IMG/VR virus record: IMGVR_UViG_3300005589_000747
Coordinates: 1-44,942 of that record
DNA from: a virus
Direction: 5' to 3' (one strand)
Length of the DNA stretch: 44,942 nucleotides
A program made the position numbers and the translations under genes. Each line of letters starts with the position of its first letter. The stretch's first letter is position 1. The notes beneath the pieces are model-generated. The model was not told the DNA's origin. It searched no databases and saw nothing but the letters and a program-made list of their open reading frames with translations. This document shows, one piece after another, positions 1-44,942 of the stretch.

Positions 1-1206
1 TCATGACTGCTTTTTGCCTGATTTCCCCCTGCCTGAAAAATTCAGCCTCTTGTTGGCTCTGGCCACCATGTCGTAGGCGTCGGCCTTGATCCATTTGGAA
101 TAGTGCTTGTGCAGCATGGCCGTGCTGCTGTGCCCCAGCTGCTTGGCCACCCACTCGAGTGGCATTTCAATAGATAGCATCTGGCTGGCGAAGGTGTGCC
201 TGCACTGGCCAAGACCCAGATAGCGAACGCCTGCTTTTTTGAGGTGTGCGATCCAGGCCTCGCGCAGGGTTCGATCGCTGCAATGGATCCGGTCTGTATT
301 GGAGTTGTGGAATACAAACCTTACTTTCTCGGTTCTGATTGTGCGGTTGTCTCGCTCCGTAACATCGATGGATATCGGTGGCAGTTTGGCCGTCAGCTTT
401 TGCTGCGCCTTCAGCGCCTCCAGCGCCGGCGCCAGTAATTCCACCTCCCGGGTGGAGCGCCTTGTCTTTGTCGCCTTGAATGGTCCGCGCACTCTGGCCC
501 GTTTGAAGTGGACCACGCCTGCAGAAAGATCGACATCCTCCCAGGCGAGGGCAATGGCCTCTGATACCCTTGGGCCAGTCCATAGCATGAACTTGAACAG
601 GTTCAGCTCCTGGACCATGTTTACAGCCGGTGGGGTAGTCAGGATGGTGTCTATTTCAGACCTGTTCCAGACCTCCGGATCCGGCATGTCCGGCAGGCGG
701 ATATTGATTCCGGTGGTAGGGTTGTGGGACCCTGGGTTCCTTTTTTGATATAGGTCGTAGACCTGACTGAGTATGGCGAGTGTTTCCTTGATGGTTTTGG
801 ATGCCAGCTTGTCCAGGTCGTTGCTGATCCAGTTCTCAATATCGATATAGTCGACCTGGTCAGCCTGGCGGTGTCCGAACTTTGGCTTGATGTAGCGCTG
901 CGCCATGCCTTCATAGCCGTTATAGGTGCTGGCCGCAGTGCGCTGCTTCTTGATCTCCAGCCAGATATCAAGATAGTGGTTCAGGGTGTTTTCTATGAGC
1001 CGCTTTGAATTTGGGAAGTGGCGGGCATAGTTGAATGTGCCGGTATTAATCTCATGGTGGATCAGTTCAACCAAGCGTCCGGCATAGGCGATGGTATCCG
1101 GTGTCGGTTCACCTGGTAGGGGTTCCCGGCACTTCTTGCCATCATAGGGGAAATAGACCCGCACCCGCTTGCCGTGGATCTCCACGCCAGGTGGCAGACT
1201 GTTCAT
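1..1206 (-). CDS. int: Tyrosine site-specific integrase
   Basis: A 401-residue phage integrase that would recombine attP with the 3' end of a tRNA-Ser gene. The N-terminal 60 residues look like the Arm-binding (DUF3596-type) domain. A SAM-like core-binding domain follows at about 70-165 and the catalytic domain at 180-375. Visible catalytic residues are R213 (in TGPRVSE), R336 (in CRHTFAS), H359 (in LGHSS) and Tyr369 (in HYSKW). The usual HxxR box is CRHT, so its first His is replaced. The gene is complete, with its stop at the first bases of the window, and it reads outward towards the missing left attachment site. A 55-residue gene lies immediately upstream, probably on the same transcript. 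Confidence 0.95.
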   Translation of the reverse strand: MNSLPPGVEIHGKRVRVYFPYDGKKCREPLPGEPTPDTIAYAGRLVELIHHEINTGTFNYARHFPNSKRLIENTLNHYLDIWLEIKKQRTAASTYNGYEGMAQRYIKPKFGHRQADQVDYIDIENWISNDLDKLASKTIKETLAILSQVYDLYQKRNPGSHNPTTGINIRLPDMPDPEVWNRSEIDTILTTPPAVNMVQELNLFKFMLWTGPRVSEAIALAWEDVDLSAGVVHFKRARVRGPFKATKTRRSTREVELLAPALEALKAQQKLTAKLPPISIDVTERDNRTIRTEKVRFVFHNSNTDRIHCSDRTLREAWIAHLKKAGVRYLGLGQCRHTFASQMLSIEMPLEWVAKQLGHSSTAMLHKHYSKWIKADAYDMVARANKRLNFSGRGKSGKKQS

Positions 1207-1223
1207 TATAGGGTTCCTTGTTA

Positions 1224-1391
1224 TTACCGCGTGGACTGCGGATTCGCCCGGTAGGGTGTGACCAGCCGGTCCACGGTATCGGCGTCTGAACGATGAACCC
1301 AGTACTGTACCAGAACCAAGCCTTCCGCCTGCCGTCTTGCCCGGTATCGCGCCTGGCGTTCTCTTTTAGTGTGGTCGTTGTCTTTTTTCAT
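1224..1391 (-). CDS. Small basic phage protein upstream of int
   Basis: A 55-residue reading frame preceded by AAGGT at a proper distance from its ATG. The N-terminal half is very basic and rich in Arg and Gln (motif RERQARYRARRQ), followed by a short predicted beta-helix segment (VLVQYWVHRSDADTV). This layout is common to a family of short phage and plasmid proteins of unknown function often encoded beside integrase or replication genes. The stop lies 18 bases before the int start, so the two are probably cotranscribed. A DNA-binding regulator of int is an inference. Confidence 0.7.
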   Translation of the reverse strand: MKKDNDHTKRERQARYRARRQAEGLVLVQYWVHRSDADTVDRLVTPYRANPQSTR

Positions 1392-1438
1392 GATTTACCT
1401 TATCAATAAATACTCATAGTTATTAGTAACGGTCCATC

Positions 1439-1460
1439 AAAAAAGGGGCCTTGCGGCCCC
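1439..1460 (-). terminator. Rho-independent terminator of the left regulatory operon
   Basis: Read on the minus strand: a perfect 6-bp GGGGCC/GGCCCC stem with a GCAA tetraloop followed directly by six T. It lies 8 bases beyond the stop of the 68-residue gene and separates the regulatory operon (2754 to 1468) from the int transcript. Confidence 0.9.
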
Positions 1461-1467
1461 CTCGCTT

Positions 1468-1674
1468 TTACAGTTGTTCGACGGTTTCCCGCATTTCGTT
1501 GACCAGGCCTTGGGTACTGTCGATAACAACCCGCAGCAGGCGGCTGGCGGCTTCACGCTTGATGTCGGTGCCGCTCTTCCCGATCCCGATAGCGGCGGCA
1601 TCGAGCGCCTGAAGATGATCATCGATCCAGTTGCATTGAAGGTTCATGCGCGTGCGCATCTGCTCCGAAGTCAT
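1468..1674 (-). CDS. Hypothetical small helical phage protein
   Basis: 68 residues, predicted all-helical, with no membrane segment and no motif that I recognise. It starts one base after the stop of the 97-residue gene upstream, so it is translationally coupled to it, and it ends just before a strong terminator. It is the last gene of the four-gene minus-strand operon that begins with an Arc-type regulator. Function unknown. Confidence 0.7.
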   Translation of the reverse strand: MTSEQMRTRMNLQCNWIDDHLQALDAAAIGIGKSGTDIKREAASRLLRVVIDSTQGLVNEMRETVEQL

Positions 1675-1675
1675 A

Positions 1676-1969
1676 CTACGCTCCCTCCGGCATCATTGGG
1701 ATATTGGCTCCGAGACAATCACGGACAAACTCAATATCACCGATGTAGGTGAACAGCTCGTCTACTACTTCAAAGACCTTCTCTTGCCCTGGATCGTCCT
1801 GATTAAGTACGGTGCGCAGTTTATCGGCGTTCTTGTAGCCGCGTTGCCGGGCAAGGGATATTGCCCGGTTGATAGTATGAAGTCCCTTGGTGTTGCCTTC
1901 TTCCCGTGATGCGGCAACACAAAGAAGGAAGACGCCTTTGGCGTTGGTGTAGATTTCTTTCTCCGCCAT
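1676..1969 (-). CDS. Hypothetical phage protein in left regulatory operon
   Basis: 97 residues starting MAEKEIYTNAKG. The start was chosen because a strong GGAGGTGTGAT ribosome site precedes it; the frame is open further upstream but overlaps the 211-residue gene in a poor-quality sequence. The protein looks soluble and mainly helical, with a Leu/Ile-rich C-terminal half. No recognised domain. Its start lies one base below the stop of the antirepressor-like gene, so the operon is tightly coupled. Confidence 0.75.
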   Translation of the reverse strand: MAEKEIYTNAKGVFLLCVAASREEGNTKGLHTINRAISLARQRGYKNADKLRTVLNQDDPGQEKVFEVVDELFTYIGDIEFVRDCLGANIPMMPEGA

Positions 1970-1970
1970 A

Positions 1971-2606
1971 TCACACCTCCATTTCGAGTTGGAGCTGGCG
2001 CTGCATTTCCAGCAAGGACTGCGGGAGGGCATAACCCAGTTCCCTGCTGTATCTGTGGATGCGCTGGAGCAGAAGCGCCTGCAGGGCTGGGTCAGTGGTG
2101 GCGTTGAAGGTCTGGATGGAGATGCGGTACTCCTTCTCTTTGGCCATGATAATCTTCGGATCAACCCCCTGTGGCCCGGCAAAGTGCCACACGAACTCTG
2201 CCACAGCCACTTTGCAGGCCAGCGCCTTGGGCTGTCCAGACTCCATGACAATCAGCAAAAAGCCGATGGGATGGTAGACCTTGGTTTCGTAATTTTTGCC
2301 GTCAGTTGACCCCAGTTTGACGTCAACTGAGTAGTGATCAATGTGCGGATTTCGGTCCAGGAGCTTGTTGATGTACTTCCTCGGCTCGACGTATTCGAGC
2401 CACTCGCCCATGGCCTGCTTGGTGGGGTGGGGAATACCGTCGATGTAGACGACTTGGGCTAGATCGATGCCGCCCCAAGAGAAGGGCTGCACGTTAGTGG
2501 TGTTTGCTGTATCATCGTTCATTGAACTATCCTTTCGTTGGTTTGGGTGTTCATTCGAAGGCTCAGGTGTTCCAGCACCTGGGCCTTTATCATTGTTTGT
2601 TTCCAT
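1971..2606 (-). CDS. Antirepressor-like (BRO-N/P22-AR type) phage regulator
   Basis: 211 residues. A Pro/Asn-rich, probably disordered N-terminus (1-40) is followed by a compact domain (about 45-150) and a helical tail. The domain has the pattern of phage antirepressor N-domains: a WLEYVEP segment, RN, a beta-strand pair around DGKNYETKVYHP, then an MESGQPKALACK helix and AEFVWHFAG. Such proteins usually relieve repression by binding a phage repressor. The start overlaps the Arc-like gene by 17 bases. An internal Met at residue 29 is an alternative start. Assignment rests on pattern recognition only. Confidence 0.6.
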   Translation of the reverse strand: METNNDKGPGAGTPEPSNEHPNQRKDSSMNDDTANTTNVQPFSWGGIDLAQVVYIDGIPHPTKQAMGEWLEYVEPRKYINKLLDRNPHIDHYSVDVKLGSTDGKNYETKVYHPIGFLLIVMESGQPKALACKVAVAEFVWHFAGPQGVDPKIIMAKEKEYRISIQTFNATTDPALQALLLQRIHRYSRELGYALPQSLLEMQRQLQLEMEV

Positions 2607-2754
2607 TTCCGTCTTTCTCCATTTCTCTCTCGATCATCTTGACGATCACGTAATTCATTGACCGTTCCTGTTGTTTAGCCTTGGCTTTTAACCAGGCTTT
2701 ATGCTCGGGCATCATGCGGATGCCGACGGGCGGGTAGTGACTGACTGGTTTCAT
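2590..2754 (-). CDS. Arc-type ribbon-helix-helix regulator
   Basis: 54 residues, preceded by AAGGAGACGAC and an ATG. The beta-strand region (VGIRMMPEHKAWLK) and following helix (RSMNYVIVKMIERE) match the Arc/MetJ ribbon-helix-helix fold, including the conserved R-S-M/V-N turn. It would bind DNA as a dimer of dimers. It heads the minus-strand left regulatory operon and is divergent from a second Arc-like gene across a 30-bp palindrome, so the two regulators probably share and compete for one operator. Confidence 0.8.
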   Translation of the reverse strand: MKPVSHYPPVGIRMMPEHKAWLKAKAKQQERSMNYVIVKMIEREMEKDGNGNKQ

Positions 2755-2777
2755 GTCGTCTCCTTGTTGATGTGTAG

Positions 2778-2836
2778 TAGTACGGTGCTATATATAGCAC
2801 CGTACTATAATAGCGGTCAAGCGCCGTGCTGTATTA
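2778..2836. promoter_or_regulatory. Divergent promoter/operator with 30-bp palindrome
   Basis: Bases 2778-2807 form a perfect palindrome with half-site TAGTACGGTGCTATA. A TATAAT -10 box for the plus strand overlaps its right edge (2806-2811). A degenerate second copy of the right half lies 24 bp downstream: GCACCGTACTATAATA (2797) against GCGCCGTGCTGTATTA (2821), 12 of 16 bases identical. The site lies between two divergent ribbon-helix-helix genes, the expected place for their autoregulatory operator. Confidence 0.8.
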
Positions 2837-2846
2837 TGATGCGGAC

Positions 2847-3134
2847 ATGGCAAGATCAGACCCCCAGATGAACATCCGCCTGCCGGAAGAACTGAAGGCA
2901 GCAATTGAACAAGCCGCAAAGGCCAATGGCCGCTCCATGAATGCGGAAATTGTCTCCCGGCTGGAGCAGAGCTTCGCTGTCAGTGATAAAGCCAAAGCGT
3001 TTATGGACGATGATCCGTTGCAGGGAATCGTCGTGATGTGCGAGATGATGGGGCAGGGCATTTCCTCGATTGCCAGCCTGGCGCTTAAGGCCGGGACCGA
3101 TAGCGGCAAAGTCAAAGTGGAAGAAAAAGAATAG
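2847..3134 (+). CDS. Arc-type ribbon-helix-helix regulator (longer)
   Basis: 95 residues from MARSDPQ. The frame is open to 2826, but that segment overlaps the operator region, so the ATG at 2847 is preferred. Residues 6-48 are a clear Arc-like domain: beta strand QMNIRLPEELKAA, helix, then GRSMNAEIVSRLEQSF. The C-terminal half (MDDDPLQGIVVMCEMMGQGI) is a helical extension, probably for oligomerisation or ligand contact. Its ribosome site is weak. A TATAAT box lies about 35 bases upstream within the palindromic operator, so it is probably autoregulated. Confidence 0.85.
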   Translation: MARSDPQMNIRLPEELKAAIEQAAKANGRSMNAEIVSRLEQSFAVSDKAKAFMDDDPLQGIVVMCEMMGQGISSIASLALKAGTDSGKVKVEEKE

Positions 3135-3237
3135 TTCAATAAATTTTAATATCCTTTCCGCAGCGTAGAAGCATTATAAATACCGGCTTCTATTCACTCA
3201 GTTCCCTACAGCTGATCGCTATGCGTATAAAAAAGAC

Positions 3238-3669
3238 ATGGAACTAACAATCGCATTAATTGCAGCCGTTTCCGCCCTTGTTGGTACAGCATTGGGGGGA
3301 GTGATCTCCTATTTTACGGCAAAGGCAGCTAAGTCTATGGATTGGGGTTTGGCATTAAAAAAAGATGAAATAAGAGAAAGAAAGGAACTGTATGGAAACT
3401 TTTTAATGGAATTGAACGATCTTATTTTATCTGCATTTAAAACAAAGCATGATGACGTCATGGCGTTTAGTAAATTAGGCAACCTGATCACGAGTATGGA
3501 GTTGGTCAGCTCAGATGACGTTTTAATGAAGGCCAAAGCAGCAGCCGATTATGCCTTGTCATCACATACAAATAACGAGAAGAAGGTTGATAGGCAGTTC
3601 GGTGATTTAAGGATTGCGTTCGTTAAAGCTGCTAAGGATGAACTCGAGGCGCTAAAAATATTTAAGTAG
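3238..3669 (+). CDS. Membrane-anchored hypothetical protein (A+T-rich cargo)
   Basis: 143 residues. Residues 3-28 form one hydrophobic segment (IALIAAVSALVGTALGGVISYF), typical of an N-terminal membrane anchor. The rest is a soluble, charged helical domain (KKDEIRERKELYGNFLMELNDL), probably cytoplasmic. It is the first gene of a visibly A+T-rich plus-strand block lying against the direction of both neighbouring operons, the usual look of recently acquired prophage cargo. No function is recognised; superinfection exclusion or defence are possibilities by context only. Confidence 0.65.
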   Translation: MELTIALIAAVSALVGTALGGVISYFTAKAAKSMDWGLALKKDEIRERKELYGNFLMELNDLILSAFKTKHDDVMAFSKLGNLITSMELVSSDDVLMKAKAAADYALSSHTNNEKKVDRQFGDLRIAFVKAAKDELEALKIFK

Positions 3670-3695
3670 ATCAATATTGTTCACCCTATATACCT

Positions 3696-3842
3696 TTGAG
3701 AACCATTGAGCTTGATCAGAATTTGGTTTGGGTGTTTGGTGCAGCTATTATCGGTGGGCTTATGGTTATGATGGGCTTTTATTTTTACCTCGCTGATCGG
3801 CTTTTTACAAAGGATCGTATCAATGATCCTGAAAATAACTGA
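3696..3842 (+). CDS. Possible 48-residue single-span membrane protein
   Basis: A short frame starting with TTG. It has a clear hydrophobic span (VFGAAIIGGLMVMMGFYFYL) followed by a charged tail. There is no good ribosome site for the TTG, and no ATG is available before the hydrophobic stretch, so the start is uncertain. It fits the spacing of the four-gene cargo block and would put a second membrane protein between the flanking genes. It may also be the remnant of a longer gene. Confidence 0.35.
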   Translation: MRTIELDQNLVWVFGAAIIGGLMVMMGFYFYLADRLFTKDRINDPENN

Positions 3843-3899
3843 TAGCGGATATTTAGAGACTATTTTTGTTGAATTAGGGGGATCAGGTTCATTTAAGAT

Positions 3900-4352
3900 A
3901 TGGAAAATTCACTATTTGAGATTGACGTTAGTCAGTTTTATGAAAAAACAAGAAGAGATGTAGACGAGTATATAAAGGACTCGACAGTAGATAATCTTTT
4001 GAATGCACTATTCTCGCTGAATCATCTACGTGAATGGATTTTTCCAGATGGTCACAAATCATACGAAGGTATATGCACAGATGAGATGTCACCAAAACAG
4101 CTGATACACCGTGCTTTATATCTTGACCCAGACTATCAAATTATATGCCAGCTTTGTAACAGAGCGAAGCATGTAAAAATTAAGGAGAATAGCTACAAGA
4201 CAACTCTAGCAGAGGGACTCATTGCAGGGTATGCCAGGGCTGGAGATAATTTGAGGCAAAAACTATTTATTGTAGATGACCAGGATATCCGCTCGGTTAT
4301 GGAGCGAGTGTTAGTTATTTATAAGAATTACTTTGGTGGGGATTTTGGATAG
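3900..4352 (+). CDS. Hypothetical protein with LREW...NRAKH signature
   Basis: 150 residues, no signal or membrane segment, predicted mostly helical. It carries a pattern that I associate with a broad uncharacterised family of helical proteins: an NHLREWIF helix followed about 45 residues later by ICQLCNRAKH. The R-x-x-H arrangement recalls HEPN-type helical bundles, but the match is too weak for a nuclease call. Strong A+T bias. The next gene starts 4 bases after its stop, so the two are probably one operon. Confidence 0.7.
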   Translation: MENSLFEIDVSQFYEKTRRDVDEYIKDSTVDNLLNALFSLNHLREWIFPDGHKSYEGICTDEMSPKQLIHRALYLDPDYQIICQLCNRAKHVKIKENSYKTTLAEGLIAGYARAGDNLRQKLFIVDDQDIRSVMERVLVIYKNYFGGDFG

Positions 4353-4356
4353 AAAT

Positions 4357-4686
4357 ATGTCAAATGATAATGAAAAAGAGCCTGTGAATTCAGAGGTCGA
4401 AGATGTTATATGTGATGATGAATTAGATATGGGGCCATTTCTTACTTACCTAGAAACGGATAAGGGCCATGAGTTGGCATCACGTATATTAAAAATATTT
4501 GAAGATATAAAAAAGTCGACATTAGAAAACACCTCAAATCATGCAAAATTTGAAAAACAGCTTCAAGTGATAATTATTGTCATTGTTGTGCTGACATCTA
4601 GTGTGCTTACCTATCATGGAAAATTTGATTCAACACTAGGTGTTTTGTTTGGCACCTTAGTGGGTTATCTTTTTGGTAAGAAATAG
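4357..4686 (+). CDS. Small protein with two C-terminal membrane spans
   Basis: 109 residues from MSNDNEK. The ATG at 4357 is preferred over a TTG 24 bases upstream; GGTGGGGA lies upstream. The N-terminal 65 residues are acidic and soluble. Two hydrophobic spans follow (LQVIIIVIVVLTSSVLTY and LGVLFGTLVGYLFG), leaving a KK tail. Such a cytoplasmic sensor plus C-terminal hairpin is seen in several small phage-exclusion and defence effectors, but no specific family is recognised. It ends convergently with the primase-helicase gene. Confidence 0.7.
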   Translation: MSNDNEKEPVNSEVEDVICDDELDMGPFLTYLETDKGHELASRILKIFEDIKKSTLENTSNHAKFEKQLQVIIIVIVVLTSSVLTYHGKFDSTLGVLFGTLVGYLFGKK

Positions 4687-4723
4687 CTAACTGAGCAATG
4701 AGAATTGTTGAATATAGCTACTT

Positions 4724-7390
4724 CTATGCACTCTTAAAAACCCAACACTTGACCGTCTTGGGTCGACTGTCGGTATTGCTCCTGCTCCAGATAGCAGAGG
4801 CCACCGGTTTGATATCGATGAACTTGAACCGCTTGCTGGTCTTGAGGTGTTTTTTCAGGTCAGCCATCAGGCAGGGCAGGTTCTGCTTCTTTTCCATGGC
4901 CACTTGTTGAAAGTGGTTCAGGTTGATGGCGATGCTGTCATCGCCCTTGGCATGGTTCAGCAACGGCAGCAGGTGGCCGGCGTCGTCCAGGTATTCGAAG
5001 ATGTCCCAGAACTCCTGCACGAACGGGTGATCGCTGTTGATGGCGCGCTGCCGGTCCATGGCCATCTGTTCCAGGGTGTCATGGGCGGCGGCTACCGCTC
5101 CGGCGGGTAAGGGAACAACAACCGCCAGGGCATCCACCAGGGCCATCAACTGGCTGTGGTTCTTGGCCAGTCGCACGGTTTTGACCTCATCCAGCCCCAT
5201 CAAGGCTCGCTCATAGGCCGTGGCGTTCTCCTTGATTATCTTCAGCACCGGGCTCTCTTTTCTGGCGGCATCGATGAGAAAACCGGACAACTGCTCCATG
5301 GGGGTCTGTTCCAGGGCAACGGCCAGGTTACGGGTCTCTTCGCTATGGGCGGCCCGGGTAAAGGTCATGTGGACGATACGCTCAAGGATGGCCTGGCTGG
5401 CGTTCACCGGTGCGTTCTGGCTGATGACGATGGTGCCCCGGAAGGGCGGCTCGTAGGTTTCATTGCCGCTGTTCTTCATGCCGCGGCTGCGCACGCTGCG
5501 CCCGTTATAGGCGGTTTTCAGTTCGTCCCAGTCGAAGGATTTTCCCTTGCTGCTATCCTCACGGTCCGACTCAATCAACACGATCGGCATGTTGGACACC
5601 TGGGCCATGTTGCGCGCCCGGGCGGCCATGGTGGACTTGCTGGGGTCAAACCCTTCATAGTCACGCCGCCCGACCAGCTTCCATAAAAATTCAATCAGTG
5701 TGGACTTGCCGGCGCCAGGCTCACCGACGATCTCGATAAAGGGAAAGCTCTTGTGGTGAGCGCGGATCTGCTCGGCGAACAGACTGCCCATCCAGAAGGC
5801 CAGGGCGACAATACCCTGTGCACCAAAACAGCGGTAGAGCTGATCAATCCAATCGGTTTTGTAGTGATCCCGGTTGGCGTTGATATGCAGGGATACCGAT
5901 TGATTGAGCGATTTAATGCTCAGCCTGCCCATATCAAAGAAGTCCTCATCGTTCAGTCTGAACAGTTCACCCTCCTTGATGGCGATATCGTTGTAGACGT
6001 AGCAGCCGTGCTCCTTGGTGTAACCGACGAAATCAACGGTCTGCACCGTCTTGATGTTGTAGAGCTGGTCTTTCATGATGCGGTCCAACTGCTGACTGGA
6101 GCCGGTAAACACAGACCCGGCGGCAATCGACAGCAGACGCTTCTTGAACTCGCTGGCGCTGCTCAGTTGTGAACCGGTGAAGGTATTCTTCACCGCCGCG
6201 CCGCCGTGTGGAAAGCGTACCCGGGCGTAGTACCAGGACTCATCGGTGACCGGGTTGGCCTGGAAATAGAGAAACTGGGGATAACAGTTGGCAATCTCGA
6301 TAATCGCGTTGCTCTCCTTCAGCGCCTGCTCTTTGATCTGCTCCTCGGTCAGGCCGGTGTCACGGTCCTGCAGCTGCTCTTTCGCCTTGTGGAACTTGTC
6401 GATATTCAGGTTGAACCACTTCAGCCGGTTGTTGTATTCAAAGGGGAATTCGGTCCGGTTGTCGTGCTCGTACATCAGCAGCGCTTTTTCGGTGGGAGAC
6501 TGGGCAATCAGTAGTGCCCCGCGGTAGCGGTATTCGTCCATCAGCCGGCTATTCAGGCGCCCGGTCTGGTGTAGATCGTTCCAGTCGGTTTTCTTGACCC
6601 CTTGCGGGATGATGGCGGCTGCTGTCTCAAAACTCTCGGCGCGCATCCGCTCGATGTGCTTTTTGATGTACTTGCGCCCGGCCTTGTCATTATCCAGCGC
6701 CAGCACCCAGGTGATGTTCTGACCCTTGTAGGACTCCAGCTGCTTGTCCGGGTAATTAACGCAGGAGAGCAGCGCCACCGCCTTGAACCCGTTCAGCATC
6801 AGGGCCACGGCATCCAGACAGGCCTCAACCATGTAAACCGTGTCGCCCTCATTGATCACCATGCCGGGTGGTTGCCACCAAAGGCCGCGATGGCTGCCCT
6901 TGAAATGGGCCTTGCGCTTCTCCTTCTCGCCCGTTTCCGGGTCGATCAGCGTCACCTCTTCGACAAACCGTTCCATGTAGACCGAGCGCGCCCCATCGAT
7001 ATAGAAGCGCACCGTGGCGGTGCCTTTATCGTTGATCGCGTCCGGGTGCCAGAACTTCCCCTGTTCATACCACCCCTTGATGCGCGCTAGCTCAAACCCG
7101 CGCTGCAGCTGCAGGTAGGCGTCTGCGGTGGCGTTGGGGTTGGACTCGGTTGGCTTGTACCTTTTATTAAACCCCTCGAACACCTCCGGGTAGAGCTCTT
7201 TGGCACGCCCCTCCCAGCCGCAGTTATTCTCCCGGCCGCAGCGGATGGTCCATGGATTTTCAGTCCGGGTGAACAGCTCCTTTTTATCGCAGCTGGGGCA
7301 GCGGCCAGACTGTAACCACTCACCGCGCTCTTTCAACCCATAATCCGCAATCAGCCGGCGCTTTACTTCATTGAGTGTGTCTGGGTTCAT
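4724..7390 (-). CDS. Toprim primase-helicase (phage replication protein)
   Basis: 888 residues. A zinc-binding primase-type N-terminus has C31, C34, C51 and C57. A Toprim domain follows (VEACLDAVAL, then ALDNDKAG near residue 233, giving the acidic triad). An ATPase domain near residue 558 has Walker A GEPGAGKST, followed by IVLIESDRED. The combination indicates a bifunctional enzyme that primes and unwinds the phage origin, replacing the rolling-circle A protein used by P2. Its ATG overlaps the stop of the J-domain gene (ATGA), which fixes the start. It is the last gene of the early operon and ends convergently with the cargo block. Confidence 0.9.
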   Translation of the reverse strand: MNPDTLNEVKRRLIADYGLKERGEWLQSGRCPSCDKKELFTRTENPWTIRCGRENNCGWEGRAKELYPEVFEGFNKRYKPTESNPNATADAYLQLQRGFELARIKGWYEQGKFWHPDAINDKGTATVRFYIDGARSVYMERFVEEVTLIDPETGEKEKRKAHFKGSHRGLWWQPPGMVINEGDTVYMVEACLDAVALMLNGFKAVALLSCVNYPDKQLESYKGQNITWVLALDNDKAGRKYIKKHIERMRAESFETAAAIIPQGVKKTDWNDLHQTGRLNSRLMDEYRYRGALLIAQSPTEKALLMYEHDNRTEFPFEYNNRLKWFNLNIDKFHKAKEQLQDRDTGLTEEQIKEQALKESNAIIEIANCYPQFLYFQANPVTDESWYYARVRFPHGGAAVKNTFTGSQLSSASEFKKRLLSIAAGSVFTGSSQQLDRIMKDQLYNIKTVQTVDFVGYTKEHGCYVYNDIAIKEGELFRLNDEDFFDMGRLSIKSLNQSVSLHINANRDHYKTDWIDQLYRCFGAQGIVALAFWMGSLFAEQIRAHHKSFPFIEIVGEPGAGKSTLIEFLWKLVGRRDYEGFDPSKSTMAARARNMAQVSNMPIVLIESDREDSSKGKSFDWDELKTAYNGRSVRSRGMKNSGNETYEPPFRGTIVISQNAPVNASQAILERIVHMTFTRAAHSEETRNLAVALEQTPMEQLSGFLIDAARKESPVLKIIKENATAYERALMGLDEVKTVRLAKNHSQLMALVDALAVVVPLPAGAVAAAHDTLEQMAMDRQRAINSDHPFVQEFWDIFEYLDDAGHLLPLLNHAKGDDSIAINLNHFQQVAMEKKQNLPCLMADLKKHLKTSKRFKFIDIKPVASAIWSRSNTDSRPKTVKCWVFKSA

Positions 7391-8046
7391 TTTTTAAGTT
7401 CTTGTTGTGCCAGTGCCCATGCGTTTTGTATCTGCTCGAATTGGTGAACGGAGCCGTCGGGCTTATCCGGATGGTATCGACTTCGTAGCAGCAGGTAGGC
7501 GCGCCGTGCTTCTTCCAGTCCGGCGGATTGCGGAACCTCCAGCACCGTGCGCCAGGCGATGCCACCGGCCTGTTCGGGTGATGGCAGCGCCTCAAACCCG
7601 GTGAAGGCCCGCTCCATAATGCCGGTGCCGTGGCGCTCAAGGGCGCGCAGGCTTTCCAGCGTTGCGGCCACAGCGGCCAGGTTGTCGGCGATGCGGTCGT
7701 ATTTATCGCAGGGGATGACCTGATTTTTACCGTCCAGCTCAAAGTAGACAGCGACCCCGGGATCCTCCGGGGTGCGCTGCCCAGACTTTGGCAACCCGTC
7801 CGACTTCCTGACGGTCAGGTTGGTGGAGATCACCACCTGGTCCAGCGGAATCCGCCAGACCCGGCCGCGCTTGGTGTATGCGCTGATCTCCTGCATCACC
7901 CTGCGGGTAGCCTGTGCGATGCTCAAGGCCCCTTTGCCGTAGCGCCCCTGTTTCATCTGTCCAAACTGCGCCCGTTTTCTGCTGCCGGGTTCTGTGCGTG
8001 GCCAGCCCTGCGGCCACTGTAATGGATAGGCGTTGATTTCAGTCAT
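7387..8046 (-). CDS. J-domain protein of the replication operon
   Basis: 219 residues. The C-terminal 45 residues are a J domain: LEEARRAYLLLRSRYHPDKP, with the HPD tripeptide near residue 193 needed to stimulate DnaK ATPase. The first 170 residues are not recognised; they include a basic start (GSRKRAQFGQMKQGRYGKG) that could bind nucleic acid. A phage J protein beside the helicase suggests DnaK-assisted remodelling of a replication complex, as host DnaJ does for lambda. It overlaps the genes on both sides by ATGA. Confidence 0.8.
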   Translation of the reverse strand: MTEINAYPLQWPQGWPRTEPGSRKRAQFGQMKQGRYGKGALSIAQATRRVMQEISAYTKRGRVWRIPLDQVVISTNLTVRKSDGLPKSGQRTPEDPGVAVYFELDGKNQVIPCDKYDRIADNLAAVAATLESLRALERHGTGIMERAFTGFEALPSPEQAGGIAWRTVLEVPQSAGLEEARRAYLLLRSRYHPDKPDGSVHQFEQIQNAWALAQQELKK

Positions 8047-8243
8047 GCCGCCAAGCCCTGCGCCAGCAGTTGCTGCACCCGGCGTTCCAGGAGACGGATG
8101 GTCTCGTTTTTCTCGGCGATTCTCATATCAACCGCCTCATCAAACCGCGCCTCCAGTCGGTGACACAGTTCATCCACCACCGGATCGGTGCGATCGACAT
8201 AGACGATGATCTCGGCGTCGCTGTACATGGATAGGTTTTGCAT
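8043..8243 (-). CDS. Hypothetical small early protein
   Basis: 66 residues with a strong GGAGACC ribosome site. The C-terminal half is a predicted coiled coil (RIAEKNETIRLLERRVQQLL). Its stop overlaps the start of the J-domain gene and its start lies 14 bases below the clamp stop, so it is fully embedded in the replication operon. A small adaptor between replication proteins is plausible but unproven. Confidence 0.75.
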   Translation of the reverse strand: MQNLSMYSDAEIIVYVDRTDPVVDELCHRLEARFDEAVDMRIAEKNETIRLLERRVQQLLAQGLAA

Positions 8244-8257
8244 GATGGTCTCCTTTT

Positions 8258-9310
8258 TTATATGTTTTTTGGCATCACGACGTGGATGTTGTCGCTACCT
8301 TCTGGCAGGAAAAACTGGGCGACCCTGGCTCCACCGTTGATCCACTTAAACTCACCGCCGCAAGCGGTGATCGCGTCACGCAGGTAGGCCGGTTCCAGCG
8401 CCACCTCCGGCCACGTATCTGTGCTGAACTTTGCCGGGATTGAGTCTTCGCCGTCATTGGTGATGAGCAATACGGTCTCGGCATCGCCGCGTTTGATCTC
8501 AACCGTTCCAGATTTACCGTTGCCGTTGATGGATTGTGCAAATGGCATAATGCGATTAATGCCGGCCTTGATGTCACCCGCTTGACTATCCAGGGACGCG
8601 GCGTTGTCCGGTATCGCCAGTTGACGCTTCATTTGTGGCGGCATGTAATCAATGCGTGGTGTCCGGTAGCGGAAGTTGTCCGCAGTCACCTCGACGGCAC
8701 TGCCGATGGTCAGGGTGGCATTCGGTAGGCGTAGTGAAAAACAGAAGTTCTTCAGGCTGTCGTTTGGGATGATGCAGGTGGGCAGACCGGGAGCCGGTGC
8801 GGCAGCCAGACGATGGCCGTCCGAGGCAAAGGCCCAGTCATCCATCAGCGTCACGCCGTTCAGAAAAATCCTAAAATCCTGTTTGCCGGCGCAATAGCTG
8901 ACGGCCTCTATGGCATCGGCCAGGGCGGATGCATCGATATCAACCCGCTGCGGGTCCTTCATATCGATGCCTGCCGGCCAGCCGTCCAGGTCATGGCCCT
9001 TAAATGCGAAGTGGCGTCGGCCTTGCACCAGCTTGGTGGTAGTGCCGGTGGTCTGCAGCCGAATCTCGCCTGACAGCCCCTGCAGCGTGGCTTTCAGCTT
9101 TTGCAGATCCAGGGTGGCGCCGCCGGCGGTACTGACCGACGCCGGAATGGTGATGGCCATTTCCCGCGCCGCGTCGCAGGTGGTCAGGGTAATGCGGTCA
9201 TCCTGTGCATCAATGCGCACATGGTTGAAGATCTCCAGCACCGAACGTTTCTCGGCTACGTTGTGCTGTAGCGCTTCCGCCAGGGCGCCTGGGTTTATTG
9301 AAAAATCCAT
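8258..9310 (-). CDS. Phage-encoded DNA polymerase sliding clamp (DnaN-like)
   Basis: 350 residues from MDFSINPGAL. This start was chosen because GGGGGTGG precedes it; an upstream GTG-type extension is unlikely. The size and ends fit bacterial beta clamp: an N-terminal strand-helix with ITLTTCDAAREMAITIPA (compare the LTGTDLEMEM region of E. coli DnaN), a central FASDGHRLAAA motif (like TDGHRLA), and a C-terminal VVMPKNI that mirrors the VVMP end of DnaN. It would form a dimeric ring tethering polymerase. No polymerase or clamp loader is encoded here, so it must be loaded by, or compete with, host machinery. Confidence 0.88.
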   Translation of the reverse strand: MDFSINPGALAEALQHNVAEKRSVLEIFNHVRIDAQDDRITLTTCDAAREMAITIPASVSTAGGATLDLQKLKATLQGLSGEIRLQTTGTTTKLVQGRRHFAFKGHDLDGWPAGIDMKDPQRVDIDASALADAIEAVSYCAGKQDFRIFLNGVTLMDDWAFASDGHRLAAAPAPGLPTCIIPNDSLKNFCFSLRLPNATLTIGSAVEVTADNFRYRTPRIDYMPPQMKRQLAIPDNAASLDSQAGDIKAGINRIMPFAQSINGNGKSGTVEIKRGDAETVLLITNDGEDSIPAKFSTDTWPEVALEPAYLRDAITACGGEFKWINGGARVAQFFLPEGSDNIHVVMPKNI

Positions 9311-9320
9311 ATCCACCCCC

Positions 9321-9911
9321 TCAGCAAGTGCCGGCTGCCAAGCAGGCAATCCGGTTGTTGATCTGGTCAGCCGTCACGGCGGGCAGCTTTTTTTCAGTAG
9401 CGGGTGGTTTGGGTATGTAGGTCGCGCACTCGGGCCAGGTCTCCAGCAGCCGTTCGGTTGTGTAGTGGCTGTTGACCATGGCGGCTATCTGCTGCTGCAG
9501 TTCCTTTTTTCCTGTCCAGAGCTGCTTATGCTTGGTCATGATCGCCTTGGCCTTGATGGCCAGTGGGTGATCGTGGTCCAGGTAGATACCCTGCAGGGCG
9601 GTATAGGGCAGTCTCCGTGTGGCCGTCATGGTGATGCTGTTGTTGCAACGATACTGGTACTCTTCGTTGTCATAGGGCATTGGTGACCGCTTCTTGTCGG
9701 ATGATCTGATGTAAAGCTGAAAGCCGCTCTTCGCTACAAAAAAGCCTTCCGGCGCCTTGTCCATGTATGCCGCATGGAGGCCGAATTGGTCGCTGTAGAT
9801 GGCATCCGCCAGGGCTGATTCCATATCTTTGAGTTGTGAGATCCGCTTCTTGATAGCGCCTTCCACTGCCGCCTCAATGATCTTGCTCTTGATCTGCTTG
9901 TTCAGTCGCAT
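9321..9911 (-). CDS. Possible nucleotide-modification-associated protein (Nmad5-like)
   Basis: 196 residues from MRLNKQIK, with AAGGGGAACAGC before the ATG. A longer frame upstream has non-coding-like composition and overlaps the next gene. The N-terminal pattern (R-L-N-x-Q-I-K-x-K-I-I, then ALADAIYSDQFG) resembles Nmad5, a domain predicted from phage DNA-modification neighbourhoods. No catalytic residues are known to me, so the functional call is tentative. It sits between the clamp gene and a small unknown gene. Confidence 0.55.
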   Translation of the reverse strand: MRLNKQIKSKIIEAAVEGAIKKRISQLKDMESALADAIYSDQFGLHAAYMDKAPEGFFVAKSGFQLYIRSSDKKRSPMPYDNEEYQYRCNNSITMTATRRLPYTALQGIYLDHDHPLAIKAKAIMTKHKQLWTGKKELQQQIAAMVNSHYTTERLLETWPECATYIPKPPATEKKLPAVTADQINNRIACLAAGTC

Positions 9912-9921
9912 GCTGTTCCCC

Positions 9922-10224
9922 TTACTGGACCAGTTCGGCAAGCCGTTGCGCGGTAATGCAGCGCCGGTTGCCGTTGGGCAGGTTGATAAAAACGCAGTGT
10001 GATGTGGTGCGTGACATATCGATCGATTCCCGCCGGCCACGGGCGGCGTGTTCGGCATACGCCTGGCCGGCGATGTCCATGGCGGTGTCACTGGAAATCT
10101 CCATGGTGTGGGTCAGGTGGTCCGCCGTGCGCCGGATCAGCTGCATGCCGTCACCGGTCAGGTGTTCGGCGGCATGCTGGCAGATGAAGGCCAGGGCGTG
10201 ATCGTGCGTGTTGAGTGATGACAT
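9922..10224 (-). CDS. Hypothetical early protein
   Basis: 100 residues, His-rich N-terminal half (THDHALAFICQHAAEH), basic centre, and a C-terminal FINLPNGNRRCITAQRLAEL segment that resembles a short strand-helix element. No membrane segment and no recognised family. Its leader, GGGGAGAACACC before the ATG, shares the GGAGAACA sequence with three other genes of this operon. Confidence 0.7.
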   Translation of the reverse strand: MSSLNTHDHALAFICQHAAEHLTGDGMQLIRRTADHLTHTMEISSDTAMDIAGQAYAEHAARGRRESIDMSRTTSHCVFINLPNGNRRCITAQRLAELVQ

Positions 10225-10238
10225 GGTGTTCTCCCCGT

Positions 10239-10484
10239 TTAAATGTCTTTTTCTTGCGAGACTGGCAGCGCTTCACTGATGACTGGTCGGCCGCTGAGAA
10301 ACGCTTCCAGTTGTGTTAAGGCCTCTTCCCAGTGGGCCGCTTCAAAGCTGCCGTGGTTGGGCAGATAAACCTTACATTTCTGAGAAACCCGGCCACCGCC
10401 GTGGTCGCCGACCTCATAAGTTAACGAGTGGTATCCGCCGTCGGCGAGCTCCATCAAGCGCTGTTTTGCTTCTGCCATATTCAT
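10239..10484 (-). CDS. Hypothetical early protein
   Basis: 81 residues. The central segment (YHSLTYEVGDHGGGRVSQKCKVYLPNHG, read in two parts) looks like an antiparallel sheet, followed by a helix ending in EEALTQLEAFL. No recognised family. It is preceded by AGGAGAACAGACC and ATG, the shared leader of this operon. It lies 14 bases above the next gene. Confidence 0.7.
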   Translation of the reverse strand: MNMAEAKQRLMELADGGYHSLTYEVGDHGGGRVSQKCKVYLPNHGSFEAAHWEEALTQLEAFLSGRPVISEALPVSQEKDI

Positions 10485-10509
10485 GGTCTGTTCTCCTGAT
10501 GCTGGGTTG

Positions 10510-10989
10510 TTACTCGACTTCCTGGAGGGCCTTTATCTCCTCCAGAAAGGTGATGAATTGGGTCATGTGGTGATAGCCGGCGGTGGCAATCCGATCAGCC
10601 TCCTGCCGACTGACACCGGCACCGCCCGGACTGTCCGGGTCGAAGGCGTCATGGATATGCAGTACGGTGCGGCCCATGGCGCCCTGCCAGGCGGTGAACC
10701 GCTCAAACAGTGAGGCATCACCAAGGCGCCGATGTGGACAGGGCAGCGGGGCGCAGAGATGGTTCAGCCGCCGGGCATGGGCGTGGAGGATGTCGGTGCG
10801 GTTGAAGGTCAGCTCATAATCAATGGCGTCCTCCAGCCCCAGTTTGTTGGAGCAGAGGTAGGCATTGACCTCGTTTGATATGGTGCGGGGTTCAACCAGG
10901 CGGCGCTGTGCCAAACGGCCGGTGCCGATGCTGTGCACCATTTCATAAGCCGCGCGCTCGGTGAGCGTCCATTCTTCGTGTGATGACAT
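10510..10989 (-). CDS. Hypothetical early protein
   Basis: 159 residues, soluble, with an acidic C-terminus ending in VE. A His/Cys-containing centre (HAHARRLNHLCAPLPCPHRR) could bind metal, but spacing does not match a known finger. No recognised family. Leader CTGGAGAACAAC before the ATG is the operon's common ribosome site. A G+C-rich hairpin lies between this gene and the preceding one. Confidence 0.7.
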   Translation of the reverse strand: MSSHEEWTLTERAAYEMVHSIGTGRLAQRRLVEPRTISNEVNAYLCSNKLGLEDAIDYELTFNRTDILHAHARRLNHLCAPLPCPHRRLGDASLFERFTAWQGAMGRTVLHIHDAFDPDSPGGAGVSRQEADRIATAGYHHMTQFITFLEEIKALQEVE

Positions 10990-11066
10990 GTTGTTCTCCA
11001 GTCATGTGACAAACCGGAGGCGAAGGTCTACGCTTTATGTGCGTGTTGGGCGCAGACGTCGCCTCG

Positions 11067-11103
11067 AAACCCCTGCCGGGACGGGCATCCCGGTGGGGGT
11101 TTT
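11067..11103. terminator. Intra-operon hairpin, possible attenuator
   Basis: CCGGGA/TCCCGG with an outer AACCCC/GGGGTT stem and a 6-base loop. Four T follow on the plus strand and three T on the minus strand. It lies just after the stop of the 65-residue early gene, before the rest of the replication operon. It could reduce readthrough from the early promoter, or stop antisense transcription. Confidence 0.45.
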
Positions 11104-11300
11104 CATTGCTTGTTCAGTTCTTTTTCAATGCGGGTAATCACACCGTCGATCCGCCTGACCAGATCGAGGTCAACCGGCTCGGCTGCGACTGCAATGCGGC
11201 GTTCACGAAAGGCATCAACCTCCAGGCGGAGCAGTTCGATGGTTGTCTCAGGCCAGGCGTTTTTTAGGAGTTTTCTGATTTCTTTTTGTAGGTCAGCCAT
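11103..11300 (-). CDS. Hypothetical small helical early protein
   Basis: 65 residues, almost entirely predicted helix with alternating acidic and basic residues (MADLQKEIRKLLKNAW...LVRRIDGVITRIEKEL). No recognised family. The ribosome site is an A-rich AGAAGAAAAAC, weaker than that of its neighbours. Downstream of it lies the hairpin at 11067-11103; upstream are two perfect inverted repeats in a 118-base gap. Confidence 0.65.
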   Translation of the reverse strand: MADLQKEIRKLLKNAWPETTIELLRLEVDAFRERRIAVAAEPVDLDLVRRIDGVITRIEKELNKQ

Positions 11301-11329
11301 TGTTTTTCTTCTCTATAAGGTTGAGGGCT

Positions 11330-11399
11330 GATTCGGACAATGTCTCCGAATCAAGGGGACGTTAGCTAAGCCTGGGGTGTCGATATCAAGTTGATATCG
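11330..11399. promoter_or_regulatory. Two inverted repeats in the early operon
   Basis: GATTCGGA and TCCGAATC with a 7-base loop (11330-11352), then the 19-base near-continuous palindrome CGATATCAAGTTGATATCG (11381-11399, one central base). They occupy the non-coding gap between the antirepressor-like gene and the 65-residue gene. They could be operators or RNA hairpins; neither is followed by a T run, so simple termination is unlikely. Confidence 0.55.
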
Positions 11400-11418
11400 G
11401 CTGCAGGCGTGCTAGTTA

Positions 11419-12018
11419 TCACAAGTCCAGCTCCGGCTGAGGTTGTTCTGCGTCTTTGATTGGGTAGCCAAGCTCTTTTAACTTGGCTCTGATCATGTGG
11501 GTGACTGATTCGCGCTCTTGCTCATTAACGGTCAGCTTGCGGGTCTTGAAGAGGGCCGCGAGGGTTAGCTCTTCTTTACGGCGCACATCGAGGTGGTTGT
11601 TCTTTATCGCCAGGCCGGTGGTCTCGTAACTGTGCAGGGCCTCGGCCCATTCGATCTGGAGCTTTAGCAATTCTTCAGCAGCATCGTCCGCGCCTTTGCC
11701 CCTCATCATCTTGGTATTGATTCGAGCCAAGTACATCCGGGCCCGATCTAGACGGATGCAAAGCACCTCTTGGGTGGGGGTACTAGTACCCCCTTCGGCT
11801 ACAAAAATCGGAGGTTTTAGCCATTTCGTAGAATACAAAATGGCGTTATCGCCTTCCTGAATGGTCTTTTTTGCACTTCTCCAATCAACTCTTGCGAGGT
11901 CGGCGAGGGGTTTTGCGTAGACGTACTCGGTGCCCTCGTGGTCAACGACCCAGAGAGTCAGCCCGTGGAAATTGATGATGCCGACGACTTGCGGCGTGGG
12001 GGTGGTGTTTTCAGTCAT
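11419..12018 (-). CDS. Phage antirepressor N-terminal domain (P22_AR_N) protein
   Basis: 199 residues preceded by GGAGAACATC and ATG. Residues 10-115 match the P22 antirepressor N-domain: VVGIINFHGLTLWVVDHEG, then YVYAKPLADLARVDWRSAKK, and an LCIRLDRARMYLARIN segment. The C-terminal half is helical and charged. Such proteins bind and inactivate repressors or act as phage regulators. It is the second gene of the early operon, directly behind the switch, so an antirepression role during induction is reasonable. Confidence 0.8.
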   Translation of the reverse strand: MTENTTPTPQVVGIINFHGLTLWVVDHEGTEYVYAKPLADLARVDWRSAKKTIQEGDNAILYSTKWLKPPIFVAEGGTSTPTQEVLCIRLDRARMYLARINTKMMRGKGADDAAEELLKLQIEWAEALHSYETTGLAIKNNHLDVRRKEELTLAALFKTRKLTVNEQERESVTHMIRAKLKELGYPIKDAEQPQPELDL

Positions 12019-12039
12019 GATGTTCTCCGGTGTTGGTGG

Positions 12040-12228
12040 TTAACGCGAGGCCTGCTCTTGGTCTTTTTTCGCCAGCCACTCCTCGACCGCTTCTTCCGCA
12101 GCACTCTGCATAGACATGCCGTAGGTGTAAGAGGCTTTCTTAAGTCGGCGGTGTATATCTGGCTTTACAAACAGCGCCTTTGGGCGAGGGGTGTCCTGCT
12201 CGTGGACGGTTTGTTTTGTAGAGTCCAT
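12040..12228 (-). CDS. Ribbon-helix-helix-like regulator heading early operon
   Basis: 62 residues. After a charged N-terminus, the stretch ALFVKPDIHRRLKKASYTYG and MSMQSAAEEAVEEWLAKK has a strand-helix-helix pattern like small plasmid and phage ribbon-helix-helix proteins. Its ATG follows AAGGTATCAATT. It is the first gene transcribed from the early promoter at 12277-12305 and is divergent from the CI-like repressor, the position of Cro or Cox in related switches. Confidence 0.7.
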   Translation of the reverse strand: MDSTKQTVHEQDTPRPKALFVKPDIHRRLKKASYTYGMSMQSAAEEAVEEWLAKKDQEQASR

Positions 12229-12230
12229 AA

Positions 12231-12339
12231 TTGATACCTTGTGAATATATAAAGCTATAAATGAATTCTAGGATTCATAATACAAATATTGGAATTCATA
12301 AACAAGGGGAAATCCACTTGAATATTCATAACGAATATT
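12231..12339. promoter_or_regulatory. Lysis-lysogeny switch: divergent promoters and operators
   Basis: Minus-strand early promoter: TTGTTT (12300-12305), a 17-base spacer, TATTAT (12277-12282). Plus-strand repressor promoter: TTGATA (12231-12236), 19-base spacer, TATAAA (12256-12261). ATTCAT half-sites recur at 12273, 12294 and 12324, and ATGAAT at 12261. The 12261 and 12273 copies form an inverted pair. AATATTC and GAATATT flank 5 bases at 12321-12339. This is the expected operator array for the divergent repressor. Confidence 0.8.
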
Positions 12340-13082
12340 TATCAAAAATCATTGAGGTATCAGGTGGAAGGGATTTAGTGCCGTGGTTTGCTGCGATGGG
12401 GTTTTCGCACAGCGTGGTGACGCGAATTAAAAAAGGCTTTCCACCTAGTCCTGATCTGGTGCTTGCGTTGGTGTTGACCGAACGGGTGTCGCCCAGATGG
12501 TTGCTTGATGATGTGGGGCCTAAATACATTGTCAGCCGTGTGCTGGATGATGATGAGGCGGCGAGGGTCTTAGAGCATGAGCTCAAGGCAGAGTGGGGTG
12601 TTCTGCTGGCAACAGCGGATGATAAAAGGTTCGCCGTTTTACTCCATACAGATGCGGCGTTCCTGATGAAGAATCAGGAGATAGCTTATCGGCGGGTTCA
12701 TGTGGTAACAGGGAATATATCGCTTAGAACGCTTCGATGGCTGTCAGACATAGGGCGAGGCATGTGGCTAGTTAGGCTCACTCCGGAAGAGATGGAGCGA
12801 CTAGACGCTGGCGATATGGGTAATCTGGAAATTTGGGGATGGGAAGATAAGCGCAGAAAGTCAGAAGGACTCATATCAAGGCGCAGGCAAATAGATTCTA
12901 TGCTCCATGACAGTGCATATGTGTTTCTACACCACGAGGGCAATGGGGAGCCACCCCATCCTGGCGATGCCAAAGAGGGCGAAATGGCGACCCAACTGAA
13001 TGAGTTAACGGGCTACTTTGAGAGACTGGATGCCGAATCCAAGGCCGTAATCATAAACCTTCTCAAGGTGATGAGCCGGTAG
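12318..13082 (+). CDS. CI-type phage repressor
   Basis: 254 residues if translation starts at the TTG at 12318, which has AAGGGGA at 8 bases. An in-frame ATG at 12261 has no ribosome site and lies on the early promoter and operators, so it is not preferred. Residues 1-60 look like the phage CI helix-turn-helix domain (LVPWFAAMGFSHSVVTRIKKG, with ERVSPRWLLDDVGP following, a common CI signature). The C-terminal part is not an obvious S24 protease: no Ser-Lys dyad is clear. It would hold the early promoter silent. Induction may therefore depend on antirepressors rather than RecA cleavage. Confidence 0.85.
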   Translation: MNIHNEYLSKIIEVSGGRDLVPWFAAMGFSHSVVTRIKKGFPPSPDLVLALVLTERVSPRWLLDDVGPKYIVSRVLDDDEAARVLEHELKAEWGVLLATADDKRFAVLLHTDAAFLMKNQEIAYRRVHVVTGNISLRTLRWLSDIGRGMWLVRLTPEEMERLDAGDMGNLEIWGWEDKRRKSEGLISRRRQIDSMLHDSAYVFLHHEGNGEPPHPGDAKEGEMATQLNELTGYFERLDAESKAVIINLLKVMSR

Positions 13083-13251
13083 AAAAGATCGCGGACGTCA
13101 TGTCCGAATGTCCCCAGGGATAGGGCTTGTTTGTACAGGATGTTCCCACATAAAAAAAGAGAATATAAATACTAAATAGCTCCAAAAAAGGCTTATAAGC
13201 TCACCTGAATAGTTTTCTTGATGTTTTTATATCTTGCCGCTAGAGTATTTC

Positions 13252-13273
13252 TTGACTAAATTATACCTAGGTA
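13252..13273 (+). promoter_or_regulatory. Toxin-antitoxin promoter/operator candidate
   Basis: A TTGACT -35 box at 13252-13257 is followed by the palindrome TACCTAGGTA at 13264-13273, just upstream of the toxin TTG start (AGGT at 8 bases). A TA-operator overlapping the promoter would fit autoregulation by the Xre antitoxin. The -10 element is not clear; the 170 bases upstream of it, back to the repressor stop, hold no gene that I can see. Confidence 0.5.
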
Positions 13274-13279
13274 GATATA

Positions 13280-13657
13280 TTGTACGCTCTTCACATACAT
13301 CATGACGCAGCGAAAGACCTAAGACAGCTACGGCTGACGGATCTTGACGCCTTCGGCCGTATTACAGCGATATTGCAGGAGATTAAGGCTAGCCAGTACT
13401 TACTGGATTGCTTGACGGCGCGCGATTTTGGCTATGACAAGTCTGAAACCTTTCATGTGACTGAGATTGCATCATTGAGAAGAGCTGGTAACTTTTGGCG
13501 CTTGAAGATTTGGGAAATCAAGGGGTATAGAGTTATCTATTGTTACATCCCTGGGGAAAGGGCGTATTACGTCCTTGGGATCATGGAACGGGGTATAAAT
13601 TATGAAACAGACCATCCATTCATGCAGCGCGTCATCGACGCCTACCGGAACCTTTGA
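13280..13657 (+). CDS. RelE/HigB-superfamily toxin
   Basis: 125 residues from a TTG. The fold pattern is that of RelE/ParE proteins: YALHIHHDAAKDLRQLRLTD, a helical pair with LLDCLTARDFGY, then strands FWRLKIWEIKGYRVIYCYIP and AYYVLGIMERG. The conserved W-R-L-K...Y-R-V-I-Y pair is typical of HigB-type ribosome-dependent mRNA interferases. The gene overlaps the antitoxin start by 56 bases. Toxin-first order is characteristic of HigBA. It likely stabilises the prophage or acts in abortive infection. Confidence 0.88.
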   Translation: MYALHIHHDAAKDLRQLRLTDLDAFGRITAILQEIKASQYLLDCLTARDFGYDKSETFHVTEIASLRRAGNFWRLKIWEIKGYRVIYCYIPGERAYYVLGIMERGINYETDHPFMQRVIDAYRNL

Positions 13658-14090
13658 AAAGCGTATCGGCACGAGCAGTGGCAGTGCCAGCTCTTCTGGT
13701 GACAGCACGGTTGTTATTGGCACTTTTGATGGTGGAGATGCCTCACCAGCGCCTGCCGGATTTACAAACATTGATGATTTGGTGGCTGAGTTTGAGAAAG
13801 ACCCTGAAGCCCAGGCTGCTCTCGCAGAGGGCCGTAAATGGGTTGTTGAAACCTATTATGATGATTTTGAAACCATCAGCGCTATTCGCTTAAAGAAGGG
13901 CTGGTCTCAGACGCATTTGGCCGAAGTCATGGGTACTAGCCAGTCCCATATCGCCCGAATTGAAAAAGGGCGAGACAACCTTACACTTAAAACGCTGCGC
14001 GGCCTTTGCAAAGCATTGGATATTGATATGAACACGCTCGATGCCGCACTTTATAGGCAGGAAGCAACCGATAGGCGCACGGGGCAATAA
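13602..14090 (+). CDS. Xre-family (HigA-like) antitoxin with long N-terminus
   Basis: 162 residues. The C-terminal 75 residues are a Cro/CI-type helix-turn-helix: ISAIRLKKGWSQTHLAEVMG, then TSQSHIARIEKGRDNLTLKT. The preceding segment (DDLVAEFEKDPEAQAALAEG) is the usual N-terminus of HigA antitoxins. The first 50 residues are Ser/Thr/Gly-rich and low-complexity; they are encoded across and past the toxin 3' end, so an internal non-ATG start near 13780 may be the true one. It should neutralise the toxin and repress the operon. Confidence 0.85.
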   Translation: MKQTIHSCSASSTPTGTFEKRIGTSSGSASSSGDSTVVIGTFDGGDASPAPAGFTNIDDLVAEFEKDPEAQAALAEGRKWVVETYYDDFETISAIRLKKGWSQTHLAEVMGTSQSHIARIEKGRDNLTLKTLRGLCKALDIDMNTLDAALYRQEATDRRTGQ

Positions 14091-14542
14091 TGATACACCC
14101 GCACGTACAAACTATTTTCTGTGATGATATTCGCCATGAAGTGAATGGCAAATTTTCATGTATTGGTATTTACTCCAATAGCCTATTTGTTGAATCTTTC
14201 CCTATAACGCTGCCTAAGCTTTGCGTTGCTGTTTCTGTAGTGCTTCCTTTGATAAAGCCGGTCGAACAGATCAAGCTGGTGGTTAGGCTCGATGATGAGG
14301 TGTTGACTGAAGAAATCACCCCCGAAGAGATTATTGAATCTATTGGGCAAGCATATGAGAGCACCCCTGAAGAGTTGCGCCACAAGAAATTATTTATAAC
14401 TCGCCTGATGGTTGAATTCTCGCCTCTTGTACTTAAAGCGAGTGGAGATATGAAAGTAAGGGCCTATGTTGATGATGATGTTTTGCATGGTGTTAGTTTG
14501 ACAATTGACCAGAAGCCACAGGAAAAGCTAGCACAGCAATAA
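14090..14542 (+). CDS. DUF6941-like hypothetical protein
   Basis: 150 residues. Its ATG shares one base with the antitoxin stop (TAATG), so it belongs to the toxin-antitoxin transcript. The start MIHPHVQTIFCDDIRHEVNG followed by a G-x-Y strand is the pattern of DUF6941 proteins, predicted all-beta and of unknown function. It ends one base before the gpD stop on the other strand. Whether it modulates the toxin-antitoxin pair is unknown. Confidence 0.7.
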   Translation: MIHPHVQTIFCDDIRHEVNGKFSCIGIYSNSLFVESFPITLPKLCVAVSVVLPLIKPVEQIKLVVRLDDEVLTEEITPEEIIESIGQAYESTPEELRHKKLFITRLMVEFSPLVLKASGDMKVRAYVDDDVLHGVSLTIDQKPQEKLAQQ

Positions 14543-15538
14543 TCATTTCGTATTTTTTTCTAACTCCACACTCGTTACAAACCCGCCATCACCGACGGAG
14601 TGGGTAACATTCCCGGTAATCCATTCCTTTTGATCAATCTCGCGTTTCCAACCGGACAGAGCGACCGGTGTTTCTGCGATCAGTTCAGCATCACCCCGGG
14701 CGAGGGTAATCTGCATCTGTGATCCACCGCGCTTTATCCGCTGCCACTCGGCCTTTGCCGCGGCCGCGGCCTCTGCCTGCGTGGGGTAGGTCTCCCGCAA
14801 GGTTTTGACGGTGGTGTCAGCCCCGGCGGTCGCGCTCAACAGGTCGGCCTGGTCATTGTCGTAATAGTGGGCCGTCACGCCGCTGTATTTGCCGCTGCGG
14901 TCTGCCTCGCTGTAGCGGTGTTGGTCACCGCTAGATCGCCGAATCCGCTTACTACCGATCTGCCGGCCACTGATGGTGTTGCCAGTGCCTTGGCCGGTAA
15001 ACAGCAGTCGGCCTGACTTGACGGTTGCGATCGCGTCATACTTGCGCCCCAGCCGAGTCAACAGGTTGCCGTCGGACTCATTGGTCTGGTCCAGGTGCTG
15101 GATGACCGTAGCAGCCAGGGAAGGGGAGATGGCCGGGATCAGTTGATGGGCCTCTGCTAGGGTATCGATCAGCGCGCCCAGGGTGGTGTCGTGCCAACTG
15201 CGGGTCTGCTGAGTCTTGAAGCTTTCGCGGAAATCCACCGATCGCGCGCGGATGGTGAGCCGGTCTGGCGGGCCGGTATGTTCGATTTCATCAACCGTAT
15301 ACAGTCCTTTGTCCACCAGTGGACCACCCACCCAGCCGATGGCTACGTCGATCTTGGCGCCGCGGCGGGGCAGGGCGATGTTCTGGGCATGATCGTCCAC
15401 CTCAATATCCAGCTGGTCCGCTTCAAAACCGCGCCTGTCCATCAGGGTGAGCCGAATTAGACGGCCATTAAACCGATCCGTGGCGTCCACCTCATCGATG
15501 ATGATCCGGTAATCCGGCTGGTTGTGCGGCGTGTTCAC
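14543..15538 (-). CDS. D: Tail protein gpD (baseplate hub, late control D)
   Basis: 331 residues, as in the P2 D family, homologous to the T4 gp27 hub. The N-terminus (DYRIIIDEVDATDRFNGRLI, then DRRGFEADQLDIEVDDH) and the GPPDRLTIRARSVDFRESF and TQQTRSWHDTTLGALI segments are characteristic. The protein links the tail tube end to the spike. Its start overlaps gpU by ATGA. It is the last gene of the late operon and ends head-on against the toxin-antitoxin operon. Confidence 0.95.
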   Translation of the reverse strand: MNTPHNQPDYRIIIDEVDATDRFNGRLIRLTLMDRRGFEADQLDIEVDDHAQNIALPRRGAKIDVAIGWVGGPLVDKGLYTVDEIEHTGPPDRLTIRARSVDFRESFKTQQTRSWHDTTLGALIDTLAEAHQLIPAISPSLAATVIQHLDQTNESDGNLLTRLGRKYDAIATVKSGRLLFTGQGTGNTISGRQIGSKRIRRSSGDQHRYSEADRSGKYSGVTAHYYDNDQADLLSATAGADTTVKTLRETYPTQAEAAAAAKAEWQRIKRGGSQMQITLARGDAELIAETPVALSGWKREIDQKEWITGNVTHSVGDGGFVTSVELEKNTK

Positions 15539-15942
15539 TGTAAGGCACCCAACTGATCGACCCGGTCATCATCCGCCCGGGTCAGGTTGAGGCTGAACTC
15601 GATCAGCCGCGCCTGGCCATTCTGAAAAAACAGCTTCCGGGTCTCTTCGATCTGGGCGATGAACCACTGGCCGTAGACGTAGCCCTGGCCGTCAATCAAG
15701 ATCCAGCTTTGGCCGCTGGCCTGCATGTCGCGCAGCTTGGTCAGCTGCAGGGGGCCGCCGGTGAGCTCCGGCATCAGGCTGCCGGAGAGGGTGATGGTAT
15801 CCTCACCCGGTCCCAGGTGCTGATAGACCGGCCGCTTTCCGATACGGCTGTTGCTGCCCCAGCGCTGGCTGGTGCTGCGACGCAGCTCCTGGAAGGGTGC
15901 GGAGCGCAGATGAAAGACAAACTGTCCGAGTGTTAGCATCAT
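15535..15942 (-). CDS. U: Tail protein gpU
   Basis: 135 residues, the normal gpU length. Recognisable features are the start LTLGQFVFHLRSAPFQELRR, a W-G-S-N-S-R segment, the LGPGEDTITLSGSLMPELTG strand pair and RLIEFSLNLTRADDD near the end. It is a tail-completion/terminator-type protein in P2. The order T-U-D is conserved. Confidence 0.95.
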   Translation of the reverse strand: MMLTLGQFVFHLRSAPFQELRRSTSQRWGSNSRIGKRPVYQHLGPGEDTITLSGSLMPELTGGPLQLTKLRDMQASGQSWILIDGQGYVYGQWFIAQIEETRKLFFQNGQARLIEFSLNLTRADDDRVDQLGALQ

Positions 15943-15953
15943 GGGGAATTCCT

Positions 15954-18197
15954 TTACGGGCTGTCGTAGAGTGCTGCCATTTGCCGTTGCCGTTGTTGCC
16001 CTTGAATCAACTCCATGACCCGCTTGGCAAAGGCTTCAGAATTTTCCCCCGGCTGCTGTTGGACATTCAGATTAAAGGTGTTGTTGCTGTTGTCGGTGTT
16101 CTGGGTGGCATTTTTGGCCACCATGGGTGCTGTATCACTGTCGGTAAACAGGCCGCCAACTTTTTCACCCAGCCAGCCGCCGCCCATGCCGCCGATAATG
16201 GAACCCACTATGCCGCCGAAGGTGGTGCCGATGACCGGTATCACGGACCCCAGCGCCGCACCAGCGGCCGCGCCAGCCATAGCGCCGCCGATGCCCCCGA
16301 CATCGCTACTTATTGAGGCGGCCTTCTCACCGGCGTTCATGGTGTTGTCAGCGAGTGTTGATCCGATCGCCAGCGCACCAATGCCGGCGCCAATCAGGCC
16401 GGCTTTTCCTGAGAGGCCCTTGCCAATACCTTTCAGCTTTCCACGCCAACCCTTGCCGCCACCTCCACCCAGCATGGCTTCCATTTGCGCTTTTTTGGCG
16501 CGGTATCCCATCCAGGTGATGGCCGTGTTGAGCCCGTTAACGGCTATGATCACGGGCGCGATCGCCAGGGCCAGCGCGCCGATTCCGCCGGTCATTATGG
16601 CCAGGGCCTGGGTCAGGTGAGGGTGTTTGTCGATCCAGCCGCCGATGCCATCAACAATCGGTTCAATGACATTCAGTAGCCGGTCCAACACGGGCAGCAG
16701 TGCATCCCCAATGCGTTGCTGTACGGCGTCCCAACGTTGCTGCATCAGCTGCAGGCGGTTGCGGCGGGTGCTGGAGCGCTCTTTGAATTCCGTCTCCATG
16801 CTGCCGGCGTAGCCGCCGTTGGCCACCAGGCCGATGGCTTGCTGATACTTTTCCAGATTACCCGCGAGCAGGGAGATATCGTCGGCATATTCCAGGCCAA
16901 ACAGGTCCGACAGCACCCCGGCCCGCGCCTGGTTATCCAGTTTGCTCAGGCGCTCCAGGAACCCGGTCAGGGCGCCTTGCCCATCGGCCGCAATGGCTTT
17001 TTCCAGCCCCCCTGCGCTCATGCCGATACGGGCCAGCGCACTCTGGAACTTGTTGCCCTGCTTGGTGGCGGTCTGCATCTTCATCAGCATGGCATTAATG
17101 GCGGTGCCGGCTACCTCTGGTGCCTTACCCAGGGCGATAAAGGCATCGCCCAAGGCGGCGGCCTGGATGGCGCTTAACCCGAACTGTCGGGCATTACCAC
17201 CGACACGCTGCAGCACGGGCACGATATCCCGCGCATGGGCGGCGGTGTTGTTGGAGAGGTGATTGATGGCGTCCCCCAGGCTGGCCATCTCCTGTATGGG
17301 GATTTGATAGATGTTGGAGAGCTTGGCCATGGCATCACCCGCCTCATCCGGCAGCATGTCGAAGGCGGTGGACATTTTTGCCACTGTTTCTACGAACCCG
17401 CCCAGGTCCTTTTCACTCACGCCCAACTGACCGCCAGCGGCCGCAATGGCGGCCAATCCCTCCTTGGCAATGGGAATGGTGCGGGTCAGGTTGATCAGTT
17501 CGCGTGAGAGCTGCCGCAGGCCGTTTGCATTGGAGAAATTGACCACCTTTTTGACATCGGCCATGGCGTCCTCGAACTCCAGGGCCTCCCGCAGCGGTTC
17601 TCTCAGTGCCCCGGTCATCCTGCCGCCGACACGGGTTAAGCCGCCGGCAACCAGGGTGGCGTTGGCGGCGCGCTGCAGCGCGCGGTCATGCCGCTCACGG
17701 GATTTCTGCACCCGAGCGGCCATCTTGGACATGGCCCGCATCTTATTGGTGGTTCTGGCGTAGGCAGCGCCCAGCCGATCTTGTTCTGTACGCAGGTTGC
17801 GCGTATTGATACCTGCGCTGTTCAACTTTGCAGACATCTCCGCTGTTTGTCCGTTCAGCTTTCGCTCGGCTTCGGCCAGCCGTACTACCTTTTTCTTGGC
17901 CGTCTCCAGGTCCTTGGCAAACAGTTTGGCGGCCGCCTTGCCACCCACCTCCATTTGGCGGCGAAAATAGGCGACTTCCTGTTTTGCCTGCGCCAGTCCA
18001 GATGATGTTTTTTTCAGTTGATCCTGCAGATCGCTGAGGCGTTTGATGGCTTTTTTGTTGCGGCCGATATTGAACAGCTCTTTCTGGGTGTTTCCCAGGT
18101 TTTTGGCCAGCTTCTCGGATATGGCCGCTACCTTCTTGGCGGGTTCACTGAATCGATCAATGGCCCGCAGGGTAATTTTGAGATCAAGATCGCTCAT
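15954..18197 (-). CDS. T: Tail tape measure protein gpT
   Basis: 747 residues. Helical, coiled-coil N-terminus (residues 1-190), then a TP901-type core (LREALEFEDAMADVKKVVNF ... DEAGDAMAKLSNIY), then hydrophobic helices near 540-575 and a Gly/Ala-rich segment near 640-690 that could insert in the membrane during DNA entry. The length sets tail length. Upstream, unlike in P2, 176 bases separate its start from the stop of E+E', and this gap holds a plus-strand gene. Confidence 0.95.
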   Translation of the reverse strand: MSDLDLKITLRAIDRFSEPAKKVAAISEKLAKNLGNTQKELFNIGRNKKAIKRLSDLQDQLKKTSSGLAQAKQEVAYFRRQMEVGGKAAAKLFAKDLETAKKKVVRLAEAERKLNGQTAEMSAKLNSAGINTRNLRTEQDRLGAAYARTTNKMRAMSKMAARVQKSRERHDRALQRAANATLVAGGLTRVGGRMTGALREPLREALEFEDAMADVKKVVNFSNANGLRQLSRELINLTRTIPIAKEGLAAIAAAGGQLGVSEKDLGGFVETVAKMSTAFDMLPDEAGDAMAKLSNIYQIPIQEMASLGDAINHLSNNTAAHARDIVPVLQRVGGNARQFGLSAIQAAALGDAFIALGKAPEVAGTAINAMLMKMQTATKQGNKFQSALARIGMSAGGLEKAIAADGQGALTGFLERLSKLDNQARAGVLSDLFGLEYADDISLLAGNLEKYQQAIGLVANGGYAGSMETEFKERSSTRRNRLQLMQQRWDAVQQRIGDALLPVLDRLLNVIEPIVDGIGGWIDKHPHLTQALAIMTGGIGALALAIAPVIIAVNGLNTAITWMGYRAKKAQMEAMLGGGGGKGWRGKLKGIGKGLSGKAGLIGAGIGALAIGSTLADNTMNAGEKAASISSDVGGIGGAMAGAAAGAALGSVIPVIGTTFGGIVGSIIGGMGGGWLGEKVGGLFTDSDTAPMVAKNATQNTDNSNNTFNLNVQQQPGENSEAFAKRVMELIQGQQRQRQMAALYDSP

Positions 18198-18207
18198 GCG
18201 TTATACT
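18178..18207 (+). promoter_or_regulatory. Candidate plus-strand promoter inside 5' end of T
   Basis: TTGAGA (18178-18183), a 17-base spacer, then TTATAC (18201-18206). Transcription would start about base 18214, which is the A of the ATG of the small membrane protein gene, implying a leaderless or near-leaderless message. Quality of both boxes is fair; no experimental support. Confidence 0.5.
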
Positions 18208-18213
18208 CTGAGT

Positions 18214-18399
18214 ATGGATACCGTAAAAAACTATCTTCGCGCGTTCTGGCCCCAGTTGCTGCCGGCCGCTGTAGGTGCCGCTTCAACCGTATGGCTGTTG
18301 TGGGGTCTGCATCCCGTAACGCTAGCCACTATCTCCCTGGTGGTCGGCGTGGGTATCTTCTTCTCGCTGGTGTTCATCGCCCTGGCTTTTGATTGGTGA
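18214..18399 (+). CDS. 61-residue two-span membrane protein, antisense to tail operon
   Basis: Sequence shows an amphipathic start (MDTVKNYLRAFWPQLL), then two hydrophobic spans (PAAVGAASTVWLLWGL and LATISLVVGVGIFFSLVFI) joined by a short HPVT turn. It occupies the gap between T and E+E', reads against the late operon and overlaps the E' end by 26 bases. No ribosome site is visible, but a promoter-like pair places the transcript start at the ATG. An independently expressed small membrane protein in a prophage suggests lysogenic conversion or superinfection exclusion; this is inference. Confidence 0.6.
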   Translation: MDTVKNYLRAFWPQLLPAAVGAASTVWLLWGLHPVTLATISLVVGVGIFFSLVFIALAFDW

Positions 18400-18780
18400 C
18401 AGTCCGCTCTTTGGCCAGTTGGTGAAATTCACTCAGCTCCTCCAGCGTTAACGCCTTCAGCTCTGACGGTTGCCAATGAAATACAGCGGCCAGGTTGGCC
18501 ATGATGGGCCGCAGCCGCTGCAGGGTCATTCCAAAAAACCGACCACCTCATCACTGATGTGATTGAAGTCTGCCGCATCCAGCCGCCGCACCTCTTCGGG
18601 TGATACTTCACTCAGCAGCGAGAGCAGGCGGATGGACTTCTTGAGCTGGGTGGATTCCTCCTCCATGATCTCAATGTCCTTGACGCGCGGCCGGCGCACG
18701 GTGATGGTTTTGATTTCGCGTCCGTTGTCGCCTTGAATCGGGTGTTTCAGGGTAAATTCTGTCACGGGTCTGTTCTCCAA
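18374..18780 (-). CDS. E+E': Tail assembly protein gpE+E' (-1 frameshift product)
   Basis: Ribosomes slipping -1 at the T-TTT-TTG heptamer (18532-18538) would continue for 52 codons in the second frame, giving a 135-residue protein. The extension has the expected features of P2 E' (RPIMANLAAVFHW, then SELKALTLEELSEFHQLAKE) and ends at 18374. P2 and many long-tailed phages make the same overlapping pair as tail tape-measure chaperones. The extension is open all the way, with no stop, supporting function. Confidence 0.88.
18526..18780 (-). CDS. E: Tail assembly protein gpE
   Basis: 84 residues, the zero-frame product of the E/E+E' pair. It starts MENRPVTEFTLKHPIQGDNG and contains the TVRRPRVKDIEIMEEE segment found in gpE-type chaperones. 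It probably coats the tape measure protein with E+E' before tube polymerisation. The stop lies 4 bases after the slippery heptamer. Confidence 0.92.
   Translation of the reverse strand: MENRPVTEFTLKHPIQGDNGREIKTITVRRPRVKDIEIMEEESTQLKKSIRLLSLLSEVSPEEVRRLDAADFNHISDEVVGFLE
18532..18538 (-). promoter_or_regulatory. Programmed -1 ribosomal frameshift site
   Basis: On the minus strand the heptamer is TTTTTTG, in phase T-TTT-TTG with gpE codons, the same type of slippery sequence used by P2. A G+C-rich region follows and could fold downstream. The stop of gpE is 4 bases beyond. Confidence 0.88.
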
Positions 18781-18833
18781 ATTAAAATAGGGTGGCCGTC
18801 CCTGGCCGCTTGTTGCTCGTTAAGGGTGCCGGG

Positions 18834-19343
18834 CTACAGACCCAGGGCTTCCCGCTGTTTCTTCAGGCGGTCCTCGCCGTTGACTATCTCAATCATGTTG
18901 AGTACGTCAATCTCGATCACCACCTCATCGTTGACGATGTACTTGAAGTAGGTCAGGGATCCGCTGACCTTCATCTTGGTGTCGTCGCCGGTCTTGGCGG
19001 TGCCCATGTCGATCTCTTTGAAGCGGCCGCGCATGACCACTTCCACGGCGTCGGTGGTGCAGCTGCTGTCGTCTGACTGGTAGGCACCACGGAAGCGCAT
19101 GCCAACACCGGACACATCCCACAGGCCGAACTGGTTCAGGATGGCACGGGAGACCTCATGCAGGGTGAACTCGGCCTCCAACTTCTCCATGCCCATGTCG
19201 ATGTCGATGGGGGCATTCATGCCGCCGGCGCGTAGCTCTTCCATCTTGCGGGCCAGTTTGGGCAGTACGAATTCGTCCACCCGTCCGGCATACCCTTCAC
19301 CATCGATGAAGGAGTTAAAATTTTTCAGGCTCTTTGGCAACAT
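18834..19343 (-). CDS. FII: Major tail tube protein gpFII
   Basis: 169 residues, the usual gpFII size. Start MLPKSLKNFNSFIDGEGYAG and the internal VMRGRFKEIDMGTAKTGDD and SLTYFKYIVNDEVVIEIDVL segments are typical. Hexameric rings of this protein form the inner tube. It lies below the sheath gene, from which it is separated by 65 bases with a small hairpin. Confidence 0.95.
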   Translation of the reverse strand: MLPKSLKNFNSFIDGEGYAGRVDEFVLPKLARKMEELRAGGMNAPIDIDMGMEKLEAEFTLHEVSRAILNQFGLWDVSGVGMRFRGAYQSDDSSCTTDAVEVVMRGRFKEIDMGTAKTGDDTKMKVSGSLTYFKYIVNDEVVIEIDVLNMIEIVNGEDRLKKQREALGL

Positions 19344-19378
19344 CTTGATAATCCTCTTTCGTTAACCGGATGGGTCGA

Positions 19379-19398
19379 CCGCCCACCCCGGAGGGCGG
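19379..19398. repeat. Small hairpin between sheath and tube genes
   Basis: CCGCCC and GGGCGG arms with an 8-base loop, in the 65-base gap between FI and FII. No T run follows on either strand. It might protect the tube mRNA end or tune the FI/FII ratio. Confidence 0.45.
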
Positions 19399-19408
19399 GC
19401 GCTACGCC

Positions 19409-20584
19409 TTACTGCTGAATCAGCTGCACCAGGTATTCATTGGTGATGCGGGAGAAGAACTGCAGGTTCTCCAACGGCGGGATGGGCGTGTAGTCATAAT
19501 CGATATACAGCTTGCCGCTTTCCAGCACCTCCACGGTGTTTTTGTCAGGATCCACCCAGGCCTGCGCGTCCACGATATAGCCCAGGGCCTTCAGCTCACG
19601 GAACTTGGCGTTGACCCCTTCGACAATGTCACGGATCAGGGTTTTGCTCATCGGCTTGTCCACCGCCCACATGTGCGCCTCGGCGATGGTGTCGGCCAGG
19701 ATGTCGCCGGTACGGGTTGCGGTCTCAAAGGCAAACTTGGGATCGGCGCTGCAGGTGCGCGAACCCCAGAAGCGGAAGCCATCCTCCCGGATCAGGGTGG
19801 TGACTTCGCTGCCGTTCAGGTAGTTGGTGTCGGTGGCCTCTTCCTGCAGATCGAAATAGAGATCCTTGCTGATACCGGTCACCCCGGACACGGCGACGTT
19901 GGAGAGGTTCTTGTGCCAGCCGATATCGTTGTCGATCTTGGCGCGCAACCCCAGCGCCCTGGCCACAGCGGCCAGCTCCACGGTTTGACTGGTGGCTACA
20001 TCCCAGCCGGTGAACTCCGGCCAGATCAGCATCAGGCGCTTGCTGCCGAAGTTGGCCCGGTAGGCGACGGCATCCTCCTTGGTGGCGGCACTGTCACAGC
20101 TCACATAGGCGAAGGCACGCAGCTTGTCGGCGATACTCTCGAACTCGGTAGCAACGGCCTGTACATCCAGCCCGGGCGCACCAAGAATGCGCGGCTTGAG
20201 TCCGACCTTGGCCTTGCAGGTCAACAGGGCCTGCAGGCCGGTGTGAGAACCGTCGGCCTGCACGGTACCGATGACGTTGCTGGTGGTGGCTGCCGCGTCA
20301 ACACCTTCCTCGACCCGGATCACGATCACATTCGGGGCGATCTGGTCAAAGATGGCATCCATGGCGGCCGGCAGGGTGCCGTTGCCGTCGCCAACCGTGT
20401 CCAGTGCACCGGCCTCGGACCGGTTACCGGCGATCAGCACCGGGGTGTTGAGCGGGAACTTGGCCGCATCGGCGTCCGGCGCGGTGCCGACAATGCCAAT
20501 AACTGCGGTGTTGATCATGCGAATGGGGCGGGTGCCCTCGGTAACTTCTGCGACGCGGACGCCGTGGTGGTAATCAGCGGGCAT
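19409..20584 (-). CDS. FI: Contractile tail sheath protein gpFI
   Basis: 391 residues, matching P2 FI. The start DYHHGVRVAEVTEGTRPI and INTAVIGIVGTAPDADAAKF are the classic N-terminal signature; FRFWGSRTCSADPKFAFETA and the C-terminal DYDYTPIPPLENLQFFSRIT are also diagnostic. It forms the contractile outer sheath. Its ATG lies one base below the stop of the fibre assembly gene. Confidence 0.97.
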   Translation of the reverse strand: MPADYHHGVRVAEVTEGTRPIRMINTAVIGIVGTAPDADAAKFPLNTPVLIAGNRSEAGALDTVGDGNGTLPAAMDAIFDQIAPNVIVIRVEEGVDAAATTSNVIGTVQADGSHTGLQALLTCKAKVGLKPRILGAPGLDVQAVATEFESIADKLRAFAYVSCDSAATKEDAVAYRANFGSKRLMLIWPEFTGWDVATSQTVELAAVARALGLRAKIDNDIGWHKNLSNVAVSGVTGISKDLYFDLQEEATDTNYLNGSEVTTLIREDGFRFWGSRTCSADPKFAFETATRTGDILADTIAEAHMWAVDKPMSKTLIRDIVEGVNAKFRELKALGYIVDAQAWVDPDKNTVEVLESGKLYIDYDYTPIPPLENLQFFSRITNEYLVQLIQQ

Positions 20585-20585
20585 T

Positions 20586-21266
20586 TCAGGCCTCCAGTGC
20601 TTGGGCTAGGGTGTTAATGGCAGAGACAATGGCGTCTGCCGCATTCTGTTTCTCGGTGGTATCCACACCGGCGGCTACGGCGCCGGGCAGTTCAGCGCGG
20701 GCCGCTTCCGCATGGGCGCCGAATTGGTTGAACGCCACCGCCATGGCAATGATCAGGTCGGCCTGCTCGCGCTTGGTCAGTCCGCGCTTGGCCGATTCAT
20801 ACACCAGGTAGGGGTAATCGTTGGCCGATACAGTGCCTGGATAGCCAGCCGCCACGTAGCGCAGTGACTCCTGATACTTCTGCTCATAGCGGGTGGCGCG
20901 GCTGGCATATTGTGTATAAACCGTGTCGCAAAGCTGATCGATGGCGCGTTCTGCCGCGGCGATGATTTCGCCATCGGTGAACACTTTTTCCGGCTCACTG
21001 AACACGGCGCTTGCCGGTGGCTCGATGCCGATGTCGGTGATTTCACCGCGTGATCCATCGGGTAACCAGTAGGTGGTGCCTCGGTAGTCTGGCTTTACAG
21101 TCCACGTATTACCCTCACGAACGGCGACCTGCTTGCTGCCGGTGGTGGGTGGTGCGTCCGTTGTTGCGTGTGCTGGAATCATCGGTTTTTCTTCAACCGG
21201 GTCCAGTCTGGCGATGGATGATCCGATCTTTTCACCGTTCAGCGGATTGTAGTGATAGATATTCAT
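20586..21266 (-). CDS. Tail fibre assembly protein
   Basis: 226 residues from MNIYHYN; this ATG has a GAGGTCGG site, while an upstream TTG does not. The start IYHYNPLNGEKIGSSIARLD, then MIPAHATTDAPP and PDYRGTTYWLPDG, is the pattern of tail fibre assembly (Tfa-like/DUF4376-region) proteins. The C-terminal half is helical and ends with SAINTLAQALEA. It should chaperone the fibre encoded by the gene just upstream. Confidence 0.8.
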   Translation of the reverse strand: MNIYHYNPLNGEKIGSSIARLDPVEEKPMIPAHATTDAPPTTGSKQVAVREGNTWTVKPDYRGTTYWLPDGSRGEITDIGIEPPASAVFSEPEKVFTDGEIIAAAERAIDQLCDTVYTQYASRATRYEQKYQESLRYVAAGYPGTVSANDYPYLVYESAKRGLTKREQADLIIAMAVAFNQFGAHAEAARAELPGAVAAGVDTTEKQNAADAIVSAINTLAQALEA

Positions 21267-21274
21267 GGCCGACC

Positions 21275-22081
21275 TCAATATTTAATGCAGATCATTTTTG
21301 GGATGTTGCGGGGACGGGATTCCGTGCCGCGTGTCGAAGTCAATGGGTTAGGGGTCAGTGATCCGCCATCCACAGCAAGGCGATGGCCCGCCGTGTATCC
21401 TTCTGTGTTTTTCCCAAAGGAGAGCGACTGCGCGCTGTACGATGCCTCACCCTGGATATGATTGTGAGCTTTGTTGTCGTCTGACTGCGCGGACCCGAGT
21501 CCGCGTCCAGCGTCGACACCGCGCCCATGATCCCATCCACGGATTGCCTCACCACGGCTGTCAGGGAGGCGGAACGTAGTTGCGCCATCACCATCACTAA
21601 AGCCGCCCCACTTGTCCGCAAACCATTCGGCTTCCGTGTGCAGGTTTCCTGACGTCTGGGCGTATGCCCACAAATCCGGGTAGGACGCGCGCGACAGCAG
21701 GCTGCCATCTTCTTCAACTGTTCCAGTCGGAGGCGTGTCACTGTTGACCATGATGCTGGCGCCGACTGGTAATGATTGTGCGGTGATGGCCTTATAGAGC
21801 GCATCGCCTTCCTGCTGTGTTAGATACTGCGGGTGCGGATCCTGGTCGTCGAGATGGCCTATATCCAGGTACTGTGAATGCGGGTCAGGCTTGGCTTCGT
21901 GGTCATCCACGGACTCTGCCGCCTGCAGGTTGGCAAGCAGGTTCTTCAGGTACAGCGTCCGGTTTGCCAACTGCTTGGCCTGCAGGTTGTCGATACCTTC
22001 CGCACCGCCCAACACAGGGTCGGTAATCTCCAGCTGATAAATACCAGCTTCCCACTGATCCGCTTCTGGCAGATTAGCCAT
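21275..22081 (-). CDS. Tail fibre / collar-domain protein (gpH position)
   Basis: 268 residues. N-terminal 60 residues match short gpH-type fibre bases (LPEADQWEAGIYQLEITDPV, NLQAKQLANRTLYLKNLL). A phage tail collar domain follows at about 105-175 with FRLPDSRGEAIRGWDHGRG, and the C-terminus ends RPRNIPKMICIKY as many fibres do. P2 gpH is much longer, so this is a compact fibre. It recognises the host surface. The final 8 bases overlap the fibre assembly upstream region, and its start overlaps gpI. Confidence 0.88.
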   Translation of the reverse strand: MANLPEADQWEAGIYQLEITDPVLGGAEGIDNLQAKQLANRTLYLKNLLANLQAAESVDDHEAKPDPHSQYLDIGHLDDQDPHPQYLTQQEGDALYKAITAQSLPVGASIMVNSDTPPTGTVEEDGSLLSRASYPDLWAYAQTSGNLHTEAEWFADKWGGFSDGDGATTFRLPDSRGEAIRGWDHGRGVDAGRGLGSAQSDDNKAHNHIQGEASYSAQSLSFGKNTEGYTAGHRLAVDGGSLTPNPLTSTRGTESRPRNIPKMICIKY

Positions 22082-22649
22082 ATATCAGGCCTCCATTGTG
22101 TTTCCTGGAACCATCCCGGCTATAGATGCCGTTGTGGTGCAATTGCATATAACGCAGGGCAGCCAGGTGACTGCGGGCGTTTTTGTAGTGGCGAATCCTG
22201 GCGTTGATTTCATCCACTGTTGACTGGTCAGGTATGGCGCCGATGTTCAGCACCACGTCAAACTCATAAGGAGCCAGTTTGTCGCCGTGAGTAATGCTGG
22301 AGTTGCGGTCATAGGTGCCATCACGCAGGTACTTGACCCGCTCCAGCACTTCTACATCGCCATAACCCATGGCCTGCAGCGCGCGGCGCAGTCCGCCCGG
22401 TGTGCCCTTGGTGCGATGCACCGTTACTGATTCAGCGATCACTGCGCGCTGGGTCGCCTCTGGCCAGCTGCTATCCCAGACATCCACCGACAGAGTCCAG
22501 GCCAGCCAGGGCAGCAGGGCCGCCGGGCAGGTGTCCGGGTTCCAGAGATCCCGCAACGGCACATCGATGGATTCGATGGCGCTGTTGATGGCGGCCTCGG
22601 CGGCCTGTTCCAGCGGGCTGGCGTTGGGTGGCAACAGGCGGGTGGTCAT
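22074..22649 (-). CDS. I: Tail protein gpI (baseplate wedge)
   Basis: 191 residues. Start TTRLLPPNASPLEQAAEAAI and DVPLRDLWNPDTCPAALLPW LAW (split here) are hallmarks of the gpI family; a TKGTPGGLRRALQAMGYGDV segment follows. It bridges gpJ and the fibres. Its ATG overlaps the stop of an 80-residue gene that is absent from P2's J-I interval. Confidence 0.95.
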   Translation of the reverse strand: MTTRLLPPNASPLEQAAEAAINSAIESIDVPLRDLWNPDTCPAALLPWLAWTLSVDVWDSSWPEATQRAVIAESVTVHRTKGTPGGLRRALQAMGYGDVEVLERVKYLRDGTYDRNSSITHGDKLAPYEFDVVLNIGAIPDQSTVDEINARIRHYKNARSHLAALRYMQLHHNGIYSRDGSRKHNGGLIYG

Positions 22650-22888
22650 ATGCCGATCACCTCATCATCGCCTTCGTCAGGCTCAATGCTCTTCTGGCAA
22701 TGGTTCGGGTCAAACCGGTGCAGCAACAGGCAGATCCAGCGGCAGACCCGGCAACGGCCATCCCGTACCGCGCGACCCATGCGGCTGCTCAACGTTTCGT
22801 CCGGATCGCCGGCCAACAATGTATTGGCAAACTGATCCAGCGCGATCAGCAGATTCCAGCCGTAGCGTTTCAGCTTATTCATCCACAC
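22646..22888 (-). CDS. Small Cys-rich phage protein between J and I
   Basis: 80 residues. The segment WNLLIALDQFANTLLAGDPD followed by ETLSSRMGRA is a pattern I associate with a common small phage family often encoded near tail or lysis genes. A CRVCRW motif and later HCQK might bind metal. It overlaps J by 14 bases and I by 4, so it is translationally coupled to both. Function unknown; the site is occupied by nothing in P2. Confidence 0.75.
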   Translation of the reverse strand: MWMNKLKRYGWNLLIALDQFANTLLAGDPDETLSSRMGRAVRDGRCRVCRWICLLLHRFDPNHCQKSIEPDEGDDEVIGI

Positions 22889-23774
22889 CCCCGGCAGTGA
22901 CGGTGATGGCGGTGCAATAGGCGGACTCGGTGGGTGACACCGGGATATCCTGGGTGGGGGATGCGATTACCACGTTTTGAACGCCTGGCTGATGCAGGGC
23001 GGCAAACAGACCGGAACGGGTAATGTCATGGCCCAGCCGGTGGTGGTCCGTCACATAGGCCAGTGCGGCATCTTCAGCCGCCTGGCGTGCCACCGTGGAA
23101 TCCGGACCGTCATAAAAGGTAAGGGTGGCGGTTAACACATACGGGATAATGGTGGCGCTCTGCACGGTGACGTTATCGGTCAGCGGGCGGATAGTGTCCG
23201 CGTTGACCACCTGAAACACGTCGTCTTGCAACTCCGCCGTGGCGGTACCGTCGCCATCGGTTGACAGCACAGTGACCAGAACTTCACCCGGGTCCGGGCT
23301 TTCAATACCCACATCCAGCACCTCCGGAGAGGCAGTCAGCGCCCAGAATACATAGGCTCCTTCCGGTCCGGCGGTGCTGTGGCCTTCCAGTGATATCTGA
23401 ATACGCGCGCGCATCCGTTGATCAGATTCGTAAGTGGGTGGAATTGGCGGAATGGCCTGCGGATTACCCGCGTCAACCAACAGGCGCTGCACACCAAACA
23501 GCGCCCCCAATTGATCCAGGTCAGTACCGGTGGCATAGGCCAGCATCACCGCCCGTGCGGCATTGTTGACCCGTTGGCGCAGGGTAAGGGCGATATAGGC
23601 GGCAGACTCCATCAGCTTGGTCAGAGGCTCGCTTTCCAGATCCAGCAGCGCAGCGTGCTCCGGTGCCCGGGTAGTGAAGTCCGCGCGGATATTCGCCAGC
23701 AGGGTTTCAAAGTCGAGCGATTCAATCACACCCGGCGCGGCCAGCTTGGAGAGGTCGATGGCGGTAAAGCTCAT
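22875..23774 (-). CDS. J: Baseplate wedge protein gpJ
   Basis: 299 residues, as in P2. The start FTAIDLSKLAAPGVIESLDF and YATGTDLDQLGALFGVQRLL are diagnostic; GVQNVVIASPTQDIPVSPTE near the C-terminus is also typical. It belongs to the baseplate J family (T4 gp6-like). Its ATG overlaps the gpW stop. Confidence 0.95.
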   Translation of the reverse strand: MSFTAIDLSKLAAPGVIESLDFETLLANIRADFTTRAPEHAALLDLESEPLTKLMESAAYIALTLRQRVNNAARAVMLAYATGTDLDQLGALFGVQRLLVDAGNPQAIPPIPPTYESDQRMRARIQISLEGHSTAGPEGAYVFWALTASPEVLDVGIESPDPGEVLVTVLSTDGDGTATAELQDDVFQVVNADTIRPLTDNVTVQSATIIPYVLTATLTFYDGPDSTVARQAAEDAALAYVTDHHRLGHDITRSGLFAALHQPGVQNVVIASPTQDIPVSPTESAYCTAITVTAGGVDE

Positions 23775-24100
23775 AGCGTGATCTCCAGCGAGACATCGCC
23801 TGTCACGGTACGGCCTTCAATAATCAGCACCAGGTGACCCTGTTCCGCTTGCGTGGCGTCCAGTTGTACCCGGTGCAGCTGAATGCGGGGTTCCCAGCGC
23901 ATCAGGGCATCGGCGGTGGCGGCATACAGCGCCAGGAGGGTGGCGCCGTGCATCGGGGCATCGACCAGGCGAAACAGGCCGGACCCATAATCGCGGCGCA
24001 TCACCCGCGACCCGATGGGGGTCGTGAGGATGTCCGCGATGGACTGCTCGATGTGAGACAGTCCATCCAGGGTTTTGCCTGTTGTCGCCTGCATGCCCAT
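23771..24100 (-). CDS. W: Baseplate protein gpW (gp25-like lysozyme fold)
   Basis: 109 residues. DGLSHIEQSIADILTTPIGS and RVMRRDYGSGLFRLVDAP are the core of the GPW/gp25 family. It nucleates sheath assembly at the baseplate. It lies 3 bases below the PAAR gene stop and overlaps J. Confidence 0.95.
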   Translation of the reverse strand: MGMQATTGKTLDGLSHIEQSIADILTTPIGSRVMRRDYGSGLFRLVDAPMHGATLLALYAATADALMRWEPRIQLHRVQLDATQAEQGHLVLIIEGRTVTGDVSLEITL

Positions 24101-24103
24101 GAT

Positions 24104-24526
24104 TCAGCCGCCGGCGAATACGTCCGGTGATCCCTGGTTGCAGGTCGACCCGCAGGCGACCGGGTCACCGACACGCGCCAGCTGTTTGCCGTTGACAAAT
24201 ACCGTGGTACTCCCGGCGGCCAGTACGCTGGCATGGGTTTCAGGGATGGTGGGGCAGGTGTGGGCCGCCCAGGCATCACCCTGACGATGCGCGGCGACAC
24301 CATTTACAAACACATCCGGTGATGCCCCTACGTTGGGTCGGGATGGCCAACAGCCGTGGCCGCTACATTGATCTCCCAGTTTTGTGACGGCGGGCATGGC
24401 GGCCTCCTGTTGATTGGCCTGAATGGCGTGGCACTCGGTGCAGTGTCCAACCTGGCCGATAGCGCTGGCCGGGCTGGCGAAAAAGCCGATGAGGGTGGCG
24501 ATCATGATCAGTAGTAGATGTTTCAT
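24104..24526 (-). CDS. PAAR-repeat spike-tip protein with signal-like CXXCH leader
   Basis: 140 residues. Residues 44-140 are a PAAR domain (MPAVTKLGDQCSGHGCWPSR, then PDVFVNGVAAHRQGD and ARVGDPVACGS), which sharpens the spike on gpV. Residues 1-23 form a secretion signal (LLLIMIATLIGFFASPASA) followed by GHCTECHA, a CXXCH haem-c motif. Both possible starts carry strong ribosome sites: TAGGAGACACC at 24526 and AGGAGGCCGCC at 24397. The short form is a standard PAAR tip; the long one would be exported. Either two products are made or a small secreted gene has fused in frame. Confidence 0.85.
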   Translation of the reverse strand: MKHLLLIMIATLIGFFASPASAIGQVGHCTECHAIQANQQEAAMPAVTKLGDQCSGHGCWPSRPNVGASPDVFVNGVAAHRQGDAWAAHTCPTIPETHASVLAAGSTTVFVNGKQLARVGDPVACGSTCNQGSPDVFAGG

Positions 24527-24534
24527 GGTGTCTC

Positions 24535-24966
24535 CTAGTTGAGGTCAATGCGTTGACCGTTGATGCGTACATTGCCGCCGGCAATCAGCTCGATATCTCC
24601 CGCGGCGTGGATGCTCATTTTTCCGGATGCCCGGTCATGCTCGATCCAGCTACCGTTGCCGTAGTCCACCCGATGAATATCCGGGCTGTTGGCATTGGCC
24701 GGGTGCGTGGTCCGGTAGATGGCGGGCAGGGCATAACCCTGTGCAGGATCGCCACCCGGGCAGAGCAGCAACACCTGCTCGCCGACCTCTGGCGCCCACC
24801 AGCTGCGATCGCCGCCGGCCCGCAGGGTCAGCCAAGGGATCCAGTTGGTTGTCATGCCGCCGACTCGCACGCGCAGCCTGGCCGCGTTGTAATCGGCCTC
24901 GGCCACGACGCCGGGGCGGATCAGGTTTTCAATACGGCGGGCCAGTTCAACAAGCGCATAATCCAT
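24535..24966 (-). CDS. V: Baseplate central spike gpV
   Basis: 143 residues, shorter than P2 gpV (about 211). The OB-fold N-domain is clear: NLIRPGVVAEADYNAARLRV, GGMTTNWIPWLTLRAGGDRS, WWAPEVGEQVLLLCPGGDP. The beta-helical tip is truncated to ASGKMSIHAAGDIELIAGG, consistent with a separate PAAR tip encoded next. A late promoter seems to lie just upstream; a CATAAT -10 at 24974-24979 puts the transcript start near the ATG. Confidence 0.95.
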   Translation of the reverse strand: MDYALVELARRIENLIRPGVVAEADYNAARLRVRVGGMTTNWIPWLTLRAGGDRSWWAPEVGEQVLLLCPGGDPAQGYALPAIYRTTHPANANSPDIHRVDYGNGSWIEHDRASGKMSIHAAGDIELIAGGNVRINGQRIDLN

Positions 24967-24973
24967 GCGCCTG

Positions 24974-25036
24974 ATTATGCGGTGAGGTGTGGGTTCAAGC
25001 AGGTGCGGAAGGCGTTAAACCCGGGGGTTTAACGCC
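24974..25036 (-). promoter_or_regulatory. Putative late promoter of V with 26-bp palindromic site
   Basis: Bases 25011-25036 are an inverted repeat with 12-bp arms (GGCGTTAAACCC and GGGTTTAACGCC) around two bases. The palindrome centre lies about 56 bases upstream of the transcript start implied by a CATAAT -10 box at 24974-24979. P2 Ogr sites are centred near -55. The same sequence recurs at 34241-34266 between O and P. No T run follows, so it is not a terminator. Confidence 0.7.
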
Positions 25037-25490
25037 CATCTTTGAGGAGGTTCAGCAGGGTCTCTGTTACTGCGTCGCGGTCATTATCGGTAAATCCCAA
25101 CAATTGGCGGCGTGGGTATTGATACAGTGGACCGCCAGGCGCCACGCGGTCGGTCTTTCCTTCCTGATGTACCCGGGCGATCTTGGCGGTTTTTCCGGTA
25201 AACCCGACGCTCACCTGGTTGGCAGTGGCGCTGATCTTCATGTGGCGTGCCAGGCGCAGCTGGCGGAACATCTTGGCCTTTCGTCGGATGTGACCACGTT
25301 TTTTCTGTGCCCGGGTTTTGCGTGGTTCGAAGGAGGTGCCGTCCGGGTTCTCCTGCTTCTTGATGCGCTCCTGCTGACTGCGGCGCAGCTGGATGGCCAA
25401 CTGTTGCAGTAGGCGCTTTTTCGCGGCTGGCGTGAGCTGGTCCAGCAGCGGTTGCACCCAGTTTTCCAGGCTGGTCAGATCATCGCTCAT
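25029..25490 (-). CDS. S: Tail completion protein gpS (virion morphogenesis)
   Basis: 153 residues. LENWVQPLLDQLTPAAKKRL at the start, then QENPDGTSFEPRKTRAQKKR and VSVGFTGKTAKIARVHQEG are gpS/Mu G family marks. It acts at the head-tail junction. Its stop lies inside the palindrome at 25011-25036, and its start overlaps gpR. Confidence 0.95.
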   Translation of the reverse strand: MSDDLTSLENWVQPLLDQLTPAAKKRLLQQLAIQLRRSQQERIKKQENPDGTSFEPRKTRAQKKRGHIRRKAKMFRQLRLARHMKISATANQVSVGFTGKTAKIARVHQEGKTDRVAPGGPLYQYPRRQLLGFTDNDRDAVTETLLNLLKDGR

Positions 25491-25963
25491 AGGTGATAGG
25501 TTTCATACTTGCCGCCGTTCACCCAATCCGCCAGTAGCTCATCGTTGAGCAGCACCTGCAGGCTATCCCCCGGGATGGTGATCGGCTGAATGTTGGGTTC
25601 TGTGCAGTGGTTCAGGGTGATGCCCTGCGGTGATTCAGCAACCGTGATGGTTTCTGTCAGCGTCAGGGTAATGGACACATCCGCCTGGCGGTGATCGATG
25701 ATATCCACGTCGAATTCAAACGCCTGGCCACCGTGGTCCGGCTGATACTGGTCCAGCCACTGAATAATGAAAAACGCCAGCTTGTCCACCTCATCGGCGT
25801 AACCGATGATGATGACCTGCGCCGGAAAGGCGAACTTGAAATGTTTGTTGTTGCCACCCGGGTAACTGATCACCTTGCCCTTGTCGATGAAGGTGAGCAG
25901 GTTGTCCGGGTTCAGCCCCAGCGGGGCGGCCAGCAGGTATTGACGCAGTTCGTTTAGTTTCAT
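25487..25963 (-). CDS. R: Tail completion protein gpR
   Basis: 158 residues, the normal gpR length, from MKLNELRQYLLAAPLGL. LTFIDKGKVISYPGGNNKHF and FFIIQWLDQYQPDHGGQAFE support the call. GGCGGA before the ATG serves as ribosome site. The frame runs open upstream into the repeat-rich remnant at 25964-26806, so a long fused product is possible if translation enters from there. In the +1 frame an ATGA overlap with the upstream gene can be seen, suggesting that a small frame change created the fusion. Confidence 0.92.
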   Translation of the reverse strand: MKLNELRQYLLAAPLGLNPDNLLTFIDKGKVISYPGGNNKHFKFAFPAQVIIIGYADEVDKLAFFIIQWLDQYQPDHGGQAFEFDVDIIDHRQADVSITLTLTETITVAESPQGITLNHCTEPNIQPITIPGDSLQVLLNDELLADWVNGGKYETYHL

Positions 25964-26806
25964 AAATCCGCCATGCTCACCGCCGACGGTGGTCGGGTTA
26001 ACCACTAAGCCGGACAGGTGTGCCGTGATACCGTCCAGCGTGGCGCCAAGGGTGCCGGTTCGATCGGTTGATATAAAGCCGCCGTTCAGGGCGCTTGTTA
26101 TGTCGTCAAGGACGGCGTTAACGCTGCCCACGAACTGGGGATGGGTAATGCCACCAGAAAGCGTGGCGCTGACACCATCCAGCTGCCCCGCGAACACGCC
26201 GGTAACAACGGGATGGGTAAAGCTACCGGTCAGGCTGGCGCTGATGCCGTCCAGGGTTGCAATAACCTGGCCGCTATGTTGTGCGGTGGAGAAGCTGCCG
26301 GACAGGGCGCCACTGACACCAGCCAACTGGGTAGAGAACAGTCCGGCAACGGCCGGCGGGGTCACTGTGCCGGTCAGGCTGGCGCTGATGCCGTCAAGCG
26401 TAGCTCCCACCTGCCCGGCATATTGCGGGACGGTAACGCCACCAGACAGGGTGCTGGTGACACCAGCCAGCTGGGCAGAGAACAGGCCCGTCACCGTTGG
26501 TGGTGTAAAGGCGCCGGTCAGGCTGGCGGTGATGCCCTCAAGGTCTACGCCGACCTGCCCGGCATATTGTGGGACGGCAGTGCTGCCGGACAGGGCGCTT
26601 GCAGCACCAGCCAACTGGGCAGAGAACAGGCCGGTAATCGGCGGCTGTGTGGACGTACCGGTTAGGGTGGCGGTGATGCCTTCCAAAGTAGCGGCTATGG
26701 CGCCAGTTGAACCTCCGCCGCCAGGCGCCACATAATAATCGAACCCAATATCCCACGCGGCGTCCGGCCACGCATCGCCGTCTATATCGACGTCGCTACC
26801 GTCCGT
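25964..26806 (-). pseudogene. Distal part of split tail appendage protein (24-residue repeats)
   Basis: This is the continuation, in the same frame, of the gene at 26807-27634 after a TAA codon. The first 20 codons still read as a coherent linker (DIDGDAWPDAAWDIGFDYYV), then APGGGGSTG and about ten imperfect 24-residue repeats of the form G-x-x-x-A-x-L-D-G-I-S-A-S-L-T-G. No further stop appears before gpR. It is either the decayed 3' half of one gene or expressed by stop-codon readthrough. The GTG at 26731 is a possible restart but has no clear ribosome site. Confidence 0.7.
25995..26715 (-). repeat. Coding tandem repeats, unit about 72 bp
   Basis: About ten units of 24 codons, alternating two subtypes (starting GLFSAQLAG and GQVGATLDG), so the best-conserved period is 144 bp. 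Copies differ by many substitutions, so the array is old rather than newly expanded. It encodes the repeat region of the split appendage protein. Confidence 0.8.
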
Positions 26807-27634
26807 TTAGAGATTCGCGCCGTCTCCAATCAGTTGTGAGGTTGCTGAAAGGTGGTAGTCGTCGTTGGCAGCGTCTACAAAGTCACTAGATACAACGTCA
26901 GTGGTGAGTGGGTTAAATCCTGGAGGGGTGTTGGTAGCACCGTCGGACGCAGCGTTATTCGTTGAGGAGGCCCATCCAGCTCCGGCGCTAACATAATTAG
27001 TCGTATTGTTATAAGCAACACAGTTTTTCAGCGTAGCTCCGCCGCCATCCGATGAAACATAAAACCCTCTGTTACAGTTCGCCGCTACACAGTTGCGCAG
27101 CGTTACAGCGTTCCAGTTTTGATTGGCAAAGCCAGCCCACCCTCCCCACGCTAAATTTCCACGGTCAAACGTGCCACGAAGATTGTTGAACGCAGCAACA
27201 GACGCCCCACCCTTGCCGATTGAGTTGCAAATTGTTGCTGTTTGTCCATTGGTTGATTTATCAAAAGCCCTGCCAAATGACGCTGTGTTTTGCGCATCAA
27301 TCCCATCAACTAAAGCATAGTCCGCATTAACCAATACAGCCGTATTGTAATTTCTGAACACTTTGAGATGAAATCCAGACTGCGGAATGCCGTTATGACC
27401 TTCTCCCGATGCTGGTCTTATAATAGGGTGATGATTGACATCAGCTGCGTAACCTACGCCCTGATTCATATCTACAAATTGCGACAGCCCGGTCGGCCAG
27501 TCGTTGTAGCACTCCAGCACCGGACTGGTGGCGTTGGTGGTACAATCATAGGTTGCACACTCAGTATCCCACCAGGTCTGCGGATCAGTGTAATCACCTC
27601 CGCTCGCTTTGAGTGTTTTTATACCCTCAGTCAC
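26807..27634 (-). CDS. Tail appendage protein, beta-helix-like part
   Basis: 275 residues up to an in-frame TAA. The start MTEGIKTLKASGGDYTDPQT and later repeated short strands (VTLRNCVAANCNRGFYVSSD, TLKNCVAYNNTTNY) are typical of right-handed beta-helix (pectin-lyase-like) surface proteins. The Cys pair CATYDCTTN may form a disulfide. Its natural C-terminal part continues past the stop. It lies in a cassette between lysis genes and gpR where P2 has none, and could be a second adhesin or depolymerase-like fibre; no catalytic residues are evident. Confidence 0.75.
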   Translation of the reverse strand: MTEGIKTLKASGGDYTDPQTWWDTECATYDCTTNATSPVLECYNDWPTGLSQFVDMNQGVGYAADVNHHPIIRPASGEGHNGIPQSGFHLKVFRNYNTAVLVNADYALVDGIDAQNTASFGRAFDKSTNGQTATICNSIGKGGASVAAFNNLRGTFDRGNLAWGGWAGFANQNWNAVTLRNCVAANCNRGFYVSSDGGGATLKNCVAYNNTTNYVSAGAGWASSTNNAASDGATNTPPGFNPLTTDVVSSDFVDAANDDYHLSATSQLIGDGANL

Positions 27635-27899
27635 TGGTCACGATCGCCATCAGTTCCCACTTGGGGAGCGTCGTTTCATGTTCGACTTCCAACCCTGTAT
27701 AGACACTGCCGATTAACCCATCACCCTCCGGTGCAGACAGATCAGTACAGCGGATTAGATACAGCCGACCATGCCAACCATCGAACTGTCGATGTGATTT
27801 AACAAATACGGAATGGACTTCCATCGCACCCCACGCGAATCCATCCGCCTCGCACCGGATGATCCTGTTATCAGATCGGCGGACCAGGATTTCGCACAT
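27627..27899 (-). CDS. Hypothetical protein of the appendage cassette
   Basis: 90 residues beginning MCEILVRRSDNRIIRCEADG. Predicted mostly beta, with a WHGRLYLIRCTDL strand and a C-terminal KWELMAIVTSD. It overlaps the beta-helix gene by 8 bases. I do not recognise a family beyond a resemblance to small structural phage proteins encoded near fibres. Confidence 0.7.
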   Translation of the reverse strand: MCEILVRRSDNRIIRCEADGFAWGAMEVHSVFVKSHRQFDGWHGRLYLIRCTDLSAPEGDGLIGSVYTGLEVEHETTLPKWELMAIVTSD

Positions 27900-27903
27900 G
27901 GCG

Positions 27904-28338
27904 TTACTCGATTACGCTGTTGATGACAGCAATGATGGCATCGATGTCGGCCTGATCAAATACGATGCTGCTATTGGCATCATCCAAACTGATAGCCTGG
28001 CCTGACTGCGCACCGGCAGCAATCACTGAGCCCGTCTGCTCGGCGTATTTAATCTGGATGGGACCGGCGACTGATGAAATGGCTGCAATATCCATCAATG
28101 CTGCGCCGACATTGCCTTTCCACTCTGCAGACCCTTCCAGGGCGCCGGACTCGTAGGAGTGCTGGAGATTGACAGCAATGCGCTCAAGCTGAGTGAACAG
28201 CTCCCGGGCAACCTTTGCGGTCAAACCTGCCTTTAGCAACGGCAGCGCAGAGTTAATAAACGGGCGCAATGGAGACAGCGCACGGTAGGCGACATCGGCG
28301 CTGTAATGCGGGGGGGGTGTTAGGGTTGCTGGAATCAT
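27904..28338 (-). CDS. Hypothetical structural-cassette protein
   Basis: 144 residues from MIPATLTPPPHYSADV, with GGAGCC as ribosome site and an ATGA overlap with the tiny gene above. Helical first half (LRPFINSALPLLKAGLTAKV), then a segment ending DQADIDAIIAVINSVIE, a short amphipathic helix. Ala/Ser-rich. No recognised family. It might be a virion or appendage-linker protein given its neighbours. Confidence 0.7.
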   Translation of the reverse strand: MIPATLTPPPHYSADVAYRALSPLRPFINSALPLLKAGLTAKVARELFTQLERIAVNLQHSYESGALEGSAEWKGNVGAALMDIAAISSVAGPIQIKYAEQTGSVIAAGAQSGQAISLDDANSSIVFDQADIDAIIAVINSVIE

Positions 28339-28445
28339 AAAAACGGCTCCAATAAAATCATGGTTACCAGGGTGCCTGTGGTGCATCCGGCGCCATACAT
28401 GATGGCGCAGTGCCAGAACTTGATGGCTATAACAGGATCAGGCAT
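28335..28445 (-). CDS. 36-residue membrane microprotein
   Basis: MPDPVIAIKFWHCAIMYGAG followed by a hydrophobic CTTGTLVTMILLEPFL end: a single membrane span. It overlaps the tiny gene above (18 bases) and the following gene (ATGA). Same start, M-P-D, as its neighbour. The tight chain of overlaps argues for translation, but the small size leaves doubt. Confidence 0.5.
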   Translation of the reverse strand: MPDPVIAIKFWHCAIMYGAGCTTGTLVTMILLEPFL

Positions 28446-28522
28446 GCCCAGAACACCAGGCTGATGATGACGCCAAAGGCGACACCAGCAGCCGGGTCCA
28501 GGTCGGGCGGCAGATCAGGCAT
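28427..28522 (-). CDS. 31-residue membrane microprotein
   Basis: An acidic start (MPDLPPDLDPAAG) precedes one hydrophobic span (VAFGVIISLVFWACLILL) that reaches the C-terminus, like a small tail-anchored protein. Its ATG lies inside the end of the 132-residue gene (8-base overlap) and its end overlaps the next microprotein. It could be a lysis accessory or a membrane-acting peptide. Confidence 0.5.
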   Translation of the reverse strand: MPDLPPDLDPAAGVAFGVIISLVFWACLILL

Positions 28523-28913
28523 TGCCTTCAGTGATGGTGCCGCCGGTGACATCGATAGAACCGTTCTGCACGATGTTGATATCGTTCAGTTCGATATCAG
28601 CGCCGGAACCCGTCGCGCCGACACTAAAGTCGGAAACAAAGGCTCCACCATTGTCCTTGCCTCTTGCCCACACGGCGGTTCCGGAGGCATCGGCAGCCTC
28701 ATCCTCGGTCATGTCGGCAACCGTCATCTGGCCATTTGCAACGTTGCCAGATGAGACTGGTATACCGAGTGTGCCTAAAAGGATGGCTCCACCAATTGCA
28801 GCGCCAGTGGCCGGTCGTGGGGCGGTGTAAAACTCCAGAGTACCGCTGTTCAGGGCGTCACGGATTACTGTGATGCGGGCGTCACGAATGGCGGTTGATA
28901 GTCCGATAGTCAT
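28515..28913 (-). CDS. Hypothetical structural-cassette protein
   Basis: 132 residues. Start MTIGLSTAIRDARITVIRDA and LNSGTLEFYTAPRPATGAAI suggest a helix followed by a small beta domain, of a type seen in phage virion proteins annotated only as hypothetical. The C-terminus (ELNDINIVQNGSIDVTGGTI) is all beta and Thr/Gly-rich. It sits directly below a TraR-like gene and above two microproteins. Confidence 0.7.
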   Translation of the reverse strand: MTIGLSTAIRDARITVIRDALNSGTLEFYTAPRPATGAAIGGAILLGTLGIPVSSGNVANGQMTVADMTEDEAADASGTAVWARGKDNGGAFVSDFSVGATGSGADIELNDINIVQNGSIDVTGGTITEGNA

Positions 28914-29126
28914 TTAGGGTGCTCCTGTTTTTGTGCGCAGCTCATCGGCTTGCTGGCAACTGATACAAAGGCGGACGCCGGGTATGGCATCACGCCTGGC
29001 TTGTGGGATTGGGTCCAGACATTCATCGCAGCTTTCCGCGCTGTCACCGCTGTACTTGACGCGCCTGGCAATGGCTAGATCTCTGTCTCGTTCTTCAATC
29101 TGTGTGGCACGGTCGAATTGGTCCAT
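28914..29126 (-). CDS. TraR/DksA-type zinc finger protein
   Basis: 70 residues. Four-cysteine finger CDEC ... CISC in the arrangement of TraR/DksA proteins (SCDECLDPIPQARRDAIPGV then RLCISCQQ), preceded by a helical arm. Such proteins bind the RNA polymerase secondary channel. P2-related phages often encode one among the lysis genes. It lies one base below the holin stop and one above the next gene. Confidence 0.88.
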   Translation of the reverse strand: MDQFDRATQIEERDRDLAIARRVKYSGDSAESCDECLDPIPQARRDAIPGVRLCISCQQADELRTKTGAP

Positions 29127-29128
29127 GG

Positions 29129-29659
29129 CTATTTTTTAATCTCGCCAGCGACAACACGCCTTTCCATACCGCGATGCCAGGACGCGACACCCAGGATGGC
29201 GGCAGGGATGCCAAACAGCATGGCCAGCGAACTGATCAGATTAGGGATCATGGTTATCGCCTCCGGCTGACCACCGATCACAGCCCTGTATGCCAGCGTG
29301 CAGACCAGGATACTGACAGCCAGAAACGCGAGGGCCGAGACCGCCCCCCAGAATGGACGCCAGGCAGATGACCACCAGTTTTTTGCATTGTTCTCTGACT
29401 GCATGGTCTGGTTGATGGCCTGCAGGCGTTTGGTCTTTTCCTGCTCCATGGCGATCTGGAAGCTATACAGCGCCTCTTTCAGCTGCAGCATCAGTTCGCT
29501 GTTCTGGCGTAGCCGTTCGGCCGCCTGCGCTGGATCTTCTGTGCCAGTGATACTGCGCACAATACCGGTTACTTTTTCGGCGGCTTCGCCAGCATCCGAG
29601 TTAAACAGGCTTATCAGTCCGGGTACTGCTTGTAGGGCTACTGCGAGTAGTGGTGCCAT
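29129..29659 (-). CDS. Three-TM holin-family protein
   Basis: 176 residues. N-terminal hydrophobic helix, charged helical middle (AQAAERLRQNSELMLQLKEA), then WWSSAWRPFWGAVSALAFLA and a second hydrophobic pair (AITMIPNLISSLAMLFGIP). The W-R-P-x-W-G motif before the span is typical of the 3TM holin (gene transfer agent-type) family. It probably times release of the endolysin encoded just upstream. Confidence 0.8.
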   Translation of the reverse strand: MAPLLAVALQAVPGLISLFNSDAGEAAEKVTGIVRSITGTEDPAQAAERLRQNSELMLQLKEALYSFQIAMEQEKTKRLQAINQTMQSENNAKNWWSSAWRPFWGAVSALAFLAVSILVCTLAYRAVIGGQPEAITMIPNLISSLAMLFGIPAAILGVASWHRGMERRVVAGEIKK

Positions 29660-29668
29660 GTTGGACTC

Positions 29669-30214
29669 CTAGACGACTCGGTTTTTAAACCAGCCATAGA
29701 TAAAGGTTTCGTCTTTCTCCCGGCGCTCGGCCAGGCCGACATAGAAGGCGCCCTGCAGGCTGTTCAGCATCCGGTGCAGGATGGTGATGCCCTCTTTGCC
29801 GCGGCGCTGCAGATAGGCGCGTAGGGAATAGAGTGTTAACGGTCCAATATCGCCATCCACGGCGATATCCGGATAGATCTCCCCGCGGTTGTTCAACACG
29901 TTGAGTGCGCGCTGCAGGTGTTCGGCAGCGCGCTTTACACCCTGGTTCACCCCGGTGTCTGCCAACTCTTCAGCCAGCAGGGGAGAGAGGAGCTCAATCT
30001 CACCCAGAGACAGGGCGTCCCAGTAACGGCGGGCATAGATGGATGAGGCGATCTCGATCGGCATGGTGCGCATGGGGCCGATATAACCGGCCGCTCTGGC
30101 CACCGCTTCGGTGATGCCGTAGCGGGTGGGGCCTCCGGAATCTTCCGGGCGATCAACATAGTCGCCTTCGCGCTGGATGATGCCGTGAATGACGGCGGCT
30201 TTTAACAGGCTCAC
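29669..30214 (-). CDS. Endolysin, GH108-type muramidase
   Basis: 181 residues from a GTG at 30214, which has AAGGGG at 8-9 bases and overlaps the previous stop as GTGA; a GTG three codons upstream is too close to that site. Catalytic motif REGDYVDRPEDSGGPTRYGI with Glu16, as in glycoside hydrolase family 108. A C-terminal peptidoglycan-binding-like helical region (AVDGDIGPLTLYSLRAYL) follows. No signal peptide, so release relies on a holin. Confidence 0.92.
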   Translation of the reverse strand: MSLLKAAVIHGIIQREGDYVDRPEDSGGPTRYGITEAVARAAGYIGPMRTMPIEIASSIYARRYWDALSLGEIELLSPLLAEELADTGVNQGVKRAAEHLQRALNVLNNRGEIYPDIAVDGDIGPLTLYSLRAYLQRRGKEGITILHRMLNSLQGAFYVGLAERREKDETFIYGWFKNRVV

Positions 30215-30558
30215 CGACGCCACCCCTTGAGCTCTTCCCAGGCCTGGATCAGGCCGATCTGGCGTATCCGTTCCAGTGATCTGGCGGCGGCGCCCAGGGT
30301 AAACCAGGCGCCAAAACCGACGGCGGCGGCAACAAAGATCACGGTATCGGTATCGTGTGGCAGGCCCAGTCGATTGATGATCATGTCGGTGCTGATCACG
30401 GGGGTGGCCAGGCCGACATAGCCGCGCAGGAAGGCCTCCGCTTTTGATTTGGGTATGAGCACCGCCATGGCTATGGCCGCGCCGGTACCGCCAGCCAGGG
30501 CGGTGATCAGCTTTCCCGCTGTGTATTCCTTGATTGGCATGTGCGTTTTCAGTCCCAT
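30211..30558 (-). CDS. Small membrane protein of the lysis cassette
   Basis: 115 residues (109 if the ATG at 30540 is used; neither has a strong ribosome site). Two or three hydrophobic segments (LITALAGGTGAAIAMAVLI; VIFVAAAVGFGAWFTLGAAA) with a basic tail (RSLERIRQIG). Position between X and endolysin equals that of the P2 holin Y, so it may be a holin or antiholin partner of the 3TM protein. Confidence 0.75.
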   Translation of the reverse strand: MGLKTHMPIKEYTAGKLITALAGGTGAAIAMAVLIPKSKAEAFLRGYVGLATPVISTDMIINRLGLPHDTDTVIFVAAAVGFGAWFTLGAAARSLERIRQIGLIQAWEELKGWRR

Positions 30559-30755
30559 AGGTTGACTATTTTCTGTTCGGCTTTTTGCGTGACTTTAGGC
30601 AGGGTGATGGTGATACCTGCCGGGATAACCGGTCCCCGTTCTGCCAGCCCCGGATTGGCGTCCAGTACCTGTTCTGTAACGCCGGCGGTACGGCCGTAAT
30701 GGCGGAGACAGATCTGATCGACTGTGTCGTGTTGCTGGCTGACGACGGTGGTCAT
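30549..30755 (-). CDS. X: Tail protein gpX (LysM-like)
   Basis: 68 residues. HDTVDQICLRHYGRTAGVTE and LDANPGLAERGPVIPAGITI are the gpX signature. Its start overlaps the L stop by ATGA. It is needed for P2 tail assembly. Confidence 0.95.
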   Translation of the reverse strand: MTTVVSQQHDTVDQICLRHYGRTAGVTEQVLDANPGLAERGPVIPAGITITLPKVTQKAEQKIVNLWD

Positions 30756-31216
30756 ATCAGCTCCACGATGGTGCGGGGCAACCCTTTCAGCGCGCGCAGG
30801 GATTCGCGGGTCTGCTGCAGGTAGTCGTCCGTGGTCAGGTTCAACTCATCGGCGCGACCGTGACCGCTGCCGGTGCTGTCGAAGTCGCGGAACCGTTCCA
30901 CCAGCAGTGCCTTGGCGCGGCTGTAGACGGCGGTCAGGTAGTGGGTGATCTTTTCCGATGTGCCGTCGTAGCTATCAGCAGGCACTACGGCCAGAGTGGC
31001 ATGGCCGTCGGCTTCCTGTGCTGCCCGCCAGTCTTTCAGCTCCACGTTGGTGCTGATCATGGCGTTTGTCAGTACGTCCACCGCCACATCGTTTTTAGTG
31101 GTGGTATCGACCCGATAGAGCGCGCGGAAGTCATCCAGATTTAGATCCGGATAGAAGGCGAGGTTCTTAATGGTAACCCCGCTTTCCTGACTTGCTCCGG
31201 TGGCGATAAAGCTCAT
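30752..31216 (-). CDS. L: Head completion/connector protein gpL
   Basis: 154 residues from MSFIATG. IKNLAFYPDLNLDDFRALYR and KSALLVER-type region (SRAKALLVERFRDFDSTGSG) agree with P2 L. It closes the capsid after packaging. Its ATG lies 2 bases below the stop of an inserted gene and has no ribosome site of its own, so it depends on translational coupling. Confidence 0.92.
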   Translation of the reverse strand: MSFIATGASQESGVTIKNLAFYPDLNLDDFRALYRVDTTTKNDVAVDVLTNAMISTNVELKDWRAAQEADGHATLAVVPADSYDGTSEKITHYLTAVYSRAKALLVERFRDFDSTGSGHGRADELNLTTDDYLQQTRESLRALKGLPRTIVELI

Positions 31217-31218
31217 CG

Positions 31219-31443
31219 TTAGCGGCCGCGCTCGCAATCAAGTTGCTTTGCGAGCAGCCGCAGAGTCGACTTTGCCAGTTCAACTCCTCCGCGTTCGAAA
31301 TGGCCCGAGTCAAGATCATCGCGGAGTTGCTGTGTATCAAAACTCCCGCAGCCACTGTTATTGCTGCCGCCGAAAGCCGGCACTACCAACAAGACACATA
31401 AGGCGACAGCACACAATAACGAGACTTTGTTCACGTGTTTCAT
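31219..31443 (-). CDS. Secreted small protein inserted between M and L
   Basis: 74 residues. MKHVNKVSLLCAVALCVLLV VPAFG is a signal peptide; the mature part (about 48 residues) is charged and carries two Cys (SGCGSF; LDCERG). No lipobox of the usual L-x-G/A-C type. GGGGCC precedes the ATG. P2 has M directly followed by L, so this is an insertion that shares the late transcript, hence would be exported at the time of lysis. Candidate roles: spanin-like, or an effector on the envelope. Confidence 0.7.
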   Translation of the reverse strand: MKHVNKVSLLCAVALCVLLVVPAFGGSNNSGCGSFDTQQLRDDLDSGHFERGGVELAKSTLRLLAKQLDCERGR

Positions 31444-31543
31444 ATCGGCCCCTTTGCTTGAATTAGAGTGGCGGCTTACGGTGTGTGGTAAATAGCTGGA
31501 GCCTTACTCCACACCGGGCCGCCAGGCCCGTAGGCCGGAGAAC

Positions 31544-32188
31544 TCAGTTGCTCTGCTGGATCTCGCGTTCCAGCTTCTCGATCTGTTTCTTTACCCCGCT
31601 GCGGTCATGCAGCTGCAGGGCGCGCTTCAGGTGTTCCAGGGCGGCCGGCTTGTCGGTTTCGCTCAACTGGGTACCGATGGCCTTGTGCAGCTTGGCGCGC
31701 ACTTCATCAGGCATGTCGCGCTCAGATGTCATGCTGTCCACTGCCAGCAGGTCGTCAGTGGGTATGGCTGATGGGTCGCGGGCGGCATATTCAGCCACCT
31801 CTTCGGCCAGGGTGGTGGCCAGGTCGCGTTTGTATTGGTCCGGCATTTTCAGATCGTTGGCGAGGGCATAGGCGGCGATCTGGATCGCGCAAGCAATGTC
31901 GCCAGCATCGATGCACCAGAGCATGATGGTCATCAATACATCGTCTTGGACACCGGCGCCGGATTCGATGACGCCATACACATAAGGTGCGTATTCGTGA
32001 AGAATCGACTTTTTGAAATCACACTTCATCTCAGTGCTTTGAATCATTTTCAGCTGGCGTTTGTGCTGCGCCAGTTGCGCCAGCATCAGTTCATACTGGC
32101 TGGCATCCGCATAGCCTTCCAGGTCATCGCTGGCGGTTTCGCTGGCGGCCTGGGTTTTCATAAAGTGCTTTTTTGCCGGGGTGAGCAT
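31544..32188 (-). CDS. M: Terminase small subunit gpM
   Basis: 214 residues. MLTPAKKHFMKTQAASETAS and QYELMLAQLAQHKRQLKMIQ are characteristic; DVLMTIMLWCIDAGDIACAI follows, as in P2 M. It selects cos DNA and delivers it to gpP. The 100 bases between M and the next gene contain nothing that I recognise. Confidence 0.95.
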   Translation of the reverse strand: MLTPAKKHFMKTQAASETASDDLEGYADASQYELMLAQLAQHKRQLKMIQSTEMKCDFKKSILHEYAPYVYGVIESGAGVQDDVLMTIMLWCIDAGDIACAIQIAAYALANDLKMPDQYKRDLATTLAEEVAEYAARDPSAIPTDDLLAVDSMTSERDMPDEVRAKLHKAIGTQLSETDKPAALEHLKRALQLHDRSGVKKQIEKLEREIQQSN

Positions 32189-32209
32189 ATTGCGTTCCTC
32201 ATCTGTTTT

Positions 32210-32235
32210 AAAAAACCCCCGACGTAGCGCCGGGG
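32210..32235 (-). terminator. Terminator/attenuator between N and M
   Basis: On the minus strand: CCCCG...CGGGG stem with a 9-base loop followed by five Ts after one extra G, then two A and T. It lies 25 bases after the N stop. Partial termination would give more major capsid protein than terminase subunit. Confidence 0.75.
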
Positions 32236-32260
32236 ATTCTTTCAGGCTTGCTGGTAGCCG

Positions 32261-33304
32261 TTACGCCCAGCCGCCCAGACCGTCCGGCAGCTTGATGTTG
32301 ATACAGGCCGCTGCACCGGTCAGATCCTCGATCACATAGGCCTCGTTGACAGACTCAAAGTTCTCGATGCGATCGCGGCGGGCATTGTCCACGATGGTGC
32401 GGCGCCGGGTGCCGTTCTGCGGATAAATGGATAGGTTGGAATCCCCGTTGGAGCTGAGCAGCGAGATCATGATGCTGCGGTCCGGAAAGAACGGTACCTC
32501 CGCCACCCGCAGTCCGCCCATGCGCTTGTTGCTGATCATCAGATCCAGTGCGCGGGATTCGGTCGGGGTGTCCGCATGGGTGTTGATCATGGGGAAATAC
32601 TTCTCATCCACCAGGTCAGCGCCGCAGATGGCGGTGAATGTGGTGTTACGCCGATGCCAGGGGGCCAGCAGGTTGCTGCGCATGTCGTAGACCAGGGCGT
32701 CGAGGTTTTCATAGTCGCCGCCGGCTCCGACGCGAACTTCACCGACGTTGCCGCCTTCAGTCATGTAACGGGATGCGGCTTCGGTCTCCAGCTTCTTCAG
32801 CCAACCGATGTTGACATCCTGCAGCAGCGGATTGGCGACGCGATCGGTTGCGGCTGCTGCGCTGATGCCGTTGAATCCGATCATGATCCGGTCCAGGGCC
32901 TGCTGGCGAATGATTTGGTTACGGATGCGGGTCTGGAAGTCCTGGAACTTGGCCCAGGCATCCAGCTTGCCGTAGGTCAAGTGGGTATCGAAGTTGGTCT
33001 GCTTGCAGAAGTAACCACGGTCATCGACACCAGACGGGTCCTGTGTTTCACGATCGTTGGCGCTGGTATCGGTGCGCCCGGCAATGGTGGACCCCAGCGA
33101 GAGCCCCAGCTTTTCGCCTTGCTGCTCGCCGACGCCGATAATGTTTACCTCGCCCAGGAAGGCGCTGCTCTCCTGGATGTGGTTCTCCAGGGTTTGCTCG
33201 ACACTGGGCGCGGCGGCAAACTTCTTGGTGGCATCCGGCACACCGTTGACCGAAGCGACCTGCTCTACGTAGGCGTTGAAAAGTTCTCTGGTTTCGTTGC
33301 GCAT
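32261..33304 (-). CDS. N: Major capsid protein gpN
   Basis: 347 residues, close to P2 N. MRNETRELFNAYVEQVASVN and LGLSLGSTIAGRTDTSANDR are typical; RYMTEGGNVGEVRVGAGGDY and the C-terminal VIEDLTGAAACINI match the family. HK97-fold shell protein matured by gpO cleavage. Followed by a hairpin terminator. Confidence 0.96.
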   Translation of the reverse strand: MRNETRELFNAYVEQVASVNGVPDATKKFAAAPSVEQTLENHIQESSAFLGEVNIIGVGEQQGEKLGLSLGSTIAGRTDTSANDRETQDPSGVDDRGYFCKQTNFDTHLTYGKLDAWAKFQDFQTRIRNQIIRQQALDRIMIGFNGISAAAATDRVANPLLQDVNIGWLKKLETEAASRYMTEGGNVGEVRVGAGGDYENLDALVYDMRSNLLAPWHRRNTTFTAICGADLVDEKYFPMINTHADTPTESRALDLMISNKRMGGLRVAEVPFFPDRSIMISLLSSNGDSNLSIYPQNGTRRRTIVDNARRDRIENFESVNEAYVIEDLTGAAACINIKLPDGLGGWA

Positions 33305-33314
33305 TGCGTTGCTC

Positions 33315-34154
33315 CTAGCAATCGGTCTGGATGTTTCCGCTGCCGCCGGTGGCGGGAGGGCGGCTGAACTGTTTGCCGTCAGGTTCCTGCTGCAGCTGTT
33401 CCGTCAGTTCCGTGAACTGCTGACTGAGGGCGTCATGGGCAGACTTCAGCTCTGTGTAATTGGTCTGCAGTTGACTGAACGCGGCGGTGTCGGGCTGTGC
33501 CTCGATCAGTGCCTGCTGACTTTCGGCGATCTGCATCACCGCGTCATCGATATCCGACAGGTAGTTGTCCGTATCTTTCTTGTGCAGGCCCAGCAGGGTT
33601 TTGACGCGTGAAAAAAGAGTGGGCGTCCCAGCCCCAGTGTCATCCTTGCGGCCAGCATCATCGTCGGAGGAGTCCACGAATTCGATTTCGGTTTCCATGC
33701 CGACCGAGTAGAGATGTTCATCATCCAGGGTCGGGCCTTTGTAGAGGTTGGATTCTGCATTGAACGACAGACGCTCGGTGCCAAACGAGGCGGGGGAGTC
33801 GGTGACTGCCAAGCCGGTCAACCACGCCTTACCCTTGCTGAACGTCAGTTCAATAGAGCTGTAGATTTTCTGTGCGCGCTGATTGATGGCGATCAGTTCA
33901 GGCAGGGGTTCGATCTGGGCGTAGAGTCCCATGATGCCGTTGTCATCCTGTGCCTTTATGGCGGCGACATCACCCAGGGCATCAAACGGTCCGCCAGGAA
34001 CGTAACCCCGCATGTGCTCCAACCAGACTCTGGCGCCAAAGCGTTTGCTATCGAAATTGGCGACCGCGTCATTGATATCCTGCCGGGTGATCTTGCGGCC
34101 ATCGATGGTGTCGCCTTCCTGCGCCACCCTGAAAAATTTTGAGCGCTTTTTCAT
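33315..34154 (-). CDS. O: Capsid scaffold and protease gpO
   Basis: 279 residues from MKKRSKFF. The P2 O protease triad is preserved: Asp18, His47 (in LEHMRGY) and the Ser of TDSPASFG near residue 107. The C-terminal 90 residues are helical scaffold (LQTNYTELKSAHDALSQQFT). AGGA precedes the ATG at a long distance. First gene of the leftward late operon, with the palindromic site about 90-110 bases upstream. Confidence 0.95.
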   Translation of the reverse strand: MKKRSKFFRVAQEGDTIDGRKITRQDINDAVANFDSKRFGARVWLEHMRGYVPGGPFDALGDVAAIKAQDDNGIMGLYAQIEPLPELIAINQRAQKIYSSIELTFSKGKAWLTGLAVTDSPASFGTERLSFNAESNLYKGPTLDDEHLYSVGMETEIEFVDSSDDDAGRKDDTGAGTPTLFSRVKTLLGLHKKDTDNYLSDIDDAVMQIAESQQALIEAQPDTAAFSQLQTNYTELKSAHDALSQQFTELTEQLQQEPDGKQFSRPPATGGSGNIQTDC

Positions 34155-34240
34155 GGGCAATGGTCCTGTTGGGTGCTCTATGAATTCAATAATTGTGATG
34201 AAGAGGGTCGCGGCTGGGGGCGCTGTTGGCAACGAAATCC

Positions 34241-34266
34241 GGCGTTAAACCCCGGGGTTTAACGCT
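34241..34266. promoter_or_regulatory. Palindromic late-promoter site between O and P
   Basis: Perfect 24-bp inverted repeat (arms GCGTTAAACCCC and GGGGTTTAACGC at 34242-34265). Over 26 bases it differs from the V site (25011-25036) at only two positions. It lies between the divergent late genes O and P, exactly where P2 has the PO/PP promoters. -10 elements for P (near 34298) and O are weak, as expected of activator-dependent promoters. Confidence 0.75.
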
Positions 34267-34309
34267 TGCTTGTGTAATGGCGGCCGGTTTTGCCGGGTAG
34301 CCTGTCCCC

Positions 34310-36070
34310 ATGACTGTTGCCTGTTCACAACTGGACCCACGGCTGGAAGCAAAACTGCTTTATTGGCAGGGCTATCGCGTGTCCTATATCTCAAGAAAGC
34401 TGGGGTTGCCGTCGGCGACGGTGCATTCCTGGAAGAAGCGGGACGAATGGGACACCAGCTCATCGGTACAGCGCACGGAAACCAATCTGGAGATCCGCCT
34501 GGCCAAGGTGATCGCCCTGGAGGAGAAGAGTACCGGGGACCTGCAAGAGGTGGAGGTCCTGACCAAGGCGCTGGAGCGCACCGCCAGGATCCGCCGCTAT
34601 GACCAGGGCGGTAATGAGGCGGACCTGAATCCCAGGCTGCGAAACCGTAACCGCAAGCGGAAGAGCAAGCCGGTTAAAAACGAGGTGCCCGATGAGGCCC
34701 TGGAACGGCTGGAGGAGGCGTTTCACGATGAGTTGTTCGGCTATCAGAAACAGTGGTGGCAACAGCGCGAACTGAACCGCCGCATCCGCAACATCCTGAA
34801 GAGCCGGCAGGTCGGTGCGACCTACTACTTTGCGCGCGAGGCGTTCATTCACGCCCTGCGCACCGGCCGCAACAAGATCTTCCTGTCGGCCTCCAAGAAT
34901 CAGGCCCATGTGTTCCGCCAGTACATCGTCCAGTTCGCCCGGGAGGTGGGCGGCATAGACCTGACCGGTGATCCCATTGTGCTTCCGAATGGCGCGCACC
35001 TCTATTTTTTGGGGACCAACTTCCGCACCGCACAGAGTTACCACGGCGATCTCTACATTGATGAGTACTTCTGGATACAGCGTTTCAAGGAGCTGAACAA
35101 GGTGGCCAGCGGCATGGCCATGCACAAGCAGTGGACCAAGACCTATTTCTCAACCCCGTCATCCATCACCCACGAGGCCTACCCGTTCTGGGACGGCAGC
35201 CACTTCAACCGCGGGCGCAAGAAAGACGGCCAGATCGTCATCGATACCACCCATGCCAACCTGAAGGATGGCCTGCTGTGCGAGGATCGCCAGTGGCGCC
35301 ACATTGTCACCGTGGAGGATGCCGTCGCCCAAGGCTGCGACCTGTTCGACCTGGATGAACTGCGTCTGGAGTACAGCCAGGAGGAGTACGACAACCTGCT
35401 GATGTGTCAATTCATCGATGACACTGCCAGCATCTTCAGCCTGGCCGAGCTGCAGAAGGGGATGGTGGATACCTGGGTGGTGTGGAACGACTGGAAGCCG
35501 TTCTCCACCCGGCCCTTTGCGCAGCGTCCGGTCTGGATTGGTTACGACCCCAGCCGCACCACTGACGATGCCAGTTGCGTGGTGATCGCGCCGCCCCTGG
35601 TGCCTGGCGGCAAGTTCCGCATCCTGGAGAAGCACTCCTGGCGCGGCATGGATTTCCCCGATCAGGCGGAGAAGATCCGCGCCCTGACCAAGCGGTTCAA
35701 TGTGCAGCACATCGGCATCGATATCACCGGCATCGGCTATGGTGTCTATGACCTGGTGAAGAAGTTCTTCCCGGCCGCAACTGCGATCAAGTACAGCCCG
35801 GAGGTAAAAACCCGCCTGGTGCTGAAGGCCAAGGATGTGATCGGCTCCGGACGGCTCGAGTTTGACGCCGGCTGGACCGATGTGCCGTCCGCTTTCCTGA
35901 TGATCCGCAAGACCCTCACCGCATCGGGTAACCGCGTCACCTATGAGGCGGCCCGCTCCAATGAAACCGGCCATGCCGATCTGGCGTGGGCCACTATGCA
36001 CGCACTCGACAAACAGCCCCTGCAATCCATTGCGGGTGGGGGCAGTGGTTCAATACTGGAGATCTACTGA
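34310..36070 (+). CDS. P: Terminase large subunit gpP
   Basis: 586 residues. An N-terminal helix-turn-helix (YRVSYISRKLGLPSATVHSW), then the ATPase with the deviant Walker A SRQVGATYYFAREA typical of P2 P, then a nuclease domain with acidic residues in IGYDPSRTTDDAS and IGIDITGIGYGVYDL. Cleaves cos and drives packaging. Ends TGA overlapping the Q start. Confidence 0.97.
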   Translation: MTVACSQLDPRLEAKLLYWQGYRVSYISRKLGLPSATVHSWKKRDEWDTSSSVQRTETNLEIRLAKVIALEEKSTGDLQEVEVLTKALERTARIRRYDQGGNEADLNPRLRNRNRKRKSKPVKNEVPDEALERLEEAFHDELFGYQKQWWQQRELNRRIRNILKSRQVGATYYFAREAFIHALRTGRNKIFLSASKNQAHVFRQYIVQFAREVGGIDLTGDPIVLPNGAHLYFLGTNFRTAQSYHGDLYIDEYFWIQRFKELNKVASGMAMHKQWTKTYFSTPSSITHEAYPFWDGSHFNRGRKKDGQIVIDTTHANLKDGLLCEDRQWRHIVTVEDAVAQGCDLFDLDELRLEYSQEEYDNLLMCQFIDDTASIFSLAELQKGMVDTWVVWNDWKPFSTRPFAQRPVWIGYDPSRTTDDASCVVIAPPLVPGGKFRILEKHSWRGMDFPDQAEKIRALTKRFNVQHIGIDITGIGYGVYDLVKKFFPAATAIKYSPEVKTRLVLKAKDVIGSGRLEFDAGWTDVPSAFLMIRKTLTASGNRVTYEAARSNETGHADLAWATMHALDKQPLQSIAGGGSGSILEIY

Positions 36071-37086
36071 TGGCCAAAAAGGCTAAGAAGGCAACAAAGG
36101 CAGCGAATTCAAAGGCCGAGGTTTTCAGCTTCGGTGATCCATCACCCGTGCTTGAAGGGCGGGACATTCTCGGACTGACCGAGAGCTGGTGGAATGGTAA
36201 GTGGTATGAACCACCGGTCAGCAGGGCCGGTCTGGCCAAGTCGTTCAATGCCAACCCGCACCACGCCAGCGCTATCTATATGAAGCGCAATATTCTGGTC
36301 AGCTCCTACATGGCCCACACGTTGCTGCCCAAGCAGGAATTCTCACGCCTGGCGCTGGACTATCTGATTATGGGTGATGCCTACCTGCAGCGGGTCAACA
36401 ACCGTATGAATGGCCCGCTTAAACTCAAGGTCAGCCCGTCAAAATACACCCGCCGCGGGAAGGATGACCGGTTCTGGTTCGTGCCGAACTTCTATGATGC
36501 CCAGGAGTTCGACCCAGGCACGGTATTCCAACTGATGGAGCCGGACTTCAACCAGGAGCTGTATGGGGTGCCCGAGTATATCTCCGGGCTGAACAGCGCC
36601 TGGTTGAATGAATCTGCCACCCTGTTCCGGCGCAAGTATTACCAGAACGGCAGCCATGCCGGTTTCATTCTCTATATGAGTGATGCTGCCCAGGAGGAGG
36701 GTGATATCGAGGCCCTACGCACCGCTCTGAAGGAGTCGAAAGGCCCGGGCAACTTCCGCAACCTGTTCATGTACGCGCCGAACGGGCAGAAAGATGGCCT
36801 GCAGATCATCCCGATCAGCGAGGTCCAGGCCAAGGATGAGTTCTTCAATATCAAGAATGTGACCCGTGACGATGTGCTGGCCGTCCACCGGGTACCACCG
36901 CACCTGATGGGCATCATCCCCACCAACGGCAGCGGGTTCGGGTCGGTACAGGACGCCGCCAAGGTGTTCAACCGAAACGAGATCGTCCCGCTGCAGGAGC
37001 GGTTCAAAGAGTTGAATGAATGGATAGGGGTAGAGGTGATCCGCTTCGACCCTTATGTCATTGAGGAAGCGGCCGCACAGACATAG
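36070..37086 (+). CDS. Q: Portal protein gpQ
   Basis: 338 residues from MAKKAKKATK; the ATG shares one base with the P stop. FSFGDPSPVLEGRDILGLTE, then MKRNILVSSYMAHTLLPKQE and VHRVPPHLMGIIPTNGSGFG are hallmarks of P2 portals. Dodecameric ring at the capsid vertex. Followed by a methylase remnant and a terminator. Confidence 0.97.
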   Translation: MAKKAKKATKAANSKAEVFSFGDPSPVLEGRDILGLTESWWNGKWYEPPVSRAGLAKSFNANPHHASAIYMKRNILVSSYMAHTLLPKQEFSRLALDYLIMGDAYLQRVNNRMNGPLKLKVSPSKYTRRGKDDRFWFVPNFYDAQEFDPGTVFQLMEPDFNQELYGVPEYISGLNSAWLNESATLFRRKYYQNGSHAGFILYMSDAAQEEGDIEALRTALKESKGPGNFRNLFMYAPNGQKDGLQIIPISEVQAKDEFFNIKNVTRDDVLAVHRVPPHLMGIIPTNGSGFGSVQDAAKVFNRNEIVPLQERFKELNEWIGVEVIRFDPYVIEEAAAQT

Positions 37087-37093
37087 GCCGTAT

Positions 37094-37273
37094 AAACGGA
37101 TCGCCGACCTGGCGGGATCGATCAAGGGGCGCATGCTGATCACCCTGAATGATATACCGGAGATGCGGGAGATCTTTGCCGGGATGAATATTGAAACGGT
37201 GCCCATTGCCTACACGGTATCGAAGAGCGCACCCTCCAGGCGGAACGAGCTGATCATCAGAAACTGGGAGTAG
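37094..37273 (+). pseudogene. 3' remnant of D12-class DNA adenine methylase
   Basis: About 58 residues starting right after Q: RIADLAGSIKGRMLITLNDI, then PEMREIFAGMNIETVPIAYT and a LIIRNW end. This is the C-terminus of Dam-type D12 N6-adenine methylases (LSLNDxPExRxIF motif). The SAM-binding FxGxG and the DPPY motifs are absent, so the fragment is inactive. The overlap with Q suggests that a deletion brought the methylase 3' end up against Q. Related P2-like phages can carry a dam beside the portal gene. Confidence 0.82.
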
Positions 37274-37292
37274 CCCAATCACCAACCCACAC

Positions 37293-37316
37293 AACCCGGC
37301 GCCAGCCGGGTTTTTT
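37293..37316 (+). terminator. Rho-independent terminator after Q/dam remnant
   Basis: AACCCGGC and GCCGGGTT arms around the GCCA tetraloop, ending in six T. It terminates the P-Q transcript. Confidence 0.93.
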
Positions 37317-37384
37317 GCGCCCACCGCCAGCCAAATGACTGCCCAGGCCAGCCAGCCAAGCCCCAGCCACCACCACGGCGCGCG

Positions 37385-37407
37385 CGCAGTTCTCCCCCCG
37401 CCACGCC
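37385..37407 (-). other. Putative cos site (P2-like)
   Basis: Minus-strand sequence starting GGCGTGGCGGGG and ending ACTGCGCGC corresponds closely to the left end of the P2 genome, whose cohesive end starts GGCGAGGCGGGGAAAGCAC and continues TGCGCGC. The orientation relative to Q is also as in P2. It lies between the Q terminator and ogr. The remaining bases of this 240-bp gap (37274-37510) show nothing else. Confidence 0.72.
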
Positions 37408-37510
37408 TGCCCGCTAAAAGTGTCGAAATTTACGCAGCCGCACACCCCAATAACAACGGAGCGCGGCAGGTGTTTGGTGCTGGTGTAACGCTTCTAAAAA
37501 TCCTGCATTT

Positions 37511-37768
37511 TTATGCAGTTTGCTGCAGTGATTTCTTCACTTTTTCGGTATCAATGTGAGTTGATATCGGGATGGAAATTGACGGGTCTGGTAGCGCGGA
37601 CGGACTCAATGTTCTGACTGGCGATTGATAGAAAACACCAGTCCACCCGCATTCAACATTAGAGCAGGCGGCGGTGATCTCTCTGCACATCGGGGATAGT
37701 TGCTGGCTTCTTTTAACGGTGCAATTTGTATGACAGTGCGGGCATTGTGTAATGGTTGGGCGGGCCAT
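37511..37768 (-). CDS. ogr: Ogr/Delta-family late transcription activator
   Basis: 85 residues from MARPTITQCPHC; the start was chosen for GGAGT upstream, not the earlier ATG. Zinc module CPHC-x22-CSNVEC is exactly the C-x2-C-x22-C-x4-C of P2 Ogr. Ogr links RNA polymerase alpha subunit to late promoters. Unlike P2, where ogr follows D, it lies on the Q/cos side. Target sites may be the palindromes at 25011 and 34241. Confidence 0.88.
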   Translation of the reverse strand: MARPTITQCPHCHTNCTVKRSQQLSPMCREITAACSNVECGWTGVFYQSPVRTLSPSALPDPSISIPISTHIDTEKVKKSLQQTA

Positions 37769-38319
37769 CAATAAATACTCCATGATATTTAAGGTGCGTG
37801 CTGTATCGTTCTGATTCTACTAGAAAAAATAATATTTTCAGCAATAAAATCCCCGGTCGGTCATCGGAAAAAGGTGATACGGGTAAATTACACGCAAATC
37901 ATGTGTAACCAATTGATATTCATATTAAAAATAATTACCCGAAAAAGGTGGTAAAAGGTGATCAAGAAGGTAATTAATCGTATGTTACTGAATAATAAGG
38001 ATTAATAAATATACAATTATCACTATACAAAAAGGTAATCAATTACCATTTAATCACCAAATTATCACCTTTCTGATTCATTGAAATTAGTGCGAAAAAA
38101 CATAAACTTGCATCAAGTTCCGTCGCCTGATTACCATTATCACCTTTTTCCGGCTATGCCTCGTGTTTTCGGATCGGACTGCCATACTGGCGGCCGTTGC
38201 TGTGATACCCATATAATGCTGGGACCATCTTGGGACCAATGCTTTGCGCGATCTAATGAAATGAAAAACGTAACTAACTGATTTTTAATGTAATAAAAAT
38301 ACAGACATCTATCATGCAA
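37769..38319. repeat. Attachment-proximal repeat cluster (no gene)
   Basis: This 550-bp A+T-rich gap has no credible gene. It contains about a dozen copies, on both strands, of AAAAAGGTGATA-like or GGTAATT-like motifs (for example 37868, 37942, 37952, 37965, 38029; inverted at 38051, 38062, 38129, 38137). The outermost copies form a 15-bp perfect inverted pair, CGGAAAAAGGTGATA at 37865-37879 and its complement at 38138-38152. TGGGACCA is directly repeated at about 38220 and 38231. Best reading: integrase or excisionase arm sites of attP. Confidence 0.7.
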
Positions 38320-38344
38320 GGTTCGAATCCCTGTCTCTCCGCCA
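38320..38344 (+). other. Right att site: 3' end of a tRNA-Ser gene
   Basis: GGTTCGAATCCCTG is a tRNA T-arm, followed by the acceptor strand TCTCTCC, discriminator G and CCA. G73 and a CTCTCC acceptor indicate tRNA-Ser. The T-stem 5' side (CAAGG) has one mismatch and no tRNA body precedes it, so this is the duplicated att core and not a complete gene. The intact gene should lie just left of the window. Confidence 0.88.
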
Positions 38345-38756
38345 ATACAAAGCATAATTACTATGCTAATCAGATGGTTAGGCAAGGATGCCATCTATCG
38401 GTCCCCCAGTCAGTCCCCCTTTTTGTTTCAGTTCGATGGTGTAGCCGGGTAATTCATAAGACCTGCAGCCGGTGAACTGATCCACCCATCTGCCCAGATC
38501 CACCGGCCAACCGGCAACCCCGCAGCCCTACATATCGAATCCAGGCATAGGGGGGGAGTATCGGGGGGAGGGGGCCGGGAATCCGGGTTTGTTTGATGTG
38601 TAGGGGATCTACTCCCCGGATCCAAATAAAAATTTGAAAATATTTTTCCAGGTGGGACCGGTCGATGGGTGGGCTGGTATTGTGGTTGCGTTTTACAGTG
38701 GAATTCTGCATTCTGAATTAAGTTCGTTATTCCGTTTTGTGAATTAAAGGATTTCG
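38345..38756. other. Non-coding left end of second element, G-rich tract
   Basis: About 410 bases without a credible gene. TCCCCC is repeated at 38402 and 38415. At 38550-38579 runs of seven, six, five and three G separated by 6, 1 and 2 bases could form a G-quadruplex on the plus strand. An AAAGGATTTCG leader precedes the next ATG. Confidence 0.5.
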
Positions 38757-39293
38757 ATGAAAACGTATTCAGACCTCACCAAAATTTACGGAATCAACAA
38801 CCCAGGCGATTTGATGGAAAAACTTGGGGTTAAGTACGATGCGTATGAACAGCGCTATGAGGTGAAGGATTGGTATTTTAAATCACTTGATGAGGCGTTG
38901 TCTTTTGGCCATCGGCTCAAGATTCTCCCGGGATGCTCACCTGAAGAGGGAGGGCACAAGATCGAACAATACGTGTCGCACCCCAAGAAAAACCATGACC
39001 CTGATTACTCACCTTATCCGATTTTTAGCCGAAAGCAACTCGCCTGGATGGGGTTGATAACGGGTGCCCTGCTGTTAATCCTACTGAATGTTGAATTCTC
39101 CCGTAGTAGATCGCTGATAGAGCAATTCGTTTATCAATTCTTTTCATACAGTTCGAGAAAAACCGCTTTCTGGATTACGAATGCAACCGCTGTCGGTTTG
39201 GTTTGGTCTTTGAGAGTGCATTTAGGAGCGCTCTTCGCATTTGTCGTTGGGGTATTCCTAAACCTTGTCAGTCTATTCGCAAAAAAGGTTTAG
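38757..39293 (+). CDS. Hypothetical membrane protein (accessory gene 1)
   Basis: 178 residues with AAAGGA before the ATG. Residues 1-95 are soluble (SDLTKIYGINNPGDLMEKLG; YEQRYEVKDWYFKSLDEALS), resembling a small ligand-binding or DUF domain. Two or three membrane spans follow (LAWMGLITGALLLILLNVEF; FWITNATAVGLVWSLRVHLG; LFAFVVGVFLNLVSLFA). It reads opposite to the satellite operon. No function recognised; accessory genes at this end of satellites are often anti-phage, which is inference. Confidence 0.75.
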   Translation: MKTYSDLTKIYGINNPGDLMEKLGVKYDAYEQRYEVKDWYFKSLDEALSFGHRLKILPGCSPEEGGHKIEQYVSHPKKNHDPDYSPYPIFSRKQLAWMGLITGALLLILLNVEFSRSRSLIEQFVYQFFSYSSRKTAFWITNATAVGLVWSLRVHLGALFAFVVGVFLNLVSLFAKKV

Positions 39294-39339
39294 ACACCTC
39301 CACTAGGGGCAATGCCGGGGATTAAGAGGTAATAGAGCA

Positions 39340-39708
39340 ATGCGTATATTTCTCGGATTACTCTCGGTTATTTACATTGCCTTGAGCGGTGCTGTCGCTG
39401 GTGTAGTTGTAGTTCTTGGCATTGGGCTCGTTGTATATGTGGCGGTATGGGTGATGCTACTGGGCGGGTTTGCTGATGCAATCAACCTATTCAAAACTTC
39501 AAGCCCAGTATCCGCCGGTGATATTGCCGCAGCACTAGCGAAAATACTTTTTGCAATACCCGTGGGCTTCTTGATTGGATCTATCACTTACAGCATCTTT
39601 GACAAGATAAGGCATTCATGGACGCTTCTTCCATATACAACGATGTTTGAATCCGATGATGAACGCATGAAGCGGGTACGGAAAGAAATGGGATACGATA
39701 ACGAGTAA
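39340..39708 (+). CDS. Hypothetical membrane protein (accessory gene 2)
   Basis: 122 residues. Two spans at the N-terminus (FLGLLSVIYIALSGAVAGVV; GLVVYVAVWVMLLGGF), one central (LFAIPVGFLIGSITYSIF), then a charged cytoplasmic tail with DDERMKRVRKEMG. AAGAGGTAATAG lies upstream. It follows accessory gene 1 by 46 bases and is probably cotranscribed. No family recognised. Confidence 0.75.
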   Translation: MRIFLGLLSVIYIALSGAVAGVVVVLGIGLVVYVAVWVMLLGGFADAINLFKTSSPVSAGDIAAALAKILFAIPVGFLIGSITYSIFDKIRHSWTLLPYTTMFESDDERMKRVRKEMGYDNE

Positions 39709-39709
39709 A

Positions 39710-40090
39710 TCACCTGGACTTCTTCCACATCCTTCTAGCCGCCTCCGCAACCCGCCGTTTCCCGGCCTCGGTCTTCGGTCCCGTAGACAGGCCACCATGT
39801 AGCCGGCATTTCCCGTTCCTCGGCCGGTCGTTCTCGCGGTCCCATACAGGCTTTGCTTTACAGCGGCCACCGGCCCGGGTCTTGGCTCCACAAGCCGGAC
39901 GTTGAGATTTCGGGGTGACTTGGGTTGCCTCGCGGTTCGCATCCCCCCGGGCCTGTTTGTCAGCCAGCCGGGCATCCACCCACTGATCGACCTGATCCGG
40001 GCTCATGTGTTCGATCTGGGCCTTGTCGGCTTGGCTTAAATGGCTGCCGATATGGGCAGCGAGAACACCGCTCTTACGCTTATGCGTCAT
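39710..40090 (-). CDS. HGGxSTGPKT-motif protein
   Basis: 126 residues. A C-terminal motif, CGAKTRAGGRCKAKPVW then CRLHGGLSTGPKTEAGKRR, has Cys-x8-Cys ... Cys-x2-His, probably zinc-binding. The HGG-x-STGP-K/R-T motif is widespread in small phage and transposon-linked proteins of unknown role, often near terminases. It overlaps the small-terminase gene by 11 bases and ends the satellite operon. Confidence 0.82.
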   Translation of the reverse strand: MTHKRKSGVLAAHIGSHLSQADKAQIEHMSPDQVDQWVDARLADKQARGDANREATQVTPKSQRPACGAKTRAGGRCKAKPVWDRENDRPRNGKCRLHGGLSTGPKTEAGKRRVAEAARRMWKKSR

Positions 40091-40682
40091 CGGTCAAAAC
40101 CTCCCCCTCGAAGGTTCTTCCCCGCAATCGCTCCACTCGCTGCTGTGCCTCCCGCATAGCCCCGGTAATGTCTACGGTCACGCCAACCTCGACCCTCGCC
40201 TTGTTTCCGTATCGGTCACGGTTCCACACCTCCAGAAGGTATTGCCGGGTCTTCACCCGGAGCGCATCGCGTTGTATATCGTTGGGGATTTGCGAGTCGG
40301 TGCCGTCGGAGATGTCGAGCAGTTGATCCTCGATGAGTTCTGCACCCAGCGACTGGGCATCCCGGTACAGGTTCAGCCGTTCAATATCGTCATGTATCCA
40401 CCGGCGAAGGGTTCCGGGGTCGATGCTCCGATCCCGACAGAAGGCGGTCAGGCTCTTTCCGTTACGCAGATACCCCAGCAGCCCGCCCAGATCGTCCCGG
40501 CTGAACTCGGGCCGGGGTGCCAGCCATGCCGGGAGATCAGGGGGCAGATTGACCGGCGGCAAGGGTGCCTTTGCCGTTGTTGGGGTGCTGGACTGTCCTT
40601 GTTGCTGGGTATCCACTGTGTCGGGGGGCTGGGTAGTGGCCACATTGCCGGGATGCCCTGGTTGCTGGGTAGATGATCCCAC
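40080..40682 (-). CDS. Terminase small subunit-like protein
   Basis: 200 residues from a GTG with GGAGGAAC. The first 55 residues are Gln/Pro/Thr-rich. A DNA-binding helix-turn-helix (SLTAFCRDRSIDPGTLRRWI) is followed by helices typical of Sf6 gp1-like small terminases (ALRVKTRQYLLEVWNRDRYG, then VGVTVDITGAMREAQQRVER). No large subunit is nearby. In satellites such a protein redirects helper packaging to satellite DNA. Confidence 0.75.
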   Translation of the reverse strand: MGSSTQQPGHPGNVATTQPPDTVDTQQQGQSSTPTTAKAPLPPVNLPPDLPAWLAPRPEFSRDDLGGLLGYLRNGKSLTAFCRDRSIDPGTLRRWIHDDIERLNLYRDAQSLGAELIEDQLLDISDGTDSQIPNDIQRDALRVKTRQYLLEVWNRDRYGNKARVEVGVTVDITGAMREAQQRVERLRGRTFEGEVLTDDA

Positions 40683-40760
40683 GGATGTTCCTCCAAGTCG
40701 TTAATTGGTTCGTGTGTGCGGGGTATGGGGTTTCCTGCACCCCATACCCCCGGCTTCCAC

Positions 40761-41399
40761 TCATCCGCCTTTGCCCTGTCGGGCCTCTGCCAAGTTCGCA
40801 AGCGTACCGATCAACCACGGATCATGCCCAAGGGTAGTTTGAAGCAGGGCATCTTTCAGCCATGGCAGCCGAACGGCCAGCCTATCCACTTCGGACTGTG
40901 CTGCTTCCACAATCGAATCCAAACGATCACCATAGACCTGTTCGAGTTGAGCAACAGACTGTGCCCGGCTGAGTTCATAGGCTTCGGCGTCCACTGGCTG
41001 GGAAACATGCTTGTTCCAAACATTCGCAAACTCTGACCCAAGGTCAGCCGGGATACCTTCAGCGGCAAACGCCGCCATTACCGATTGCTGTTCAGTAAGC
41101 TCCATTGCATCTGTTCCGGGAGCTGGGGCGGGGAGTTTGTAGTCGACTCCCCGGACCTCTTGACCGTACAGATCTGTGTGAGGTGTGTGCAGGTCGAACT
41201 CGGGTTGTTCGGTTTCACTTGAAACCGTTTCCCCGGTGGTCTCTTCCGGGAGATTCCCGTCTTCGATGGCCCAGTTTTTGAGCTGCTGCAACTGTTCGGG
41301 GGTGAAGGCATCGGAACCGATCTCGATTGTGGAGCCTTCGCCCTCAGTTGCCCCAATGCCGGGTTCATTCATTCCTGTTTCTGCTGTCATGTCGTTCAT
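40761..41399 (-). CDS. Acidic scaffold-like protein
   Basis: 212 residues. The N-terminal 100 are acidic and Glu/Thr/Pro-rich (disordered); the C-terminal 110 are helical, with YGDRLDSIVEAAQSEVDRLA and LLQTTLGHDPWLIGTLANLA. The latter resembles the end of capsid scaffolds (L-x-x-T-G-L-G-N-x-P-x-L-I-x-x-L-A). A scaffold or size-redirecting factor is possible. Start overlaps the coiled-coil stop by ATGA. Confidence 0.6.
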   Translation of the reverse strand: MNDMTAETGMNEPGIGATEGEGSTIEIGSDAFTPEQLQQLKNWAIEDGNLPEETTGETVSSETEQPEFDLHTPHTDLYGQEVRGVDYKLPAPAPGTDAMELTEQQSVMAAFAAEGIPADLGSEFANVWNKHVSQPVDAEAYELSRAQSVAQLEQVYGDRLDSIVEAAQSEVDRLAVRLPWLKDALLQTTLGHDPWLIGTLANLAEARQGKGG

Positions 41400-42016
41400 G
41401 CTGATTTCTCCAGGTAAGATTTAGCGGTTTCCAATTTTTCAGCAAGGGAAGGGCGGCGTTCTAACTCCCACTGGCTGAATGCTCCACCGATCACGACACC
41501 ATGACGCCACAAGTTTTCCTGAAGCGCGTCGAATATATCGCGGGGGCCGATCAGTGTTGCAGTCGGGTCGATCTGTCCGGGGTAGCCCTGGCGGACCTCC
41601 TCGGATTGATCTTGTAACTGGCGCATGGACTCAGCAAGAGCGGCGGTTTGCTTCTCGATCTGGCGAGCAAGCTTGACCCGTTCCGCTGCAAGGTTCAGGG
41701 CAGCCTGTCGGGCTGTCTCCCGCTCGTTCAGGGCCTCCTGGGCCTCCGCATCGGCCAGACGTTGACGGGCACCGGTCAGAGCGCCTTGGGCGTCCTGGAG
41801 GGTCTGCCGGGTTGCCTCTGCTGCCTTGCGGGCTTTGGCAAGCTCTGCCTGCTGAATGGTGCCTTCTTCATGGGCCAACAGGGCGGCATTCAGCTCCGCT
41901 TCAGCGGTGGCCGCTTGATCGGTTGCCTGTTCGAGTTTGGTCTCCAGGTTATCGACGGTTGCCCGTGCCTGTTCGAGGGTGGGGAGTTTCGATTTGAGCA
42001 TGTCGGTAAATCTCAT
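41396..42016 (-). CDS. Long coiled-coil protein
   Basis: 206 residues from MRFTDMLKSKLPTLEQA. Residues 10-140 form a heptad-rich coiled coil (AEAELNAALLAHEEGTIQQA; ARKAAEATRQTLQDAQGALT). The C-terminal 50 are a small globular tail (DIFDALQENLWRHGVVIGG). No recognised family. It is the first gene after the origin-like segment and is translationally linked to the scaffold-like gene. Confidence 0.75.
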   Translation of the reverse strand: MRFTDMLKSKLPTLEQARATVDNLETKLEQATDQAATAEAELNAALLAHEEGTIQQAELAKARKAAEATRQTLQDAQGALTGARQRLADAEAQEALNERETARQAALNLAAERVKLARQIEKQTAALAESMRQLQDQSEEVRQGYPGQIDPTATLIGPRDIFDALQENLWRHGVVIGGAFSQWELERRPSLAEKLETAKSYLEKSA

Positions 42017-42314
42017 TTTTACAATCTCCTGAGTTTTGCCGAGTTTCCGACCCGGTAGCGGTTAAACCCCAATGGGGTGTTCGATGGTGGCTTGGTAAAG
42101 TAACGAACCTGAGCGCGATACTTTTGTGCGATACTTTCATACCCCCCAATACTTCCGATACTTTCATTACCTTTTGGGCTATTTTTGCCGGTCTGCTCTC
42201 TATACCCCCCCCAATACTTTAGATATGTTGATACTTTTCGATGTATTGGCGTATTGGAAGTATTGGGGGTACCTAAGAACCCCACAAAAACCCTCATCGA
42301 ACACCCCACTGGGT
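42017..42314. repeat. Iteron cluster, probable replication origin
   Basis: Non-coding segment directly after rep. (G/A)ATACTT recurs in direct order at 42117, 42130, 42148, 42157, 42213 and 42230 and in inverse order near 42243, 42251 and 42259. CCCCCAATACTTCC (42143-42156) and its complement (42257-42270) form a 14-bp inverted pair. GGGGTGTTCGATG (42074-42086) and its complement (42295-42307) form an outer pair. An origin just after pri-rep is the arrangement known in PICIs. Confidence 0.78.
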
Positions 42315-44207
42315 TCATGTTTCAAACAGCACATAGCTGCCCCGGCCCGTCTTAATGACTTCATCTTGCTTAACCATGCGACCCAGTTGCAGCTTTACGG
42401 TGTGGTCCGGCAACCCGGCAGCCTCGGCTATCTCTTTCGGACTGGATGCACCTTCCCGCATGGCGTTAACAATGGATGTGCGTGTGTCACTGCGCATTAC
42501 CTCGGCAGCCTCCTGCCGACTGGCAAGGGTCCACATTTTGTCCACGCCTTTAATCAGGGGAATGGTCGAACTGTCTTCGATGTCTCTGCCGTTGATGTGC
42601 AGCTCCATCCCGGCGTTGCCGTGCATTAAAGTGAAAATATTATCCACGCCACCGGATAGGCCATTGGTCCCGGATACCGAGTCCAGAGCGTCACCGCCGC
42701 CCTTGTTTGCATGGTGAACGACTAGAATTGCCACATCGGGGAACATGGCCGATACGGTCTTTAACTGCTTCCCCACTTCATAGTCAGCTTCATAAACCGA
42801 CTGGCTCCCTCTCCGGCCTTGTCGGACCTGTGCGAGGACATCAATCACGATCAGACGAAGGTTGGGGATCTCGTCCATTTTGGCTTGCAATGCAGTCTCC
42901 AACCCATCACCCAGCATCGGGGCGTGGGTCATGTAGTAGAACTTGCTGTGCAGTTCTGCATCGGACAGCCCATAAGACTTGATCAGCTTCTTTGTGCGAT
43001 CGTGCAACCGACGTTCACTGTCCTCCAGCGCCATATACAGGACAGCGGCCCCGCTCGTCTGTAAACCGAATACAGGCCGCCCAGCAGCCACCATCAGGGC
43101 CATAGCGTGGACAAGCCACGACTTCCCCTGTTTGGGTCTGCCAACAAGAAGAGAAACACCCGGGGGGATCAGGTCCGATACTACCCAGTCGATGGGGTCA
43201 AAGATCCGGGTAGACAACTCGCCCCACGACTTATGGCTGGTTTCGCTTGAAGGTGTTTTATGTGATGCGACCACATCCTTAAACAGCTCTTGTGGATCAG
43301 GTGCGGGGCGGGTCCATCCTGCATCCTTGGCAAGTTTGAAGAGTGTTCCGAGTGAAATCCCGTCACCAGATTTGAAGCTGCCCCACTGTTTAGACATTTC
43401 CCGATCATCGGGATACTTTGCGCTGCCCTGGCTCCACTCGTCCCACAAATAAAACCCGGTATCCGGTGAGCCAGACTTAACCCCAGCATCATGCAGGCCC
43501 ATGCCTACCCGTATCCATTCATCACGGGAACAGTCGGGAGATATACACCCTAATGCCTCTTTGACCTGCTGCCAGTCAGCAGACAGATCCGAGTTTGTGA
43601 TTACCGGCTCCCGGGGTGCGGCAAGATCCTGCCAGACCTTCAACAGATCATCCGGCAGTGTGGGCATTGCATTTAACCAATCGAACAGCTCAATGTGATC
43701 GGGTTTTACCCATCGGTAGGGCTGTTGGGTCTCCGGGTGGATACTGGGATAAACCAAATCTTGAACCGTCAACCCGTTTGAGGTGGCACAGCGAAACTCT
43801 AGAATGCACTCCCGGTCAATAATGATCTTTTGCGATACAAGCGGCTGTGAGCCTTCAGGGAGCCGATACAACAGTTTCCCGTGTCCAGGTTTGCCGGAGT
43901 CGATCTTAACGGCTCCAGGGGCCTGATAAAGCGCGTCCATATCAATTCCGCGATCAACCAACCACCGGGCAGCTTTCAGCCAATGGTCTATGTCAATACT
44001 GACTACGCCACTGTAGGCCAACGCAAGCCCGACATTGCCGGTCCAGTTGTCGGGCAGATAGCAGTTTTCGGCACGGTTCCAACCGGCCTTACGTGGTCCC
44101 TTCGTGCCTGGGGGAACTGGTATCAACTTCCAGCCTAACAGGGCATAGGTGACGATGGTCGATTCGTTGACCGGCTGCAACCAATCAGGTAAAGTTTCAA
44201 TTGTCAT
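42315..44207 (-). CDS. Primase-polymerase/RepA-type helicase (Pri-Rep)
   Basis: 630 residues from MTIETLPDWL, with AGGTG 10 bases upstream. The N-terminal prim-pol domain has YALLGWKLIPVPPGTKGPRK and the metal-binding SIDIDHW near residue 70. A PriCT-like linker follows (RDEWIRVGMGLHDAGVKSGS). The hexameric RepA/AAA_25 ATPase has Walker A GRPKQGKS near 358, Walker B LRLIVIDVLAQV and VHHANKGGGD. The C-terminus is a winged helix (SSPKEIAEAAGLPDHTVKLQ), possibly an iteron binder. It should initiate element replication at the adjacent origin. Confidence 0.9.
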   Translation of the reverse strand: MTIETLPDWLQPVNESTIVTYALLGWKLIPVPPGTKGPRKAGWNRAENCYLPDNWTGNVGLALAYSGVVSIDIDHWLKAARWLVDRGIDMDALYQAPGAVKIDSGKPGHGKLLYRLPEGSQPLVSQKIIIDRECILEFRCATSNGLTVQDLVYPSIHPETQQPYRWVKPDHIELFDWLNAMPTLPDDLLKVWQDLAAPREPVITNSDLSADWQQVKEALGCISPDCSRDEWIRVGMGLHDAGVKSGSPDTGFYLWDEWSQGSAKYPDDREMSKQWGSFKSGDGISLGTLFKLAKDAGWTRPAPDPQELFKDVVASHKTPSSETSHKSWGELSTRIFDPIDWVVSDLIPPGVSLLVGRPKQGKSWLVHAMALMVAAGRPVFGLQTSGAAVLYMALEDSERRLHDRTKKLIKSYGLSDAELHSKFYYMTHAPMLGDGLETALQAKMDEIPNLRLIVIDVLAQVRQGRRGSQSVYEADYEVGKQLKTVSAMFPDVAILVVHHANKGGGDALDSVSGTNGLSGGVDNIFTLMHGNAGMELHINGRDIEDSSTIPLIKGVDKMWTLASRQEAAEVMRSDTRTSIVNAMREGASSPKEIAEAAGLPDHTVKLQLGRMVKQDEVIKTGRGSYVLFET

Positions 44208-44223
44208 TTTTGAAAACACCTCA

Positions 44224-44256
44224 AGCGTCGAGTATTCAGGACTCGGCGCTTTTTTT
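44224..44256 (+). terminator. Hairpin between Rep and its upstream gene
   Basis: AGCGTCGAGT and ACTCGGCGCT arms with a 7-base loop and a run of T on the plus strand. It overlaps the end of the 150-residue gene and lies just above the Rep ribosome site. As a plus-strand terminator it would block antisense transcripts; in minus-strand RNA it could affect Rep translation. Confidence 0.5.
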
Positions 44257-44688
44257 ATCAATACGATTCAGAATCAACCGTTCAAGTCGATCCAGGAACA
44301 TATGGGTTGTGCGGTTCGCCCTCTCGAACTCAGCTCTTGCGCCGTTGATCACTTCGAGCATCTCGGACTTGCCGAATATTGGCGGCTTGCTCCAGGCGCG
44401 ATCAGACAACCATGTGCTGATGGTTTTCCAGCAGGGATGCTTAGGGTCTATCCACATATTCCCCGCCAGCCTGTCGAACTGGACCATCAGCTCGCAACAT
44501 TCACGCTTGGCCGGGTTGGTTGCGCGGATGCGCCGGGTCTTGAGATACACGAGCAATGCATGTGCCCGGTAATAGATACTCATGCAATGCCGGGCAGTCC
44601 TGATACGATCACGGCGGTTATCAGGGCCAGTAGTGCCGCAATCTCGATCGGTGGGGGTGGTAGGTACATGGATGTTGTCCTCGTTCAT
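44236..44688 (-). CDS. Hypothetical satellite protein
   Basis: 150 residues, basic, with several Cys/His (RDCGTTGPDNRRDRIRTARH; TNPAKRECCELMVQFDRLAG). Helical C-terminal half (EVINGARAEFERANRTTHMF). No recognised family. It overlaps the AlpA-like gene by 4 bases (ATGA) and its stop lies in the hairpin before Rep. Probably cotranscribed with alpA and rep. Confidence 0.7.
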   Translation of the reverse strand: MNEDNIHVPTTPTDRDCGTTGPDNRRDRIRTARHCMSIYYRAHALLVYLKTRRIRATNPAKRECCELMVQFDRLAGNMWIDPKHPCWKTISTWLSDRAWSKPPIFGKSEMLEVINGARAEFERANRTTHMFLDRLERLILNRIDKKSAES

Positions 44689-44942
44689 GCCACGCCTCCG
44701 TTTATGATCGCCTCGGCTGCGCGTTTCCGTTCGATATGGATCTGGTCGACCAACTCGCGTACCTGGCCGTCGGTTGCTCCGGCAGCGCGTAAAGCTAGAA
44801 CTCTGTCGATTTCATCCGAATACCATGCAACGGTTTTCTGGCCGTGCAGTTTGAACCCGTTGGGGAATAGCCCGTCCTTCTGGAGTTGCCAAAGAACAGT
44901 ATTCGAGATGGGCACATCTCGCTTGAAGATGATCTTTCTCAT
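44685..44942 (-). CDS. AlpA-like excisionase/regulator
   Basis: 85 residues, complete; its ATG is the last codon of the window. A MerR/AlpA-type winged helix: ISNTVLWQLQKDGLFPNGFK then KTVAWYSDEIDRVLALRA, with the W-Y-S-x-x-x-I pattern of AlpA. The C-terminus is a charged helix (QIHIERKRAAEAI). In Gram-negative satellites AlpA activates the replication module upon helper infection; here it heads the rep operon. Confidence 0.82.
   Translation of the reverse strand: MRKIIFKRDVPISNTVLWQLQKDGLFPNGFKLHGQKTVAWYSDEIDRVLALRAAGATDGQVRELVDQIHIERKRAAEAIINGGVA

Follow-up and report, generated by a model that had tools for sequence, protein, structure and literature searches.

Gene content of the window

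The DNA analysed here (the window) is the entire viral record IMGVR_UViG_3300005589_000747, 44,942 nucleotides in length, which ends at position 44942 with the start codon of an AlpA-like gene. From position 1 to about 38.3 kb it consists of a P2-like prophage in reverse orientation, in which tail genes, a gpM-type small terminase subunit (TerS), coat, scaffold, large terminase and portal genes lie up to 37086. From 38320 to the record end, a 26-nt tRNA end is followed by two rightward genes for predicted membrane proteins and then by a leftward operon in the order AlpA-like gene, 150-aa gene, Pri-Rep, repeat-rich gap, coiled-coil, scaffold-like, TerS and HGGxSTG-protein genes. The individual features are as follows.

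1–1206, minus strand: tyrosine integrase of the P2-like prophage (phrog_1, E 8e-54)
4724–7390: primase of the P2-like prophage (phrog_1139)
37389–37407, minus strand: candidate P2-like cos site of the prophage, beyond its portal gene (15/19 to the annotated P2 cosL)
37511–37783: Ogr-type gene of the P2-like prophage
38320–38345, plus strand: duplicated 3' end of tRNA-Ser(TGA), 26 nt, matching the tRNA-Ser(TGA) 3' end in locus L005 (Sedimenticola) and in contig C21 of genome G084
38346–38650: att-proximal end of the putative satellite, carrying a GGTCCCCC/AGTCCCCC pair of sites (38400 and 38412) and sharing 78–87% identity with the tRNA-side end of the sister
38757–39293, plus strand: accessory gene, 178 aa, two predicted membrane helices; the sister element has no counterpart
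39340–39708, plus strand: accessory gene, 122 aa, three predicted membrane helices
39710–40090, minus strand: HGGxSTG-domain protein, directly downstream of TerS (NCBIfam NF041373, E 3e-16; 80% identical in the sister)
40080–40682, minus strand: TerS of the Sf6 gp1 family, unaccompanied by a large terminase (PF20901, E 5.5e-14; phrog_1482, E 5.6e-18; 73% identical in the sister)
40761–41399, minus strand: scaffold-like protein, 212 aa (80% identical in the sister), with C-terminal similarity to podovirus scaffold-position proteins
41396–42016, minus strand: predicted coiled-coil protein, 206 aa (69% identical in the sister; dN/dS about 0.29)
42017–42314: putative replication origin, repeat-rich, in which an inverted repeat of 26 nt (42068–42093 / 42288–42313) encloses AAAGTATC / CCCCCAATACTT repeats
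42315–44261, minus strand: Pri-Rep, with Prim-Pol, PriCT_2 and a RepA/DnaB-like AAA helicase (AAA_25), from Pfam and PHROG matches
44236–44688, minus strand: small conserved gene, 150 aa, sharing 4 nt with the AlpA gene; its counterpart at the same position of the sister is about 41% identical
44685–44942, minus strand: AlpA-like regulator/excisionase (PF05930, E 0.002, just under the curated cut-off; phrog_2790; 93% identical in the sister)

All of the genes named in the initial annotation, together with the repeats downstream of rep, were located at 38.7–44.9 kb. Its statement that the right-hand 6.6 kb carry no virion gene or large terminase also held, as Pfam and PHROG profile scans recognised neither in 38346–44942. 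The tRNA-Ser it had placed at the junction stood in part: the 26-nt 3' end is present, but ARAGORN found no complete tRNA gene in the window. Alignment with the sister relative places the true start of Pri-Rep probably near 44207. Directly downstream of this gene, the repeats at 42050–42313 include an 8-mer that occurs four times, a count reached in 2 of 500 shuffles. For the two accessory genes, PADLOC returned no meaningful system match.

A complete sister element in Sedimenticola

A genome scan with the 212-aa protein (one genome per species) retrieved a single relative, from Sedimenticola selenatireducens DSM 17993, whose best-matching segment is 85% identical. This protein is encoded in a complete element of about 8.6 kb in the type strain (NZ_ATZE01000026.1; L005, 396–9000), whose order is integrase, two AlpA genes, a counterpart of the 150-aa gene, Pri-Rep, repeat-rich origin, coiled coil, scaffold-like protein, TerS, HGG protein, accessory gene and tRNA-Ser(TGA). 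The tyrosine integrase (L005, 574–1797) matches the P4 type (PRK09692), the AlpA of the window is the counterpart of the second of the two sister AlpA genes, and the single accessory gene differs from those of the window. The att core TTGGCGGAGAGACAGG occurs at about 396–411 of L005 and again at the tRNA end, with serS near the tRNA-Ser(TGA). In the related genome G089, the stretches that match L005 8990–10502 and 181–410 adjoin directly at an intact tRNA-Ser(TGA), overlapping by 22 nt of the core; this natural empty site fixes the ends of the sister element, and thus its size.

The initial annotation had expected an integrase and a second tRNA-Ser 3' repeat to the right of 44942 if the window holds a satellite, and capsid, portal, large terminase and tail genes if it holds an ordinary prophage. 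The right end of the window's own element lies beyond the record. In the complete sister element both the integrase and the repeat are present, and no capsid, portal, TerL or tail gene was recognised. For the window itself, the satellite reading predicts that the first ~2.5 kb past 44942 would contain CCTGTCTCTCCGCCAA together with genes for a tyrosine integrase and an AlpA protein.

The block of coil, scaffold-like, TerS and HGG genes is about 77% identical in DNA between the window and the sister, with protein identities of 69–80%. The dN/dS ratios are about 0.16–0.29 for this block and 0.05 for AlpA, and such values (about 0.05–0.3) indicate that the conserved satellite genes are real and under purifying selection. 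In contrast, Pri-Rep (36% identical overall) aligns well only in its Prim-Pol and PriCT part, the helicase domains differ, and the repeats downstream of rep, in the same place, are AAAGTATC and CCCCCAATACTT in the window versus GGTAAAACT in the sister. It is therefore likely that rep and ori were exchanged as a cassette while the packaging block was retained. Paired GGGGGACC-type sites, 12 bp apart, are found at both ends of the sister and, in the window, solely at 38400 and 38412; they look like integrase arm sites. Further relatives were sought in viral contigs with the Pri-Rep, TerS, scaffold-like and coil proteins, which yielded one distant primase only, and across 210 genomes of the order the scaffold-like profile matched Sedimenticola DSM 17993 only.

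Probable tandem insertion at tRNA-Ser(TGA)

The tRNA end of the P2-like prophage itself falls to the left of the record, and its insertion site was assessed through related integrases. Two of these adjoin tRNA-Ser(TGA), one 74% identical to the integrase of the window (L058) and one 51% identical over residues 158–325 (L053). On this basis it is very probable that the P2-like prophage is flanked by tRNA-Ser(TGA) on one side and by the satellite on the other. The same evidence supports a reading of 38320–38345 as both the right att of the prophage and the tRNA-side att of the satellite, in agreement with the shared core that had been proposed from the first inspection. Both elements of the window appear to use tRNA-Ser(TGA) as a hotspot for unrelated elements, and their adjacency looks like ordinary accretion. 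A tandem explained in this way says little about the choice of helper.

A third, distantly related integrase lies directly after the same tRNA-Ser(TGA) in G084 (L021, 9383–10471; contig C21). The end of the window's P2-like prophage (37840–38160) is AT-rich, with GAAAAAGGTGATA / TATCACCTTTTTC units repeated in direct and inverted orientation, and just inside the P2-like att the tandem pair TGGGACCATCTTGGGACCAATG (38222–38245) resembles arm sites for the integrase of this prophage. A relative of this prophage occupies about 77300–112000 of contig C14 in G084 (L009, L017 and L018) and is 88% identical over the terminase–portal stretch; its homologue of the cos candidate matches P2 cosL at 18/19. 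The integrase of the window had no match in the flanks read around the G084 prophage, which probably lies at another site than the prophage of the window. The satellite is absent from G084, though this genome carries the P2-like prophage at such identity.

Predicted packaging genes of the satellite

The TerS assignment is supported by a match to Sf6 gp1 structures (E 1.3e-5), and tblastn found no TerS relative on plasmids. For the scaffold-like protein, tblastn returned no relative in phages at E <= 0.01. With hmmscan, both copies of this protein, that of the window and that of the sister, weakly matched phrog_458 and phrog_3742. Members of the phrog_458 type are encoded between the portal and the major head protein in phiV10, AF, Shamal and HTVC024P, these four proteins being assigned to the family by inference from a common 'protease' label and sequence similarity, and the HTVC024P member is annotated as a capsid assembly protein. 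When the scaffold-like protein was compared with seven scaffold-position proteins by hhalign, a weak match was obtained over the C-terminal ~48 residues (p 2.6e-4, probability 42%), whereas control profiles of TerS, coil and HGG gave p values of 0.17–0.66; the phrog_3742 family gave no profile match to the scaffold-like protein by the same method. The structure search that had been recommended for both proteins was uninformative: AlphaFold models built from two-row alignments reached a pLDDT of only 49 (scaffold-like) and 45 (TerS) and were unusable, and Foldseek returned nothing significant.

The CpmB protein of SaPI1 and the scaffold of its helper have similar C-termini, through which both bind the coat protein (PMC5644958). 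The C-terminal match observed here resembles this pattern, which suggests, by analogy, that the scaffold-like protein may be a capsid-redirecting decoy.

Comparison with known satellites

Gram-negative phage-inducible chromosomal islands (PICIs) have been described with the order int, alpA, fused pri-rep, ori, packaging genes and accessory genes (PMC6092414). The satellite shares this gene order, with int seen in the sister, and a specific att site, and terS is likewise carried by some PICIs. With regard to the integrase and its site, the sister element has int, att repeats and an empty site, and the window has the att and arm sites, with int expected beyond the record. The satellite part of the window further contains an AlpA-type regulator and a fused pri-rep followed by ori, and no full complement of virion genes with a large terminase was recognised in these 6.6 kb or in the complete sister. 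Membership in the PICIs is thus supported by gene order, regulator, replication genes and absent virion genes. Unlike the Gram-negative PICIs, the satellite carries scaffold-like and HGGxSTG genes with TerS, is smaller (8.6 kb in the sister), has a Pri-Rep with a Prim-Pol domain, and was found here only in Sedimenticola-type bacteria. EcCICFT073 and PmCI172 possess a capsid homologue, whereas no capsid gene as in capsid-forming PICIs was recognised in the satellite part of the window or in the sister.

SaPI1 of Staphylococcus (PMC5644958) similarly encodes its own TerS and an assembly protein that resembles the phage scaffold at its C-terminus. The two differ in host, in regulator (Stl in SaPI1, AlpA here) and in sequence, the TerS and CpmA/CpmB of SaPI1 being unrelated to the proteins of the satellite. 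Moreover, the cited residues of CpmB end at 72, compared with 212 aa for the satellite protein, for which redirection is putative. P4-like satellites share with the element an AlpA/Vis-type regulator, a primase-helicase, the P4-type (PRK09692) integrase match in the sister and an adjoining P2-like phage, but the satellite carries its own Sf6-type TerS and no shared cos (best match 13/19, against 15/19 between the neighbour's candidate and P2 cosL), and its proteins gave no match to the Delta/Ogr-, Sid- or Psu-like families. PICMIs (PMC10803314) are comparable in their small size, AlpA and minimal content; their site is fis rather than tRNA-Ser(TGA), and they are described as lacking capsid-remodelling genes, in contrast to the TerS and scaffold-like genes found here. 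The packaging block of the satellite is unusual.

Alternative interpretations

Taken together, the anatomy of the element and the complete sister with its empty site strongly support the satellite reading with which the analysis began. We consider it likely that the element is a PICI-like satellite of Sedimenticola-type gammaproteobacteria with a podovirus-type helper, and that only its int-side end is missing from the window. It could be argued that these genes are instead the inert remnant of an ordinary podovirus-like prophage stripped of its late genes, as TerS and the scaffold-like gene are phage late genes and the right end falls beyond the record. This is very improbable, since the same compact order without TerL, portal and capsid recurs in another genome, where the element is intact and its att ends are precise, the genes are open and under purifying selection, and the AlpA, Pri-Rep and ori layout is that of a satellite. 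Equally improbable is a P4-like relationship in which the satellite was inserted beside its own helper, the neighbouring P2-like prophage. Adjacency and the common att core would favour it, but the neighbour's TerS and scaffold show no similarity to those of the satellite, its cos is absent from the satellite, no Ogr/Delta-like gene was found among the scanned satellite proteins, and the sister occupies tRNA-Ser(TGA) without this prophage. The P2-like neighbour was accordingly rejected as the helper on the basis of the unrelated TerS and scaffold and the missing cos copy, which strengthens the earlier caution that it need not play this role.

Within the preferred PICI-like reading, the function of the 212-aa protein is less certain. 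One tentative proposal is that a Gram-negative satellite lineage independently evolved a SaPI1-like kit, comprising an Sf6-type TerS and a scaffold decoy in which just the coat-binding C-terminus of the podovirus protein is retained, with which it shrinks or captures the capsids of podoviruses infecting Sedimenticola. It is also possible, though short of probable, that the 212-aa protein does not act as a scaffold that redirects capsids, and that piracy proceeds by TerS alone while the coil and the 212-aa protein serve otherwise, for instance in interference or DNA binding. The short extent and modest probability of the C-terminal match and the uninformative structure models are consistent with this account, as is the sufficiency of TerS alone in some PICIs (PMC6092414). 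Against it stand the two PHROG families weakly matched by both copies, which occupy the scaffold position beside portal and coat genes, and the control profiles, which found nothing among the same scaffold-position proteins.

Proposed mechanism and candidate helper

Gene content, the boundaries of the sister and the sharing of the site are read directly from the sequence, and from these we propose the following course of events for the PICI-like satellite. To judge from its relatives, its own tyrosine integrase would insert it at the 3' end of tRNA-Ser(TGA) via the paired GGGGGACC arm sites. Once a helper phage is active, the AlpA proteins would turn the satellite on, and Pri-Rep may replicate it from the repeat-rich putative origin directly downstream of rep. 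The Sf6-type TerS would then take the place of the helper's small subunit, leading the helper large terminase to package satellite DNA in what is probably a headful mode. The scaffold-like protein and the coiled coil could enter helper procapsids via a C-terminal coat-binding end, and the former may redirect capsid size in the manner of CpmB of SaPI1. The packaging genes suggest theft of capsids from a different, podovirus-like phage, and the helper is probably a podovirus with the same TerS/scaffold type rather than the P2-like neighbour. Across the order, the TerS profile matched two genomes, the sister itself and one with a marginal 37-residue match, and yielded no helper candidate otherwise.

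On this reading the known range of PICI-like satellites would come to include the sulfur-oxidising genus Sedimenticola, for which a literature search returned no satellite reports, with the sister as a compact and complete example in a type strain. The two elements have the packaging block in common but diverge in helicase, origin and accessory genes, making the block a good test case for the swapping of satellite modules. If the scaffold-like protein does redirect capsids, it would represent an independent Gram-negative parallel to CpmB of SaPI1.

The best phage match of TerS is found in the lake podovirus DSL-LC05 (L004, OR003940, 32822–33277; 36.5%), and the primase of the same phage, which spans the record origin, is the best phage match of the Prim-Pol part of Pri-Rep (45%), hinting at the type of phage that shares the gene pool of the satellite.
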